Positions 1 to 64,000 of a stretch of DNA of 64,000 nucleotides are shown one piece after another (position 1 is the stretch's first letter; each line of letters starts with the position of its first letter). This DNA comes from Phycisphaerales bacterium (GTDB taxonomy: Bacteria > Planctomycetota > Phycisphaerae > Phycisphaerales > SM1A02). A program made the translations under genes and the position numbers. The stretch spans positions 1 to 64,000 of the forward strand of contig JAJDDB010000012.1 of the NCBI GenBank assembly GCA_029260575.1, written 5' to 3'. The notes beneath the pieces are model-generated. The model did not search any database and was not told the DNA's origin. It saw nothing but the letters and a program-made list of their open reading frames with translations.

Positions 1-1927
<1,927 letters not shown>

Positions 1928-2469
1928 ACATCGACCCGATCCCGACTCGTCAGCTACGCCACTTTCGCAATCGCAACTTCAAAATCCAAACCAGATCGTG
2001 TGATCTCTATTCAATTCAGGACACTCAATATGAGATGTGTTCGGTATCGTGCACCATGCTCACTGACAGCCCCGTGGAGAGGTCGCAGCACACATGGTGC
2101 CCGCAATACAACAATATGACTTGTCAAAGAACGCCTGCCGGTCAGGCCAAAGCCCGGCCAGCCCTGAGAAACCAAATCAGTACTCAGGCGGAACCCGGAA
2201 GGATACCCTGCTCGCCGACGCTGTCAACTCGCCCGGAACCCCTTCCTGACCATTTTGTAGAAGGTTTTTTGGCCCAGAGATTCATGGCCGCCGTGTGAGC
2301 GGTGTTGATTCAGGGGCTATCCCCATGCGTCGTGGAGAACTGCCCCGGCCGTTGGACATCCCTGAAACACGATGCGTGATGCGCGCAGAACCAGAGCCCG
2401 GCCGTGATGCGCAACGCACCTTGGCCGGACTCTGCGAACATTGGACAGAACATTGTTTTTCTACATGTC
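1928..2469 (-). promoter_or_regulatory. 23S rRNA leader and intergenic region
   Basis: About 540 bases separate the 23S 5' end from the next coding region. I see no tRNA and no 16S 3' end (no AAGGAGGTGATCC in the expected orientation). On the minus strand, 2121-2132 reads GTTCTTTGACAA, which resembles the boxA antitermination element of rRNA leaders and spacers. No convincing -35/-10 pair with good spacing was found. The short open frames here have no gene-like composition. The call of leader with boxA is inference. Confidence 0.5.
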
Positions 2470-3501
2470 TTATTGTTGCTGCATCTCCGCGACCGCCTCG
2501 AGACAGCTTTGTAGTTTCTCCATTGCATCTGGGAAGAACAGGTCAAAGCAATCTTCTTCGTCCAGACTCATCGATTGCCCGGGATCATCGCAGGGCCCCC
2601 AATTCGCCAGCAGTTCGAGCAGGTCAAAAACATTCACGGAACCATCCGGCCCGGTTCCCGACGCATTCGTGAAGTCGCCTGGAATCGTTCCCGGGTCACC
2701 GGGTACCTCTGTCCAGTTCGCAAGCAGCAGTAACAAGTCGAAGACATTCACTTCATTATCAGGGCACCCAAGTGGCCCGAACACGTTGGTAATATCCGCG
2801 TCGCAACCACCGCACTCTGCAAATTCGGTGCATGGCAGGCCATCCTCAACCATGCCCTCGATAATTCCAGCAAGCAGCGTGCCTGCTTCGGAATACTCGT
2901 CCATATTCGAATCGTTATTGTCGAGAATCACCGCGCTAACGCCCGACGTGGCAAGAGCGATGCGCGAGTACAGACTGGCGTGCGTCACCGATACAGATTG
3001 GCTATCTCTGAAACCCATGACAGGAACCACAAACACACCATTGGCATTGGCTTGCGAGATGACTCTGTTCGTTGACAGTTCATCATCAAACTCAAGGTTA
3101 TCCCCATCGCTCGGACCTTCATCACTGTACGGAATGATGATTCGCACATTGCCGCGCCAGGGATAATCCTCGGCAAGAATCGCCGTCGCCGCCCCCCACT
3201 CTTCATTATCAGTGTGAAGCAGTTCGTCGTTCCCCGTTGCGGGATCGGGAGCTGCAATCGGGTTGGTTCCTTCCTGGAAGAAATCATGCAGCGTATCGGT
3301 CGTTTCATCGTCACAAGTCAAAGGGCTGTTTCCGAGTTTGAATACTTTGACGACGACATCCGAACCCGTGACGTCGTTGGCCGCTGTACGCACTGCATCA
3401 ATCACATCTGCGCAGAATGCGTCAGCTTCGTCGCCATGAAACAAGTCACTCACTTGTGAAGAAGATGTGTCAATAAGGAACAGGATATCCGCGCCGCACA
3501 C
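2470..3501 (-). CDS. VWA domain plus dockerin-like repeats, probable 3' part of a frameshifted gene
   Basis: The 343 residues begin at a GTG with no signal peptide. A von Willebrand A-type domain starts at once: ILFLIDTSSS carries the MIDAS DxSxS motif. Two dockerin-like calcium-binding repeats follow near the C-terminus, each with an NVFDLLxLLANW core. The frame opens just after a stop codon near 3530 and overlaps the end of the upstream beta-helix frame by 52 bases. Just upstream of the GTG the frame reads DEIDACEVCGADILF, which continues the Cys/Asp-rich tail of the upstream protein. I infer that both are one gene broken by a single-base frameshift or a sequencing error. A secreted VWA/dockerin protein without its own export signal would be unusual. 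Independent translation from the GTG cannot be excluded. Confidence 0.6.
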   Translation of the reverse strand: MCGADILFLIDTSSSQVSDLFHGDEADAFCADVIDAVRTAANDVTGSDVVVKVFKLGNSPLTCDDETTDTLHDFFQEGTNPIAAPDPATGNDELLHTDNEEWGAATAILAEDYPWRGNVRIIIPYSDEGPSDGDNLEFDDELSTNRVISQANANGVFVVPVMGFRDSQSVSVTHASLYSRIALATSGVSAVILDNNDSNMDEYSEAGTLLAGIIEGMVEDGLPCTEFAECGGCDADITNVFGPLGCPDNEVNVFDLLLLLANWTEVPGDPGTIPGDFTNASGTGPDGSVNVFDLLELLANWGPCDDPGQSMSLDEEDCFDLFFPDAMEKLQSCLEAVAEMQQQ

Positions 3502-4814
3502 TTCACACGCATCGATCTCATCATGAAGTCACAATCGACCGCACTGCACGAGTCGATAGCACAGTCATCCGGAATGCCATCATTATCGCAGTCATTATCA
3601 GTAAGGTCTTCACAATCCGGTACCTGATCGCCGTCGCAATCATTGACGAGTTCATAGGCGCCCAGGTCCACGGGACCGCCTGCCTGACGACAATTCAGAT
3701 CGAGGTCCGGTGTTGGCTCGACAGCGTCGGCGTCGTAGTCAACATCACCGCGATCCAGTTGAATGGCTTCAAGAAGACCTACATTCAAACATCCGGAAGT
3801 ATTGTCCAATCGATAATCATCATTGGCAGTATCAGAAAACTCAGGGTCGACATCAATGTTGCCGTTGCCGCTGAATGCTGAGAGGTCTTCGATGCACGAA
3901 TACTGGATGGTGATGTTGCCCGCCGTCAGCTCGTCGAGCTGATCATCTTCATCGGTCGAGGTATTGACATCGTTGTTCCAGAAGATGCTGTTGGCAATGA
4001 AGGCGTCTCCTTCAGACCAACTTCCGCCGCCGGCCGTTGTCGCCGAGTTATCGACGATCGTGCAGTTCACGAGATTGATGTCGCTTACATGCCACACAGC
4101 GCCACCTTCTGCCGCGGAATTCTCGTAAAACAAACAATTCATCATGACGACATCACTGCTCTGGGCAGCAATCGCACCACCCTCGGTGCCGGTGTTGTTG
4201 TGGAAAATGCAGTTCGAGATGTATGTCACCACCGCGTCCCCCCCGAAAGGAGACGGATTTTCAAAACCAACAGCTCCGCCGCGCTCGCCCGTGTTGCCGG
4301 TGAAGACGCAGTTGGTGATCTCGACAGCGTTCGCCGAGTTGTCAATCCACACGCCGCCGCCACGTTTGGCGCTGCTCGGTCCGGTGGTTGCGTTCCCGCC
4401 GGTGATGACGAAGCCGCTGAGTTTGGTCTGTTCGAAAACCGAACTGCTGGAAATCGTTACGACGTGACGTGCCGTGTCGTCGCCGTCGAGAGTGGCAGGA
4501 TGCGCTACCGGATTCTGTTCGCCGAACGCTTCACCGTTCTCGAATCCGCCATAGACACTGACGCCTGCGGGAATACTGAATGTCGATGTCTCCTGTGCTC
4601 CGGGACTGTAGGTTCCTTCGGCAACGAAGATGTTGTCACCAGCGGATGAGAATGCAATAGCCGTTGACAAGCTCGTGAGTGCCTCGCTCCACTCGGTGCC
4701 ATTTCCGCCAGGAGAGGCGGATGCGTCAACGAACCAGTTCGCCGCCATTGCCGCATTGCTCAAGAGACTGATCGTTCCGGCTGTCAAGATCGCTTTGAAA
4801 CACAAGTGTTTCAT
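3450..4814 (-). CDS. Secreted right-handed beta-helix protein, probable 5' part of a frameshifted gene
   Basis: The ATG is preceded by AAAGGGGGA about five bases away. The first 25 residues form a clear signal peptide (MKHLCFKAILTAGTISLL, then AMA). The body resembles pectate-lyase-like parallel beta-helix proteins: repeated ITNCVFTGN, ISNCIFHNN and MMNCLFYEN rungs, each followed by a GGA or GGG turn. Near residue 395 comes a thrombospondin type-3-like calcium-binding segment (DCDGDQVPDCEDLTDND). The last 20 or so residues are Met/Arg/Cys-rich and unlike the rest, which suggests out-of-frame reading after a frameshift near 3520. Such proteins are common in planctomycete secretomes, where their ligands are mostly unknown. 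No substrate can be assigned. Confidence 0.75.
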   Translation of the reverse strand: MKHLCFKAILTAGTISLLSNAAMAANWFVDASASPGGNGTEWSEALTSLSTAIAFSSAGDNIFVAEGTYSPGAQETSTFSIPAGVSVYGGFENGEAFGEQNPVAHPATLDGDDTARHVVTISSSSVFEQTKLSGFVITGGNATTGPSSAKRGGGVWIDNSANAVEITNCVFTGNTGERGGAVGFENPSPFGGDAVVTYISNCIFHNNTGTEGGAIAAQSSDVVMMNCLFYENSAAEGGAVWHVSDINLVNCTIVDNSATTAGGGSWSEGDAFIANSIFWNNDVNTSTDEDDQLDELTAGNITIQYSCIEDLSAFSGNGNIDVDPEFSDTANDDYRLDNTSGCLNVGLLEAIQLDRGDVDYDADAVEPTPDLDLNCRQAGGPVDLGAYELVNDCDGDQVPDCEDLTDNDCDNDGIPDDCAIDSCSAVDCDFMMRSMRVKCAARISCSLLTHLLHK

Positions 4815-4894
4815 AGAGTCCCCCTTTCAGGGTGAAGAGTTGGTTCGGGGTGTTCACCCATCCCGAAGTGATGGTGAAAAAGGGCCGAGCCGGA

Positions 4895-6112
4895 TCAGCC
4901 CCATTGATAAAGAATGTCCAGGAGATCAAACACATTGACGATGTTGTTGCCGTCAACATCTGCAAAAGAATCTGTTGTATTCCACTGCTCCAGGAGCAGG
5001 ATCAGGTCGTGCCGATTCACGACACAATCGTTGTTGATATCAGCAGAACGGGGGTTGTCGGGGCTGAGGATGACGAATCCCCCTGCCTGGCCGTCGCTCG
5101 TGCCGCCTGTGCAGAGAATGCGACCGTCGTTGAGAATGCCATAGGGAATGCTCAACTCTATATCTGGATTTCCGGAGAGCAGATCCTGAAGACTGTGCAT
5201 CACTCCGTTTTGCCAAAGGAAGGGGGTGATGTCGGCCTGAAATTCGTTGTGGCAATAGCCAACGATCTGATCGGGGTCGTTTATGTCGCGAGCAATGCTC
5301 CGCGTTGTTCCCGGCAGCGTGCCAAGATCAGTCACAGAGTCGCCATCCCAGAAAATTGCCCGCCACAATGCATCTTCGAAACTTATGAGCCCTCGACCGG
5401 CAACATGATTCCGATTGTTGATGGCATCCCCCTCGCTGGAGACCCCTCCCGGTATTACATCACCAGCGATTGCAACTCCGTCAACAAACACATAGACCTG
5501 GCCGTCGAAAAAACTGTCGCCGACCAACCCGCAGAGATCGCCTTCTCGATTCGTCCCAAAGGCTCTGCTTGAAGGGCCTTGCAGGATCGACCCCAAATCA
5601 GTGAAGACTCCATCATCCCAATAGAAACCTTGCAGGGGACCATCATCAGGATCCCAGTTCCCAACAACCCTACCACTCTCGCTCACCGCCATGGCTTCGG
5701 ACATGAATGCCGCAACAGGCGGATCAATCCGTGTGTAGACACCGTTTTCAATGACGAATGCGCGCTTGCCGATGACATCGCCGTTTTCTCTGGTGTCCTG
5801 CCAGCCAACGATCGTGCCATCGTTGTTGATGCCAGTCGCTCTGCTGTTGAATGCTCCGGGCAACGTGAGTTCCACCACGCCGGTGGATTGCGACCAAAAC
5901 GCAGCCCGGTCAGACCCACCGATAGGATTGATATACCCCACAACATTTCCGTGGTCGTTCATTGCCAGACCAATGAACGGCTGACCCGAAAACACCATCT
6001 CGGTGATTTCGTACTGGCATTGAGCATGTGTCGAGCTGCTCAGCGTGCCGGTACACATACAAAACGCTGCGGCTAGACCTACCATCACAGATCGCATCTG
6101 AGCGCCTGGCAT
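4895..6112 (-). CDS. Secreted HAF-repeat protein with dockerin-like tail
   Basis: About 405 residues. After a signal peptide (MRSVMVGLAAAFCMC, cleavage near THAQ) come repeated HAF-type units such as ATGINNDGTIVGW and TDLGTLPGTTRSIARDIN. These are typical of the extracellular HAF family, which is predicted to form a beta-propeller. The C-terminus has two dockerin-like EF-type repeats (ADINNDCVVNRHDLILLL and NIVNVFDLLDILYQWG). The frame is open to 6250. I chose the ATG at 6112 because AGGAGG lies three bases upstream and the signal peptide follows; the ATG at 6148 is an alternative. It shares the tail type with the neighbouring beta-helix/VWA gene, so both products may go to the same surface location. 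Function unknown. Confidence 0.8.
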   Translation of the reverse strand: MPGAQMRSVMVGLAAAFCMCTGTLSSSTHAQCQYEITEMVFSGQPFIGLAMNDHGNVVGYINPIGGSDRAAFWSQSTGVVELTLPGAFNSRATGINNDGTIVGWQDTRENGDVIGKRAFVIENGVYTRIDPPVAAFMSEAMAVSESGRVVGNWDPDDGPLQGFYWDDGVFTDLGSILQGPSSRAFGTNREGDLCGLVGDSFFDGQVYVFVDGVAIAGDVIPGGVSSEGDAINNRNHVAGRGLISFEDALWRAIFWDGDSVTDLGTLPGTTRSIARDINDPDQIVGYCHNEFQADITPFLWQNGVMHSLQDLLSGNPDIELSIPYGILNDGRILCTGGTSDGQAGGFVILSPDNPRSADINNDCVVNRHDLILLLEQWNTTDSFADVDGNNIVNVFDLLDILYQWG

Positions 6113-6322
6113 CCACCTCCTGACAAGGATGTGACCTCGTGTTTGCATAATGTCACGACCCACCGGAACCCCCCCTCCCAAGGTAGATGTGCTCCTTGAT
6201 TCTACCCCACCATTGGATACCCACCACAAAAACTGCGAAAACGCAGTCATCGCCCGCGTTTCGGCCTAGTCAGCTTTAAAAGGCCGATATTTCATCGATT
6301 TTCTGCGTGCGGGTCCGGTCGG

Positions 6323-7639
6323 TCAGCCGATGCCGCCCTTGAGGTTGTCGCCGAACTTCGCGCTGAGCTGCGCCTTCAGTTTCCGCAGATGCGGGTCCTC
6401 ATCACGAAGCGATTCGCCCCCCCCGCCTGCGGATTTACCCGACGCTTGCTTCAATGCCTTCAGCGATAGGCTGATCCGCCGCTTCTTGGTGTCGATCGAA
6501 AGCACCTTCACCGAAACAACCTCATCCGGCTTGACGACCTGACTCGGACGATTGATGCGGTCATGACTCAATTCTGAGATGTGTATCAAGCCCTCAACGC
6601 CCGGCGACAGTTCAACAAACGCGCCGAACGCAGCAAGCTTCGTCACCTTGCCCGAAACCGTTGCCCCTTCTTCGATTTCGGTCATTGCGGACTTGACGGG
6701 ATCTTCGCCGAGCTGCTTCAGTCCAAGACCAATGCGCATCTGATCACCGCTCTGGTCGATCTTCAACACCTTGACATCAACCTGATCGCCTTCTTTGAGC
6801 ACGTCACTGGGATGTTTGATGCGCTCGTAGCTCATGTCGGAAATATGAATCAATCCATCGATGCCGCCGAGATCCGCAAACGCGCCGTACGGCTGCAACC
6901 GAATAATCACAGCTGGCCGAGTCTGGCCGACTTCAAGCTCTGCAAGCAACTTGACGCCGAGTTCTTTGCGTTCAGCTTCGAGATGCGATTTGCGGCTTAG
7001 AATTATTTTGCCACGCTTGCGATCAAGCTCAATAACTTCGCACGGCATCTTCTCGCCAATGAATACATCGAGTTTTTCGACATGCCGCAAGTCAACATGC
7101 CCTGCAGGCATAAACGCGCGATGTTTGGCAATCTCCAGCTCGAGGCCACCCTTATTCACACCGGTGCAGCGAGCTTCAACAGACTGACCAATTTCAAGTG
7201 ATTCCCACTCCGCCTTGGCGGTCGGCTTGCCGCGGCGCGACAGCACGTACAGGCCGTCATCTTTGTCGAACCGCTGCAGAACGAATTCCATCTTCTCGCC
7301 AAGAGCCGGCGGCTTCTCGAACTGCTCCAGCGAACACATGCCCTGCGTCTTCGGTCCAAATTCGACCATGACATCGCCGCCATGCACCGCAACGATCGTT
7401 CCGGATCGCGTAGTGGTCTGCTGGGTGGCGCGTTCGCGCAATCGTGAAACTGTTGACGACTGCGGCGCTGGTGCAGCTTTGGGCTGCTCCTGTTCCTGGC
7501 CCGCACTCAACATTTCATCGATGTTCATGTCCCCGAGTGCTGCTTCGATCTCGTCCTGCAGTTTGGTGTCAAGATCAATCGTTGCATCGGACTGGTCCGC
7601 TGGTGTGCTGGACCCGCTGTTGGAATCAGGCTGTGACAT
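6323..7639 (-). CDS. rpsA: Four-domain S1 RNA-binding protein (ribosomal protein S1-like)
   Basis: About 438 residues with four S1 (OB-fold) domains at roughly 77-138, 148-219, 231-305 and 320-392. The last two are the most canonical, with GAFADLGGIDGLIHISDMS and GAFVELSPGVEGLIHISELS. The N-terminal 70 residues are acidic and Gln/Ser-rich. Bacterial S1 binds mRNA on the 30S subunit; proteobacterial S1 has six domains, and four-domain versions occur in several phyla. The frame opens at a TTG at 7669, but the ATG at 7639 is the better start because the protein then begins MSQPDSN. It could instead be a second S1-like regulator, so the gene symbol is tentative. It lies downstream of mtaB with about 50 bases between them. 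Confidence 0.85.
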   Translation of the reverse strand: MSQPDSNSGSSTPADQSDATIDLDTKLQDEIEAALGDMNIDEMLSAGQEQEQPKAAPAPQSSTVSRLRERATQQTTTRSGTIVAVHGGDVMVEFGPKTQGMCSLEQFEKPPALGEKMEFVLQRFDKDDGLYVLSRRGKPTAKAEWESLEIGQSVEARCTGVNKGGLELEIAKHRAFMPAGHVDLRHVEKLDVFIGEKMPCEVIELDRKRGKIILSRKSHLEAERKELGVKLLAELEVGQTRPAVIIRLQPYGAFADLGGIDGLIHISDMSYERIKHPSDVLKEGDQVDVKVLKIDQSGDQMRIGLGLKQLGEDPVKSAMTEIEEGATVSGKVTKLAAFGAFVELSPGVEGLIHISELSHDRINRPSQVVKPDEVVSVKVLSIDTKKRRISLSLKALKQASGKSAGGGGESLRDEDPHLRKLKAQLSAKFGDNLKGGIG

Positions 7640-7687
7640 TGGGATGAGTTCTCGAATCGAAAAGTGCAAATGGGCTTTTTTCCGGCA

Positions 7688-9202
7688 TCAGGCAGATGCG
7701 GCTGACAACACCGGCAGTGAAACGCCTGATGATAACGGTTGACCGGTCAGATTCCGGCTGTTTGCCGAGTCAATCCGCACAGTCAACATCGTACCGCGCG
7801 AGGCGTCCGTCGGCACGCGCACCAGAGCATAATGATCACTTCGCCCGGTCATATACGCAGGGTCCATTCGATCGGGCTGTTCCATAATGACGCGCACTGC
7901 CCTGCCGAGCATGCGCTTATGGAACTGCATCGCCAAACCATCTGCTGGGTTTTCTTCCAGAGCGATCAATTCACGAACGCGATGTTGGCGCTGCTGCTGC
8001 GGCACAAACGCATCGCGCCATCGGGCAGCAGCAGTCCCCTGCCGGGCGCTATAGGGGAATACGTGCATATGCAGATACCCGATGCGTTGTGCGATGTCGA
8101 CCGTCTGCTGAAAGTCATCTTCCGTCTCGCCAGGGAAGCCGCAGATGATGTCCGTGGTGATAGCAGGAGGCAACGGATCAACTCCGAGCTGCGCATCGTC
8201 GGTCAGCCGATCATTGACCATATCAATCATGTCCAGGTATTCGCTGACAACGTACTGCCGGTTCATGCGCCGCAGGATTTCATCAGAACCGGATTGCAGC
8301 GGCAGGTGCAGATGCGGCACGACAACCGGGCGATTGGCAACCATGGCGTCGAGCAGTGGTTCATCAACATCGCCCGGCTCCACTGAACTGATGCGCAGCC
8401 GTTTCAAACCCGGAACCTGCGCAACGCGATCGATCAGATCCGCAAGCGGTGAAACATGGCGATTTCGCTGCTTGCGGCGCAGTGCAGTTTCATGGCCGTA
8501 AGCACCTATGAAAATACCAGTCAGCACGATTTCCCTATGGCCGCTATCGACAAGCATGCGAGCTTCGCGGGCGGCATCGGCCGGCGTCTTGGAACGAAGC
8601 GTTCGTCGAAGCTTGGGGATTATGCAGAACGTGCAATGCGCATCACAACCGTCCTGAATGCGCAGCTCCGCACGGACATGTCGGCCGTGTACGTGCTCTG
8701 CGGAGACGACAGGCAGCGGAAGAACCTGTTTATTGTTCGGGGAACATTTGGTGGCTTCATCTCGTATTGAATCAGTGTTGGAAACGCCCCGACAGTGCCC
8801 ATCAACACGGAGCCAGTGATCGATCTGGCGCCCAAAGCGTTCGATCATGGTCGATCCATCAGCGCTACTTTGTTCGATGACACGGTCGGCAGCCCCTGCA
8901 AGGACGGCGGCATCGTGCGGATGACTGGATGCATAGCAACCTGTGACGATCACATGCGGCTGGATGCCGAAGGGCAATTCCTCGCCCGAGTGCAGACGCC
9001 TGGCAGCACGGCGGATGGCATTGCGGCTTTTCGCTGCGGCAGTCTGGGTGACTGTACAACTGTGGACGACTTCCAGATGAGCAGCATCAGACGGCTCGGC
9101 GGGATGCAACCCGCGAGCGTGCAGGACGGCTGCGATATCGCGCGATTCTGCGTGATTGACCCGGCAGCCGAGTGTTGTGATGCGGTAGGTAAGCGTTTGC
9201 AT
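7688..9202 (-). CDS. mtaB: tRNA (N6-threonylcarbamoyladenosine(37)-C2)-methylthiotransferase MtaB
   Basis: About 504 residues. The N-terminal UPF0004 domain has its three cluster cysteines in TLGCRVNHAES, VVHSCTVTQ and IVTGCYASS. The radical-SAM CxxxCxxC motif is GCDAHCTFC near residue 187. A C-terminal TRAM-like segment follows. The LGCRVNHAES start is typical of MtaB (YqeV), which converts t6A37 to ms2t6A37 in ANN-decoding tRNAs; MiaB would read differently here. The enzyme uses two [4Fe-4S] clusters and SAM. The start is set at MQTLTYRITT (9202); the extra upstream residues are out of family. It is divergent from the pilM-like operon, with about 200 bases between. TsaE, needed for the t6A substrate, is encoded at 58 kb. 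Confidence 0.9.
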   Translation of the reverse strand: MQTLTYRITTLGCRVNHAESRDIAAVLHARGLHPAEPSDAAHLEVVHSCTVTQTAAAKSRNAIRRAARRLHSGEELPFGIQPHVIVTGCYASSHPHDAAVLAGAADRVIEQSSADGSTMIERFGRQIDHWLRVDGHCRGVSNTDSIRDEATKCSPNNKQVLPLPVVSAEHVHGRHVRAELRIQDGCDAHCTFCIIPKLRRTLRSKTPADAAREARMLVDSGHREIVLTGIFIGAYGHETALRRKQRNRHVSPLADLIDRVAQVPGLKRLRISSVEPGDVDEPLLDAMVANRPVVVPHLHLPLQSGSDEILRRMNRQYVVSEYLDMIDMVNDRLTDDAQLGVDPLPPAITTDIICGFPGETEDDFQQTVDIAQRIGYLHMHVFPYSARQGTAAARWRDAFVPQQQRQHRVRELIALEENPADGLAMQFHKRMLGRAVRVIMEQPDRMDPAYMTGRSDHYALVRVPTDASRGTMLTVRIDSANSRNLTGQPLSSGVSLPVLSAASA

Positions 9203-9411
9203 CGGAGCAATTATGCTATCGACGGTGGCGCTGAAGGCCACCTTCGAGTGCATTCAACAGCGATTTTTGAATTGACTGCGTTTTCGCAGCCTTTCGGGCG
9301 GTCCGAGGGGCGTTTGTGTATGATCGGGTGAATCCGTCGGCACGTGGCCGCGTACACGCCCTGTGCGGCCAGCGCGCAATCGGAATCCTGAAACTACGGA
9401 GCAACAGACTG
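9203..9411. promoter_or_regulatory. Divergent intergenic region between mtaB and the pilM-like operon
   Basis: The stretch must hold both promoters. On the plus strand a TATGAT -10 candidate lies at 9319-9324, but no good -35 is found at the right spacing. CGGAG a few bases before the ATG at 9412 is a weak ribosome binding site. Nothing else recognisable. Confidence 0.35.
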
Positions 9412-11592
9412 ATGGCGACTCCCAAAGCAGCCTGGGGTATCGAAATAGGCGCCCATGCCATCAAGGCAATTCGCCTTGAACGGGATGGCGATGCGGTCAC
9501 CGTGTCCGACTTCACGGTGATTCAACACAAGAAGGTGCTGACCACCCCCGACCTTGATCGCGATGAAATGGTTCGCCTCGGGCTTGGGCAATTCATCAGC
9601 CAGAAGTCGCTGGAGAATGAGCATCTTGTGATGTCTGTTCCCGGCCACTCTGCGTTTGCGCGGTTTGCCAAGTTGCCGCCGGTGGAACCAAAGAAGGTTC
9701 CGGACATCGTCAAGTTTGAAGCGGTGCAGCAGATTCCTTTTCCGATTGATGAAGTCGAATGGGACTACCAGACGTTTTCGAGCGAAGATTCGCCGGAGAC
9801 TGAAGTCGGCATCTTTGCGATCACACGTGAGCGCGTGCAGCACATGTTGAACCTGTACAGCGAACTGGGCATGTCGCCTGAACGGCTGACGCTGAGCCCG
9901 GTGTCTGTGTACAACGCAATGGCGTATGACCATAACCTGCGCGATCGCGGTGAGCCGGTGATGTACCTTGACATTGGTACGCAGGCGACGGACGTCATCA
10001 TTGCCAATGAAGGCCGCTGCTGGATTCGTACCTTCCCACTTGGCGGCACGCACTTTACTGAAGCAATCGCAAGTGCATTCAAACTGAGTTATTCCAAAGC
10101 GGAAAAACTCAAACTGGAAGCAGCAACAAGCAAGTATGCCAAGCAGATTATGCAGGCGATGCGACCCGTGTTCAGCGATCTGCTGCAGGATCTGCAGCGT
10201 TCAATTGGCTACTACCATTCGCTGAATCGCGATGTTGAATTGAACACCGTGATCGGGCTCGGTTCGACGTTCAAGATTCCTGGCCTGCGGAAGTTCATCG
10301 GCCAGCAGTTGCAGGTCAACGTGCTCCGGCTGGATGAATACAAGAAGATTCAGGTCACCGGACGTGAAGCAGCATCATTTGCAGAACATGCGGTGAACTT
10401 CGCGACTGCCTACGGGTTGGCGCTACAAGGCGTGGGCCTTGCGCAGATTGATGCGAATCTTGTACCGGTGTCGAACCTGCGTGAGCAACTGTGGCGCGGC
10501 AAGACCAAGTGGTTTGCAGCAGCGGCTGCGATTGTCATCGTCGGCGCGGGTATGACGCTATACCGCCCGTTTGCAGATCAGACAGCGCTGTCCGACGGAA
10601 CTTCTGCGGATTACCAGTCTGTGCTCGATCGCGGCAAGCGCGTGAAGACGCAGTACGACACGATCAAATCGACAACGCCGAGCACCGCAGCGGCGGATAA
10701 CATGCGGCAGTTGCTTGACTATCGCGACATCTGGCCGCATCTGATTCGCGATGCCGGTGATGCGCTTGCGGCGGCAGACCCGCAATCGGAGGTCTTGTCC
10801 GGCGATGTAAACGCTGTGAGCGAATTAGATGCTGAAGAGATCCGACTTGTGTCGCTGAACGATCTCAGCGCACAATACATGTTTGATTCGCAGACCAAGT
10901 CACGGACGATGCAGGTGACGATGGATGTGGAACTCAGTCATCGTCGACCTGAAGAATTTCTTGTTGATACGGTGGCGAATTGGCTTCGCAGGAATGCCGA
11001 ACGCCCCGGCGTGCCGTATCGCATCATCCCAAGTTCAGTCAGTATCAACCCCGAGCAGATGCAGCGGTTGGTGCTCAGAGATGATGGAAGCACGGAGCTG
11101 CGCGGCGGACCGAGCGGCAGTTCCGGCGGTGGCATGGCCAGTGGAAACAACTCCGGTGGTGGTTGGAAGCCACCAACGCAGCAACCGCCGAGTTTCGGCG
11201 GCGGCGATAATTCCGGTGGTGGCGGCATGGCATCAGGCGGCGGCGGCACACGAACGCGTCGGCAACCCGGCGGCGGTGGCGCACCGCGGCGCGCCCCCGG
11301 CGGCGGCATGGCAGCGGGTGCCGGTGGTGGTGGCACACCAACGCCGCAACCGAATCCTGGCAATGCACCACCGACGCCGAGCGGCAATCGTTCCAGCGGT
11401 GGACAAACGACAACCGTGACTGCTGCGAATCTTGACGATTTGGCCCCAATGCCCCAGCGCCCGAAATTGCATTCCGCTGGTGACACGATCTATCGCGTTC
11501 CCATCACCTTTGAGATCGAAATTCTTGATTCTTCGAAGCCGGCATCAGCGACAACAGCGTCCAGCAACAGCGGCAATGAGGTACCCTCATGA
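9412..11592 (+). CDS. pilM: PilM-like actin-fold protein fused to a membrane/periplasmic domain with Gly-rich segment
   Basis: About 726 residues. The first 350 form a PilM/FtsA-type actin-like ATPase: WGIEIGAHAIKAIRLER at the start and YLDIGTQATDVII for the second phosphate loop. A single membrane helix follows at about 367-384 (WFAAAAAIVIVGAGMTLY), then a periplasmic part with a PilN-like topology. Residues about 565-663 are very rich in Gly, with three GGGMA motifs. PilM normally is a cytoplasmic protein of 350 residues that binds PilN, so this looks like a PilM-PilN fusion extended by a linker. The start at 9412 was chosen because the protein then begins MATPKAAWGIEIG. The stop overlaps the next start by four bases. 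PilM function is known from type IV pili; here it is inference, because no pilin, PilB or PilQ gene is nearby. Confidence 0.8.
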   Translation: MATPKAAWGIEIGAHAIKAIRLERDGDAVTVSDFTVIQHKKVLTTPDLDRDEMVRLGLGQFISQKSLENEHLVMSVPGHSAFARFAKLPPVEPKKVPDIVKFEAVQQIPFPIDEVEWDYQTFSSEDSPETEVGIFAITRERVQHMLNLYSELGMSPERLTLSPVSVYNAMAYDHNLRDRGEPVMYLDIGTQATDVIIANEGRCWIRTFPLGGTHFTEAIASAFKLSYSKAEKLKLEAATSKYAKQIMQAMRPVFSDLLQDLQRSIGYYHSLNRDVELNTVIGLGSTFKIPGLRKFIGQQLQVNVLRLDEYKKIQVTGREAASFAEHAVNFATAYGLALQGVGLAQIDANLVPVSNLREQLWRGKTKWFAAAAAIVIVGAGMTLYRPFADQTALSDGTSADYQSVLDRGKRVKTQYDTIKSTTPSTAAADNMRQLLDYRDIWPHLIRDAGDALAAADPQSEVLSGDVNAVSELDAEEIRLVSLNDLSAQYMFDSQTKSRTMQVTMDVELSHRRPEEFLVDTVANWLRRNAERPGVPYRIIPSSVSINPEQMQRLVLRDDGSTELRGGPSGSSGGGMASGNNSGGGWKPPTQQPPSFGGGDNSGGGGMASGGGGTRTRRQPGGGGAPRRAPGGGMAAGAGGGGTPTPQPNPGNAPPTPSGNRSSGGQTTTVTAANLDDLAPMPQRPKLHSAGDTIYRVPITFEIEILDSSKPASATTASSNSGNEVPS

Positions 11593-13001
11593 ACAAAGTA
11601 CTTGACTGGGTGAAGTCGAACGTCGTCATCGTTGTCCTTGTCGTAGTGATGATCGCAGTTCTTGTTACGCTGCCGATGTACGCCAAGGGACAGAATGCAA
11701 AAGTGCGCGAGCAGGTTGAAAGCCGCGTTCAGAAAGCCAGCGAATTAAAGAAGCTCGACGAGACTGCGTTCGAAGATCCCGTTACCGGCGAACAGAGCAA
11801 GATTGCCGTCAACGAGGCGTTGCTGCGTCAATACGAGGCAGTCATCGATAGCAAACGTCGCGATGGCGAGCAGGTTCTCGAGCAGGCTCTGGCGTTCAAC
11901 CGTGACGGTCATGAAATCATCGAACCCGCCAATTGGTCCCAGAGCATGGGGCCGTGGCTGTTCCCGAAACCTTCAGAAGAGCTTAAGGAGATCCGCCCGA
12001 GCCAGTTCCACGATCTTCTCGTGCAGCGATACGATCAGTTGCTTGAGAATATCAACGGTGGTTCGCCGCCTGATCCCGAAGCGTTGGCTGCGGAATTGCA
12101 GGAAAAGGATGGGCAGTTCCGCCTGCATTCATTGTCAAAAACTGCTGAAGAGATGCTTGATGCAGAGGACAAGCAGAAACTCACCGAGCACTTGCAGGCA
12201 TATCGTCTGCAGCGTTACGAAGAGACTGCCAGTTCGGTCAACATCTACGCTGAACTTGAAGCCTTGAATGTTCCTGTGTGGCAGCCTTCGTACATGCCCA
12301 GCCTTGCGGAATTGTTCCAATGGCAATGGGACTTCTGGCTCATCTCCGATGTGCTGTATGCGCTGTCGGATGCAAACGCCGGATCATCGTCGGTGCTTCT
12401 AGCGCCGGTGAAGCGACTGCTTGTCATCCAACCAACAGACGCGCCGGCTGTATCTGTCGGCGGCAGTGACGGCTCCGGCGGCGGCGGCGGCATGGCATCC
12501 GGCGGCGGCATGGCTGGCGGCTCCACCAAAGGTCGACGCCCCATTCCCGGAGCAAGTGGACCCACTGCTGGTAACAACAATTCCGGCGGCCAGATGAACA
12601 GCGCTGGCGGGCAAGCTAAAGCCATCAATCCCAACCAGCCGGTTCCGACCAACTTCAGCGTGTCGTTCACCGGTCGGCAGACCAACCACCTGTACGACGT
12701 GCGCTATGTGCAGCTCAGCGTCATCGCAGACACCGAACGCCTGCCCATGATCGTCGATGCACTTGCAGCGCGAAATTTCATTACCGTGCTCGACATGTCG
12801 ATCAGCCCGATCGATCCGTTCGAACATGTGCGCAATGGGTTCATGTACGGCGACGGAACGCTCTGCCAGGCAAACTTCGTACTCGAAACTGTCTGGCTTC
12901 GACAATGGACCAGCGAAAAGATGCCTGATGAAATGCGCTCCGCACTCGGCATCCCTGCGCCGCCCGCCACTCCGCAACCAAACATGAACCCGCAAGGCTG
13001 A
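11589..13001 (+). CDS. Single-pass membrane protein of the pilM operon, unknown function
   Basis: The 470 residues start at an ATG that overlaps the upstream stop (ATGA), with GAGGT six bases before. One N-terminal membrane helix (VVIVVLVVVMIAVLVTLPMY) precedes a charged, probably coiled region (AKVREQVESRVQKASEL). Residues about 297-340 are Gly-rich with GGGGGMASGGGMAGGSTKGR. A compact domain with a VSFTGRQTNHLYDVRYVQLS segment lies after it. Position and topology match PilN/PilO-type inner-membrane proteins of pilus or type II secretion platforms, but I see no diagnostic motif. The Gly-rich motif is shared with both neighbouring proteins. The role as a platform subunit is inference. Confidence 0.8.
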   Translation: MNKVLDWVKSNVVIVVLVVVMIAVLVTLPMYAKGQNAKVREQVESRVQKASELKKLDETAFEDPVTGEQSKIAVNEALLRQYEAVIDSKRRDGEQVLEQALAFNRDGHEIIEPANWSQSMGPWLFPKPSEELKEIRPSQFHDLLVQRYDQLLENINGGSPPDPEALAAELQEKDGQFRLHSLSKTAEEMLDAEDKQKLTEHLQAYRLQRYEETASSVNIYAELEALNVPVWQPSYMPSLAELFQWQWDFWLISDVLYALSDANAGSSSVLLAPVKRLLVIQPTDAPAVSVGGSDGSGGGGGMASGGGMAGGSTKGRRPIPGASGPTAGNNNSGGQMNSAGGQAKAINPNQPVPTNFSVSFTGRQTNHLYDVRYVQLSVIADTERLPMIVDALAARNFITVLDMSISPIDPFEHVRNGFMYGDGTLCQANFVLETVWLRQWTSEKMPDEMRSALGIPAPPATPQPNMNPQG

Positions 13002-13042
13002 ACACGTACGCGCCTGACACTACCACAGAGGAATGACGTGCT

Positions 13043-14959
13043 ATGAAGATGAAAGGCATACCAATCTGGGAGCAATACCTGGAGTTTATTGTTCTGGGTG
13101 TTGCGGTGATCGTGTTTGCCACGCTTGTTGCGATGCAGTTCATCGGCAACCCGAATGCGGTTGAAGATCGTACGATCGGTCTCATCGGCCCGGGTGACGT
13201 CGATGCGCTTCTCCAGAAGGAAGCGGATCGACTGCGACCGATTTTCGAGAACAATGCCCCGCCGCAAAGAGTGCTTGAGCAACCCGAACCCGTGCTCCCG
13301 GAATTTGAACGCCGACTCGTTGCAGCGGTCAGCCCAAGCGATACGCTCACGATCCCGCAGTTCCCCACTGCCGTCGGCACCATCGGCACGGTCGTCGTGA
13401 CTGATGTCGCCTTTGTCGATCCACAGATCGCGTCGCCATATGACGTGATCGCACAGCAGTACTTTGATGCTCTGCCGAATGACGTCGTCGACATGCACGA
13501 TGGGCTGAAGCAGCTTCTCGCGCAACAGCCGTACGACGTGTCGTGGATCACCACTGCAGCATCGTTTGACGTCTCACAAGCGCTCGATGAATTCCGCAAC
13601 GGCGGGATCGATGGCGTGCCCGCGCCTGTGCCCACATCATGGTTCGACGGGCGAATCACAATTGTCGATGTCATCATCGAACGCGAAGAGAAGATCAACG
13701 GCGGGTGGACCGACACGCAAGTCGTCTCAACACTTCCCGGCCAATTTACACTGCGTCCGCAACTGCACGAGACTGATCTTGGCCCGGCAGATCGTGATGA
13801 CATGCAGCAACAACTTGCAGTCGCCGGCCTCATGGCTGAAATCATGCAGCCGGAGTTCTACGACACGCGCAATGCCTCATGGTTCCCCCCGACCCAGCCG
13901 CAGGTGCAGGAACTGACGCCGGACATGACTGATGATCAGCGGCAGATTTTGCAGACGCAAAGCGATCTGAACCGCTTGCGCAATGAACTTGCTCGTGTCG
14001 AACAGCTTCTGGCAGATGCCGGCGGCGAACTGTACGCAGATGATGACAATCGACCGCGCGGCGGCGGCACGAGCGGCGCGGGCGGCGGCAGCGCGGGCGG
14101 CGGCGGACAGCGCGCACCCGGCGGCGGCATGGCAGGCGGCTCGCAGAAAGGCCGACGCAACCCCGGCGGTGAAGCTGCACAGGACCGCAACGATTCTCGC
14201 AGACGCACGCTGACACAGAAACGTGATCGCCTTGCCGATGACGCGAGTCAACTCGAACAACGGCTGACCAATCTCGGTGCGGACGCAGCAGCAATCGAAG
14301 ATGTGCAGGCAGACTTTGATCCGTTCAGCCAGGACACCGTGCGCATCTGGGCACATGATCTGGATGTCAAGCCCGGCGCAACGTATCGCTACCGCTTCAC
14401 TGTGCACGTTCTGAATCCGTACTTCAAACGTGATGTGCATCTGCTCGAAGATCAGAAGCACCTTGCCATTTCCATCGTCATTGCCTCGCAGGCAAGTGAC
14501 TGGTCCAAGCCGATCGTTGCCAAGCCTCCGCTGGAAACGTTTGTGGTGAACGCAAACGCTCCGACAAGTAACGGCGGGCAGGGCAAACTTCGCCTCGGTC
14601 AGACGTCCGTTGAAGTCTTCCGATTTTATGACGGGCGGTGGTGGAAGGAACGCTACACCGTCGAGCCGGGCGAGCGCATCGGTGACCGCACGCTGGTGCG
14701 CAATACCGGCGAAGCAGGTGACGTCACGATCGATTTCGGCACCGACTGGTACGTCTTGGACATCGTTTCCGATCTGAGTGCTGATCCTGCAACAGATCGC
14801 GGGCGGGCCGCTTCGGTCCTCATGCAAAGCATCAGTTATCCCGACGTGCTGACATGGCGTCATCCGAACACGGATATTGATGCAATCCGCAGACGTGAAC
14901 TTGAAGAACGCGTGCGGCTGGCTGAACTTGGCGAAGGCGCGCAGGTGTCAGCGCAGTAA
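13043..14959 (+). CDS. Single-pass membrane protein of the pilM operon with coiled coil and Gly-rich linker
   Basis: The 638 residues start 41 bases after the preceding gene, with GAGGA upstream. An N-terminal membrane helix (YLEFIVLGVAVIVFATLVAM) leads into a large extracytoplasmic region. At about 300-330 there is a short coiled coil (LQTQSDLNRLRNELARVEQL), then a Gly-rich linker at about 345-377 with APGGGMAGGSQKGRRNPGG, a second coiled segment, and a beta-rich C-terminal domain that includes VRIWAHDLDVKPGATYRYRF. I do not recognise the family. It is the last gene of the operon, followed by a strong terminator at 14995. The shared Gly-rich motif suggests that the three proteins interact or diverged by local duplication. 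Confidence 0.8.
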   Translation: MKMKGIPIWEQYLEFIVLGVAVIVFATLVAMQFIGNPNAVEDRTIGLIGPGDVDALLQKEADRLRPIFENNAPPQRVLEQPEPVLPEFERRLVAAVSPSDTLTIPQFPTAVGTIGTVVVTDVAFVDPQIASPYDVIAQQYFDALPNDVVDMHDGLKQLLAQQPYDVSWITTAASFDVSQALDEFRNGGIDGVPAPVPTSWFDGRITIVDVIIEREEKINGGWTDTQVVSTLPGQFTLRPQLHETDLGPADRDDMQQQLAVAGLMAEIMQPEFYDTRNASWFPPTQPQVQELTPDMTDDQRQILQTQSDLNRLRNELARVEQLLADAGGELYADDDNRPRGGGTSGAGGGSAGGGGQRAPGGGMAGGSQKGRRNPGGEAAQDRNDSRRRTLTQKRDRLADDASQLEQRLTNLGADAAAIEDVQADFDPFSQDTVRIWAHDLDVKPGATYRYRFTVHVLNPYFKRDVHLLEDQKHLAISIVIASQASDWSKPIVAKPPLETFVVNANAPTSNGGQGKLRLGQTSVEVFRFYDGRWWKERYTVEPGERIGDRTLVRNTGEAGDVTIDFGTDWYVLDIVSDLSADPATDRGRAASVLMQSISYPDVLTWRHPNTDIDAIRRRELEERVRLAELGEGAQVSAQ

Positions 14960-14994
14960 GAACTGTTCGCCAGCAAATTTGAATGGACAGCGAT

Positions 14995-15022
14995 CCCCCG
15001 GATAGGAATCCGGGGGGTTTTT
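14995..15022 (+). terminator. Rho-independent terminator of the pilM-like operon
   Basis: A perfect 9-bp stem, CCCCCGGAT and ATCCGGGGG, with an AGGA loop is followed by GTTTTT. It lies 36 bases after the stop of the third operon gene. The T-run is on the plus strand only, so it terminates the pil operon and not the convergent glyQS. Confidence 0.92.
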
Positions 15023-15042
15023 GTTGTACTGCTGGCGCTTTC

Positions 15043-16704
15043 TTACACGCCGTCGATGCGATCAGCGAGATACTGCTCGACCTGGCTGATGTTGATGCGC
15101 TGCTGGCCGGCGGTGTCGCGATCGCGCACCGTAACGGTGTCATCGGCCAGCGAGTCGCTGTCGATAGTAAAACAGTACGGCGTGCCGGCTTCGTCCATCC
15201 GAGCGTAGCGCTTGCCGATGTTCTGCTTGACGTCCATCTGCACCGCCCAGCGCTTGCGCAATTGCCGATACAGCTCTTCAGCTTTTTCGGGCATTCCATC
15301 CTTATTCACAAGCGGGAAGATCGCAGCTTTGATCGGCGCCATTGACGGGTCGAACTTCATGAACACCTTGCTGGGCCGTGAATCATCAGGCGTGTACGCC
15401 TCGCACAGCAGCACCAGCATCCCGCGGGTCAGTCCCGCTGCGGGTTCAATGACATGCGGCATGTAGCGGAACTTGTCTTCCGGTTCGCCGGCTTCCTTGC
15501 GCTGCTGATCGAAATATTCCAGCTTCAGCCGGGCGTGTTCCTGATGTTTGCTCAGATCGTAATCGCCGCGGTGGGCGATACCCTCGAGTTCGCCGTAGCC
15601 CGGCGCGGTGAAGGGGTATTGATATTCGATATCCGCGCACGCAGTTGAATAGTGCGCGAGTTCATCGCAATCATGTTCTCTGCGGATGAGGTTTGCCGGG
15701 TTGACGCCGACGCTGACCCACCAGTCGTGGCGCTGCTGCACCCAGAATTCGTACCACTGCTTGGCTTCATCGGGATGGCAGAACCACTCCATTTCCATCT
15801 GCTCAAACTCACGGCTACGGAAGATGTAGTTGCGCGGCGTGACTTCGTTGCGGAAGGATTTACCGACCTGCGCGATGCCGAATGGCATCTTCACGCGCAT
15901 GGTGTCGAGGACGTTCTTGTAGTTGGTGAAGATGCCCTGCGCAGTTTCCGGGCGGAGATATACTTTGCTGTCTTCAGTCTGCGTTAAACCCGCATACGAC
16001 TCGAACATGAGTTTGAAAGGCTGTGCATCTCCAAGTTCGCCACCGCACAGCGGACACGGTTCCTGTAAACCTGTTGCATGTAATTGCTCTGTCGCAAGGT
16101 AACGGACCAGTTCTTGTACATCCGGCGGCGCATCAGGCTGACCATTGATTCGTTGTGCGAACCAACTCATTGTGACTTCGGGATTTCGTACCAATGCGAG
16201 ATTCGGCGCGTATTTCTTACCTTTTCGCTTCGCCCATTCCATGAGTCGAAGCGTGTCAATTTCGCCGGTATGTGGCGTGAACTGCTGCAACAGATCGTCG
16301 AACCACTTTGAATTTGTTGCCAGGATCTCCCAAAGCTGGTCTTCACGCACGAAATGCCCACACTTCTGACACTTGCGCATCGGGTCAGCAAAGCCCGCGA
16401 GGTGACCACTTGCTTCCCACACTTTCGGGTTCTGAATGATGGCGCTGTCCAGGCCGACGATGTCCAGCGGGCGTCCATCGGGTCCGTCCGGCGGGCACGT
16501 CACCATGTCGCGCCACCAGCGATCGCGGAGGTTGTTCTTCAGTTCGATGCCCAGCGGGCCGTAATCCCAGAAGCCGTTGATACCGCCGTAGATTTCACTG
16601 GCGGGAAAGACAAAGCCGCGGCGCTTGCACAGCGCGACGATGTCATCCATGGATTTGTCAGCTGGTGTGATCACGGGCGCGGCCTGCGTTGGGGTTTGGG
16701 TCAT
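15043..16704 (-). CDS. glyQS: Glycyl-tRNA synthetase, dimeric (alpha2) type
   Basis: The 553 residues cover a complete class II glycyl-tRNA synthetase of the single-chain type. It begins with DDIVALCKRRGFVFPASEIYGG, then FWDYGPLGIELKNNL. Class II motif 2 is seen in AQVGKSFRNEVTPRN followed by FRSREFEQMEMEWF. The anticodon-binding domain is C-terminal (VNKDGMPEKAEELYRQLRKR). The CxxC pairs near residues 135 and 217 (CQKCGHF and CPLCGG) form the usual zinc-binding insertion. The enzyme charges tRNA-Gly in the cytoplasm. It lies about 100 bases downstream of pdxA on the same strand. No glycine riboswitch or T-box was seen upstream. Confidence 0.96.
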   Translation of the reverse strand: MTQTPTQAAPVITPADKSMDDIVALCKRRGFVFPASEIYGGINGFWDYGPLGIELKNNLRDRWWRDMVTCPPDGPDGRPLDIVGLDSAIIQNPKVWEASGHLAGFADPMRKCQKCGHFVREDQLWEILATNSKWFDDLLQQFTPHTGEIDTLRLMEWAKRKGKKYAPNLALVRNPEVTMSWFAQRINGQPDAPPDVQELVRYLATEQLHATGLQEPCPLCGGELGDAQPFKLMFESYAGLTQTEDSKVYLRPETAQGIFTNYKNVLDTMRVKMPFGIAQVGKSFRNEVTPRNYIFRSREFEQMEMEWFCHPDEAKQWYEFWVQQRHDWWVSVGVNPANLIRREHDCDELAHYSTACADIEYQYPFTAPGYGELEGIAHRGDYDLSKHQEHARLKLEYFDQQRKEAGEPEDKFRYMPHVIEPAAGLTRGMLVLLCEAYTPDDSRPSKVFMKFDPSMAPIKAAIFPLVNKDGMPEKAEELYRQLRKRWAVQMDVKQNIGKRYARMDEAGTPYCFTIDSDSLADDTVTVRDRDTAGQQRINISQVEQYLADRIDGV

Positions 16705-16807
16705 GGCGATGATCGTATCGGCCGCATCGAGCGGGGCAAATCAGCATGAACGCAATATTCACCGCCGAGACGCGGAAGACGCAGTATTCTTCATTGAATG
16801 TGATGAA

Positions 16808-17887
16808 TCAGGCTGCGGATTCGCTGGTGTTCTTCGCAGCGGGTGCCTGTGCTGCAATTGCCTGCTCAGCGAGCTGCACTGCCAGTTCGATCGCAGCTTT
16901 CATCGACCCTGCGCTGGCCTGAGCCCGGCCGGCGATGTCGAACGCTGTGCCGTGGTCTGGGCTTGTGCGAATGATGGGCAGGCCGAGCGTCCAGTTGACT
17001 GCTTTTTCCCACGCAAGCAGTTTGACGGGAATCAAACCCTGATCGTGATACATCGCGACAACGAGATCAAACTCCCCCGCTGCTGCGCGATTGAAAACGG
17101 TGTCGGCGGGCAGCGGACCAATCGCGTTGATGCCTGCGGTGCGGGCCATTTCGATTGCCGGCTCAATGACGCGCTGTTCTTCAGAGCCGAACAGACCGCC
17201 TTCACCCGCATGTGGATTCAAACCAGCCACTGCAATGCGCGGTGCTTCGATGCCAAGCATATGACAAGCACTTGCGCCGAGATCGATCGGATCGAACACG
17301 CGCCCGATGTTGAGCACATCGCGCACGTGCATGAGCGGAATGTGTGCAGTGGCGAGAGCGACATTGAGCTGCGGGCTGGCGAAAGCCATGACGACGCGTT
17401 TGGCTTTGCAGCGGTGCGCGAGCAATTCGGTGTGCCCCGGCCAGCGATAGCCGGCAAGCCGCCAGGATTCCTTGCTGATCGGAGCGGTGACGACGGCGTC
17501 AAGATGTCGCTGGTGATCCATAGGATGCAGCGCATCAGTAATGGCGTCTTCGACGAACGTTTTTGATGCAAGCCCGCCGATCTTGCTGGGCTCGCGAGCG
17601 CCACGAAGTGCGCCATCGAACTCATCGTAATCCAGCACGACAACGGGTTCGCTGATACTGCGCTGGGCGCGATCCGAATCATGCTGGACGCGAAACCAGA
17701 ACGGGGCTGCTTCGATCTGATCGGCAGCGTACGTCAGCAGTTCATTGAGGCCGTAGACCACAAACCGGGCCCGGCTGCGCAAGGCAGGATCGGTCAACGC
17801 GCGCACGACGACTTCGGGGCCGATCCCGGCGGGATCTCCCATTGAAATGCCAATGGTCGGCTTGGGGTTGCGCGGCGGTTTTGCCAT
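16808..17887 (-). CDS. pdxA: 4-hydroxythreonine-4-phosphate dehydrogenase PdxA
   Basis: About 359 residues of the PdxA family. The start reads PTIGISMGDPAGIGPEVVV, the family signature. Metal-binding histidines sit in WPGHTELLAH and AMYHDQGLIPVK, and DHGTAFDIAGR is the conserved C-terminal segment. PdxA oxidises 4-phosphohydroxy-L-threonine with NAD in DXP-dependent pyridoxal phosphate synthesis, using a divalent metal. The frame extends to 17986, but the ATG at 17887 gives the expected N-terminus MAKPPRNPKPTIG. It is preceded on the same strand by an alpha/beta hydrolase gene. No other pyridoxine gene is in the window. Confidence 0.94.
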   Translation of the reverse strand: MAKPPRNPKPTIGISMGDPAGIGPEVVVRALTDPALRSRARFVVYGLNELLTYAADQIEAAPFWFRVQHDSDRAQRSISEPVVVLDYDEFDGALRGAREPSKIGGLASKTFVEDAITDALHPMDHQRHLDAVVTAPISKESWRLAGYRWPGHTELLAHRCKAKRVVMAFASPQLNVALATAHIPLMHVRDVLNIGRVFDPIDLGASACHMLGIEAPRIAVAGLNPHAGEGGLFGSEEQRVIEPAIEMARTAGINAIGPLPADTVFNRAAAGEFDLVVAMYHDQGLIPVKLLAWEKAVNWTLGLPIIRTSPDHGTAFDIAGRAQASAGSMKAAIELAVQLAEQAIAAQAPAAKNTSESAA

Positions 17888-17963
17888 GACATCTATCGTA
17901 GTCGCGCGGGGCGGTGAAAACGAGAACGCAATCTTCGTGCCGAAGTTGAAAATGATCTTTTTT

Positions 17964-18821
17964 TCAAGTGCATATTCGCACAGCAAAGTCGGTGAGATGC
18001 TTCAAGAGCTGCTGGAGTTGCGGGCTCGACGCAGTTTCTTCTGCAAGTGGATTCGGCGTATTGAAGACATGATCAGCTTCTGGAATTTTCACAACCCTGC
18101 CGTTGGCTCCGGAGGCGCGCAGCAGGATATCGGCATCACCATGTGGGACAGTCGGATCGGCTTCGCCGTGAATAAAGAGCATCGGGCAGGCGATGCGGCT
18201 GAAGAGTGCCTGCAGATCGTGCGCATCGGGGTCATCGAGTTGTTCGGTCAGCCAAGTTCTGGCGACGCGCAGATCCTGATTGGTGCGCGAAGAAGGCGAC
18301 AGGACGAACCCTGCGTCGAGCAATTCGCGTTGTTGTTCGTCAGTGAGGTTGTTGCACACGGCAGGTGATGCGGCAGTGACGATGCCGGCAGGTTGTGAGA
18401 ATTGTGGATCGTCAGCGTGTCGGCCGGCGGTGAGCAATGCCGACACTCCGCCGCGCGAATGGCCGAACATGATGAACGGCACACTTGCGCCGTTGAGTAT
18501 TCCGGCTGACAGCGCATGAATCACCGCGTGAAAATCGTGAACCTGCGTGTTCCACGTGTCAAGCTCGAACAACTCCGGCCGTTCAAACGTGTCAATGTTG
18601 TTGGTCATCCCGCTGTGACTGAAATTGAAGCGATGTGCGATGAAGCCTGCATCGGCAAGAGTCCGCGCGATGCGGGGAAACATGCCGTAGTCCTTGTAGC
18701 CTTTGAAACCGTGAGCGATGAGCACAACGCCGATGGGGTCGCCGCCGGGCTCGTGGCAATTACCCAGAATCGGATGGTTCTCGAAGCCGGGAATGGACCA
18801 TTCGGTTTCAGTTGCTGTCAT
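17964..18821 (-). CDS. Alpha/beta hydrolase (serine aminopeptidase S33-like)
   Basis: The 285 residues show an alpha/beta hydrolase fold: VVLIAHGFKGYKDYGMFP gives the oxyanion-hole HG, and FGHSRGGVSALLT is the nucleophile elbow GxSxG. FIHGEADPTVPHGDADIL gives the acid Asp and EADHVFNTPN the catalytic His. The triad looks complete. Relatives act on esters, amides or lipids, and the substrate cannot be told from sequence. The gene starts 12 bases after the isocitrate dehydrogenase family gene, so the two are probably cotranscribed, with pdxA and glyQS downstream. Confidence 0.88.
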   Translation of the reverse strand: MTATETEWSIPGFENHPILGNCHEPGGDPIGVVLIAHGFKGYKDYGMFPRIARTLADAGFIAHRFNFSHSGMTNNIDTFERPELFELDTWNTQVHDFHAVIHALSAGILNGASVPFIMFGHSRGGVSALLTAGRHADDPQFSQPAGIVTAASPAVCNNLTDEQQRELLDAGFVLSPSSRTNQDLRVARTWLTEQLDDPDAHDLQALFSRIACPMLFIHGEADPTVPHGDADILLRASGANGRVVKIPEADHVFNTPNPLAEETASSPQLQQLLKHLTDFAVRICT

Positions 18822-18833
18822 ATCGCAGGCAGG

Positions 18834-19859
18834 TTAGCGGAGTTGTTTGATGATTGCGTCGGCGAATTCACGTGTGCCGAGCGAGCCGCCGAGGTCGCGG
18901 GTTTTTTCGCCGTGCGTGAGGCAGTGGTTGTATGCATCTCGGATGCGATCGGCGACGTCGGTGCATTTTGGATCATCGCGCGTTTCCGCAAGATGGCGCA
19001 GCATCATGACGCCGGTCATGAGTAGTGCCAGCGGGTTGGCGAGGTTCTGTCCGGCGATGTCAGGTGCGGTGCCATGCACTGCTTCAAAAACTGCGTGCTG
19101 CTCGCCGAAGTTTGCCCCGGGTGTGACACCCAGCCCGCCGACCAGTCCGGCACACAGGTCGCTGATGACATCGCCATAGAGATTCTCGCAAAGGATGACA
19201 TCGAATTGCGAGGGATCCTGCACGATCGCCATGCATGCAGCATCGATGATTCGCTCTTCGTATTGCAGATCGGAATATGCGCGTTCCCACTCCTCGCGGG
19301 CGCAGCGAATGAACAGCCCGTCGCTGAGCTTCATAATGTTCGCTTTATGGAACACAGTGACTTTCCTGCGACCGCGGCTGCGACAGTATTCAAAACCGAA
19401 AATTGCGATGCGCCTGCAGGCATCTTCGGTCGCCACCTTCAACGATGTGATGACGCCTTCGGTGATGATGTTCTCGATGCCGGAGTACAGGCCTTCGGTG
19501 TTCTCGCGAACAACGATCAGGTCGACATCGTCGTAGCGCGTCTTCACGCCGTCGATGGATCGGATGGGCCGAACCGCGCCGTAGAGATTCAGCTTCTTGC
19601 GAAGTGCGACGTTGATCGAGGAAAATCCGCCGCCGATCGGCGTGGTACACGGGCCTTTAAGCGCAACGCCGTGATCGAGAATGGCCTGGACAGTACTGGC
19701 CGGCAGCAAGTCCGATTCTCCTCGATCCAGCGCAGCCTGGCCGGCGACGCGTTCGAGCCATTGGATTTCAGCACCGGCTGCAGCCAGCACTCGTTTCGTG
19801 GCTTCGGTCACTTCCGGACCGATACCATCACCTGGAATAAGCACGATCGTGTGCGACAT
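18834..19859 (-). CDS. Isocitrate/isopropylmalate dehydrogenase family, probably NAD-dependent isocitrate dehydrogenase
   Basis: The 341 residues begin IVLIPGDGIGPEVTEATK, the start of the beta-decarboxylating dehydrogenase family. DLIVVRENTEGLYSGIE carries substrate-binding residues, and CENLYGDVISDLCAGLVGG carries the metal-binding Asp residues. The nucleotide site contains EAVHGTAPDIAGQNLANP. The ENTEGLYSGIE segment and length fit the IDH3-like NAD enzymes of the TCA cycle better than LeuB. Homoisocitrate dehydrogenase is another possibility. It is first in a minus-strand run with a hydrolase, pdxA and glyQS. The divergent neighbour is an FAD oxidoreductase gene. Confidence 0.9.
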   Translation of the reverse strand: MSHTIVLIPGDGIGPEVTEATKRVLAAAGAEIQWLERVAGQAALDRGESDLLPASTVQAILDHGVALKGPCTTPIGGGFSSINVALRKKLNLYGAVRPIRSIDGVKTRYDDVDLIVVRENTEGLYSGIENIITEGVITSLKVATEDACRRIAIFGFEYCRSRGRRKVTVFHKANIMKLSDGLFIRCAREEWERAYSDLQYEERIIDAACMAIVQDPSQFDVILCENLYGDVISDLCAGLVGGLGVTPGANFGEQHAVFEAVHGTAPDIAGQNLANPLALLMTGVMMLRHLAETRDDPKCTDVADRIRDAYNHCLTHGEKTRDLGGSLGTREFADAIIKQLR

Positions 19860-19966
19860 GTGGACTCATCCTCGCCTCATGGCCGAAAGCTGCGAAAGAT
19901 AACACGTCCCGCCTCGATGCGGGTTTCCACAATCCGGAACCATTGCAGGACGTTCACCAATTGGCC

Positions 19967-21208
19967 ATGCCCGAGACACGGACGGTACCACTGGACCTGG
20001 TCATCTTCGGCGGAGGCGCTGCAGGACTTTGGCTGCTTGATGAAGTTCGCAGGCGTGGCCACTCTGCAGTGCTGCTGGAAGCCCATCAACTGGGCTCAGG
20101 ACAGACGATCGCAAGTCAGGGCATCATCCACGGCGGGCTGAAATACACGCTCAGCGGGCTGCTCACGCCCTCTGCACAGGCCATTGCGGAGATGCCCGTC
20201 ATATGGCGGCGATGCCTCGGCGGTGAAATCGAGCCGAATCTCTCTGCGGTTCGGTTGCGGTCGGAATACTGCTACCTCTGGCGAAGCACTTCGCTGTCGG
20301 GAATGCTCGCCATGGCCGGTGCCCGTGCGGGATTGCGCGTCACGCCGGAAAAAATCAGCCCTGCAGAGCGACCCAAAGCGCTGACCGCGTGTAAGGGAAG
20401 TGTCGCACGACTGAATGAGCAGGTCATTGAGCCAGCCAGTTTTCTGCAGGTCCTTGCCGACCGAAACCGTGATCGGCTTCTGAAAGTCGATCTCGAAAGC
20501 GGGCTGGAATTCGAATTGGACAGCGAAAACAATGTCCAGTTCATTCGGCTGATCAATCCTCAGACGGGCACTCCGGTTGACCTTCAACCAAGACACGTCG
20601 CCCTCTGTGCAGGCGGCGGAAATGAGCAACTCGCTATATCGCTGCGACTTACGACGATTCAAACACAACGAAGGCCGCTGCATATGGTGCTCGTTCGCGG
20701 CACTGTGCCTGAACTGAACGGCCACTGTCTCGATGGCACATCAACTCGTGTCACAATCACAACTTCAACCGATTCATCAGGGCGAAGGGTCTGGCAGGTC
20801 GGCGGGCAGATTTCCGAAGATGGCGTTGACATGACAGCGTCGGACCTGATTCAGCACGCGCAGCGCGAACTGCGAGAGATATTGCCGGGTGTCGACTTTG
20901 CTACGGCACAGTGGTCGACGTACCGCGTGGATCGAGCAGAACCTGCAACATCCAGCGGAATACGTCCGGATGATGCGGTGGTTCATATAAGAGGCAACGT
21001 GTTCGCTGCCTGGCCGACGAAACTCGCGCTCGCGCCGCGCCTTGCAGAACGGGTGCTTGCGGAGTGTGTCGCAGTGCATGACACTGCCCGAGCAGATGAT
21101 GTGTCTGCATATTTCGCTAAGTGGCCGCGACCGGAAGTAGCCCTGCCGCCGTGGGAGTGTCAGCAACAGTGGACAAGCGCAGACTCGGACAATCCGCAAT
21201 CGAATTGA
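19967..21208 (+). CDS. FAD-dependent oxidoreductase (DAO family)
   Basis: About 413 residues. LDLVIFGGGAAGLWLLDEV is a GxGxxG dinucleotide-binding motif, followed by LLEAHQLGSGQTIASQGIIH, typical of glycerol-3-phosphate dehydrogenase and D-amino-acid oxidase relatives. A second FAD-contacting segment is VALCAGGGNEQLAI. The C-terminal YRVDRAEPATSSGIRPDD fits the family cap. The substrate is not clear. The start at MPETRT (19967) puts the Rossmann motif close to the N-terminus. The 3' end overlaps the aldo/keto reductase gene, which suggests translational coupling and a shared pathway. Confidence 0.85.
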   Translation: MPETRTVPLDLVIFGGGAAGLWLLDEVRRRGHSAVLLEAHQLGSGQTIASQGIIHGGLKYTLSGLLTPSAQAIAEMPVIWRRCLGGEIEPNLSAVRLRSEYCYLWRSTSLSGMLAMAGARAGLRVTPEKISPAERPKALTACKGSVARLNEQVIEPASFLQVLADRNRDRLLKVDLESGLEFELDSENNVQFIRLINPQTGTPVDLQPRHVALCAGGGNEQLAISLRLTTIQTQRRPLHMVLVRGTVPELNGHCLDGTSTRVTITTSTDSSGRRVWQVGGQISEDGVDMTASDLIQHAQRELREILPGVDFATAQWSTYRVDRAEPATSSGIRPDDAVVHIRGNVFAAWPTKLALAPRLAERVLAECVAVHDTARADDVSAYFAKWPRPEVALPPWECQQQWTSADSDNPQSN

Positions 21209-21939
21209 CGCCGATCGGTTTCGGCGCGTTCAAGATTGGTCGAAATGTCGGCGTCAAGTATCCATGCGGGTACGACCTGCCGAGCGATTCCGAAGCAGAT
21301 CTCTTGCTGAACTGTGTACTCGACTGCGGAATCAACTACATCGACACCGCCCCGGCCTACGGCATCAGCGAGCAGCGCATCGGACGGTTTCTCAGCAGCC
21401 GAAACGATCAGTTCTTCGTGTCAACGAAAGTCGGCGAGACGTTTGAAGATGGACGCTCGACGTATGATTTTTCTGAATCTGCAGTGCGCAGCAGCCTCGA
21501 ACGAAGCCGCCAGCGCCTGCAACGCGATGTTCTGGACATTGTTTTCGTACATTCAGATGGACGTGACGAACAGATTCAGCGTGAAACGGATGTTGTAAAG
21601 GTGCTGCAGGAACTGCGTGACGCTGGGACAATCCGCGCAATAGGTTTTTCCGCCAAGACCGTTGAAGGCGCACACAGCGCAATGCTCTGGGCAGATGCTC
21701 TGATGCTTGAATACAACATTGATGAGCTGTCGCAGGAACAGGTGATGCAGCAGGCGCACGACAACGGCATCGGCGTTGTTGTCAAAAAAGGCCTTGCTTC
21801 AGGCCATCTCCCGGCTGATGAAGCTGTGCGATTCGTGCTCGCCGATGCTGCAGTGACGTCACTCGTCGTCGGCGGACTGAACATTGAACACCTGCGCGCC
21901 AATGTAACTGTAGCGCAGACGGTGTTGCACACAAACTAA
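21169..21939 (+). CDS. Aldo/keto reductase
   Basis: About 256 residues of the aldo/keto reductase superfamily. The catalytic tetrad can be placed: Asp and Tyr in NYIDTAPAYGISEQRIG, Lys in FFVSTKVGE and His in LDIVFVHSDG. The fold is a cytoplasmic NAD(P)H-dependent TIM barrel. The frame is open from 21121 with several GTG codons. I prefer GTG at 21169 (VDKRRLGQSAIELTPIGFG), with GGGAG about 11 bases before it; GTG 21121 or 21157 are alternatives. With any of these the start lies inside the upstream FAD oxidoreductase gene, about 40 bases for the chosen one. The substrate is unknown. Confidence 0.87.
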   Translation: MDKRRLGQSAIELTPIGFGAFKIGRNVGVKYPCGYDLPSDSEADLLLNCVLDCGINYIDTAPAYGISEQRIGRFLSSRNDQFFVSTKVGETFEDGRSTYDFSESAVRSSLERSRQRLQRDVLDIVFVHSDGRDEQIQRETDVVKVLQELRDAGTIRAIGFSAKTVEGAHSAMLWADALMLEYNIDELSQEQVMQQAHDNGIGVVVKKGLASGHLPADEAVRFVLADAAVTSLVVGGLNIEHLRANVTVAQTVLHTN

Positions 21940-21954
21940 CACACGCCTCGCATG

Positions 21955-21988
21955 GGCGGCAGATGGCGAATACGCAATTTCTGCCGCC
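21955..21988 (+). terminator. Hairpin after the aldo/keto reductase gene
   Basis: A perfect 9-bp inverted repeat, GGCGGCAGA and TCTGCCGCC, separated by 16 bases is followed by TGTTTGT. It begins 16 bases after the stop. The stem is strong but the T-tract is short, so termination is likely but not certain. Confidence 0.6.
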
Positions 21989-22059
21989 TGTTTGTCCGGA
22001 TCATGATCTGACCAGATTGCTTTTTGGCAGTTTTTCTGGTTGGCTCACCGGGCGCTTGT

Positions 22060-22088
22060 ATACTGCACGTGTCTGAGGGGACTTCCGA
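22060..22088 (+). promoter_or_regulatory. Candidate -10 element and ribosome binding site
   Basis: TATACT at about 22060 is followed by GAGGGG and then, seven bases later, the ATG at 22088. No well-spaced -35 is present (TTGGCT is 13 bases away). The arrangement is what makes the following short frame worth listing. Confidence 0.35.
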
Positions 22089-22289
22089 TGGGCATGATTG
22101 ATGTATTCAATCTGGTGAGAGCGAGAGAGAACGCTATGAAACGGCAATTGCACATTACGTGGGCGACCGCTTCGCTTTTTTTCCAATGCGAGCGCGTCAC
22201 TGCCGGGTTTTGAAGTGCCCAGAACCAGCGCACCGAGCAACGGATCGTTTCAGCACACGGGAGCCAATCAAACATTGATGCCGCAATAG
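22088..22289 (+). pseudogene. Small exported-protein frame interrupted at a T7 run
   Basis: From the ATG at 22088, or from an internal ATG at 22136 that gives MKRQLHITWATASLFF, the frame runs into a stop after 38 codons. If one T of the seven at 22176-22182 is removed, translation continues as SNASASLPGFEVPRTSAP and ends at a TAG at 22287-22289. The corrected N-terminus resembles a signal peptide with an ASA cleavage site. It may be a decayed gene, a phase-variable gene or a sequencing error. No homology recognised. Confidence 0.3.
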
Positions 22290-22569
22290 CTATCTGGGTG
22301 CTGTGTTCCCCTTGCAGGTTCCTCTGTTCGCATTGACTGTTGGTCGGCTCAACAGCGCTGATGGCGCGGTGGCAAGCGCGGGTCCGGCGGTGACTCGACC
22401 TGCTCGCGCCGCCACACGCGCAGTACACGGCGCGAACAGCGCGTGTGATGCGATCATCGGTCAGTGACACGCGGGGAACCTTCAAGGGCAACCGGGCAAA
22501 AGAACTGCACGCCGGATCGGGGCACGTGCGCAAGTCGCTTTCAAGAATCGATTTGGGGATTGTGGTGGC

Positions 22570-22588
22570 ACTCGCCATTTTGGCGAGT
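22570..22588. repeat. Inverted repeat with TCGCCA-TTT-TGGCGA core
   Basis: A 19-bp sequence, ACTCGCCATTTTGGCGAGT, is a near-perfect palindrome with a TTT centre. Its 15-bp core is the exact reverse complement of the second element at 22636-22650. An overlapping alternative hairpin pairs GGCACTCGC (22567-22575) with GCGAGTGCC (22595-22603), so the two folds exclude each other. It may be an operator, a REP-like element or part of a structured RNA. Confidence 0.7.
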
Positions 22589-22635
22589 TGTCGAGCGAGT
22601 GCCGGGCCATGCTTATGTGTGGGAATCGGCGTGAG

Positions 22636-22650
22636 TCGCCAAAATGGCGA
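22636..22650. repeat. Second inverted repeat, TCGCCA-AAA-TGGCGA
   Basis: The 15-bp sequence TCGCCAAAATGGCGA is itself an inverted repeat and is the reverse complement of the core at 22572-22586, about 50 bases away. Together the pair could form a larger cruciform or bind a dimeric protein twice. Confidence 0.65.
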
Positions 22651-22747
22651 TATGCCTGGCGCGCATGCGATACGAGCGAGGGCTTGGGAGAAGAATTCCC
22701 AGGGCTGCGGTTGGGTGACGATTGATTGTTGAAGCGCTGTAGTGTGC

Positions 22748-23674
22748 TCAACTCTCGCGCTTGGGGATTGTCAGCTTCATGCCGACTTTCAGGCGATCGG
22801 GATTACTGCCGATGGCGCTGCGGTTGGCATCGTAGATGCGTTTCCACGCGCTGCCTTCGCCGTAGACGTTCCAGGAGATCGTGCTGAGCGAGTCGCCGGA
22901 CTTGACCGTGTACGAACCGCCGCCGTTGCTCTGGGCCGGTGTTGTTATCGTGCGCACGGTGTTGCGCGGCGGCAGCTTGAGGAGTTGGCCGACCTTCAAC
23001 CGATTCGGATTGCGCAGGTCCGGATTGGCATCGACAATGAGATCCCATTTTTCGGGATCGCCGAACCAGTCTTCAGCAATGTAGACAAGCGTGTCGCCCG
23101 GCCGAACGCTGTACTTCGAATATCGAATCGGCGTGTTATCGACAGGAGCTGTCGCCGTTCGATTCAACTGGGGGTCCGTATCGAGGCGTCGAGTCGCAGC
23201 TGCGATGCGCAGATCGTTGACTGTTGCAGGAGCATTGGTCGTTGTTGTGATCGGCGTGTTGGCAGCCAGCGTGCGCTGCTGATAGTCAGCGGGCATCGGC
23301 GGACCGACGAAACCGTCATCAGGTGTGTCCTTGCCGCCATCGGAGACCGGTTGGAAGCCGGTGTACTGCTGCGGCGAACGCGGAGGCGTCCATGAGCGAA
23401 GTGTCTCATCGCGCCCAAGCGTGTCCTGCACGGTTGGTGGATTTTGCACCCGGTTGCGGCTGTTGCGCTGCTCGGTCTGTTCTGCTGCGGCATTGGCGGC
23501 GGGCAGTTCATTGCGGAATTCAACCGGTTGATCACCGTTAGCCGCCGGTGCTGTGTCTGCATCGCGCTGCACGGTTGGTTCGGCCGGCGGGGTCAATACG
23601 CCGTAGTACAGCACAATGCCGCCGATGAACAGCGCTGCTATTGCCAGAAAGATTTTCGTCCCTGCTGCCATCAC
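22748..23674 (-). CDS. Membrane-anchored protein with two LysM domains
   Basis: The 308 residues start with a membrane anchor (KIFLAIAALFIGGIVLYYGV). A Pro/Thr/Ala-rich linker of about 160 residues follows. Two LysM domains are at the C-terminus, near 188-236 (SVRPGDTLVYIAEDWFGDPE) and 253-305 (YTVKSGDSLSTISWNVYGEG). LysM binds peptidoglycan or related glycans, so the protein probably ties the inner membrane to the wall. It lies downstream of secDF but is separated from it by a strong terminator, so it likely has its own promoter. Two adjacent ATG codons are possible starts. Confidence 0.9.
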   Translation of the reverse strand: MMAAGTKIFLAIAALFIGGIVLYYGVLTPPAEPTVQRDADTAPAANGDQPVEFRNELPAANAAAEQTEQRNSRNRVQNPPTVQDTLGRDETLRSWTPPRSPQQYTGFQPVSDGGKDTPDDGFVGPPMPADYQQRTLAANTPITTTTNAPATVNDLRIAAATRRLDTDPQLNRTATAPVDNTPIRYSKYSVRPGDTLVYIAEDWFGDPEKWDLIVDANPDLRNPNRLKVGQLLKLPPRNTVRTITTPAQSNGGGSYTVKSGDSLSTISWNVYGEGSAWKRIYDANRSAIGSNPDRLKVGMKLTIPKRES

Positions 23675-23835
23675 GAAGGCCTCCGAGTGTGGAATGTCGC
23701 GGGGCAGGCACTGGCGCTCAAGCGGCTGACACCTTATCCGCAGTGTTGTGCGGCGAAACGACCCAACCCTGTGAGATTCATCGGCCCTGTCGAGCGCATA
23801 ACCGCAGCATTCCTGCGGGGCGGGTGTGGACGCTC

Positions 23836-23869
23836 AAAAGAAAACGGCCGGTCATTGTGTGACCGGCCG
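23836..23869 (-). terminator. Rho-independent terminator of the tgt-yajC-secDF operon
   Basis: A perfect 10-bp stem, CGGCCGGTCA and TGACCGGCCG, with a 5-base loop is followed on the minus strand by TTTTCTTTT. It lies about 27 bases beyond the secDF stop. Stem and T-tract are both strong. Confidence 0.92.
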
Positions 23870-23895
23870 CTCAAATATACGAAATGGTGCTTTGG

Positions 23896-26800
23896 TTACG
23901 GGGTTTCGGGCATCGGCTCGGTGGGGAGAGCTGCGGCGGATTCAGGTGCAGCGCCGTTACCGCGACGGACCACCAATGGAGCTGCGATCGCCACGGATGA
24001 GTATGTACCAACAACCAGGCCGATGAGCAGCGTATAGGCGAACGGCCGAATGCCGCTGCCGCCTTCGAAGTACATGATCGCGACCGCCATCAGTGTGGTG
24101 AACGAGGTCAGCAAAGTACGGCTGACTGTCTGGTTGATGGATCGATCGACGATCTCGGGCGATGCAGTCGGCCGCTTGCCGCGGTTTTCACGGATGCGGT
24201 CGAGGATGACGATCGTGTCGTTCAATGAGTAGCCGATGATCGTCAACAAAGCCGCTACGACACCGAGGTCGATGCGGAATTCTTCGATGAGCAGCGCATT
24301 GCCGAATGCGGTATTGCCGATGATTGCGGTCACCGCCAGCAGGCCCAGTGCGATCGACACGTCATGGCCGAGCGCGACGATTGCCGCCAATGAATAGCGG
24401 AACGAACCGAATCGTGCCCAGATGTACACAAGGATTCCGAGCAGGGTCAGGATGACCGCGACGGTGGCCTGAGCTTTGAGGGTCTGCGCAACGGCTGAGG
24501 AATAACTGCTGACCTGATCGAGACTGGTCGGCTGAGCGAGCGCAGTGGACACCAGAGCCCACTCCGGAGCGGCCAGGCGGTTGTACCAGACATCCGAATC
24601 AACGCGCAGCGAGCTGAGATTGGCATCACGGACGGTGATGACGAAGATGTCATACTTGGCCTGATCGCCAGAACCTTCCACGACATCAACGCCGTAGACC
24701 GCAAAATCTCTGCCGGCGTTGTCCTGGAAATCCGGCTGCGTTCGCAGATTCGCAATGCGGCGTTTGATGTCTTCAACGGTGGTCGGCGGAGTGACATCGT
24801 TGATAACCATGGCGACGCCGCCGCGATAGTCCGGCGAGCGCACGTTGAATGATGAAAGGCCGACAACCGAGCCAAGGTTATCCTGATCAATCGGGCGGAC
24901 AAACTGCGCAGCGTTTGTGATCTGCACGTTGCCATTGTTTTCCTGGGGCGCACCCTCAAAATCCAGCGGTGGAGCAATGTCGAGTTGATCGCCGAATTCC
25001 TGTACCAGCAGGTCAACCACGATACTGGTGATGTCGTCTTCTTCATCGATACCGGGCGGACTGGCAACTTTGATCTGGAATGAACTTGACTGAATGTCGC
25101 CATCGACGTTGTCTGCATCACCAACGGTGAGCACTGTTGCTTTTGCAAATTCAACGCGAACCTGGTCAGTGAGTTCGGCATCTTCAGCTGTTGAAGCGCC
25201 ATCAGCGAGTGACTGCACGCGATCGCGAACTTCAAGCAACGGCAGTTTGACCCGTTCGGTGCTATTCGGATCCTCCGGATTCAGTAGCACCGTGTTCATT
25301 GTTGCTGAGACGCCGCCACGGAGCTCGGTGTCAAGCATGTTGACGCCGCGCGAAGCGACGAGCGCGATCGAACCAACGACGAGAATGCCGCTGATCACCC
25401 AGAAGGCAGGCGCGAGCTTGGTCCACTTTATTTTTGGTTCCAGCGCCCTGTGGATCGCTGGGAACACAGTTGGAAGCATGGGGAGCTTGCGCATGCCGCC
25501 GAGTTCGACCGCGAGTGTGAAGATCTGCCGGGTCATAAAGAGCGCTGTGAACAGCGTGGCGCAGATGCCGATAGCAAGTGTGATCGCAAAGCCCTTGACC
25601 TCAGTCGTAGCGGTCTTGGCCAGTACGAAACAAACGATCAGGTTCGTGATGTTGCCGTCGATAATTGTGCTGAGTGCTTTGGCGTATCCTTGGCGCACCG
25701 CACTCTTGAGATCGTATTCACCACTGAACAGTTCTTCGCGAATGCGCTCATATATCAGGACGTTGGCATCGACTGCCATACCGATCGTGAGCACGATGCC
25801 AGCAAGTCCCGGCAGGGTAAACGTGCCGTCGATCCATGCCATGAATCCGAAGATGATCAGACCGTTTGCAGCGAGCGCGAGATCCGCAACGAAGCCGGCA
25901 AAGAAGTAGTACAGCACCATGAAGATGGCGACTGCGATGATTGCGATGATGAACGCTTCACGGCCGCGTTTGAGGTTGTCCTGACCGAGCGACGGGCCGA
26001 GTGTAATCTCGGCGATTGGATCGGGGCTGAGCCTGGCAGAGAGCGCACCTGCGGCGAGGACTCGAATCAGATAGCTGATGTCCGCATCGGAAAACTGGCC
26101 TTGAATGACACCCTGATTGCCGATCGCGCTGTTGAGGTTGGGCGCGGAATAAACCCGGCCGTCGAGCATGATTGCCATCGGCTGATTGACGTGCGGGCCG
26201 GTGAGACGGCTCATGAGCTGGCCGCCGACAGCGTCAAGTCTGAACGACACAGCGGGACGGCCGAAGTCGTCGCGTGTTCTGCCGGCTCGTTCGATGGACC
26301 ATTCACGGTCACCGCCGTGGGTCATCTTCTTGCCTTCGACATCGAAGACGAGCATGTAGTAGACGCCGTCGCGCACCGAAGCGACGAAATCGCGCTGGGC
26401 AAAGAACGCTTCGGGATTGGCTTCGAGAATCAGGAGTTGTTCAGGCGTTGAATACCACTGCTTGAGGTCGTGAATCGGGAACCAGCGCGCAATCGGACTG
26501 GTTGTGTTCTGCGGACCGACTTCATTCAACTCCTGCCTGAGAGTTGTGATGTCCACACCTTCATCTGCAGCGGAGGTGTTGGAAACCGTAATGCGGAATT
26601 CCAACACGCCTGCACCGCGCATCAATCGCTTGAGGTCTTCAGGGTCGTCGAGACCTGTGCGATTCTCTTGATAGGTATCGAATTTTTCGATCAGGTCATC
26701 GAGTTCGTCAGAAAGCTCGGGAAATTCGCTGGTGATCTGGTTGACAGCTTCCTGGCGGATACTGGGTGAGGTTTTGAATTCGCCGGTTGTTTCATCGATG

Positions 26801-27480
26801 ATCTTTTCGCCTGTGGCGTCCTTGACGACGCGCGGCTGCGTGTCAAGCGTCAACATTCGCCGTACACGCACTTCATCGAGGCTCAGCCGAAGCACTTCTG
26901 TGCGCAGCCGTTCATACTCCGCATCGAGGTTTGCGAGATCCTGCTCAAGGGCGAACACGGCCTGTTCGTCTGTCTCGCCGGCGTTTGCAGCGTCCAGCGC
27001 TGCTTCCTTGTCAAGAATCTCGTTCCACGTTCGTTGCAGATCACGCACATTAGCGCAGCGGGGTGATTCTTCATCGATGCAGAATTGTTCCGGCGCGGTG
27101 CCGGCTCGGATTGCGGTGTCCAGGTCTCCGGGATTGATCTCAGCATCTTCCAGCACTTGCTTGAGAGCTGTTTCGAACAGGTCGCGCAGCGCTATGACAT
27201 TCTCGTTGGGCAGCGGCATCACGACTTCGATGCGATTCGAGCCCAACGGCTGCATGGAGATATCCAGCACGCCGCTGGGGTTCACGCGATCCTTGAGCGT
27301 GTTGATGACCTGCAGCAGCACATCATCGGACTGTGTGCCTTCGGGAATATTGACCGAATAGATCAGGCTGACGCCGCCCTGCAAGTCTTTGCCGAGACGG
27401 ATCGGCTTGTAGTACAGCCCCAACCCGCAGAATCCGAGCACAATAAATACGAGAAGGACTTTCCAAACGATGTTCTGCAT
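23896..27480 (-). CDS. secDF: Protein translocase subunit SecDF (SecD-SecF fusion)
   Basis: The 1194 residues contain both halves. The SecD half begins with a membrane helix and the signature RLGKDLQGGVSLIYSV, has its ARLSPDPIAEITLGPSLGQD region near 480-505, and then five membrane helices including GMAVDANVLIYERIREEL. The SecF half begins with a helix near 692 and DTELRGGVSA near 717, and ends with a second helix set including YSLNDTIVILDRIRENRGKR. SecDF uses proton motive force to help complete Sec export. A charged, probably coiled stretch lies at about 110-290, so the SecD periplasmic part is larger than in E. coli. It follows yajC and tgt as in many bacteria. Confidence 0.95.
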   Translation of the reverse strand: MQNIVWKVLLVFIVLGFCGLGLYYKPIRLGKDLQGGVSLIYSVNIPEGTQSDDVLLQVINTLKDRVNPSGVLDISMQPLGSNRIEVVMPLPNENVIALRDLFETALKQVLEDAEINPGDLDTAIRAGTAPEQFCIDEESPRCANVRDLQRTWNEILDKEAALDAANAGETDEQAVFALEQDLANLDAEYERLRTEVLRLSLDEVRVRRMLTLDTQPRVVKDATGEKIIDETTGEFKTSPSIRQEAVNQITSEFPELSDELDDLIEKFDTYQENRTGLDDPEDLKRLMRGAGVLEFRITVSNTSAADEGVDITTLRQELNEVGPQNTTSPIARWFPIHDLKQWYSTPEQLLILEANPEAFFAQRDFVASVRDGVYYMLVFDVEGKKMTHGGDREWSIERAGRTRDDFGRPAVSFRLDAVGGQLMSRLTGPHVNQPMAIMLDGRVYSAPNLNSAIGNQGVIQGQFSDADISYLIRVLAAGALSARLSPDPIAEITLGPSLGQDNLKRGREAFIIAIIAVAIFMVLYYFFAGFVADLALAANGLIIFGFMAWIDGTFTLPGLAGIVLTIGMAVDANVLIYERIREELFSGEYDLKSAVRQGYAKALSTIIDGNITNLIVCFVLAKTATTEVKGFAITLAIGICATLFTALFMTRQIFTLAVELGGMRKLPMLPTVFPAIHRALEPKIKWTKLAPAFWVISGILVVGSIALVASRGVNMLDTELRGGVSATMNTVLLNPEDPNSTERVKLPLLEVRDRVQSLADGASTAEDAELTDQVRVEFAKATVLTVGDADNVDGDIQSSSFQIKVASPPGIDEEDDITSIVVDLLVQEFGDQLDIAPPLDFEGAPQENNGNVQITNAAQFVRPIDQDNLGSVVGLSSFNVRSPDYRGGVAMVINDVTPPTTVEDIKRRIANLRTQPDFQDNAGRDFAVYGVDVVEGSGDQAKYDIFVITVRDANLSSLRVDSDVWYNRLAAPEWALVSTALAQPTSLDQVSSYSSAVAQTLKAQATVAVILTLLGILVYIWARFGSFRYSLAAIVALGHDVSIALGLLAVTAIIGNTAFGNALLIEEFRIDLGVVAALLTIIGYSLNDTIVILDRIRENRGKRPTASPEIVDRSINQTVSRTLLTSFTTLMAVAIMYFEGGSGIRPFAYTLLIGLVVGTYSSVAIAAPLVVRRGNGAAPESAAALPTEPMPETP

Positions 27481-27554
27481 CGGTCGTTTCTTTCATCGGT
27501 GCGTGCGTGATGGCGTCGGGACTTCCTGTCCGAGCTGTGCAGGCCGCTGGAGCA

Positions 27555-28010
27555 TCATGTGTTGTTATCTAGGGTAACTGGTTCGGCTGGTACGCCGCCA
27601 TCGGTCAAGACCTGCTGCACGGCCGAACGCGCAAAGGTGATCCGCGTGTTGGACGATTCATCGACTTTCAACACGACCTGATCACTCTTGACTTCGACGA
27701 CCGAACCGACAACGCCGCCGATCGTTTGCACCTTGTCGTGCTTGGAGATCGCACTGAGCATTGCAGCTCTGCGTTTCTTTTCCTTGCGCTGTCCGAAGAC
27801 GGAAAAGAGAATCATCGCCACGAGGACGACGACAATGATCAGCATGAACTGGCCGCCGAACGGGTTGCCGGCCGGGGCTGTACCCGCACCACCGGTTGTT
27901 CCCGCAGGCGCACCATCAGCGCCGGTGGTTGTGTTGGCAGGCTCGCCGGGCAATGCCGGGCCGGTGCCGGCCTTAGCGAAAAACAGAAGACATGTTTCCA
28001 CGTCATACAT
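27555..28010 (-). CDS. yajC: Preprotein translocase subunit YajC
   Basis: The 151 residues have one membrane helix (MLIIVVVLVAMILFSVFG) followed by the YajC signature QRKEKKRRAAMLSAISKHDK and VQTIGGVVGSVVEVK. The region before the helix is longer than in E. coli and rich in Gly, Ala and Thr. YajC associates with SecDF in the inner membrane; its exact role is unsettled. It sits between tgt and secDF on the same strand. Confidence 0.93.
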   Translation of the reverse strand: MYDVETCLLFFAKAGTGPALPGEPANTTTGADGAPAGTTGGAGTAPAGNPFGGQFMLIIVVVLVAMILFSVFGQRKEKKRRAAMLSAISKHDKVQTIGGVVGSVVEVKSDQVVLKVDESSNTRITFARSAVQQVLTDGGVPAEPVTLDNNT

Positions 28011-28040
28011 GGATAATTCTCACAATCTGGGTTCGTTCGG

Positions 28041-29285
28041 TCACGTAATCTGTTCCGAGGACCGAGCCGCCGATTCCACGCCGGTCGAGACATCCCCGGT
28101 TTCCGGGCCTTGAAGCACCGGCCAGGACCGTTCGAGCAAAGACCACGCATCTTCGCGAATCGCCTGACGAATGTCCAGCAGCAGGCGCTGCTCGTGCCTC
28201 ATGTTATGAATAGACACCAGAATCGGTCCCAACATCTCGCTGGCAGCAAAAAGATGCCGGAGATATGCCCGGCTGAACCCGCCCCGGCAGGCCTCGCAGT
28301 CACAATCCGCCTCAATGACCGCATCATCTTCAGCAAACCGGGCGTTTCGCAGCCGCAATACGCCGGATCGCGTAAATGCCTGTGCATTACGGCCGTTGCG
28401 GGTCGGAAGCACACAGTCAAACATGTCCACCCCGGCCCGAACTGCCATGACGATGTCCCGCTCGTACCCGACGCCCATCAGGTAGCGGGGCTTTTCCGCA
28501 GGCAGCAGCGGCGCGGTGAACTCCACCACCTGACGAATCTGCTCGGTCCCCTCGCCCACTGCCACACCCCCGATTGCGTAGCCGGGCAGATCGATGCCGC
28601 AGACTTGCTCGGCAGAGCGCCTGCGGAGATCCCTATCCAGCCCGCCCTGAACGATGCCGAACAGTGCCTGTTCATCAGGCCGGGCGTGAGCAGCCTTGCA
28701 CCGCTCCAACCAGCGAATCGTCCGCTCAGTGGCATCTTCGACACGCGCCCGATATTCCGCAGAGCAAAGCTCACCCTTACCGGAGGCATCGCTGCCATCC
28801 GCAGCTTTCGTCGCAGCGACTTCGGCCGGCGGACAATCATCAAATGCCATGATGATGTCAGCACCAAGATTATTCTGTACTTCAATGGAACGCTCGGGCG
28901 TGAGGCGAATCTTTGAGCCGTCGATGATTGACTTGAACGTAACGCCGTCCTCATCAATCGAATTGATATCCGCCATGGAGAACGCCTGATACCCGCCTGA
29001 GTCTGTAAGGATCGGTCCGTTCCACCGCATGAACGCATGCGCGCCACCGCGCCGCGCGACAAGATCGTCACCCGGCCGAAGCATCAGGTGATAGGCATTG
29101 TTGAGAATGATCTGGCTTCCGGTGCCTTCGATCTGCTGCGGCGTAAGGCCCTTAATCGTGCCTTTGGTTCCAACGGGCATGAATGCGGGTGTATCGAACC
29201 CGCCGTGCGGCGTTTCCACGCGCCCGACGCGGGCGTGGGTGGTCTTGCACTCATGCGAGATCGTGAATGACAACGGCTGCGGCAT
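28041..29285 (-). CDS. tgt: tRNA-guanine(34) transglycosylase
   Basis: About 414 residues. DSGGYQAFSMA carries the substrate-binding Asp, and MFDCVLPTRNGRNAQAFTRSG carries the catalytic Asp and conserved recognition residues. The zinc site is CDCEACRGGFSRAYLRHLF with a later His in LVSIHNMRHE. Tgt exchanges guanine 34 for preQ1 in GUN-anticodon tRNAs during queuosine synthesis. The frame extends to 29327, but the ATG at 29285 gives the standard MPQPLSFTISHE start. It heads the yajC-secDF run. No preQ1 synthesis or queA gene is in the window. A possible downstream Q-modifying glycosyltransferase is at 56-57 kb. Confidence 0.96.
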   Translation of the reverse strand: MPQPLSFTISHECKTTHARVGRVETPHGGFDTPAFMPVGTKGTIKGLTPQQIEGTGSQIILNNAYHLMLRPGDDLVARRGGAHAFMRWNGPILTDSGGYQAFSMADINSIDEDGVTFKSIIDGSKIRLTPERSIEVQNNLGADIIMAFDDCPPAEVAATKAADGSDASGKGELCSAEYRARVEDATERTIRWLERCKAAHARPDEQALFGIVQGGLDRDLRRRSAEQVCGIDLPGYAIGGVAVGEGTEQIRQVVEFTAPLLPAEKPRYLMGVGYERDIVMAVRAGVDMFDCVLPTRNGRNAQAFTRSGVLRLRNARFAEDDAVIEADCDCEACRGGFSRAYLRHLFAASEMLGPILVSIHNMRHEQRLLLDIRQAIREDAWSLLERSWPVLQGPETGDVSTGVESAARSSEQIT

Positions 29286-29396
29286 GGAAATGAATTTAGC
29301 CTCGTGCCACAGACATGTCATATCCACGTACTATTTTTTCGCAGGAATAGACGCGTCAATGGTATGCTCCACCCACATTTTAGACAGGGGGCTTTC

Positions 29397-30020
29397 ATGA
29401 TCATCTTCGGCACGCGCGGTGTGACGTATACCAAGCAGCAAGGCGAATTTCACTGTCCGCAATGCAACGGACCGAATCCCTACCGACAGAAACGCGTTCG
29501 GCGGTTCTTCACGCTGTACTTCATACCCGTGATTCCGATGGACCTGCTCGGCGAATATGTCGAATGTCCGACATGCAGAGGCACGTACAACCCCGGCGTG
29601 CTGGAATGGGATCCGAGTGCAGCCGCTTCGGAATTCGAAGCGGAATTTCATCGCGGACTGAAGCGTGTGATGATCGAAATGCTGCTTGCTGACGGCGTGG
29701 TTGATGACAATGAAGTCTCTGTTGCATGCGGTCTGTATAAAGATGTCGCAGGTCACGAGATTTCCGACGCTGACTTTCGCAGCGAGATTGAAACCGCACA
29801 GACAGACGGCCAGAATGTCACCGAATACCTTGCATCGCTCGCACCAGTACTTAATGATCAGGGCAAGGAACTGGTGATGAAGGGCGCACTACTGATCTCT
29901 GCAGCAGATGGCGAATTTCAACCCGAAGAACAACGACTTGTTGCTGAGTGGGCGGCAGCGCTTGGGATAAGCAAGGCCCATCTGAACGGGATCATCGGTG
30001 AGTGTGTCCCGGCCAATTAA
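29397..30020 (+). CDS. Zinc-ribbon and TerB-like protein
   Basis: About 207 residues. Near the N-terminus a zinc ribbon is formed by FHCPQCNGP and YVECPTCRGTY. The C-terminal 130 residues resemble a TerB-like helical domain (MIEMLLADGVVDDNEVSVAC and LLISAADGEFQPEEQRLVAE), with acidic loops that may bind metal. AGGGGG seven bases before the ATG at 29397 supports this start. The N-terminal part (MIIFGTRGVTYTKQQGEFHC) is seen in small planctomycete and proteobacterial zinc-ribbon proteins. Function unknown. Its stop overlaps the next gene by 23 bases. Confidence 0.82.
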   Translation: MIIFGTRGVTYTKQQGEFHCPQCNGPNPYRQKRVRRFFTLYFIPVIPMDLLGEYVECPTCRGTYNPGVLEWDPSAAASEFEAEFHRGLKRVMIEMLLADGVVDDNEVSVACGLYKDVAGHEISDADFRSEIETAQTDGQNVTEYLASLAPVLNDQGKELVMKGALLISAADGEFQPEEQRLVAEWAAALGISKAHLNGIIGECVPAN

Positions 30021-30723
30021 GAGTCAGCGATCATTGCGGCCGGCCCTGCTGCTGCGCGCGACGCTTGCAGGGGTTTTGCACGTTCTTGCGCTCGCTGCGC
30101 CGTTCACGCTGCTGTGCATCTTCCAGACGGTTGTCATGAATACCGCAATCATCATTGTGCTTTGCATGTGCGGCATCTGGGCGGCGGTGGAATACGCAGC
30201 ACATACACGGTTCAGCAGGGTTGCGACGCATTGCATTCGCGCCTCTGCCCTGCCGAGGGCGCAGTGCCTGTCGATTCTTATTGCGCTGTGGATGGGATTG
30301 ATCGACGCTGCGGTGCATGGTTGCCCTGCAGAGAGCTTGATAGCAATCGGCGGAGTGCTTCTGAGCGCTGGCATCGCGCTTCGATGTTCTGCCATCGTGC
30401 AGTTGGGCGATCATTTTCACGATGATGTCATCACCCTGCCTGGTCAAACGATGGTGACGACCGGCATGTATCGCTGGATTCGGCATCCCTCGGAACTGGG
30501 AAACCTCCTGATCACCGCCGGCGCATCGGTCGCGCTGGGCAGTGCGGTTGCAGGGCTTGTGGTTGCGATTGTCGTTGTGCCGGTCACGTTACTGCGCGTG
30601 CATCGTGAAGATGACCTGTTGCGGGCTGAGTTGGACGGCTACGAGGCGTACGCGCGACATGTAGGTGCGCTGGTCCCTATTCTTCGGATGCCTGGCGAAG
30701 AATCTTCTTTTCCTTGGCGCTGA
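29998..30723 (+). CDS. Isoprenylcysteine carboxyl methyltransferase-like membrane protein
   Basis: The 241 residues contain about six membrane helices. The C-terminal region has the ICMT/phospholipid methyltransferase signature GMYRWIRHPSELGNLLI with a later REDDLLRAELDGYEAYARHV. These enzymes methylate lipids or prenylated groups with SAM; the bacterial substrates are mostly unknown. Translation is likely coupled to the TerB-like gene because the GTG start lies inside its 3' end. The 3' end overlaps the convergent rhomboid gene by 47 bases. Confidence 0.8.
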   Translation: MSVSRPIKSQRSLRPALLLRATLAGVLHVLALAAPFTLLCIFQTVVMNTAIIIVLCMCGIWAAVEYAAHTRFSRVATHCIRASALPRAQCLSILIALWMGLIDAAVHGCPAESLIAIGGVLLSAGIALRCSAIVQLGDHFHDDVITLPGQTMVTTGMYRWIRHPSELGNLLITAGASVALGSAVAGLVVAIVVVPVTLLRVHREDDLLRAELDGYEAYARHVGALVPILRMPGEESSFPWR

Positions 30724-31768
30724 GGCTTTGTACGCCTTTCTTGCTGACCTTGTCGAGAATGGCGTCGACCTGATCGGGTTTGCCCGGTCTGGTGCGAGCC
30801 TTTCGTTTGTTTCGGTAGTGGTGTGATGTCGGATCCACCCAACCGAGAAGGTCGAAAAAGCCGTGCAGATGCTGCGGTCTGCGGATGAAATAGAAGCCTG
30901 CAATTGCGCCGCCGAGGTGCCCCGCCTCGCCGCCCGCGTTTGACCCGCCGACGATGATCGTGAACAGCGCTACAGCGACCAGCGCATATGCCAGTGTTTT
31001 CAGGCGCATGGGAAGAATAAAAAACAGCAGCACGGTTGCGTTCGGTGCAAGGAACGCGCCCGCCATGAGCACGCCGAACACACCAGCCGAAGCGCCGATC
31101 AATGGCGTTGCGGTGCTGTTGAACAGCAGACCCGGAATCATGACGCCCTGCCCGAACAACATCGAAATCACGAAACCGCTGACGTTGAGCAGCAGGTACA
31201 TGATCGCGCCAAAGATGCCGCACAACAGATAAAAAGCAATGTAGCGCTTTGACCCAAGAAAGCGTTCGACCATCGGCCCAAAGAAAAACAGGCCGACCAT
31301 ATTGAACAGCAGATGCGTCAGGTTTGCGTGCAGGAACTGGAATCCGATGAACCGCCAAACTTCAAGTTTCTGAAACGCAAGTGTAGTTGAGAAGTGAAAC
31401 CACCGCTGCAACGGCGGCATCAATGACACGGTTGTCGTGCCGACAAGCGTCGCCGGCGATGTCGATTGATCAAACACCTGCCGTTGTGCCTGCCCGCTGC
31501 GCGCCAACAACGCCCGTTCATTCTTCGATGCAACAACAACGTATTGCGCCCCGCCGGACAACTCGACAGTCGGCGGCAGATCGCGTGAGACTTCGACTGC
31601 GCTCCAGTATTGCATGGGCGTCAAACTGTCGATCATGAATACGACGACGCAGATAATGATGATCCAGGTGTTGGCGGACCACATTTTCATAGCCGAGATA
31701 CCCCCGCTGCCGTACGTGCCCGGCCGGGGCGGCTCTCGTCGAACATAGTCGCGTTCATATATGCCCAT
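30677..31768 (-). CDS. Rhomboid-family intramembrane serine protease
   Basis: The 363 residues include six or seven membrane helices. The catalytic Ser is in GASAGVFGVL (near 224) and the catalytic His in GEAGHLGGAIAGF (near 281). FLHANLTHLLFNM near 150 supplies the conserved HxxxN. Rhomboids cut membrane helices of substrate proteins inside the bilayer. An extra loop after the first helix faces the periplasm. The C-terminal 30 residues (LDKVSKKGVQSLSAKEKKIL) form a helix-turn-helix tail of the DUF6576 type. The same tail ends the neighbouring site-2 protease. It is the last gene of a minus-strand run. Confidence 0.93.
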   Translation of the reverse strand: MGIYERDYVRREPPRPGTYGSGGISAMKMWSANTWIIIICVVVFMIDSLTPMQYWSAVEVSRDLPPTVELSGGAQYVVVASKNERALLARSGQAQRQVFDQSTSPATLVGTTTVSLMPPLQRWFHFSTTLAFQKLEVWRFIGFQFLHANLTHLLFNMVGLFFFGPMVERFLGSKRYIAFYLLCGIFGAIMYLLLNVSGFVISMLFGQGVMIPGLLFNSTATPLIGASAGVFGVLMAGAFLAPNATVLLFFILPMRLKTLAYALVAVALFTIIVGGSNAGGEAGHLGGAIAGFYFIRRPQHLHGFFDLLGWVDPTSHHYRNKRKARTRPGKPDQVDAILDKVSKKGVQSLSAKEKKILRQASEE

Positions 31769-31876
31769 TGAATCCTCTAAAAGCGGTCGCTGCTCATCCG
31801 GTCGTTGTTACGACTTATTCGGAGTCTGAGTGTCAGGTTCACAAGTTTTTTCGAGTTGAACACCGGCAATGATGGT

Positions 31877-32977
31877 TCAGTCCTGCCTTTGGCGCTTGCG
31901 TTCGGTAACCCTTTGCAGCAATTTCTTCTCGCGTGCGTTCAGACTGTCCATGCCTGAGTTGGCGATCTTGGCCAAGATGGCGTCCACCTGCTGCTGCTCC
32001 TGGGCATCGGCCTGAAGCTGCTTTTCAGCGTTACGTTCAGCGCGATTGGGCGCAGCCGGTTCGGGGTCCGAGCCATCATCATCGAGCAGCACACTGACCG
32101 CGTAATCTTCAGTTTCGCCGCCCATCATGCCCTGTGTGAATTCGAGTTGTTTGTGCGTGATGTAACACGTGATCGCCCCGAAGCCGGCTATACATATCAA
32201 CATCAGTTCATTCATGACAAGCCCGAAGATCGCCAGCAGGATTGCTCCGACGAATCCGGTCCGAACTGCAAAGCGCATTGAATTGGCGTAGCCGAGCTTC
32301 GGCCACAGCGCGGCCTGCAGAAGTTGACCACCATCCAGCGGAAACATCGGCAGCAAGTTGAACAGCAGCAGAAGAAAGCTCATACCGTTAATGCACACAA
32401 GTGCCATGAGCAGAATCGAACTTGCGACATCAGAGTTGTGAACGATCGGATTCAGAGGAACGAGCGGATTTGGAATCGCAACACCGAACCACTGTCCAGT
32501 CATGACGCCAAGTGTTGTTCCAACGACAACGCAGATGATGACATTGACGTGCGGCCCGCCGGCTGCGGTGATGAAGTGACGTTTCCAGTTGTTCCCGCTA
32601 TGACAACGGGCGAGCCCGCCGAGCGGCCACATGAGGATTTCGTCAGCCGTACCGCCTGCCCATCGACATGCAATGCAGTGGCCGAATTCGTGCAGCAGTA
32701 CAATGAGAAACAGCGCGCCCATCGCCATGGCGACGATGCCCACGCCGAGCGGTTCGGTGTCCGCTGAGTCTGGTCCGGCGACCGCGCGAAGAAGTTCAAC
32801 AATGATGTAGATGACAAACAGAAGATGAATCTTGACCGTGATTCCCGCAATGCGAAACATCGCGACCGACCACGAGAACGGATTGTCGAGTTTGGGGCGC
32901 AGGCCCTGCCAGTCGCCGCCGGGCTTGCCGAGCTTGCGCCACGGGTCGTCTGCGTAATCGCGATCCTCCCAGCTCAT
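31877..32977 (-). CDS. Site-2 protease family (M50) intramembrane metalloprotease
   Basis: The 366 residues show a zinc-metalloprotease with HEFGHCIACRWAGG near 95 and the third ligand in NLLPMFPLDGGQLLQAAL near 212. Several membrane helices surround these motifs. There is no PDZ or CBS domain. M50 proteases cut membrane-bound regulators, such as anti-sigma factors. The C-terminal tail (ILAKIANSGMDSLNAREKKL) closely resembles that of the rhomboid encoded 108 bases downstream. The start overlaps the NUDIX stop by four bases (ATGA). Confidence 0.92.
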   Translation of the reverse strand: MSWEDRDYADDPWRKLGKPGGDWQGLRPKLDNPFSWSVAMFRIAGITVKIHLLFVIYIIVELLRAVAGPDSADTEPLGVGIVAMAMGALFLIVLLHEFGHCIACRWAGGTADEILMWPLGGLARCHSGNNWKRHFITAAGGPHVNVIICVVVGTTLGVMTGQWFGVAIPNPLVPLNPIVHNSDVASSILLMALVCINGMSFLLLLFNLLPMFPLDGGQLLQAALWPKLGYANSMRFAVRTGFVGAILLAIFGLVMNELMLICIAGFGAITCYITHKQLEFTQGMMGGETEDYAVSVLLDDDGSDPEPAAPNRAERNAEKQLQADAQEQQQVDAILAKIANSGMDSLNAREKKLLQRVTERKRQRQD

Positions 32978-33546
32978 CTCGCGTCTGCCCCCGCAAAAAA
33001 GACTCCCGTCCCCTTTTTCGCTGCATCGAGCAGGAAGATGGCTGCAATTGATTTGCCGTCGAGTAGGCGACCGTCAACTGCCATCTTTCGTACTTCGTCC
33101 AGCGGCATCTCATGCACCGTTATGTTCTCGTGCGCTTCGAGGTTTTGTCCAACGTGCTGTAATCCGGTAGCAACGAACACACGCATCAATTCGTCGCAGA
33201 ACCCGGGCGATGTATAAAACATACCGATGGGCTGAATACTTGATGCCCTGTATCCGGTTTCTTCTTCAACTTCGCGTGCGGCGGTGCGCTCGGCGGGTTC
33301 TTCAGGTTCGGCTGTGCCTGCGGGGAACTCCCACAAGGTCTGCTCGACCGCAACTCGATGATTGCGGATCATTACCACATTACCGTTGTCGAGCACCGGA
33401 ATGATCAGCACAGCGCCCGGATGCCGAACCACATCACGTTCGATCATGTCGCAGGCGTCACTTTGCCAGCGCACAGTGTCAACGCTGAACAATCGCCCGG
33501 CAAAGACTTCCTCTCGGTTCGCGCGGTTTGGCATCACTGTCATCAT
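32974..33546 (-). CDS. NUDIX hydrolase, ADP-ribose pyrophosphatase type
   Basis: About 190 residues with the NUDIX box GTAEPEEPAERTAAREVEEE followed by TGY. The preceding VVMIRNHRVAVEQTLWEFPA is typical of ADP-ribose pyrophosphatases, which split ADP-ribose into AMP and ribose 5-phosphate. The frame extends to 33618, but the ATG at 33546 lies just after the DUF89 stop and gives a normal-length enzyme. It sits between a DUF89 phosphatase and the site-2 protease in one run. Confidence 0.9.
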   Translation of the reverse strand: MMTVMPNRANREEVFAGRLFSVDTVRWQSDACDMIERDVVRHPGAVLIIPVLDNGNVVMIRNHRVAVEQTLWEFPAGTAEPEEPAERTAAREVEEETGYRASSIQPIGMFYTSPGFCDELMRVFVATGLQHVGQNLEAHENITVHEMPLDEVRKMAVDGRLLDGKSIAAIFLLDAAKKGTGVFFAGADAR

Positions 33547-33568
33547 ACGCAACGATTGAAGTCGCGAG

Positions 33569-34627
33569 TCATGCCGCCGGATCAAAACGTGCCACAGCAT
33601 CGAACAGCGATCCCCCAACTGATTGTGCGGTATGCGGGTCCTTCAGCATCGCAACGCGCAGGCAGTCGCAAGAAAATGTAGCCTGCCAGTTGCTTTCGAT
33701 GCTGCGGCCCATACCGACAAGCACGAGAAGATCGGCATCAGTTGAAATGTCTGCCAGTTCACGGTTGACCTGCCTCAGATCAATCAACGGAGTAACTGTG
33801 CCATTGGCAATCGTTCGCAGTTGTGGTGATGTGAAGATCGGATCAATCGATGCGGCTTTACTGAGCAGCCCACGCAATTCGTCAATCGTTATGTCGTTCC
33901 AGGTCGGTTTGTCGTTGGCGGTGATGATGACTTCTGTGCCGGTGCGCAGCAGTTCGCGAGCCAGCGGCAAGACTCCGAGCGTCGCGTCAGCCCCAGCGTT
34001 ATCTGCAAAGATAATTGCCTTGCGCCACGGACGCTGCTGCCAGGTCGTGATCAACATTTCGACACCATCGCAATACCACGGCCGATCGGGCACGCGCTGC
34101 AACGCTGCATCAAATGGAACATTCGCACCGGCAAACTCCCGGGCAGTGTGCTCGGCCCCCATATCAAAGAGATTGCCCGCAAGCATGCCTCGCAGTATCA
34201 ATTCAATGCGCTGCGCGACGTCAAGGCCATCGAGATTCTTCAGCCAGTCAGCGAGCAGCGGCAGCGTTGCCGCATTCTCACGCTGCTTGATCAGGCGAAA
34301 TTCATCGACGATGCCGTGATCGAACAGAATCTGCTGGCGAATCGTGTCGAGCAGGAGAATATTCAACTGGCCGCTGCGACTGGGACATTGCTCAAATTGA
34401 TCAAGTTCCGACAGGAATGCATCAGCGGCGTTATTCCGAGCTGACTCTGGAACGCCGATTGATTCCGCAGCGGCCATCTGCATCGGCATAAGCGTTCGAA
34501 ACTGCCTCAGCCAGTATTCCCGAGCATCGGCATCAGTGATCAGATCGGTGTGACACGGTTGGTACGAGTCAACATGCCGAAGAAGAGGAAAGACTGCAAG
34601 GCCATGTTCAAGATGCTGTGATTGCAT
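33569..34627 (-). CDS. DUF89 family damage-control phosphatase (ARMT1-like)
   Basis: The 352 residues match the DUF89 fold. GMLAGNLFDMGAEHTAREF, KAIIFADNAGADATLGVLP and LVLVGMGRSIESNW hold the conserved metal and phosphate ligands, and a Lys-Asp (AMLKDPHTA) follows. DUF89 proteins are metal-dependent phosphatases that remove damaged or harmful phosphometabolites. The exact substrate here is unknown. It is first in a run with a NUDIX hydrolase, which would fit a metabolite clean-up role, but that link is inference. Confidence 0.87.
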   Translation of the reverse strand: MQSQHLEHGLAVFPLLRHVDSYQPCHTDLITDADAREYWLRQFRTLMPMQMAAAESIGVPESARNNAADAFLSELDQFEQCPSRSGQLNILLLDTIRQQILFDHGIVDEFRLIKQRENAATLPLLADWLKNLDGLDVAQRIELILRGMLAGNLFDMGAEHTAREFAGANVPFDAALQRVPDRPWYCDGVEMLITTWQQRPWRKAIIFADNAGADATLGVLPLARELLRTGTEVIITANDKPTWNDITIDELRGLLSKAASIDPIFTSPQLRTIANGTVTPLIDLRQVNRELADISTDADLLVLVGMGRSIESNWQATFSCDCLRVAMLKDPHTAQSVGGSLFDAVARFDPAA

Positions 34628-34736
34628 GCATCGAGTGTACCGCCGCGCACAGACAGGGCGCCGGTGCTCAGGTGCGTAGCAGATTCACCCGTGCATCGAC
34701 GCCCTGTCCTGAACAAAAAGAGCTGCAATGTCTTGT

Positions 34737-34751
34737 GCGCCACTTTGGCGC
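34737..34751. repeat. Hairpin at the 3' end of the OmpA lipoprotein gene
   Basis: GCGCCA and TGGCGC flank a CTT loop three bases beyond the stop of the OmpA gene. There is no T-run on the minus strand, so termination is uncertain. A second inverted repeat, ACAGGGCG (34653-34660) and CGCCCTGT (34700-34707), lies just beyond. Confidence 0.4.
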
Positions 34752-34754
34752 GTA

Positions 34755-35399
34755 TCAGTTCGTAATAACCGTGACTTCAACCCGGCGGCTTTGATTCTTC
34801 GAGCCGGCTGGCCGATCTGGGCCGTAACTGGCCAGGTAGATTCGATCAGCGGAAACACCTCGACTCAAGAGATAATCGCGCACTGCGTATGCACGTTTGA
34901 AGGCCAGGTGATAGTTGCTCTCGTGGCCGGACTTCCGGATTGGATCAGTGTCCGTGTGTCCGCCGATGCGCACCGGTTTGCCGCCGTAGCTGCTGTTGAG
35001 CACCTGCGCGACTGCGTCCAATGATCGCTTCGCTGATGATTTGAGCGAATCCTTACCGGGGTCGAACAGGACATCACTTTCCACGGTTGCGGTGACTTCG
35101 CCAGCACCATAGGAACCCTGCACGCCGGGAATGCCATCAAAGGCAGTGGACGTGTTCGCAACCGGTCGCGAGTTCGCATCGCTGAGATCGCGCCGAAGCT
35201 GGGCAAGTTGAATGTCGTTATCTCGGGCCTCCATCTGGGCCTCGTCGAGCGCCATGTTCCGCTGGGTCAGCTCATTGCGGAGGTTTTCGTTCTCCTCCAT
35301 GAGCAGCGCGTTTTCCTTCTTGAGCGTGTCCGCCTCGCAGCCGCCCAGCACCATCGCCGCCGCCACCAGCACGACCGCCAAACTCATAAACCTTTTCAT
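34755..35399 (-). CDS. OmpA family peptidoglycan-associated lipoprotein
   Basis: About 214 residues. The signal peptide ends in the lipobox VLGGC, so a diacylglyceryl-Cys is expected. A coiled coil (NALLMEENENLRNELTQRNM) follows, and then an OmpA domain (ESDVLFDPGKDSLKSSAKRS, VRIGGHTDTDPI and NQSRRVEVTV). OmpA domains bind diaminopimelate in peptidoglycan. The start at MKRFMSLAVV (35399) was chosen for the signal peptide; the frame is open to 35465. The order coiled coil-OmpA is the same in the second lipoprotein at 49 kb. Confidence 0.9.
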   Translation of the reverse strand: MKRFMSLAVVLVAAAMVLGGCEADTLKKENALLMEENENLRNELTQRNMALDEAQMEARDNDIQLAQLRRDLSDANSRPVANTSTAFDGIPGVQGSYGAGEVTATVESDVLFDPGKDSLKSSAKRSLDAVAQVLNSSYGGKPVRIGGHTDTDPIRKSGHESNYHLAFKRAYAVRDYLLSRGVSADRIYLASYGPDRPAGSKNQSRRVEVTVITN

Positions 35400-35558
35400 T
35401 GCCGCATCCTCGCTTTGCTGAAACATCCTGTTGATTCGCATGCGCACAAGACGTTGTACTTCCATGTACGCAATGTCCTATAACTGGTGTATCGACCAAC
35501 TCGCGCATCGTCCATCACGATATGCAAACGTCAGGTTTTCCACTGTCCTTCATGCCTG

Positions 35559-37034
35559 TTACGGCGACTGCTCTTGCACCAGCCCGGGCTCCGGCAAAGG
35601 CAATCCCGTCATGTACACATTCCATGCCTTTTCAAGACCTGGCCAGAACACGACCAGCGCGATCGTCGCAATTGCCAGGTGCGGGCCGTACGGAAGCTCA
35701 CGTTTGAACTTCCGCAGCACTGCTCCGAGCCCCATCGACAGCAGCACCCACGCAATCCCAGAAAACGGCGCAATGAAGAAGACGAAGATCGGTGCGATCC
35801 AACCGAGCACTGCCCCAACCGCTGCGAGAAGGTGTACATCGCCCAGCCCCATTGCTTCCCTGCCGAAGACCAGCGTCGCCAGAATCCGCGTGGCCCAGAT
35901 CAACCCGCCGCCCATGAGATAGCCGGCGAACGATCCGCCCAGCACCTGTAAAACAACCGGCGGCGGCGCATCCGGCAAGAGCGTGCCGATGCCATACCCG
36001 ATCATCATGCCGAGCATGGCCGGCGTGAGAAATTTCAACTCGGTCCACATCTCCCGCCGCGCATGTGGGTAATCATCTGCAAGAATCTGTTCGGACTTCG
36101 GATCACGCACAGGTGCGCCGGTGCTGTCTTTGATGCGCACCGCAACGACAACTGCGGCGGCAGTACCCAGCGCGATCGACACACCCCACACCCACCCGCC
36201 GAACAGAAACGCGGTGATGCCGGTCAGGATTGGAAACCCGTTGATGAGCTCAAACAGCGAGACGCGCGTTGAGTCAACCTGCTCTTGCGTTGCTTCCTCC
36301 GGAAGATACTCGTGGTAATCCGCAAAGCTGTAGCGCAGTTTGCCGAACTTGAGTAACAACACGCCAACGACAACGCCGATCATCCCGCCGGTTGAGAGTG
36401 CGAAACACTGCCAGTCTGCGGTGCTGATCGGCCACGCTGTTGCGACTTTGCTCACACTCGGCAACAGCGCCTGCAACGAATACAACACGAATGCAGTCAT
36501 CGTGACAAACACCGGCACTTGCAGTGGAATCGTGAATGTCCGCGCATCGATCACCGTCATCGAATACAGCCCGGCAACGAGAAACGCCCAGACAAAAAAC
36601 GCGGGGAACGTGCGCACGAATTCGTTGTAATGCCACCAGTCGCCCATCACCTGGCTGGCCCACGTGCCAGTTGTCTGCGAACCAGTCATGTATGTCAACA
36701 CATACAATCCGGTGAACAGCAGCGCCATCAACAGTTCGACAATCATGTACTCAGAGCTGATGCGCGCACCGCAATACCGGCACTTGCCGCGCACCATGAA
36801 CCAACCGAAGATCGGTAGGTTCTCTCGAAAGAAGCGCAGACGGGCGCCGCAGGTCGGACATCGGCTCGGCGGCGTGAGAATGCTCATCCCCGCAGGAATA
36901 CGATAATTCACGACATTGAGAAAACTGCCTACGCATGCGCCGAATGCAAATACGAAGAACAGGCTGGGCAGATGCTGCTGCCAATACCACGGCATTCCTG
37001 TCTGTGCAATTTCCACGATCGGTGTCCGTACCAT
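35559..37034 (-). CDS. pilD: Prepilin peptidase, long form
   Basis: The 491 residues are much longer than the usual 250-290. The N-terminal part matches PilD: GACVGSFLNVVNYRIPAGMS, then two CxxC pairs (RCPTCGARLRFF and KCRYCGARIS) that bind zinc. The catalytic Asp pair is in TVIDARTFTIPL (near 160) and AMGLGDVHLLAAVGA (near 397). About 230 residues lie between them, where 60 are normal, and include several membrane helices and the soluble stretch DYHEYLPEEATQEQVDST. The enzyme cleaves and N-methylates prepilins. Its likely substrates here include the pseudopilin at 54-55 kb. It is downstream of xseB. Confidence 0.92.
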   Translation of the reverse strand: MVRTPIVEIAQTGMPWYWQQHLPSLFFVFAFGACVGSFLNVVNYRIPAGMSILTPPSRCPTCGARLRFFRENLPIFGWFMVRGKCRYCGARISSEYMIVELLMALLFTGLYVLTYMTGSQTTGTWASQVMGDWWHYNEFVRTFPAFFVWAFLVAGLYSMTVIDARTFTIPLQVPVFVTMTAFVLYSLQALLPSVSKVATAWPISTADWQCFALSTGGMIGVVVGVLLLKFGKLRYSFADYHEYLPEEATQEQVDSTRVSLFELINGFPILTGITAFLFGGWVWGVSIALGTAAAVVVAVRIKDSTGAPVRDPKSEQILADDYPHARREMWTELKFLTPAMLGMMIGYGIGTLLPDAPPPVVLQVLGGSFAGYLMGGGLIWATRILATLVFGREAMGLGDVHLLAAVGAVLGWIAPIFVFFIAPFSGIAWVLLSMGLGAVLRKFKRELPYGPHLAIATIALVVFWPGLEKAWNVYMTGLPLPEPGLVQEQSP

Positions 37035-37093
37035 CGCGATGCGCGCTCCTGTGCGCTGCTGGAACTATATCCAGAGTCGCACGGCTGTCATCG

Positions 37094-37360
37094 TCATGAT
37101 GACCCTTTGCGCGTTGATGAACCGGATGACGTTTTGGCGGCCTCTTCACCAGACACGTGTTCGAGTTCCTGCTCGGCCTTGTCGAGAATAGCTCGACAGC
37201 TCTTGATCAATGCTTCGCCGCGCTTGCGCTGGACAAGTGATTCTTCAAGGCCGACTTCCCCCGATTCGATGCGGTCAATGATGGCTTCAAGTTCTTCCGT
37301 GGCCTGCTCGAATGTCAATGATTCAGGTTTTGGAAGCTGTTTGGCCGGTTTGGTAGACAT
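37094..37360 (-). CDS. xseB: Exodeoxyribonuclease VII small subunit
   Basis: The 88 residues match XseB: LTFEQATEELEAIIDRIESG, then GLEESLVQRKRGEALIKSC. XseB forms coiled-coil hairpins that bind XseA. A Ser/Lys-rich tail is not conserved. It starts ten bases after the xseA stop, in the usual order. Confidence 0.93.
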   Translation of the reverse strand: MSTKPAKQLPKPESLTFEQATEELEAIIDRIESGEVGLEESLVQRKRGEALIKSCRAILDKAEQELEHVSGEEAAKTSSGSSTRKGSS

Positions 37361-37369
37361 GCACGCACT

Positions 37370-38965
37370 CTACTGATCGCCGGCGAAGAGGTCCATCTGA
37401 TCGCGCGGCTGCCGTTTCGATTGACGAGTTGCAGGTTTCATGGGGCTTGGCGGCCGCTGTTTGGTGCTGGCTTTCTCGTGAGCATCCACCACCGAATCAA
37501 ACTGTCCATCAGCGACGCGCGTTGTGACTCGAACTCCCGGGGTGATCTGCCCTGTAGAGCGAACGACCGAGCCATCGGGCAGTTGCGTCACGCTGAATCC
37601 ACGTTGCACAACGAGCAGCGGATCGGCAGCGATCAATCGCGCATCAAAGCCAGTGATGCGCTGGCGGGCGTGACGCAGAACATGTCGATGGGCGGTGAAC
37701 AATTCCCTGTGCAGTGTCCGGATTTGTGACCGCTGATCAATGCGATGTCGTACTGCACGTTCAAGCCGATCGGTCAGGACCGCCAGCCGTTGGTGCTGCC
37801 TGCTGACGATTGCACCCGGACCGAGCGCACTCAACCGCCCGGCAAGCTGTTCGATGTGTATGCGCCGTCGTGCAAGGCGCTGCCGAGTTGCATTGCGCAG
37901 CCGATGACTCAATTCATCAACACGTTGCGCTGCACGCTGCAAGACAAGCTCCGGGCGGCGGAATATTTCGTTGCGCTGAATCGTCACAAGCCGATGTTGG
38001 CCGGTTTCGATTCGCCGCTGCAGGAGTGTCTGCAATCGACCATGTGCATGGACAATCTGTTTGTGCAGCTCTGCTGCAGCGGGCACGAGCAGCACCGCTG
38101 CCTGCGTAGGTGTGGCGCAGCGGGCGTCAGCAACAAGCTCGATAACAGTCGTGTCAGATTCGTGACCGATGGCGGCAACGAGCGGCAACTCGCAGGCAAA
38201 TGCAGCGTCAGCAACGATGCGTTCGTTGAACGCCCAGAGGTCTTCGATCGATCCTCCGCCGCGCGTGACGAGAACAGCATCAACGCCGAGCAAGACGTGG
38301 TTGCTGTCTACCCAGCGGATTGCGTTGGCCACCTGCTGGGCAGCACCATCGCCCTGCACGCGCACATCGACAATGAGCAGTCCTACCGCAGGGCAGCGCT
38401 GCTTTGCAGTAGCAATGACGTCCTGAACCGCTGCGCTTTCTTTGCTGGTGATGACCGCAATGCGGCGGGGAAAGATCGGCGTCGGAATCTTGTGGTCCGG
38501 CTCGAAATAGCCTGCATCGCGCAGCTCCGCACAGAGCCGGCGGAACTCCAGTTCAAGCGCGCCCGCGCCGACCGGTTCGAGCCTGGTGACGTACAATTGC
38601 GTGCGCCCCTGCGGGCTGTAATGGCTGACGTGACCCGTTGCGACGACTTCATCACCGTCACAGGGTGTGAAGCCGAACTTCTTGGCGCTGCTTGACCACG
38701 CCACGCAACTGACGACGGCCAGTTCGTCTTTGAGCGAGAAGTACCAATGCCCGCGATTGGACAGGTTGCTCACCTCGCCGATCACGCGCAACGGCGATGG
38801 GATCTGCTGTTCAAGCGTGTCCTTGATGAGTTCGGAAAGCTGGCCGACGGTTATCTGCCGGGCATCTGCGACGTTGGCCAGACGTTTGCGGTCTCGCCGC
38901 GCGGCTTTGGCCGGTATCGCAGCAGGCTTGGACACACGATCGGGATCAAACGGCAGGCGGTCCAT
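37370..38965 (-). CDS. xseA: Exodeoxyribonuclease VII large subunit
   Basis: About 531 residues. The N-terminal OB fold reads LRVIGEVSNLSNRGHWYFSL. The catalytic domain includes RIAVITSKESAAVQDVIATA and DAVLVTRGGGSIEDLWAFNE, and AAIGHESDTTVIELVADARC follows. A long coiled region rich in Arg and His precedes the C-terminal barrel (DPLLVVQRGFSVTQLPDGS). It degrades single-stranded DNA from both ends as part of repair. The frame is open to 39049, but MDRLPFDPDRV at 38965 is the likely start. It is divergent from recG. Confidence 0.94.
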   Translation of the reverse strand: MDRLPFDPDRVSKPAAIPAKAARRDRKRLANVADARQITVGQLSELIKDTLEQQIPSPLRVIGEVSNLSNRGHWYFSLKDELAVVSCVAWSSSAKKFGFTPCDGDEVVATGHVSHYSPQGRTQLYVTRLEPVGAGALELEFRRLCAELRDAGYFEPDHKIPTPIFPRRIAVITSKESAAVQDVIATAKQRCPAVGLLIVDVRVQGDGAAQQVANAIRWVDSNHVLLGVDAVLVTRGGGSIEDLWAFNERIVADAAFACELPLVAAIGHESDTTVIELVADARCATPTQAAVLLVPAAAELHKQIVHAHGRLQTLLQRRIETGQHRLVTIQRNEIFRRPELVLQRAAQRVDELSHRLRNATRQRLARRRIHIEQLAGRLSALGPGAIVSRQHQRLAVLTDRLERAVRHRIDQRSQIRTLHRELFTAHRHVLRHARQRITGFDARLIAADPLLVVQRGFSVTQLPDGSVVRSTGQITPGVRVTTRVADGQFDSVVDAHEKASTKQRPPSPMKPATRQSKRQPRDQMDLFAGDQ

Positions 38966-39078
38966 GGATTGATGATGATATCGTGCCACAATCTCAAAGC
39001 CGCAACTGATATCGACTGCCACGATAATGCAGAAATTCGTATTCGACATTCACATTGGCAACGTGACGCTCTAGATTT

Positions 39079-41205
39079 GTGACTACCTCAACTGACATCA
39101 CGCTGACGACAGCCATAGAGGACATTCCCAACGCGGGGATTGGTCCGGTGCGCGCTGCTGCGTTTCGGCGGCTGGGTATTCGCTGCGCTGCTGATCTGCT
39201 GCTGCACCTGCCGAGCCGGTACGAAATCCGCCACGGCAGGCAGACTATCGCGGACGCGTCCAACCTTGTCGGGCAGGCACACGGCGCGCAGGCCAATTTA
39301 ACTGTGGAAGGTGAGATTGCGGTTGTACGGCCGCATCACGGTCGGCGTCCACGCATGGAAGCGACGCTGATGGATGAGACCGGCACGGTGCTGCTGACGT
39401 GGTTCAATGCGCCCTGGATGAAGGACAAACTGCACCCGGGCATGCGAATTCGCGCGACCGGCAAAGCCAAACGGCATGGTGATTACCTGCAAATCACCAA
39501 CGCCCAGTGGGTCGACATCACCAGCGCAGACAACGACACTTCCAGCAGCGATCACGCTGGTCTGCAGCCGTTGTATCCCGCCGGTGACAAGCTTACCTCC
39601 CGCGATGTTGATCGAGCTGTCTCTGCGGTGCTTGATGATGTGCTCGCGCAGCTCGACGATCATCTGCCCGCGGAATATCGCAATGAACGCGCGCTGCCGG
39701 AGCTTCGCGATGCGTATCGGATGGTGCATCGGCCGGCAGATGAAGACGCATTCGCAGCAGGTCGGCGTCGCTTGGCGTTTGATGAACTGCTGCTTTTGCA
39801 GCTTGCGGTGATGATCAAGCGCAGGCATCGCTGTAGTGAACTTGTTGCGCCACAACTCAAGCATGACACGACAATTGAGAAACGGATTCGTGCGCGATTT
39901 CCGTTCAAGCTGACGCGTGGGCAGAAGGCTGTCGTTGCGGACATAATCGAAGACCTTACGACCACAGTTCCGATGAATCGGCTGCTGCAGGGTGATGTCG
40001 GGTCAGGCAAGACTGCGGTGGCGGTGTATGCGATGCTCATGGCAGTCGCGCAGGATCAGCAGGCGGGGCTTATGGCCCCGACGGAATTGCTTGCTGAGCA
40101 GCATTTCACAACGGTTACGGAGATGCTGGCTGACTCGCAGGTTCGCATTGAATTGTTGACCGGATCGTTGAAAGCCTCGCAGCGCCGAAGAATTCATAAG
40201 TCACTGGAATCCGGCGACATAGATATCGTCATCGGTACGCATGCCTTGCTGACGGAATCGGTCAGCTTCAAAAGCCTCGCGGTTGCGGTCATTGATGAGC
40301 AGCACCGCTTCGGCGTGCATCAACGGGCAGCGGTTCGGACGCGCAGCGGTGATGAATCGATCGTGCCGCACACGCTGGTGATGACTGCCACGCCTATCCC
40401 TCGGACGTTGTCGCTGAGCATCTTTGGTGATCTGGATATCTCCACCATTCGGGGCATGCCGCCGGGCCGGCAACCGGTAATTACGAAGCTGGTGTCCTCA
40501 CAACAAGCGGCGCAGGTGTACGAATTCGTGCGGCAGCGGCTAAACGTCGGCGAGCAGGCGTACATCGTCGTGCCCGCTGTTGAGTCGTCGAAGGCGGGCC
40601 TGAAGAGCGTTGAAGATCACGTGGCGGAATTGCGCAATGGGCCGCTTGGCAATATGACCGTCGAAGCTGTGCATGGCAGGCTCGATCGTGAGAGCCGTGA
40701 TGACATTATGACGCGATTCCGGGCTGGAGATATAGATGCGCTGGTTGCGACGACGGTCATTGAGGTCGGTGTGGATGTGTCCAACGCCTGCATTATGGTG
40801 ATCGAGCAGGCAGACCGTTTTGGTCTGGCGCAACTGCATCAGCTACGTGGACGGGTGGGCAGAGGAGCGAATCAATCACTGTGCACGCTGATCGCTGATC
40901 CGACGACGGATGATGCACGGGCGCGCCTGCAGACGATTGTCGAGACCGATGATGGATTCAAAATTGCGGAGAAGGATCTTGAATTGCGCGGGCCCGGCGA
41001 ACTCTTCGGTGCTCGGCAGTCCGGAATCGCGCCGTTTCGGGTGGCGAAGCTGCCCGATGACCTGGAACTGCTGCAGATGGCCCGCCGAGATGCCCAGCAG
41101 TGGATCGAGCAAAGCCCACACCTCGCAGAATCTCAAGAGGTACTGCTGCGCAAGCGCCTTCTGAAAGCACATGGCAAGGCGTTCGGCCTCGGTGATGTGG
41201 CGTAG
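39079..41205 (+). CDS. recG: ATP-dependent DNA helicase RecG
   Basis: The 708 residues have a wedge domain at the N-terminus (HLPSRYEIRHGRQTIADASN) and the helicase core. Walker A is LLQGDVGSGKTAVA near 304, and the DExH-type box is VAVIDEQHRFGVHQRA. Motif VI is HQLRGRVGRGANQSLC. RecG unwinds stalled forks and branched DNA. The GTG start follows the xseA divergent region. It is followed closely by polX, so the two may be cotranscribed. Confidence 0.95.
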   Translation: MTTSTDITLTTAIEDIPNAGIGPVRAAAFRRLGIRCAADLLLHLPSRYEIRHGRQTIADASNLVGQAHGAQANLTVEGEIAVVRPHHGRRPRMEATLMDETGTVLLTWFNAPWMKDKLHPGMRIRATGKAKRHGDYLQITNAQWVDITSADNDTSSSDHAGLQPLYPAGDKLTSRDVDRAVSAVLDDVLAQLDDHLPAEYRNERALPELRDAYRMVHRPADEDAFAAGRRRLAFDELLLLQLAVMIKRRHRCSELVAPQLKHDTTIEKRIRARFPFKLTRGQKAVVADIIEDLTTTVPMNRLLQGDVGSGKTAVAVYAMLMAVAQDQQAGLMAPTELLAEQHFTTVTEMLADSQVRIELLTGSLKASQRRRIHKSLESGDIDIVIGTHALLTESVSFKSLAVAVIDEQHRFGVHQRAAVRTRSGDESIVPHTLVMTATPIPRTLSLSIFGDLDISTIRGMPPGRQPVITKLVSSQQAAQVYEFVRQRLNVGEQAYIVVPAVESSKAGLKSVEDHVAELRNGPLGNMTVEAVHGRLDRESRDDIMTRFRAGDIDALVATTVIEVGVDVSNACIMVIEQADRFGLAQLHQLRGRVGRGANQSLCTLIADPTTDDARARLQTIVETDDGFKIAEKDLELRGPGELFGARQSGIAPFRVAKLPDDLELLQMARRDAQQWIEQSPHLAESQEVLLRKRLLKAHGKAFGLGDVA

Positions 41206-41227
41206 GTGTTGCGTTAGACTTACATGG

Positions 41228-42982
41228 ATGTCCGTCAACACTGATCTGGCCCACATATTCGATGAGATCGCGGCGCTGCTGACGTTAACCGGTGCGAATC
41301 CGTTTCGCGCGCAGGCCAACGAACGTGCTGCCCGCATCCTGCGCGACATGACCGATGACGTTGCCACGCTTTCCATAGCGGATGACGCCAAGAAACAGTT
41401 GACCGCACTCGATGGCATCGGTGGCGGCACAGCGGACAAGATCATCGAATTTATCAACACCGGGAAGATTGCTGAGCACGAAGAATTGCTGGAAGTTGTC
41501 CCCGGCGGGCTGCTTGACGTGCTGCAGATTCCCGGACTTGGGCCAAAAACTGTCAAGGTCATGTGGGACAAGGCGGATGTCACCAGTGTTGACACACTGA
41601 AGGAAGCTCTGGCAGCAGGCACAATCGAAAAACTGCCTCGCATGGGCGCAAAGACCGTTCAGAACATCCGCGATGCGCTTGAGTTTCAGGCAAAATCGTC
41701 CGGCCGGGCGCGGCTCGGTGTGGCGATGCCCATTGCGCAGCGCATCGTTGAACATCTCACCAACGTCAAGGGCGTACAGCAATGTCAGTTTGCCGGTTCT
41801 CTTCGGCGTGGCAGAGAAACCATCGGCGACATTGATATTCTTGCTTCGACGACGAAGCCCAAGGACATCGCCGAGGCGTTCACCACGATGGCCGGCGTCG
41901 ACAAGATTCTTGCCGCGGGCGAGACGAAATGCTCGGTTCGTATCGATGAAGGCATTCAGGTTGATCTTCGCGTTGTTGATGACAAGGCATTCGGGGCAGC
42001 GTTGCTGTATTTCACCGGTTCTAAGGAGCACAACGTTCGCCTGCGCGAACGAGCTATCAAGCAGAAACTTCGGCTCAATGAATACGGGCTCTTTCCGAAC
42101 GATGATGACGACACCCCCCCGCAATCACGTGGAGTGAAGCCGGTGGCGTGCAAGACGGAAGCGGATATTTATGCAAAGCTCGATCTGCAGTACATCCCCC
42201 CGGAACTGCGTGAAGATCGCGGCGAGCTTGATGCGGATATTCCCCGGCTGGTTGAAGTGGACGACATCAAAGCGGAGCTGCACGCGCACACAACTGCAAG
42301 TGATGGCAAATTCACGATCGAGGAGTTGATCACGGAAGCGCAATCACGCGGCTATCACACGATCGCAATTACCGATCACTCCAAGAGCAGCGCCCAGGCA
42401 AACGGCCTCGATGAAAAACGGCTGCGTGCGCATATTCAGGCAATCCGTACTGCTGCAAAGCAGTTCAAGACTATGAACGTGCTGTGCGGGTCTGAAGTCG
42501 ATATCCGCGTTGACGGAACGCTGGACTACGACGACAAAATGCTTGGCGAACTGGACATTGTTGTTGCATCGCCACATGCATCGCTCGCGCAAGAGCCGAA
42601 GAAGGCGACCACGCGGCTCGTGGCGGCGGTCAGTCATCCGATGGTGCATGTCCTCGGCCATCCGACGGGGCGACTTATCAACAGCCGGGAGGGTTTGAGC
42701 CCGGACATGAACGCGATCATTGCCGCAGCGGTCGAGCATGACACGGCGCTGGAAATTAATGCAAATTTCATGCGACTTGATCTACGCGATACACATGTGA
42801 GGGCGGCGGTTGAAGCGGGTTGCAAGATTGCGATCAATACCGACGCACATGCTGCTGCGCATATAGATTTCCTGCGATACGGAGTGCTGACAGGCCGGCG
42901 CGGCTGGCTGACGCCGGAGCTGTGCATTAACACGTGGTCGAAAGCGAAGCTGGCGACGTGGTTGAAACTCAAACGGCAATGA
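41228..42982 (+). CDS. polX: DNA polymerase/3'-5' exonuclease PolX
   Basis: About 584 residues. The N-terminal helix-hairpin-helix part reads [17 protein letters not shown]. The polymerase X domain includes [20 protein letters not shown], in which DID are the metal ligands, and [20 protein letters not shown]. The C-terminal PHP domain starts near 346 with [19 protein letters not shown] and [18 protein letters not shown]. PolX fills short gaps in base-excision repair, with exonuclease activity from the PHP domain. The start is set at [13 protein letters not shown] (41228). The same frame stays open for 63 codons beyond the stop, see 43007-43174. Confidence 0.94.
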
Positions 42983-43006
42983 CGCGTTTATTGTTTTTCA
43001 AGTATC

Positions 43007-43174
43007 GGCTTCGATTTCGTTCCTGGACTGATTGGTACTGCTGTATATGCCCTTGCGCTTTACTCGCTCGGCCGTTTTCTACCGCACTGTATCGCTCGAT
43101 CGGTTGGTAGAGTTTTCGCAGTTCTTGCGGCAGTTATCGCCTTGTTCGTTCTCAAGAAGAATAGGAAGCCATGA
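43007..43174 (+). pseudogene. Orphan membrane-protein C-terminal fragment after polX
   Basis: In the polX frame, past its TGA, the sequence reads GFDFVPGLIGTAVYALALYS, continues with FAVLAAVIALFVL and ends KKNRKP before TGA at 43172. Two hydrophobic helices and a basic end look like a real membrane protein, but no ATG, GTG or TTG in this frame precedes them. It is most likely the remnant of a small membrane protein that lost its start. A non-canonical start or stop readthrough from polX is less likely. Confidence 0.4.
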
Positions 43175-43267
43175 GCTGGCTTCAGAGTTCCACTTTCCCT
43201 GACGCCTTGTCGCGAGTAGAAATCATCATGCATGCGCTACGGCACGTTGCGTGTTCATCAAAGCCGC

Positions 43268-43273
43268 TATACT
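43268..43273 (+). promoter_or_regulatory. Candidate -10 element upstream of ffh
   Basis: TATACT matches the sigma70 -10 consensus in five of six positions. A TTGCGT at 43247-43252 is 15 bases upstream, shorter than the usual 17. The start codon of ffh is about 90 bases downstream. Confidence 0.35.
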
Positions 43274-43364
43274 CGTGAGCGGTTAAGCCCTGATGATTCA
43301 AATATGTACTGCGCCGACACATCGGAATGCTGTCGGCGAATTGTGCATTATCAACGAGAAACGA

Positions 43365-44855
43365 ATGTTCGACACACTTTCCGATCGGTTCAACAAGGCA
43401 TTTCGCGGGCTCTCGGGTCGCGGCCGCATTTCTGAAGACAATATTCGCGAGGCCATGCGCGAGGTGCGCACCGCGCTGCTCGAAGCGGATGTGAATTTCG
43501 ATGTCGTCAAGGAATTCTGCGAAGAAATTATTGAAGATGCGCTCGGTCAGGAAGTGACAAAGAGTCTCAAGCCCGGTCAGGAGATGATCGGCATCGTCAG
43601 CGCCAGGTTGGTCGAGCTGATGGGGCCGGTCGACAGCCACATCATGCTGGTTGAACCCGCGCCCACTATCATCATGATGTGCGGGTTGCAGGGCAGCGGC
43701 AAAACCACGACGTGCGGCAAGTTGGCAGCGTATCTCAAGCGCAACGGCAAGACGGTGGTGCTGGCGGCGGCGGATCTGCAGCGCCCGGCCGCGGTGGAAC
43801 AACTTCGCATTGTCGCTGAGCAGGTTGATACCGAAGCGCCGGGAACGGGACGGACGCTGTTCTACGCAGAGCCGGACAAGTGTGATGAATACGGCAAAGC
43901 CGTCGGCGTTGCGGTCGGGGTCTGTCAACGAGCGCTGCGCGAAGCGCGCACACAAAACGCGGATGTATTGATTCTTGATACAGCCGGCCGGCTGCACATC
44001 AACGATGATCTGATGAAGGAACTGGAAGCGGTCAACAAGACACTGAAGCCGCATCAGATTTTCCTCATCGTTGATGCGATGACCGGACAGGACGCAGTCA
44101 ACAGCGCCAAAGCGTTTCACGATCGTCTGGCGGTAGATGGGGTGATCCTGACAAAATTCGATTCGGATACGCGCGGCGGGGCTGCGTTGTCGGTGAAGAA
44201 AGTCACCGGCGCACCGATCAAGTTCATCGGCGTGGGTGAGAAGATCGACGCGCTGGAGGAATTCCATCCAGAGCGTATGGCCAGCCGCATTCTGGGAATG
44301 GGTGATGTGGTTTCGCTGGTGGAGAAGGCGCAGCAGGAAGTCAGCGAAGAGGAAGCGGAACGCCTTGCGGAGAAGATGGCAAAGGGGCAACTGACGATGG
44401 ATGACTTCCTGAAGCAGTTGCGGTCAATTCGACGCATGGGGCCGATGAAGCAACTGCTCGGCATGCTGCCGGGCGTCGGTTCGGCGCTGAAGGACATTGA
44501 CATCGATGACAGTCAGCTCAATCGGCTGGAGGGGATGGTGCATGCCATGACGGCTGAAGAACGCGAGAGTGTGAAACTGCTGAACAAATCGCGGGCCCGG
44601 CGGATTTCCAAGGGTTCGGGAACCTCGACAACGGAAGTCAACCGATTGGTCAAGCAGTTTGACATGATCCAGAAGATGACCAAACAAATGGGTGGCGGCG
44701 GCGCGATGAGCAAGATCAAAGCGATGCGCGAGCTCAAGAAAGCCGGCCCCGATGGCGTGCCCGGCATGTCGGGGCTGCCGGGGTTCGGAAGCAAAGGCTC
44801 GACCAAGACGACCGGCGTAAAGCAAAAGTTCAAACAGCGCAAACGGCGGAAGTAA
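43365..44855 (+). CDS. ffh: Signal recognition particle protein Ffh
   Basis: About 496 residues with N, G and M domains. MFDTLSDRFNKAFRGLSGRG begins the N domain. The GTPase P loop is GLQGSGKTTTCGKLA near 107, followed by LDTAGRLHINDDLMKEL and TKFDSDTRGGAALSV. The M domain is Met-rich (MGPMKQLLGMLPG and SKIKAMRELKK) and has the RNA-binding SGTSTTEVNRLVKQFD. Ffh with 4.5S RNA targets membrane proteins to SecYEG. The frame is open from 43293, but the ATG at 43365 is the family start. Confidence 0.96.
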   Translation: MFDTLSDRFNKAFRGLSGRGRISEDNIREAMREVRTALLEADVNFDVVKEFCEEIIEDALGQEVTKSLKPGQEMIGIVSARLVELMGPVDSHIMLVEPAPTIIMMCGLQGSGKTTTCGKLAAYLKRNGKTVVLAAADLQRPAAVEQLRIVAEQVDTEAPGTGRTLFYAEPDKCDEYGKAVGVAVGVCQRALREARTQNADVLILDTAGRLHINDDLMKELEAVNKTLKPHQIFLIVDAMTGQDAVNSAKAFHDRLAVDGVILTKFDSDTRGGAALSVKKVTGAPIKFIGVGEKIDALEEFHPERMASRILGMGDVVSLVEKAQQEVSEEEAERLAEKMAKGQLTMDDFLKQLRSIRRMGPMKQLLGMLPGVGSALKDIDIDDSQLNRLEGMVHAMTAEERESVKLLNKSRARRISKGSGTSTTEVNRLVKQFDMIQKMTKQMGGGGAMSKIKAMRELKKAGPDGVPGMSGLPGFGSKGSTKTTGVKQKFKQRKRRK

Positions 44856-44934
44856 GCGTTGGTTGCTGGAATGAGTGACCTTCGCCCGAGCTCGATTTGC
44901 CCGTTGCAGAATGCCTTTTCGATTAATTGTCCGC

Positions 44935-46368
44935 TCAATCGCGTTCAATCGGTAGCGGGTCCTGCCGTCTGCCTTCGGTCCACTCCTTGACCTTGGGCAT
45001 CAGCACATCGACGACCATGATCTTGGCGCACGCTGCAAACGGGATTGCCAGCAGCATGCCGTAGATGCCGAGCACCGATCCACCTGCAAGCACGGCGACG
45101 AGAATTGTCACCGGGTCGAGGTTGGTCGCTTTGCCTGCGATCGTGGGCGTCAGCACGTACCCTTCAATCACCTGCACAATGCCGAATACAAGGCTCGGCC
45201 AGAGTAGAACGCCCCACCACACCATGCGCTCGGATTGTTCGAGGCCGAGTTGATCAAAGAAAAGCAGCGCGATGGCTGCGGGGATTCCGACGACGCCGAG
45301 GTACGGCACCGCACAGAAGATGCCGACGATAATGCCGAGCGGGATGGCGTACGGCACGTCGCAGATCATCCAGCCGATGGCGAGCATGACGCCCATGATG
45401 AGGCTGATGACGATTCTGCCACGGACAAACCCCGCAACGACGTTGTCCATTTTCTTCAGCAGTTCGAGCACGCGCTGCTTGTTTTTGTTGGGGATGAATT
45501 TCTCGCCGAAAGTCAGGACTTCCGGATACCACAGGCTGAAGAAGAAAAAGTAGAACGGGATCAGAAACGCAAGCAGGCCCAACGAGACGACAAAGCCAAG
45601 AACTGAAATGACGGTTCGTGCGCCTTTTCGTGCAAGATCGAACCAATCCGTCGGCTCGTTCGACTCGACTGCAGCGTTTGCTTCCTGTAGCGCTTCGAAA
45701 GTGGCGATGCGCTCATCGATGAGCTGTTCAAGACGCTGCTGGTCGATGCCCGTAAGCGTTTCAGTCTGCGTTTGGGGAGTATCCGGCAACGATTCATCTT
45801 GTGCAGATGTATCTACGGCGTTGTCGCCCGCAGTTGCAGCAGCATCTTCACCATCCGTGGGCGGGTTTTCATCATCTGAGCTGATCTGCGAAGGTGCCGC
45901 CTGCGCATTACCGGGCAGTAGATCCAGCACATCTTCGAACTGCTGGTGGTACACACTGGGCATGTATTGTCCGACTTTGGCGAGGTTCGCCCGGAAGCTG
46001 CCGTCCTGGATGTCGTCAATGAACCGCGTGGTCTGTGAGATTGCCAGTGGCACAACGATGGCAAGAATCAGCAGCACCGTCAGGATTCCTGCTGCAAGAA
46101 GCATTGACACAGCGCGCACGCGATTCAGCTTCGGCCGGCGGGAAAGCCATTGAATGAACGGTTCGAAGAGATATGCAAGCAGCAGAGCCACCAGCAGAGG
46201 AACTGTAACTGCGCGCAGCGCATAGCCCATCCAGAAAACTGCGATGATTGCTGCAACCACGAGTACATCGCGCACAGCCTGCACGTGCCAGATATGCAGC
46301 CGCGACAATTGTTCTATATCTGATTGTTCAGCAGCTTTGGTCGATGATCGCTTGCCTGGCGTGGCCAT
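44935..46368 (-). CDS. AI-2E family transporter
   Basis: About 477 residues of the AI-2E/PerM family with eight predicted membrane helices, including TVPLLVALLLAYLFEPFIQW near the start. The characteristic C-terminal block runs from FSLWYPEVLTFGEKFIP to YVLTPTIAGKATNLDPVTIL. A long acidic, Thr/Gln-rich insertion (DDENPPTDGEDAAATAGDN) in the first large loop is not usual. Family members export quorum signals or exchange ions; no substrate can be assigned. The start at MATPGKRSS (46368) omits upstream residues unlike the family. Confidence 0.86.
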   Translation of the reverse strand: MATPGKRSSTKAAEQSDIEQLSRLHIWHVQAVRDVLVVAAIIAVFWMGYALRAVTVPLLVALLLAYLFEPFIQWLSRRPKLNRVRAVSMLLAAGILTVLLILAIVVPLAISQTTRFIDDIQDGSFRANLAKVGQYMPSVYHQQFEDVLDLLPGNAQAAPSQISSDDENPPTDGEDAAATAGDNAVDTSAQDESLPDTPQTQTETLTGIDQQRLEQLIDERIATFEALQEANAAVESNEPTDWFDLARKGARTVISVLGFVVSLGLLAFLIPFYFFFFSLWYPEVLTFGEKFIPNKNKQRVLELLKKMDNVVAGFVRGRIVISLIMGVMLAIGWMICDVPYAIPLGIIVGIFCAVPYLGVVGIPAAIALLFFDQLGLEQSERMVWWGVLLWPSLVFGIVQVIEGYVLTPTIAGKATNLDPVTILVAVLAGGSVLGIYGMLLAIPFAACAKIMVVDVLMPKVKEWTEGRRQDPLPIERD

Positions 46369-46451
46369 GGCGGTGAAGGTACCGCACTGACAGCGCATCG
46401 CAAGTTGCCCGCCATTGCGGGACAGAATGCACAACAACCAACGGGGTCAGG

Positions 46452-46865
46452 TCAATTCGGGGAGATGGACCGCATGAGTTCGTTCATGCTGAACGCTTCA
46501 GCGAAATCGTATACGCTTCGGAAGTCTTCCATCGTGTCGTCGGTCGTCTTGCTCATCAGACCCGCATCAATCATCGCAAAGACGATGCGGCCGAAGTCAT
46601 CTGTGCGATGAATGTGCCAGTGGCCGAGCACTTCCGGCGCAAGAAGCCCGAAGCAGTCAATCGCGTACTCGCGCAGGCCGATGCACAGTTGCTGGCCGTC
46701 GACGTGGCGATCCATTTCGGTGTGGTGTTCGTGATCTTCGTGAACACGTCGGGCTGTGTAGTTCAGACCCTCACGGACAAAGTCGAACGCATCGAGCGGA
46801 TAGGGTCCGGCCCGTTCGACCATTGTGGCCCAATCAAGTTCAAGCTGCTGTTGCTGCTGACTCAT
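46452..46865 (-). CDS. Minf_1886 family protein (Verrucomicrobia/Planctomycetes-restricted)
   Basis: About 137 residues. YPLDAFDFVREGLNYTAR, LCIGLREYAIDCFGLLAP and HWHIHRTDDFGRIVFAMIDA match the small conserved Minf_1886 family, which occurs mainly in Verrucomicrobia and Planctomycetes. Function unknown. The start at MSQQQQQLELDW (46865) is preferred to the ATG at 46895. Confidence 0.75.
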   Translation of the reverse strand: MSQQQQQLELDWATMVERAGPYPLDAFDFVREGLNYTARRVHEDHEHHTEMDRHVDGQQLCIGLREYAIDCFGLLAPEVLGHWHIHRTDDFGRIVFAMIDAGLMSKTTDDTMEDFRSVYDFAEAFSMNELMRSISPN

Positions 46866-47039
46866 GCCGTGGTGTTCCTTACATCGTGCGGCCAATCATA
46901 TCGGCGCACTTGCCCCCAGGTCATTCAAATTCTTCGCATTGCATTCCATCATGGCCACTGACCTGTTGCGTTCATTTTTCGATGGTGCAGTCGTCCTTTA
47001 TTCGCTATCTCGCCGAAACCGCGCCGATTGTGCCGAATG

Positions 47040-47684
47040 TCACGAGATACCTGCGCTTCTTGCGTCGTTTTGGCGGTGTCGTGACACATGAGGGTTTCCT
47101 GTAATCCAGAACCGCAAGAGCTTGTGGGCCCACTGTCCTGCGTAATCAACTCCCACCCGCGGGCCAGCTGAGATTTTCGACTTCGGCAACGCTCGCTGGC
47201 GGGCCTGTTCGATGAACATCCGTTTGCTTGTTCGCAGATCTTCGCCGTTCAGTTTCAAATCAACTGAGAGCCCCTTGGTGATCTTCGCCGGACCGGAGCA
47301 CAGATCAGTGTCGCGACGGGCTGCCGGCCGTCGCCGGCGTATGTGCGGGATGCCCTCGACCGGCTCCAGTGCCCGAATCAACACTGCGATGCCGTCATCG
47401 CGCTTGCCGCAGACGACGTTCATGCAGTGATGCATGCCGTAGGTGAAGTAGACGTACACGTGCCCGCCGGGCAGATACATCGCTTCGTTGCGGGCAGTGC
47501 GCCGGCCGCCGAAGGTATGAGCCGCCTGATCGTCAGCACCAAGATACGCTTCGACTTCGACAATGATTCCGCTGATGCGCACACCGTCGACGACGCGCAC
47601 AAGCCGTTGCCCGAGCAGCCGCCGTGCGACTGTCGCAGAATCGTGATCGAACTGGTTGAAACGCACTGCCATCATTCGATCCAC
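47040..47684 (-). CDS. DNA-3-methyladenine glycosylase (AAG/MPG type)
   Basis: The 214 residues match the AAG fold. GIIVEVEAYLGADDQAAHTF contains the catalytic Glu and metal-like ligands, GHVYVYFTYGMHHCMNVVCG the intercalating Tyr region, and LCSGPAKITKGLSVD the C-terminal signature. It removes alkylated purines in base excision repair. The 5' end overlaps the amidohydrolase stop by 13 bases, so the pair is probably cotranscribed. Confidence 0.94.
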   Translation of the reverse strand: MDRMMAVRFNQFDHDSATVARRLLGQRLVRVVDGVRISGIIVEVEAYLGADDQAAHTFGGRRTARNEAMYLPGGHVYVYFTYGMHHCMNVVCGKRDDGIAVLIRALEPVEGIPHIRRRRPAARRDTDLCSGPAKITKGLSVDLKLNGEDLRTSKRMFIEQARQRALPKSKISAGPRVGVDYAGQWAHKLLRFWITGNPHVSRHRQNDARSAGIS

Positions 47685-48889
47685 ACCGGGACTTCGTTAT
47701 TGCTGCATACCTGTTGCAACGGTTTCTTCTTGCTGGCCGGATCGATCGCAACTGCAATCAACCCTGCGGTTGGTCCATTGTTCAACGTCACTTGATCCGA
47801 ATCCATCTGCAATGCGTGCGCACCATTCACAGTTGCCATGCGCAGCAATAACTCGGGATTCATTCCATCGCGCTTATACAGAAATCGCATCTCATCCAAT
47901 GTGCTGATGCGCTGCGGCGTGTCCAGACAGACAATGCTGTCGGTACCGAGCGCGACGTTTATCCCCGCTGTAAGCATCTCCTGGTATCTGTGCCCCGGGC
48001 GGTTTTCATGCGGGTGGCCGAAGTACGCGCTGGCTCTCGGGCAATACACGACGCTTGCGGGCCACTTTGCAAGTATTTCAAGGTGCGCATCCTCAATGTA
48101 GTTCACGTGTGCAAGCGTCATTGGCGTTGTAGCGCATATCTCAGTGAGGTGATCGATCGGATGCCTGCCGGAGCCGGTGATGGAGTCATCCCAGACGCCG
48201 AATTCTTCGAGCAATGTACGAAACGGGCCGGCCGCATCACGAACGAACTGCAGTTCATGCAGCGTTTCCGCCAGATGTGTCGCAATCGGTAGACCCGTTG
48301 CAGCAGCAGCGCGATAGACATCGATGCCGCAGGAATACGGCGCATGGGGCTGGATACCAAGCCGCACGCCGTCACGGTTATGGTCAATTGTGACGAGCGC
48401 GTCTTGCATGGATTTGATTGCGTCAGGTTGCCGTGTGCCCATCCCGAAGACTTCGAGATAGCTCACACCCTCAAGTTCACTCTCCCGCAGGGCCTCGACT
48501 GCGTGCAGTGATCCGATACCGGCGATGTCGCCGATCATCGCGACCCCGCCGGCCCGTGAAAGTTCCGCACCCTTCTGCACAGCCGCATGAATCGCCTGCC
48601 CATCGGTTGCGCGTTGCCCGCGGATTGTGCGAATCCAGTCTGTGAAGTCGCCCCGATTCGGCTGGGGGCTGAGAAGGGTCAGGTCCAAGTGCGCGTGTGC
48701 GTTGACCAGAGCGGGCATGACAACAAATTGTTGGAAGTTTCTGGCGCAAACATCACCGCACCTGCCGATGTGCGCAGGTGTCCCCGTTGCGATAATGTGC
48801 TGACCTTCCAAAATGATGGCGCCTGGTTCAAATTGACGGCCAACTCCATCAACGATCAGCGCAGCGTGGACAAGTTGCCGTTTGCTCAT
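47672..48889 (-). CDS. Amidohydrolase family protein (chlorohydrolase/deaminase type)
   Basis: About 405 residues. The metal site reads MPALVNAHAHLDLTLLSP (HxH), ATHLAETLHELQFVRD, TLAHVNYIEDAHL and LGTDSIVCLDTPQRISTLDE with the catalytic Asp. This is typical of cytosine deaminase, SsnA and aminodeoxyfutalosine deaminase relatives. The LAETxxE and LGTDSIxSxD-type segments allow an aminodeoxyfutalosine or S-adenosylhomocysteine deaminase, but no specific call is safe. The frame is open to 49297, but upstream sequence overlaps the opposite OmpA gene, so the ATG at 48889 (MSKRQLVHAA) is taken. Confidence 0.85.
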   Translation of the reverse strand: MSKRQLVHAALIVDGVGRQFEPGAIILEGQHIIATGTPAHIGRCGDVCARNFQQFVVMPALVNAHAHLDLTLLSPQPNRGDFTDWIRTIRGQRATDGQAIHAAVQKGAELSRAGGVAMIGDIAGIGSLHAVEALRESELEGVSYLEVFGMGTRQPDAIKSMQDALVTIDHNRDGVRLGIQPHAPYSCGIDVYRAAAATGLPIATHLAETLHELQFVRDAAGPFRTLLEEFGVWDDSITGSGRHPIDHLTEICATTPMTLAHVNYIEDAHLEILAKWPASVVYCPRASAYFGHPHENRPGHRYQEMLTAGINVALGTDSIVCLDTPQRISTLDEMRFLYKRDGMNPELLLRMATVNGAHALQMDSDQVTLNNGPTAGLIAVAIDPASKKKPLQQVCSNNEVPVWIE

Positions 48890-49108
48890 CGGCGAGTTCG
48901 ATTGGTTGCGGCCGGCGGTTTGATCGGCCTGATGTGAAGATGCGTTGTCGTCGTTGAGCACTACAAGACCCGTTTGCCGTTGGGGATAAGCCGACGCATA
49001 GATTCGAGAGGCGAAGGCCATCCGTAGCATATTCCTCCGGCTTGTGCGCCGGACGCTGGCCATCGCCCAGGTATTGATTCGTAATTCGTGACACGCGAGG
49101 TGAATGAC

Positions 49109-49969
49109 ATGCAACGCGCATCTGCACTGCTCTCTCTGGCCGCGATGGCCGCCCTTCCCGTCTTCGGCGTCGGATGTGTCCAACAGGACAAGTACGACGC
49201 CCTTCTCGAATCCAACCGCTCGCTCCAGGAGCAGCTTGTTTCCACGGAAGATCAGCGTGACGTAGCTCGCGCAAACCTCAATTCCGTGCAGCAGCAACTC
49301 TCGGATGCCCGCGGGCAGGTCAACCAGATCGGCCAGCAGAATTCCCGGCTTAAGAGCCAGTTTGATTCTGTGGCTGGAGATTACGACAAACTGATGTCCC
49401 GCGTCAGCGCTATGGACGTCGGCCCGCTGCCGGAAGATGTCGAATCAGCCTTGACTGATCTTGCATCTGCCTTCCCGGATCTTCTGAGCTTTGATCGCCG
49501 AACGGGAATGTTGCAGTTCTCCAGCGATTTCACATTCGACCTCGGGTCGACGGAAGTTCGCGGTGAAGCGGTCAACACGCTCAATAGGCTGGCCGAGATT
49601 CTGAACTCGCCCAATGCTCTTGGCTTTGAAGTCAAGATCGTCGGTCACACCGACAATGTCCGCATCGGCAAGCCCGAAACCCGGGCCAAGCACCCGACGA
49701 ACGTGCACCTGTCCGTACACAGGGCGATTTCCGTTCGAGATACGCTGGTCAAGGCCGGCCTCGACGCTGTTCGAACGCAGGTAGCCGGCTATGGCGAGTT
49801 TCGACCGCTCGTGCCCAATGGTGCCCGTGGCGCAGCTGCAAACCGTCGCGTTGAGATTTTCCTCACACCAATGCCTGCGGATATCGATGTCAGCAGCTAC
49901 ATCCCGCAGCAGCCCGTCAACGAGCGTTCCACTGTTGTCGTGGATGAAACTCCCGAACCAATGAAGTAA
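49109..49969 (+). CDS. OmpA family lipoprotein with coiled coil
   Basis: About 286 residues. GAGGTG lies six bases before the ATG at 49109. The signal peptide ends at FGVGC, a lipobox. A long coiled coil (QQLSDARGQVNQIGQQNSRL) precedes an OmpA domain (LQFSSDFTFDLGSTEVRGEA, VKIVGHTDNVRIGKPETR and AANRRVEIFLTP). It should anchor the outer membrane to peptidoglycan. It resembles the lipoprotein at 34.8-35.4 kb in architecture but not closely in sequence. Confidence 0.91.
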   Translation: MQRASALLSLAAMAALPVFGVGCVQQDKYDALLESNRSLQEQLVSTEDQRDVARANLNSVQQQLSDARGQVNQIGQQNSRLKSQFDSVAGDYDKLMSRVSAMDVGPLPEDVESALTDLASAFPDLLSFDRRTGMLQFSSDFTFDLGSTEVRGEAVNTLNRLAEILNSPNALGFEVKIVGHTDNVRIGKPETRAKHPTNVHLSVHRAISVRDTLVKAGLDAVRTQVAGYGEFRPLVPNGARGAAANRRVEIFLTPMPADIDVSSYIPQQPVNERSTVVVDETPEPMK

Positions 49970-50402
49970 TCATAAAAGGCAGAATATGCTGCCAGAACTT
50001 AACTTCGCGCTGACGCCCGCACGCCGAATGCCCCCTTGTGGCCGGAATGCGGGTTTTGGCGTTTTGCACTTCTGCAAACCTATTGACAGCTCGTCAACCT
50101 TCTCAGAAGCCGTACATCGGCCTCTCAGCCGTTCGAGTGGGTACTGCAGGCAACCTGTGTATGACTTCGATGAAGGTGCGAATTGAGGGTTTCATAATGG
50201 TCTTTTGTGCCCTACTCTATACAACGGAGGTTTCGGCCGGTCACCTGACGGTGTGAGGGGCGGTCGACACAGCGATTTTTGAATCTCAGAGGCGTTGCTC
50301 TCATTCGGCTGCTGTCGGTTCGCTCGTGGTCCATCGACAACAGGCAACCGTGCGAAGGCAACTCCACACGAATCAACGTCCGTTGACCAGGAGTATTGAA
50401 GA
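49970..50402. other. Intergenic region before the lamin-tail protein gene
   Basis: About 430 bases. A hairpin with T4 at 50016-50057 probably ends the OmpA transcript. A short plus-strand frame ending at 50256 includes MVFCALLYTTEVSAGHLTV, which looks like a signal peptide without a mature protein; it is not called as a gene. AGGAG nine bases before the ATG at 50403 is the ribosome binding site of the next gene. No clear promoter seen. Confidence 0.45.
50016..50057 (+). terminator. Probable terminator after the OmpA lipoprotein
   Basis: CCCGCA (50016-50021) pairs with TGCGGG (50048-50053), which is followed by TTTT. The 26-base loop can form a second small stem. It is 47 bases beyond the stop. 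Moderate strength only. Confidence 0.45.
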
Positions 50403-52982
50403 ATGAGACTGAATGCACGCCAATTGCTCGTCGGTAGTCTGTGTACTGCCAGTGTCGCCTTCGCTGCACATGCAGGCGGCGGAATCGTAATCAATGAAAT
50501 CCGTACTGATCAATTCAGTACTGATAACCAGGAATATTTCGAATTGAAGGGGCCGGCCAGCGCGAGTCTTGACGGCTTGACCTATATCGTGATCGGCGAC
50601 GGTGCTGGCGCCAGCGGTGTGATTGAATCAGTCACTGACCTGACTGGATTCTCCATTGCTGTTGACGGGCTCTTTCTGGTCGCCGAGTCAACGTTTAATG
50701 ATGCCCCAGATCCCTACGGCCTTGTTGCCGACCTCACCGCAACGCTCGACTTCGAGAACAGCGACAACGTGACGCACATGCTCGTCTCGGGTTTCACCGG
50801 TGCTGACAACGACGATCTTGATACAGACGATGACGGCGTGTTGGATGTGACGCCGTGGTCAGCAATCGTTGATGTAATCGCAATCATTGAAGAAGCAAAC
50901 CCACCAGTTGATACTGAGTTCCACTACGGTGGCGCAAACACAATTGGTCCGGAAGCCGGAACGCTTGCACCGGGACATGTGTATCGGTGCGAAGTCGCCG
51001 GTACCTGGACTATCGGACGTTTCGATCTCCTTGATACCCCAAGCGCGATTGACACTCCCGGCGACACCAACGCAAGCTGCACACTAACACCGGGTACGTG
51101 CGGTGATGTCGGTGCAGGCAGTTGTTTTGTCGGCAACGGCACAATGACCCCGAGCCCGGCCTGCGATGATCTGGATTGCTGCAACACCGTGTGTGCACTT
51201 GACACGTTCTGCTGCGATGTGGATTGGGACGGCTTCTGTGCCCAGACGGCCAACATAAATTGCGCCGGCGGCGATCCGTGTGGTCTGCCGCTCGCAGGCG
51301 GCTGCTTCACTGCCAACGGCACGCTCGGCTGTGATGACGCCTCTTGCTGCAACACCGTATGCACGATCGATCCGGATTGCTGCAACATCGGGTGGGATCA
51401 AGCCTGTGTAGACCTCGCACTGGCCAATTGCCTCCCGCCTCCGGGTGACTGGATCATCAATGAGATTCATGCAGACCCGGCTCCGACTGCGCCGGGCGGC
51501 GATGCCAACAACGACGGCACCCGCGATGCAACGGAGGATGAATTTGTCGAGATTTACAACAACTCCGGAGCGGCAGGTGACATCAGTGGCTGGTCGTTGT
51601 CGGACGGCGTGAGCGTTCGTCACGTCTTCCCCAACGGAACCATCATTCCTGATCAATGCGTTGTCGTTGTCTTCGGTGGTGGTGTTCCCACGGGCGTGTT
51701 CGGAAATGCAACAGTTCAGATTGCATCGACCAGCGCACTCGGACTCAACAACAGCGGTGACACAGTCACGCTGACCGATGATCTCGCTGTCGTGCAGGTA
51801 GAGGTTACGTACGGCAGTGGAGGCATCCCGTCAGGTACAGATGAATCCATCACACGTGATCCGGATGTGACCGGCTTCTTCATCGGCCATTCCTCGGCGG
51901 GAACGCCGGACATTGGCACAGCCTGGTCGCCGGGCACGATGTTCGACGGCAGTAACTTCCCCGGCTGCGCGATGGTTCCGGACATGGATATGGACGGTAT
52001 CGCAGACGGCGTGGATAACTGCCCGACGATCCCCAACCCGTTCCAGGAAGACTGTGACGACGACGGCCAGGGCGATGCATGCGAAGATGACCTGAATGCA
52101 AACATGGTCCCGGATGATTGCGAAATCACGCCGCCGACCGGACTGGTCATCAATGAGATTCGCATTGATCAACCCGGGGGTGATCCGGATGAGTACTTCG
52201 AATTGCGAAGCGATACTCCGAGCCAGTCGCTGGAACAGCTCACCTACCTGGTGATTGGCGACGGTGCTGGCGGCAGCGGCACAATCGAGGAAGTCGTTGA
52301 CCTGAACGGCGAATCAACGGATGGCAGTGGCTTCTTCGTCGTTGCTGAAGCGACCTTCTCGCTCGGTGTTGCCAACCTTACCGAAGACCTAAACTTCGAG
52401 AACGGTGACAACGTTACGCACATGCTGGTTGCCAACTTCTTCGGCAGCGTCGGTGACGATATCGATGCAGATGACGACGGGATCATTGACAACACGCTCT
52501 GGCTGGCGGTTGTGGATGATGTCGCCTTGATTCGCGATGACGATCTGTCGGGCGATGACGATGGCAAGGGCGGCGTGGACCCCGAGAACGATGAGCATTT
52601 CTACAGCACGAATATCGTCGGGCCGGAGATGTTCCCGGGCTTCAACGCCACACCTGGGCACGCTTATCGCTGCTCGCCTGATGACACATGGACAATCGGC
52701 CTCTTCGATCCGTTTGATGTTATGGATCCCCCGACAGATACGCCCGGCACAGGCAATATCGCATGCGGAGTCGGTGGGTGCCTCGGTGACATCACAGATT
52801 CTGCGGGTATAGCACCCGATGGTGAGGTCAATGTGTTTGATCTGCTGGCATTGCTGGCTGCATGGGGTCCCTGCCCGGGATGTCCTGAAGACATCACCGA
52901 TTCGGCCGGAGCGGCCCCGGACGGCGTCGTCGATGTGTTCGACCTGCTGGCATTGCTCGCAGCCTGGGGCTCCTGCCCGTAA
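50403..52982 (+). CDS. Large secreted lamin-tail-domain protein with Cys-rich and dockerin-like repeats
   Basis: The 859 residues have a signal peptide (LLVGSLCTASVAFAAHA). In order there follow: a repeat with VINEIRTDQ and LTYIVIGDGAGASGVIE (27-205); two Cys-rich modules with CCNTVC and a WDxxC end (225-345); a lamin-tail domain with WIINEIHADPAP (349-495); a thrombospondin type-3 calcium segment DMDMDGIADGVDNCPTIPNP (527-560); a second copy of the first repeat with LTYLVIGDGAGGSGTIE (580-745); and two dockerin-like repeats with DVFDLLALLAAWG (794-859). Lamin-tail domains occur in secreted bacterial proteins, often with nucleases, but none is present here. It is probably a surface protein. 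A strong terminator follows. Confidence 0.87.
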   Translation: MRLNARQLLVGSLCTASVAFAAHAGGGIVINEIRTDQFSTDNQEYFELKGPASASLDGLTYIVIGDGAGASGVIESVTDLTGFSIAVDGLFLVAESTFNDAPDPYGLVADLTATLDFENSDNVTHMLVSGFTGADNDDLDTDDDGVLDVTPWSAIVDVIAIIEEANPPVDTEFHYGGANTIGPEAGTLAPGHVYRCEVAGTWTIGRFDLLDTPSAIDTPGDTNASCTLTPGTCGDVGAGSCFVGNGTMTPSPACDDLDCCNTVCALDTFCCDVDWDGFCAQTANINCAGGDPCGLPLAGGCFTANGTLGCDDASCCNTVCTIDPDCCNIGWDQACVDLALANCLPPPGDWIINEIHADPAPTAPGGDANNDGTRDATEDEFVEIYNNSGAAGDISGWSLSDGVSVRHVFPNGTIIPDQCVVVVFGGGVPTGVFGNATVQIASTSALGLNNSGDTVTLTDDLAVVQVEVTYGSGGIPSGTDESITRDPDVTGFFIGHSSAGTPDIGTAWSPGTMFDGSNFPGCAMVPDMDMDGIADGVDNCPTIPNPFQEDCDDDGQGDACEDDLNANMVPDDCEITPPTGLVINEIRIDQPGGDPDEYFELRSDTPSQSLEQLTYLVIGDGAGGSGTIEEVVDLNGESTDGSGFFVVAEATFSLGVANLTEDLNFENGDNVTHMLVANFFGSVGDDIDADDDGIIDNTLWLAVVDDVALIRDDDLSGDDDGKGGVDPENDEHFYSTNIVGPEMFPGFNATPGHAYRCSPDDTWTIGLFDPFDVMDPPTDTPGTGNIACGVGGCLGDITDSAGIAPDGEVNVFDLLALLAAWGPCPGCPEDITDSAGAAPDGVVDVFDLLALLAAWGSCP

Positions 52983-53017
52983 CGATCTGCTGATCGAACA
53001 TTCAACGTACGTTCACA

Positions 53018-53046
53018 CCCCCGATCGTTTGATCGGGGGGTTTTTT
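53018..53046 (+). terminator. Rho-independent terminator of the lamin-tail protein gene
   Basis: A perfect 9-bp stem, CCCCCGATC and GATCGGGGG, with a GTTT loop is followed by GTTTTTT. It lies 36 bases beyond the stop codon. Confidence 0.93.
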
Positions 53047-53107
53047 ATGCTTCACGCGAGTTTTCCGACAATCGCCTTTGTACTGCGTATCCTCAATCAG
53101 GAGACAC

Positions 53108-54253
53108 ATGCGGATGCGAACAACATTCACACGTCTGGCGCTGGTTTTTGTACTGCTTGTGTTATGCGGATTCGGGCCGCCGGCCGGTCGGCCGCCCATC
53201 GGCCCGCTGGTGCGCGAGGATCCGAAGATTTACGACTTCACGTTCGAGGTCATTCTCGACACTGCCAATTTCGTCGATGCGAACCGCAAGAAGAACTATG
53301 TGCTCCGCGATGCCCCGATCGTGATGCCGATCATTTTGCAGAACACATTCAGCCATGTGGATCATGACTCGCTGGGGGTGCGCCTGTGGCTGGGCGCCAA
53401 GGAAGACACCAGCGTACAACAGCGGGCCCGGCTGGATGAAGATGCGCCGAACCATATGCACATGGCTGTATTTACCGTTGCATCATTTAACGGTCAGGCT
53501 CTGCGCTGGCAGGCGAACTTTCGCGTGCAGACGTGGTCAAGCCGGATCGACGATGCAGCTGCAGCACGCATTGCCTGGCCGCAGAGTTTCTCGGATGAAG
53601 TCGCCGACGGACTGCGACCGCAGATGTATATCGAATCGGATCACGAATTCTTTGCCAATGCTGTCGCAAATGTCTCGAGCGGCAATCTGCGGATGGTGCC
53701 TCCGTACCTTGCCGCGAAGGATCTCGTGCGGTATTGCACGGAAAACGTACAGGTGCGCGGCGACGGTATTCATCGCGGACGATTCGAAGTGCTGTACGGA
53801 ATGGAACTCAAAGGCGCACTACGCACTGTGCGCGACGGATTCGGCAGCGCCCATGATCTCGTGTGTGTGTGTATTGCCATGTTGCGCGCAGCAGGAATTC
53901 CAGCTCGGCCGGTCATCGGCGTCGAGGAGCGCGGCCAAAAGTCTGCAACATTCGTGAGTTGGGGCGAATTCTATCTCCCTGAGTGCGGGTGGATTCCCTT
54001 TGACCCGGATGAGTTGCGTGGCAATGGCATTCGCAACAAGAACGTCCGCGATCCCTGGTCGGACTTCGGAACAATGAAGGATCTGAACGAACGCATACCG
54101 TTGTCGTTTTACTTCATCCCTCCCGCGGGTGTTGAAACACCGCAGTACCCTGCTGTGTGGGGTTGGGATCCTCGGCCGGGGCGCGATCCGGGAACGTATC
54201 CGCAGGTCAAATTCGTGGTTGTGTCGCGCGGTTCGCCACGCCCGCAGCAATGA
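53108..54253 (+). CDS. Exported transglutaminase-like protein, catalytic residues missing
   Basis: About 381 residues. AGGAG lies five bases before the ATG at 53108. A signal peptide or anchor (LALVFVLLVLCGFGPP) follows. The core resembles bacterial transglutaminase-like domains: GSAHDLVCVCIAMLRAAGIP and FVSWGEFYLPECGWIPFDPD. In active members these read GxC...LRAxGIPAR and HAWxExYLPxxGWxxxDP. Here the Cys position is Ala, the His position is Val, and only the Asp remains. I infer a pseudo-enzyme, perhaps a binding or structural protein in the cell envelope. The unpaired Cys residues in CVC are offset by five and seven positions from the catalytic site. Confidence 0.82.
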   Translation: MRMRTTFTRLALVFVLLVLCGFGPPAGRPPIGPLVREDPKIYDFTFEVILDTANFVDANRKKNYVLRDAPIVMPIILQNTFSHVDHDSLGVRLWLGAKEDTSVQQRARLDEDAPNHMHMAVFTVASFNGQALRWQANFRVQTWSSRIDDAAAARIAWPQSFSDEVADGLRPQMYIESDHEFFANAVANVSSGNLRMVPPYLAAKDLVRYCTENVQVRGDGIHRGRFEVLYGMELKGALRTVRDGFGSAHDLVCVCIAMLRAAGIPARPVIGVEERGQKSATFVSWGEFYLPECGWIPFDPDELRGNGIRNKNVRDPWSDFGTMKDLNERIPLSFYFIPPAGVETPQYPAVWGWDPRPGRDPGTYPQVKFVVVSRGSPRPQQ

Positions 54254-54271
54254 CGTTGTGTGAATTCCTGA

Positions 54272-55111
54272 TCAGGGATTCATACATCGTTCAAGCCAGT
54301 CGCGCTGCGGCAAGAACGTGTATTGATTCGTTGTGTTCTGCTCAATGAAGCCGTTGACATCGAACGTCGCCGGCTCGAGTTTGATCGCTTGTGACACGTG
54401 TCCATCAACAAAGCACAGATTGCACTTCGTGTCCTTGTGATGCCACCGTTGGCCCCTGTCACCGCCCTGCTGAAAATTGTAAATGATCAAGTCGCCAAGC
54501 ATCCATGTGCGCGTAGGGTATTCAACATACGGCATCCTGCCGCCGGGCTTGTCTCCGGTGAACGCGGGCACAAGCGTATAACAATCTTCGGCGTCAAGTG
54601 AATGATCATTGAGCGTGTAGCTGGAACCGACAAAGTCATACATCGATTCGACATCCGGCAGGTCGTCAAATGGATTGTCCGGGTCACCAGCGCTGGGTGG
54701 TTGTCCGCGATCCAGAGGACATTCAAAGACGGGAATGTCCTCATCGGTCACGGTGCCGGTGCTGAGATAGCTGTTCAGTGGACGTTCGTTCGCGCCCCAC
54801 TGATCAATTTCGTAGAACGGCAGCTGACCCGCCTTGCCGCCGAAGAGTGTGCCGATGATAACTTCCCCCTTGCCGAAGGGGTTTGCGACGGAAACTTGTG
54901 GCAGGCGATCTTCGTAATCCGCGAGGTAGTCGATTGTCGCAATACCGAGTTGGCGCAGGTTACTTGCGCATTTGACGCTGCGTGCGGTTTCATTAACCGA
55001 TGCTATGGCAGGCAGGAGCAGGCCGATCAGAACCGCAATGATGGAGATAACTACGAGCAGCTCGACAATCGTAAAGGCCGGCCGTGCGTTGCATTTTCTG
55101 GCGATCGCCAT
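54272..55111 (-). CDS. Type II secretion/pilin-like pseudopilin (DUF1559-type)
   Basis: About 279 residues. The prepilin motif is [20 protein letters not shown]: a short leader, cleavage before Phe, Glu at +5 and a hydrophobic helix. It continues with [20 protein letters not shown], as in the large planctomycete DUF1559 family, and ends with [13 protein letters not shown]. It should be matured by the prepilin peptidase encoded at 35.5-37.0 kb. GGGAG eight bases before the ATG at 55111 supports this start. Such proteins are numerous in planctomycetes and their roles are poorly known. The gene converges with the transglutaminase-like gene. Confidence 0.9.
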
Positions 55112-55134
55112 GTATCCGCTCCCGATCTTCAGAT

Positions 55135-55395
55135 TCAGAACAGCCAATACAGTACGCCGCTGAGAAGTCCGAGTATTGTCAGAACAATGACAACTGACTT
55201 CCATCGATGTTCGAACCAGTCGCTGACTGGTTGCTCGGATCGAACGCGTCCACTGATCATGGACTTGCAGAACGGACAGACTTCCGCGTTGTCGTACACT
55301 GCTTCGCCACAGTCCGGGCAATAGCCTTCCGTGTCGCTGAACCTCGCAATATCTTCCGGACTCGGGCCTTCATCAATCATTACAGCTGACATCAT
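55135..55395 (-). CDS. Small zinc-ribbon membrane protein
   Basis: The 86 residues include a zinc ribbon ([20 protein letters not shown]) and one C-terminal membrane helix ([19 protein letters not shown]). The N-terminal part faces the cytoplasm or is bound to it. It is just upstream of the pseudopilin gene on the same strand, with 23 bases between, so the two may be cotranscribed. Function unknown. Confidence 0.75.
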
Positions 55396-55467
55396 ATTCG
55401 ATCGATACGCGAAGACGATGACTGCCGACCGTACCCGAACAGACAGATGGTATCCTGTTGCCAGTTC

Positions 55468-56052
55468 ATGACCGATGAATCACATCGCGGCTGGCTTGTG
55501 CTCGCGCCAAACCTTCTGACCGGCTTGCGGCTGGGCCTGACGTTTGCTTTTCCGTTTATTGAACCGCGATGGTGGGCGCTCGTCATTCTTGTCGCCGGCT
55601 TGAGTGATCTTGCGGATGGCTTCATCGCCCGCAGATTCGATCTTGCAACATGGATCGGCGGCCTGCTTGATGCTGTCGCAGACAAAGCTTTCACGTTGGT
55701 AGTCCTTGTTACATTCATTCTGACCGGCCGGCTGGCATGGTGGATGGTTGCGGTTCTGTTCATTCGAGACATCGCTGTTGTCGTTGCGGCAGTATTCGCT
55801 GTGGCGGTTCGAGAATGGGGCGCGTTTCGGTTGATGTCATCGCGCTGGTTCGGCAAGCTCACGACAACGGTCATCTTCACCCTGCTCGTTGTCGTCGCGC
55901 TGTGGCCTGAGCAGCGCACAGCAACCCTTGTTCTGGTCAGCATTGGAGCGGTTCTGTCGTGTGCGGCCGGCATCGACTACTTCGTACAGTTTCTTGCTAT
56001 ACATGCCCGGTGGAAACGCGGAGAGCTTGGACACAATCACTGCGGCGTTTGA
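55468..56052 (+). CDS. CDP-alcohol phosphatidyltransferase family protein
   Basis: About 194 residues. The family motif is DLADGFIARRFDLATWIGG followed by LLDAVADK, with the DGxxAR...GxxxDxxxD residues intact, near residues 46-72. Several membrane helices surround it. Members make phosphatidylglycerol phosphate, cardiolipin or other phospholipids; PgsA is likely but not certain. The frame starts at 55447, but MTDESHRGW at 55468 is the better start. Its 3' end overlaps the convergent glycosyltransferase by 16 bases. Confidence 0.87.
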   Translation: MTDESHRGWLVLAPNLLTGLRLGLTFAFPFIEPRWWALVILVAGLSDLADGFIARRFDLATWIGGLLDAVADKAFTLVVLVTFILTGRLAWWMVAVLFIRDIAVVVAAVFAVAVREWGAFRLMSSRWFGKLTTTVIFTLLVVVALWPEQRTATLVLVSIGAVLSCAAGIDYFVQFLAIHARWKRGELGHNHCGV

Positions 56053-57125
56053 GCGCTAACACACTCTTCAATTGCGGTGTCCAATCGAGCTACAGCCTTT
56101 GATGCGCACGCTGGATCGAGATGCTGCCGGATTGCGAGAATCATCGCTTCACGATCGGCCGGTGGATTCATGGGATTCAATCCGTGGGCTTGATCAGGTA
56201 ACAACTCCGGGTAACTCAAACGATCCGGCAGCCACGGCAGCGCCCCGGCCAGCATTGACTCCACAACCGCAATGCCGAAGAACTCATGGTGAGCTGTGGA
56301 CAGCACCCAGTCGGCCCGCGCCAGCCACTGCCAGTACTGTTGACGCGATTCGACATAGCCGATGTGATCGATACGTGCCACACATTCACGTTTGAAGATC
56401 TGCATCGATTCGGGAATGTCTTCGTACTGTTCACCGAGAATGATCCAGCGCAAGTTGTGTGATTCTGAGTACTGCCGGGCAGTTGCCAGCAAATGTTCGG
56501 GACCTTTGTCATGCTCCCAGCGATGCGGCCAGACAACTGTTGTTGGAGCATCCGGGCGGTTGGTGCGAGTTGTTTCCAGAGTCTCGGGCGGCGGTTCCAC
56601 CGGTGGCCAGAGAACGCAACTTTTCGCCTCGATCATCGGCAACAGATGCTGCAACTTGCCATCGCGTGCATGCTTAAGCAACGTGCCGGCCCCGGCGAGC
56701 AGTGATGTCCTGTTCCAGTTGCTGTTGAACACGACGAGATCCGCTGCGGCGGCACTGAGCAGATTGGTCAATACAAAATGGGCATCACGCGGATCGTCAC
56801 CTTGTTCGCCGGATGGATACGCAGCCTGGTTCTCGTGCATGTAAAGAACTAAGGGTGTGTTGCGCAATCCAGCGGGTAACAGCGCCCTCAGATCGCTGGC
56901 GCTCATCAATGACGTGACGAAGATCGCATCAATCTGATCCGGCTTGATCGGCAGTTGCGACAGGTCATACACCATTTCAATCGCCGCAGTGCGCATACGC
57001 CATTTCCAGGCTCTGCCCGGTCGAGTCAGCCACGTCCACTGATGCATGGAGTGGCGTTCGATGGACTGCCGCACCGCGCGATGGCTGCCAGCATCAAATG
57101 ATTCAAACGCAAGAATGTGCAACAC
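56037..57125 (-). CDS. tRNA-queuosine mannosyltransferase-like glycosyltransferase (DUF3524, GT-B)
   Basis: About 362 residues from GTG at 57125, with AGGGG four bases before. The N-terminal DUF3524 domain begins LHILAFESFDAGSHRAV and contains LVLYMHENQAAYP and LVVFNSNWNRTSLL. The C-terminal GT-B half has VVWPHRWEHDKGPEHLL near 195, then LSTAHHEFFGIAVVESMLAG and RLSYPELLPDQA. These segments match the human queuosine mannosyltransferase QTMAN (GTDC1) closely, in particular WPHRWEHDKxPE and STAxHEFFGxAxxE. QTMAN adds mannose to queuosine 34 of tRNA-Asp. I infer that the protein modifies queuosine or a related nucleoside; tgt is in the same window. The longer open frame to 57623 overlaps the Fur-like gene and is not used. 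Confidence 0.87.
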   Translation of the reverse strand: MLHILAFESFDAGSHRAVRQSIERHSMHQWTWLTRPGRAWKWRMRTAAIEMVYDLSQLPIKPDQIDAIFVTSLMSASDLRALLPAGLRNTPLVLYMHENQAAYPSGEQGDDPRDAHFVLTNLLSAAAADLVVFNSNWNRTSLLAGAGTLLKHARDGKLQHLLPMIEAKSCVLWPPVEPPPETLETTRTNRPDAPTTVVWPHRWEHDKGPEHLLATARQYSESHNLRWIILGEQYEDIPESMQIFKRECVARIDHIGYVESRQQYWQWLARADWVLSTAHHEFFGIAVVESMLAGALPWLPDRLSYPELLPDQAHGLNPMNPPADREAMILAIRQHLDPACASKAVARLDTAIEECVSAQTPQ

Positions 57126-57191
57126 AAGCCCCTGCTGCAATTGAAACCGGCAAGGCCGGATGCAAGCCGTCCAGAACGCTACACTCAGCAT

Positions 57192-57716
57192 ATGGTTGAA
57201 TTGCCGCACCCGACACCTCCCCCGCCGCCGGCCAGCCCGCCGACTGAAGCTGCGACGATGGTTCCGCTGTGTGCAGTGTTTCGGCGATATCTCAGGTCGC
57301 AGAATCTGAAATACACACCCGAACGCGCGGACATTCTCAATGCGATCATCGAACGCGATGGCATCTTCGAAGTCGAACAGATGCTGATGGAAATGCGCGA
57401 GGAAGGCCACCGCGTCTCCAAGGCGACAATCTATCGAACCGTCAAGCTGCTCGAAGAAGCGGGCATCATTACGCACGCGCTGCTGGATTCCCGACAAGCG
57501 CATTACCGACTCATCTACGGCAAACAACCATGCGATTATCTCATCTGCATGAAAACCGGAAATTACATCGAATTCAACAGCAGTGAGTTGACCGCGATTC
57601 GTGATCGCATCTGCCGGGAACACGGCTGGGAACCGGTCGGCTACCGTTTACAGATCTACGGCATCAGCCCCGAAGGTCAAACTCTGGCAGATGATGAGGA
57701 TCACGACGCCGAGTGA
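57192..57716 (+). CDS. Fur-family transcriptional regulator lacking canonical metal ligands
   Basis: About 174 residues. The DNA-binding half is clear: KYTPERADILNAIIERDGIF and RVSKATIYRTVKLLEEAG. The dimerisation half keeps YIEFNSSELTAIRDRICREH and RLQIYGISPEG. In typical Fur proteins this half carries HHDH, CxxC, a His before RLxIYG and a C-terminal CxxC. Here these read PCDY, CMKT, GY and SPEG, so nearly all metal ligands are gone. The N-terminus has a Pro-rich run. It is divergent from the QTMAN-like gene with 66 bases between, so one shared promoter region is possible. It may act without metal or sense another ligand. Confidence 0.84.
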   Translation: MVELPHPTPPPPPASPPTEAATMVPLCAVFRRYLRSQNLKYTPERADILNAIIERDGIFEVEQMLMEMREEGHRVSKATIYRTVKLLEEAGIITHALLDSRQAHYRLIYGKQPCDYLICMKTGNYIEFNSSELTAIRDRICREHGWEPVGYRLQIYGISPEGQTLADDEDHDAE

Positions 57717-57735
57717 ACAGACGCGGTGATCACCC

Positions 57736-58404
57736 TTACATCTGCTCGAAATCATCTTCTCGCAGCGGGCGGGTGATCACACGGCTGCCCGAGAACCATT
57801 TGCCGAGGTCAACCATTCGGCAGCGCTGCGAGCAAAACGGAAACGAATCGGCCTGTGCATTGACAGACGTGCTGCATATCGGGCATGGCGAATCCTGACC
57901 GTGCTGCCGTACGGGTTGCAGATCGGCTATCCACTGCGCATCAAAGCCCACGGACTCAATCGTGATGCTGCGCTGTGCCGGTGTAATGTGTTCGAATTCA
58001 AGTCGAAAGTAGCGCTCGGGCAAGTCTGCTTCGATGCGATCGGCCCATTCCACCGCAATGATCATGCGGGCATCAGCGAGTAGCTCATCCCAACCGATGG
58101 AGTCCAGATCATCCGGATCGCGCAGCCGGTAGGCATCAAGATGCGCGAGCGAGACGGAATCGGCATGGTCAGTCTGCGCTTGATACTCCTGGCAGATCAG
58201 AAACGTCGGACTCGAAACAGCCTGCTCATCAAGTTGCAGGCCACGCACGAGGCCGCGCACAAAGCATGTCTTGCCGGAACCGAGCGGCCCGTTGAGCGCA
58301 AGCACATCGCCGCCGCGCAGTCGTTTCGCCAGCGCCTCGGCCAGCGCAATGGTTTCATCTTCCGAATTCGATTGAAACGCAGTCATCGGTGCAGTCTTTG
58401 TCAT
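57736..58404 (-). CDS. tsaE: TsaE (t6A synthesis ATPase) fused to a YacG-like zinc domain
   Basis: About 222 residues. Residues 1-165 are TsaE: the P loop GPLGSGKTCFVRGLVRGLQL, then SSPTFLICQEYQ, HLDAYRLRDPDDLDSIGWDE and IAVEWADRIEADLPE. Residues about 172-215 match YacG, a small DNA gyrase inhibitor: CPICSTSVN and FPFCSQRCRMVDLGKWFSG carry the four zinc Cys. TsaE supports TsaBD in making t6A37. The fusion is unusual. The ATG overlaps the thiL stop (ATGA), so translation is coupled. Confidence 0.9.
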   Translation of the reverse strand: MTKTAPMTAFQSNSEDETIALAEALAKRLRGGDVLALNGPLGSGKTCFVRGLVRGLQLDEQAVSSPTFLICQEYQAQTDHADSVSLAHLDAYRLRDPDDLDSIGWDELLADARMIIAVEWADRIEADLPERYFRLEFEHITPAQRSITIESVGFDAQWIADLQPVRQHGQDSPCPICSTSVNAQADSFPFCSQRCRMVDLGKWFSGSRVITRPLREDDFEQM

Positions 58405-59330
58405 TTCGTGCCATGTTCCCAACCGAATGTATCCACACGTTGCCAGTCGCCATCGACCCGCACCCACACTCGGCCCTCGGGTCGATCATCACCGTGTCGT
58501 GCCACCTCAACGACCTGCCCGATGCGCGTGACGGGTACCTGCCCAAGCATGTCCGGAACATTGCCAACAGCCGTGAAACACAACTCGTAGTCTTCGCCGT
58601 CGCCAAGCCCGCTGCGCCAATCGCAGCCGGGAGTTACAGGTATGTCTTCGGCCCAGATTTCAATACACACATCGGATTGTTCAGCGATATGGCCGGCATC
58701 GCGCCCCAACCCGTCGCTGAGGTCGATCATGCTATGCACGCGCTCACCAAGACGGTCGAGCAATTCCAGGGCTTCGTCAATCCGCGGTTCGAACGCAAGA
58801 TGCCTGCCTGATCCGTCAGGCTTGACCGATCCGCCGAGTGTGCCGGTGACATACACGCTATCGCCGACATGAGCGCCGCTGCGTTGCAGGACTCGTCCCG
58901 CACGCGGCGTCGCCAGCGCTGTGACTGAACACGTAAACGGCCCGGTTTTCTTTTTATGAAAAGCGATGTCGCCGCCAATGAGCGGGCAGGAGTACTGCTC
59001 GGCTGTTTCACGCATGGCATCGAACAATGTTTTCGTGGTTGGTTCATCAAAGTCGACGGGCAGCACGACTGCAACAAGTGTCGCAACTGGGAGCGCTGCC
59101 ATGGCTGCGACATCGCTGAGGCATCGCGTCACTGCCTTGCGGCCGACTGCTTCGATCGGCGTCGTGGCAAGCTGAACATGCACGCCATCGACGAGTTGGT
59201 CGACCGCTGCAAGCAGCCGCGGCGTGTCCAACTCGAGCATTGCCATGTCATCGCCCGGCGGAATGATGATTGACTCGCCAAGCGACTGACTAGCTTCATA
59301 CACATGGCCAAGCAATTCGAACTCGCGCAT
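58401..59330 (-). CDS. thiL: Thiamine-monophosphate kinase
   Basis: The 309 residues match ThiL. PPGDDMAMLEL and AAVDQLVDGVHVQL carry the metal ligands, TRCLSDVAAMAALPVATLVA the dimer helix, CPLIGGDIAFHKK the nucleotide site, and SMIDLSDGLGRDAGHIAEQS with GDGEDYELCF the C-terminal signature. It phosphorylates thiamine phosphate to the cofactor thiamine diphosphate. The stop overlaps the start of tsaE-yacG by four bases. Confidence 0.94.
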   Translation of the reverse strand: MREFELLGHVYEASQSLGESIIIPPGDDMAMLELDTPRLLAAVDQLVDGVHVQLATTPIEAVGRKAVTRCLSDVAAMAALPVATLVAVVLPVDFDEPTTKTLFDAMRETAEQYSCPLIGGDIAFHKKKTGPFTCSVTALATPRAGRVLQRSGAHVGDSVYVTGTLGGSVKPDGSGRHLAFEPRIDEALELLDRLGERVHSMIDLSDGLGRDAGHIAEQSDVCIEIWAEDIPVTPGCDWRSGLGDGEDYELCFTAVGNVPDMLGQVPVTRIGQVVEVARHGDDRPEGRVWVRVDGDWQRVDTFGWEHGTK

Positions 59331-59368
59331 GTGTGCAAGTGTACCAGCGTCGCACCGCGTCGCAGCTG

Positions 59369-59824
59369 TCAGAACAACAGTTGAAACTGGCTGCGGACAA
59401 CGATCTGGCCGTCGCTGCCGGGAGTGTCCGCACGCCAGCCACGCCCAGCATTCGCCCAGAACTGCCCGACGGCGTTGAATGCGTATCCAGCATCCACTGC
59501 ATATTTCAGTTGGTGTCCGGAAAAGTAATGGTTGAAACCCACCGAGAGCACGTTCAGAACATCAGTGCCGTCGTCGGCATCGCCCCATTCGTATCGCGCA
59601 ACGAATTCGGTCCTGGTGCCGATGAATACCCCGCCCTGAACGACTACGCCATATTGATTGGTCGGCATCCCTGCAGAGCTGTCGTTGAAGTGCGTGCCGA
59701 CAACGGCAGCGAACAGCGATGTACCGCCGAACTCAAGCGATGCATCCCGGACTTCGCCAAGAGCCGATGGCGCGTGCAGGACGACACCTGCACAAAGCGC
59801 AACACCGGACAGTGTGCGCTTCAA
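59369..59824 (-). CDS. Truncated porin: signal peptide joined to a porin C-terminal domain
   Basis: About 151 residues from a TTG that overlaps the PepSY stop (TTGA). The first 23 residues look like a signal peptide (KRTLSGVALCAGVVLHAPSA). The rest resembles the last third of planctomycete porins: YGVVVQGGVFIGTRTEFVAR, VLSVGFNHYFSGHQLKY and a final VVRSQFQLLF. Porins of this type usually have about 400-450 residues; the front part is missing, yet the signal is present. It may be an internal deletion or a small beta-barrel. No frameshift is seen in it. Confidence 0.6.
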   Translation of the reverse strand: MKRTLSGVALCAGVVLHAPSALGEVRDASLEFGGTSLFAAVVGTHFNDSSAGMPTNQYGVVVQGGVFIGTRTEFVARYEWGDADDGTDVLNVLSVGFNHYFSGHQLKYAVDAGYAFNAVGQFWANAGRGWRADTPGSDGQIVVRSQFQLLF

Positions 59825-60378
59825 CTGTTGTTCTCTAACGCCGCCCGGGCTGCCCACCGAGCACGTCTGCGGCGGCGGCGAACGATTGGTTCGATCCAGA
59901 GCCAGATGCCGCTGAACACCAGAAACAACAACGCTGGCGGCACCAGCGGCATGATCCAATCGTGCATCCATTCGCCGACGAACGAGCCATCGTGAATGTC
60001 TTCGAACAAATCAGACGGCCGCCATGCTGTGCTCAGCACCTGCCCGGTAATGGCGCATACCTGGATCTCAGCATAATTGTGCCCGGACAGAACCTTGTAC
60101 ACCCGATCGTCGGGGCGCACATCAATACGATCAATATCATTGATCGATTTGAAGTCGTCGTGCTTCTGTGCGAGTGCAGCATCTATCGCTTCGGCGAGTG
60201 GGATGAACTCAGTCACTGCGCCCGGTTGACCGGTCTGCGTCGGCGGCTGGATCCAATCCGACCGCTTCTTGATGAGCAGCATGAAACCGGTGCATGCGAT
60301 GACGATAAAGAGCACGGCCGAGATGATCCCGGTCCACTTGTGTGTAACCCAAAACAGCTTGAATGACTTGATTGCCAT
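59821..60378 (-). CDS. PepSY-associated membrane protein
   Basis: The 185 residues have an N-terminal helix (HKWTGIISAVLFIVIACTGF) typical of PepSY-associated TM proteins, a soluble PepSY-like part (IDRIDVRPDDRVYKVLSGHN) and a second helix near the C-terminus (LVPPALLFLVFSGIWLWIEP). The end is very basic (RRRRRRARWAARA), probably cytoplasmic. Homologues often accompany iron-uptake or respiratory reductase systems. The stop is coupled to the following truncated porin. Confidence 0.84.
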   Translation of the reverse strand: MAIKSFKLFWVTHKWTGIISAVLFIVIACTGFMLLIKKRSDWIQPPTQTGQPGAVTEFIPLAEAIDAALAQKHDDFKSINDIDRIDVRPDDRVYKVLSGHNYAEIQVCAITGQVLSTAWRPSDLFEDIHDGSFVGEWMHDWIMPLVPPALLFLVFSGIWLWIEPIVRRRRRRARWAARAALENNS

Positions 60379-60439
60379 GGGTTGTACGATACTCGGACGA
60401 CGCCGGATTCGCGCACCCCAACGGCGCTAGGGCCAGACA

Positions 60440-61471
60440 ATGATTTCATCGCCGGAAGACTACGGATTGAGCGAACAACAAACGCTTGCGTTCACCTATG
60501 ACGAACCTGCACCATCATCGTTTGACACATTCTGGGCACAATGGCGCGAGGCACATTGCCACATTCCGGCACGGGTCATGGGCAATACAGATTCACAGAG
60601 CGGCGCGATTGTGTATGAGTCTGCACGAAATGTTTCAATCGTCGCTCGACTGACGCGCCCGGCGGGCATTGTGCGCGGCGCTGTTGTCACATCTCACGGC
60701 TACGACGTCGACGAGGGAATCCCCGAAGAAGAGGAATCCTGGACCGCACGCGGTCTGGCAACGCTGCGGGTACGTGTTCGTGGTTTTCCGCCGTCCACCG
60801 CTGAAACCGGTGACCTCCGCAGTCAATGGATTTTGCACAACATTCATGATGCCCAGGCGTGGATTCTTGGAGGCGCAGTCGCAGACATTGTGCAGAGCGT
60901 AAAGGTCATACAAAAAATCTTTGCACGGCAACTGCCGGTGGCGCTGCACGGGGAGTCCTTTGGGGGCGGGCTTGCTGTTCTGGCTGCTGCGCAACTGGAG
61001 CAACTGGGAACACCGGTCGATCGGTTGATACTCGGCCTGCCTACATTCGGCGCGTGGCGGTGGCGGCTGCACAAGTATTGCAACGGCACGGGTGGCCAGA
61101 TCAACATGATGGTCGAGGCGCTGCGCGGTGATGATCAAGTGCGGCTGCTGAACGTCCTTGACCTGTTTGATGCGGTGCATCATGCACGGCGCATCCACTG
61201 TCCAGTGCTGTGCAAACTTGCATGTCGCGATGATGTTGTGCCTGCGCCAACCGCAGCGTCAGTCTTCAATGCCCTGGGTAGTGAGGACACATGGGCGTTT
61301 GTAACCAAGTACGGGCACTTCGACGGAGGGCTTGCTGACGCGCGCCGGCATGTTGCCTTCGAACGGTTGCATCCGGGGTTCGCCGATACCCAAGTGCCAG
61401 CCGCCGAGACTATTGCGGTGATAAATTCCGGAGATTTTCAGACTGCTCCAAAATCGCCCAACCTTTTGTGA
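60440..61471 (+). CDS. Acetyl xylan esterase (AXE1)-like alpha/beta hydrolase
   Basis: The 343 residues match the AXE1/cephalosporin-C deacetylase type. DEPAPSSFDTFWAQWREA is the N-terminal lid, VALHGESFGGGLAVLAAAQL holds the nucleophile Ser near 173, CRDDVVPAPTAASVFNAL the Asp, and VTKYGHFDGG the His. No signal peptide is seen, so it is probably cytoplasmic and may act on small acetylated sugars. No other carbohydrate gene is adjacent. Confidence 0.83.
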   Translation: MISSPEDYGLSEQQTLAFTYDEPAPSSFDTFWAQWREAHCHIPARVMGNTDSQSGAIVYESARNVSIVARLTRPAGIVRGAVVTSHGYDVDEGIPEEEESWTARGLATLRVRVRGFPPSTAETGDLRSQWILHNIHDAQAWILGGAVADIVQSVKVIQKIFARQLPVALHGESFGGGLAVLAAAQLEQLGTPVDRLILGLPTFGAWRWRLHKYCNGTGGQINMMVEALRGDDQVRLLNVLDLFDAVHHARRIHCPVLCKLACRDDVVPAPTAASVFNALGSEDTWAFVTKYGHFDGGLADARRHVAFERLHPGFADTQVPAAETIAVINSGDFQTAPKSPNLL

Positions 61472-61515
61472 GCAGGCATGTTGCTGCACGGGAAGTATGC
61501 CAAGACGGCTTTGAA

Positions 61516-61779
61516 TCAGATTGTGGATGATTTGACTTGTATTGCCGAATTGAAGAATCTCGATGCGGCGGACCGATACTGGAACTGTTCCACCACGTCA
61601 GATGGAATGCCCAGCTGCCGCTTTGTGGCCGATGGAGCCGGAGGATTGCGGATGAAGCCGCGAACCACCACCGCCCAACGGATAGGGGTTAAGTCCGGGG
61701 ATAGTTGCAGCGCAATTTCTCGATCAAAATCGTTGTACGGCTCGTACCAATTCCGAGTCGGGTCGTCGACGCGCTTCAT
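61516..61779 (-). CDS. Small hypothetical protein, doubtful
   Basis: The 87 residues (start MKRVDDPTRNWYEPYNDFDR) have a protein-like composition, more so than the opposite frame, but no recognised domain, no signal peptide and no clear ribosome binding site. It sits between convergent neighbours. It could be a real small protein or a chance frame. Confidence 0.3.
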   Translation of the reverse strand: MKRVDDPTRNWYEPYNDFDREIALQLSPDLTPIRWAVVVRGFIRNPPAPSATKRQLGIPSDVVEQFQYRSAASRFFNSAIQVKSSTI

Positions 61780-61836
61780 GTGGAGTTGACTGCGTCAACT
61801 GCACCTTTCATTTGCTCTTTCTTCTTTCTCCTCCTT

Positions 61837-61873
61837 CGTCGCTCCGGCAATCTGCCGGGGCGACGGTTTTTTT
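61837..61873 (+). terminator. Strong plus-strand terminator downstream of the esterase
   Basis: CGTCGC-T-CCGGCA and TGCCGG-G-GCGACG form a long stem with an ATC loop, followed by a run of at least seven T. The T-run points to plus-strand transcription. It lies 366 bases beyond the esterase stop, the only plus-strand gene before it. Confidence 0.9.
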
Positions 61874-61914
61874 GGAACGAGACAATGTGACGATGTGCCG
61901 CGCTGCGCAACTCG

Positions 61915-63153
61915 TCAACCAAGCAGTTGCATGATCAAGGCGACCTGCCTGCGTGTTGCGCCTTGGTGTGCACGAATCACTGCCCGGCCCCGCTCGGCAA
62001 GTTGCAGGCGCTGCTGCGGATCTTCAAGGAGCTCGCGCAGTGCGGCAGACAGTTGCGCCCGATCCGTCTGGACAATGCCCTGGCCGTCCAGCAGCGCGCG
62101 AACAGTTTCCTGAAAATCCGCAACAGCAGGCCCGACGATTGTTGCTTTGCCGAGCGCTATCGGTTCCATCATGTCCGATCCGTGCAGGGCGCCGAAACTC
62201 CTGCCGACCACGACGACATCGGCAAGCGCATAGGCAGCGCGCAACTCGCCAATAGTGTCCAGGAGAAATCGATTGGTGGCGCTGCCGGATGTTCCCGTGG
62301 AACGCCGGGCGCAACCAGCTAATACGTTTGCAGCGTCATCGAACCATTCCGGGCGCCGCGGCGCGCACAGCAATTGCACCCCTGCAGGGACTGCGTCGAC
62401 AAGAAGTTGATGTTCATCGGGTGCTGTGGAACCGGCGACGATGAGCGGTTTGCCTGAATCGATTCCCAATTCCATCGCAAGCCCGTCAGCACCATCAACC
62501 GTATCGGTGAGTTCGGCTGTGTCCCATTTCATCGTGTCGGTGACATGGACACTATCTGCCGGTACGCCGAGCCTGATGAAGCGCTTGCCATAGTCTTCGT
62601 TCTGAACCGCAGCAAATTGCAATCGACGAAAACTCGGTTGTACGAACGGACGCAGTCGTTGATACCAGCGGAAGCTCCTGGCGCTGAGCCGGCCGTTGAC
62701 GACGCACAGCGGGATGTTCCGCTGTACGCATGCGGCAGTGAAATTCGGCCACAGTTCGAGTTCGACCAGCGCGACAACATCGGGTTGAATGCGATTGAGA
62801 AACCGCCGGACCGCAAAACTGAAATCGAACGGGTACCGGACAACGTCATGCTGGGTCGCGTACAGCTCTGTGGCGCGAGCGAAACCGGTGTCGGTTGTTG
62901 TGGCAATGACAATGCTCGGCGTAGGCGACTGGGCTGCAAGCTGTTGAACGAGCAGGCGAATCGCGTTGACCTCGCCCACCGAAACGGCGTGTAGCAGGAT
63001 TGTCGGCTGCTGCTGGCGGCTTCGAGTCAGACCGCGCCCTAATCGGGCCCGCCAATCTGTTCGGAGCTTGTTGGTCCGCAGCATTCGGGTCAGCCAGATG
63101 GGTGCTGAAACGACTGCAAACAGAAGATAGATCAGATCGACGACGAATCGCAT
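61915..63153 (-). CDS. waaA: 3-deoxy-D-manno-octulosonic acid transferase (Kdo transferase)
   Basis: The 412 residues match WaaA. An N-terminal membrane segment precedes TILLHAVSVGEVNAIRLLVQ, the HxxSxGE signature. DVVALVELELWPNFTAACV carries the conserved Glu region, PLCVVNGRLSARSFRWYQRL follows, and VVVGRSFGALHGSDMMEPIA is the C-terminal nucleotide-sugar site. It transfers Kdo to lipid A at the inner membrane, which points to lipopolysaccharide production. No other Kdo gene is in the window. Confidence 0.93.
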   Translation of the reverse strand: MRFVVDLIYLLFAVVSAPIWLTRMLRTNKLRTDWRARLGRGLTRSRQQQPTILLHAVSVGEVNAIRLLVQQLAAQSPTPSIVIATTTDTGFARATELYATQHDVVRYPFDFSFAVRRFLNRIQPDVVALVELELWPNFTAACVQRNIPLCVVNGRLSARSFRWYQRLRPFVQPSFRRLQFAAVQNEDYGKRFIRLGVPADSVHVTDTMKWDTAELTDTVDGADGLAMELGIDSGKPLIVAGSTAPDEHQLLVDAVPAGVQLLCAPRRPEWFDDAANVLAGCARRSTGTSGSATNRFLLDTIGELRAAYALADVVVVGRSFGALHGSDMMEPIALGKATIVGPAVADFQETVRALLDGQGIVQTDRAQLSAALRELLEDPQQRLQLAERGRAVIRAHQGATRRQVALIMQLLG

Positions 63154-63339
63154 TGCGGCGGGAAGTGTACCGGGGCTGTCGTATCGGGATCACACACGTC
63201 CGAGAAAAGCAGGCCTTATGCTGTCTGTTGTAAAGACGGGGAACCCTCTGGCGGTTCAACTCGGATACTCGACCGCAGAATCCATCGTTCATTGCTTGGC
63301 AGAACGGCTGTCAGTAGTCACAATGGCAAAGGTGGATTC

Positions 63340-63388
63340 GTGTGGGCAAGCGGTTAACCGACTACGCCCAAAGGACTTGTACCCACAC
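63340..63388 (+). promoter_or_regulatory. Structured leader before the FHA gene
   Basis: GTGTGGG (63340-63346) can pair with CCCACAC (63382-63388), enclosing the perfect 10-bp palindrome CGGTTAACCG (63351-63360). The outer stem ends seven bases before the GGAGG ribosome binding site of the FHA gene. It could regulate translation or be a protein-binding site; this is inference. Confidence 0.35.
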
Positions 63389-63408
63389 GGACATGGAGGT
63401 CGCTTCTC

Positions 63409-63708
63409 ATGATGGAAGTGCATATCTGCAGTCGCAATGGTGCCCTGCTGCGAGCTTTTGCTCTTGGTGACACGGAAGAGGTCATCATTGGCCGCGATGA
63501 CGGCTGTGATATTCGTATCAATTCGCAGGCTGTATCACGCGAACACTGTTGTATTGAGCAGGACGGTGAAACGTTCTTTTTGCGTGATCTTGATTCAACG
63601 GCCGGGACTATCGTAGAAGGTAATCGGATCGAGCGCATACCACTCACACACGGGCTTTCAGCTGAAATCGGACCGGCGATCCTTAAGTTCTTCCACGGCG
63701 AAATCTGA
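63409..63708 (+). CDS. FHA domain protein
   Basis: The 99 residues form a single forkhead-associated domain: EEVIIGRDDGCDIRINSQAV followed by SREHC, then FLRDLDSTAGTIVEGNRIER. The phospho-peptide-binding Arg, Ser and His are present; the usual LxSxNGT is DSTAGT. It should bind phosphothreonine partners, perhaps Ser/Thr kinase targets. GGAGG lies nine bases before the ATG. No kinase gene is adjacent. Confidence 0.88.
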   Translation: MMEVHICSRNGALLRAFALGDTEEVIIGRDDGCDIRINSQAVSREHCCIEQDGETFFLRDLDSTAGTIVEGNRIERIPLTHGLSAEIGPAILKFFHGEI

Positions 63709-63843
63709 GCAACTTCTCACTCCCGTAGCTGTTTCTCACAGCTTCCTTGTGGAAAAACCGATCAAGCCCCCGCTGCAACGACGAAACTAGGCATTGGTAT
63801 TGACCTCAACGGCCGGATTATTGATTCGGTGTGTTCCTGTTCG

Positions 63844-64000
63844 ATGGAGAACCAGCCAGTGCTCAAATTCACTCTTCCGATCAATCGGCTTCCCCTGATC
63901 CTCGCAGGTCTTGTCACTGTTGCCTGTACGCTGCCGTGTACCGCGCAGGCTCCTCTCATTCCACGAGAAGTCTTTTTCGGCAATCCTGCCAAGTCTCGGG
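63844..64000 (+). CDS. Probable S9 family peptidase, N-terminal part, cut by the window end
   Basis: The 52 visible codons give a signal peptide (LPLILAGLVTVACTLPCTAQ) followed by APLIPREVFFGNPAKSR. The PLIPREVxFGNPxK segment is the usual start of mature exported prolyl-oligopeptidase-like (S9) proteins. The catalytic domain lies beyond the window, so the call is tentative. Confidence 0.6.
   Translation, partial: MENQPVLKFTLPINRLPLILAGLVTVACTLPCTAQAPLIPREVFFGNPAKSR

Follow-up and report, generated by a model that had tools for sequence, protein, structure and literature searches.

Does a bacterium that makes queuosine (Q) in its tRNA also decorate it with a sugar, as animals do? The question is raised by the window, i.e., the whole stretch of 64,000 nucleotides analyzed here, where a minus-strand open frame at 56037-57125 encodes a protein of 361 residues when read from the TTG at 57122; a GTG at 57125, with AGGGG just 5', is an alternative start. 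The gene and its two domains are as follows.

56037..57125, minus strand: QTMAN-family GT-B glycosyltransferase (QTMAN_N, 4.6e-46; GT4-type GT-B model, pLDDT 95.6)
56598..57116, minus strand: N-terminal QTMAN_N (DUF3524) domain, with the motifs GSH, WKWRMR, and HENQ..YP
56040..56570, minus strand: C-terminal donor-side domain, with R201-x4-K206 (RWEHDK), EX7E (E280...E288), and LSYPE

The window protein, which is the sole QTMAN_N match in its own genome, matched this Pfam family (PF12038) over positions 2 to 168 of 168 with 157 bits against a cut-off of 25 (4.6e-46), far beyond chance. Behind it lay a match to Glycos_transf_1 (1.3e-10, 41.5 bits against a cut-off of 26.4), from which we chose residue 185 as the domain boundary. 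An earlier note on this DNA had read the protein as DUF3524, which we take to be the older name of QTMAN_N, joined to a GT-B part, and the Pfam matches bore this out, with a full-length QTMAN_N followed by group-1 glycosyltransferase domains. The three segments that the note had quoted, WPHRWEHDKGPE, STAHHEFFGIAVVE, and LSYPELLP, were found in the frame as well; they presumably resemble motifs of human QTMAN. At the level of sequence, what ties the window protein to the animal enzyme is the Pfam family and the family name, and a search against the sequences of solved structures gave no match at E 0.01.

An enzyme acting on queuosine needs a host that makes it, and the earlier note had pointed to a tgt gene in the same window. 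This gene was indeed found, about 27 kb from the QTMAN gene.

28041..29327, minus strand: tgt, tRNA-guanine transglycosylase (51-70% identity to three TGTs; pocket GGVAVG, preQ1 type)

Elsewhere in the genome we located queA (C27:312911-313978) and queG (C27:161002-161922), while a genome search for QueH gave nothing, so that tgt, queA, and queG are the genes for Q-tRNA synthesis present. According to the accessible part of one study, preQ1 TGTs have the pocket GGLAVG and queuine users GG[LS][AS]G (PMC11570991); the GGVAVG of the window TGT is closer to the former than to the latter.

In the mechanism that we propose, TGT would insert preQ1 at G34 of the GUN-anticodon tRNAs, QueA and QueG would convert it in the tRNA to queuosine, and the QTMAN-family enzyme would grip the anticodon loop, presumably by its N-terminal QTMAN_N domain as the acceptor side, and, with retention of configuration, attach one sugar, supplied by a nucleotide-sugar donor, to a cyclopentene-ring hydroxyl of Q34. 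If the animal enzyme is a guide, the likeliest product would be alpha-mannosyl-Q in tRNA-Asp, made from GDP-mannose. We infer the acceptor, the sugar, the tRNA, and the effect on decoding. That the gene encodes a Q34 tRNA glycosyltransferase of one kind or another is, in our judgment, likely; that its product is alpha-mannose on Q34 of tRNA-Asp, a narrower claim within the first and made by analogy, we put a little short of an even chance.

The catalytic residues are in keeping with the proposed reaction. In an alignment of 79 proteins that includes the window protein, and in which QTMAN_N was found in all 79, 14 positions were invariant (S13, H14, H96, E97, Q99, Y102, R201, D205, K206, G230, G283, E288, L302, and Y304). 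EX7E and R-x4-K form the donor-site signature of retaining GT4 enzymes, and this active site is complete in the window protein, as E280-E288 and R201-x4-K206; position 280 is E in 76 of the aligned proteins and D in 3. The family motifs GSH, W-K-W-R, and HENQ..YP are kept in its N-terminal domain, and it has R153 where 74 of the 79 have P. In the part of the work on the animal nucleoside that was available to us, mannosyl-queuosine (manQ) has an alpha linkage to the allylic hydroxyl in tRNA-Asp (PMC12518689), which is what a retaining enzyme would give and thus fits the retaining type of the window protein.

A structure prediction, which the earlier note had suggested, gave a confident AlphaFold model (pLDDT 95.6, pTM 0.93) with a GT4-type GT-B fold as judged by Foldseek and VIA-align. 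The 50 PDB entries listed had Z scores of 23 to 29 and were mostly GT4-type or related GT-B enzymes, headed by sucrose-phosphate synthase (6kih, Z 29.2, 3.1 A over 330 residues). Among them were the GDP-mannose enzymes PimA (2gej, Z 24.1, 3.9 A over 306) and PimB' (3oka, Z 23.4, 3.6 A over 320), as well as the methylmannose polysaccharide mannosyltransferase of M. hassiacum (7qsg, Z 27.7, 2.9 A over 315); the top Foldseek matches also included many users of UDP- or ADP-sugars (HepE, SenB, BshA, MshA, and glycogen synthase). Since many of the close folds belong to enzymes that handle neither mannose nor RNA, the fold names neither the donor nor the acceptor: the model, taken as predicted, fixes the kind of reaction and leaves the sugar and the acceptor unfixed.

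This latitude bears on the alternative that survives best, namely, that the window protein does glycosylate Q34 but unlike the animal enzyme, with another sugar, on another hydroxyl, or in several GUN tRNAs. The many UDP- and ADP-sugar enzymes among the best structural matches would suit such a difference, and so would the phylogeny, in which the window's family forms a single clade (100/100) on a long stem of 1.2 changes per column in the 79-row tree, the window protein being 43 to 50% identical to members of this clade and only 27 to 39% to relatives outside it. However, GDP-mannose enzymes are found among the structural matches too, and the window protein retains all 16 positions that do not vary among the 74 relatives outside the clade, along with 35 of 36 conserved there at 95% (R153 being the exception) and 47 of 51 conserved at 90%. 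We consider this variant of Q34 glycosylation, which falls within the likely reading above, unlikely though by no means negligible.

The gene family is far from confined to this genome. Among 294 Planctomycetota genomes at least 90% complete, QTMAN_N was found in 81, among them 5 of 14 genomes from the family to which the window belongs; the other 9 family genomes all have queA and tgt, and a patchy QTMAN beside constant queA and tgt is the pattern of an optional decoration of Q. Apparently broken copies were also seen: G139 has a remnant with two stops (G139:C24:228-356), and in G093 the gene is divided between two frames (G093:C1:1254105-1254603), as though some lineages were in the course of losing it. 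When species genomes were scanned with a pattern, at least 570 relatives were confirmed among at least 591 stretches; the best 80 were kept, and 46 of these entered the tree. By title, 40 of the 79 tree rows could be assigned to 12 phylum-level groups (Planctomycetota, Zixiibacteriota, Acidobacteriota, Actinomycetota, Nitrospirota, Thermodesulfobacteriota, Bacteroidota, Rhodothermota, Chloroflexota, Myxococcota, Lentisphaerota, and Pseudomonadota); the named records being metagenome bins, single-case assignments may reflect contamination. With two or three rows apiece, Actinomycetota, Nitrospirota, Bacteroidota, and Thermodesulfobacteriota each fall together on the same side of a well-supported branch; Planctomycetota (8 changes), Zixiibacteriota (4), and Acidobacteriota (3) are scattered, and horizontal transfer between groups is possible. 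A search for viral copies gave a single weak match (L112), limited to the generic C-terminal part, and the E. coli control gave no QTMAN_N match. A broader picture, which we hold to be less likely than not, is that sugar-Q is widespread and optional in about 12 bacterial phyla, and that the glycosyl-Q of the window's clade differs from animal mannosyl-Q in sugar, hydroxyl, or tRNA and is possibly an undescribed nucleoside.

A second alternative is that the gene encodes an ordinary GT4 enzyme for a cell-surface polysaccharide, a lipid, or a small molecule, with QTMAN_N reflecting common descent only. The fold is indeed common to such enzymes, and the weak NCBIfam matches of the relatives are mostly to polysaccharide GT4 families (EpsE in 36 of 79, HpsP in 26 of 79). 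The window protein itself, however, reached no NCBIfam cut-off and stayed far under those of the polysaccharide GT4 models, with 21.5 bits against 400 for XYAG1, its best match, 17.9 against 550 for HpsP, and 15.4 against 400 for EpsE. Its immediate neighbors, by Pfam, are Fur, TsaE-YacG, ThiL, and a CDP-alcohol phosphatidyltransferase, and judged by these the gene lies outside any polysaccharide cluster.

57258..57716, plus strand: Fur-family regulator, divergent neighbor (PF01475, 2.5e-24; beside QTMAN in L130-L133 too)
57736..58467, minus strand: TsaE with a C-terminal YacG domain, conserved neighbor (domain matches; loci of relatives)
58401..59330, minus strand: ThiL, thiamine-phosphate kinase, conserved neighbor (domain matches; loci of relatives)

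The Fur frame is open from 57117, and the ATG at 57258 is our choice of start. Four other genomes of the family show the same gene order (QTMAN, divergent Fur, TsaE, ThiL, and one more gene, at 61915-63153 in the window), which indicates that QTMAN is firmly established in the chromosome of these bacteria; such an address, beside Fur, TsaE, and ThiL, also speaks against an ordinary surface GT4. Fur is divergently paired with QTMAN in all five QTMAN genomes of the family, and an iron-linked control of tRNA modification is conceivable. TsaE and YacG, a DNA gyrase inhibitor, share one frame (57736-58467, minus strand); the match covers both parts in L132 and L133, and the TsaE part alone was aligned in L130 and L131.

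Searches with three TGT and two QueA sequences (E 1e-8) found neither gene near QTMAN in 110 loci (L002-L111), whose flanks measured 1.5 to 10 kb and were shorter at contig ends. An all-against-all comparison of frames from 80 loci and the window recovered, apart from QTMAN and its antisense frames, an ABC-type ATPase, seen in 14 loci; no other family was present in more than 6. In a set of 146 neighboring frames from 79 of the 80 loci (L077 was left out), chosen by length, cut at 420 residues, and surely including some spurious ones, the commonest of 144 families, isocitrate/isopropylmalate dehydrogenase, occurred 4 times. With neither tgt nor queA in the 110 loci and no neighbor standing out beyond the window's own family, we rejected the neighborhood as functional proof. 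The same set offers the ordinary-GT4 alternative a few sugar-nucleotide neighbors (an epimerase family in 3 of the 146 frames and a GDP-mannose dehydratase family in 2), but it shows no polysaccharide clusters.

The association with queuosine genes gave a further point of comparison. Co-occurrence of QTMAN with tgt and queA across planctomycetes had been proposed in the earlier note, and the comparison revealed no association: queA was present in 79 of 81 QTMAN planctomycetes and in 206 of 213 without QTMAN (p = 1), and for tgt the corresponding figures were 81 of 81 and 209 of 213 (p = 0.58). Because queuosine genes are near-universal in Planctomycetota (of the 294 genomes, 285 have queA and 290 tgt), the test is powerless there, and we dropped it as evidence. 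In Actinomycetota queuosine genes are patchy, which gives the test power; among 246 genomes of this phylum, QTMAN was found in 12 and queA above the TIGR00113 cut-off in 135. All 12 QTMAN genomes have queA, 11 above that cut-off and G295 by PF02547, its queA being two adjacent pieces that pass the latter model and were counted as present (136 of 246); the other queA matches under the cut-off (41 of 176 genomes with a match, G295 included) were scored as absent. The association was significant by the hypergeometric test, relatedness being ignored (6.5e-4), and stood at 2.3e-3 when three similar genomes were counted once, relatedness being otherwise ignored; again ignoring relatedness, it was 7.8e-4 with two more queA fragments counted (138) and 0.016 with all 176 genomes having any match. 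Such a restriction to queA-bearing genomes would be unexpected for a polysaccharide enzyme, and we hold the ordinary-GT4 alternative to be improbable.

Frequent occurrence of QTMAN in genomes devoid of a queuosine pathway, which the earlier note had named as the contrary outcome, was sought as well, and it was found neither in the QTMAN planctomycetes nor in the QTMAN Actinomycetota, all of which have tgt and queA, respectively, nor in a second sample made up of the 33 of the best 80 loci whose titles name no planctomycete, their completeness not being given. In these 33 genomes, queA was matched in 29 (27 above the cut-off) and tgt in 31 (28 above the cut-off), the three weaker tgt matches being fragments in genomes with queA above the cut-off. 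QueG and QueH were searched in the 4 genomes lacking queA; the two QTMAN genomes lacking tgt have QueH (G303) and QueG (G325), and in G326 tgt is the sole late queuosine gene, so that at least one such gene (tgt, queA, QueG, or QueH) was found in 33 of 33.

The prediction of a sugar on Q34 thus gained from the family, the predicted fold, the catalytic residues, and tgt, queA, and queG; what counts against it, besides the long stem of the clade, R153, the planctomycete figures, and the loci bare of tgt and queA, is a pair of QTMAN genomes of the window's own order, G057 (99% complete) and G137 (97%), in which two models detected no queA. Both keep tgt and QueG. The same holds for G117, a genome of this order that lacks QTMAN (the three are 97-99% complete), and queA was likewise undetected in G316 (L056), which has QTMAN, tgt, and QueG. 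Queuine salvage was disfavored as an explanation for G057 and G137, since the TGTs of these two and of G117 carry the extra valine of preQ1 enzymes (pocket GGVAVG in G057 and G137). When the frames beside QueG were crudely compared between three genomes without queA and three with it, no substitute for QueA emerged. The gap in the four genomes may reflect either assembly gaps or a novel QueA substitute. In G137, QTMAN (C22:55400-55915) and QueG (C22:64051-65040) share a contig, with about 8 kb between them, and queA was not found in the stretch of that contig spanning them. That the substrate is preQ1- or epoxy-Q-tRNA or another 7-deazaguanine product rather than finished Q, as G057, G137, and G316 might suggest, is very unlikely indeed, given that queA is present in nearly all QTMAN planctomycetes and every QTMAN actinomycete, that to our knowledge QueG has no role without QueA's product, and that preQ1 has no ring hydroxyl. 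Glycosylation of finished Q34 remains our preferred reading.

The family is already named, and its Pfam model matches many bacteria. In the literature searched, mostly outside subscription journals, no title among the matches listed dealt with bacterial QTMAN or bacterial sugar-Q, and DUF3524 went unmentioned. The passages available of a 2024 review place sugar forms of Q in vertebrates and describe the glutamyl form as known from bacteria only (PMC12710937). Relative to those passages a bacterial sugar-Q would be new, earlier reports being possible, and animals may not be the sole bearers of sugar-decorated queuosine. Lectin-binding RNA has been reported in E. coli, in the part of the source at hand (PMC12873605); since E. 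coli has no QTMAN_N match, this RNA has no bearing on QTMAN. If the prediction holds, bacterial genetics could reveal the effect of the sugar on decoding, and genes that resemble generic glycosyltransferases would become tRNA enzymes.

GT4 enzymes use a nucleotide-sugar donor and carry EX7E. The retaining GT4-type enzymes PimA, PimB', BshA, MshA, and SenB share the GT-B fold of the window protein (Z 23-28) but are only 12 to 16% identical to it and act on lipids or small molecules. GluQRS, the bacterial glutamyl-Q tRNA-Asp synthetase, likewise hypermodifies Q in tRNA-Asp, but it is an aminoacyl-tRNA synthetase paralogue and no glycosyltransferase. QTGAL, the animal tRNA-queuosine galactosyltransferase, also places a sugar on Q34; in the portion of the report seen, this is a beta-galactose on tRNA-Tyr (PMC12518689), and the beta linkage implies an inverting enzyme, which differs from the retaining type of the window protein. 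The closest counterpart is QTMAN/GTDC1, the animal tRNA-queuosine alpha-mannosyltransferase, which has in common with the window protein a full-length QTMAN_N and a GT4-type C-terminal domain, whereas the window protein, linked to it by the Pfam family, belongs to a bacterium that itself carries queA and queG.
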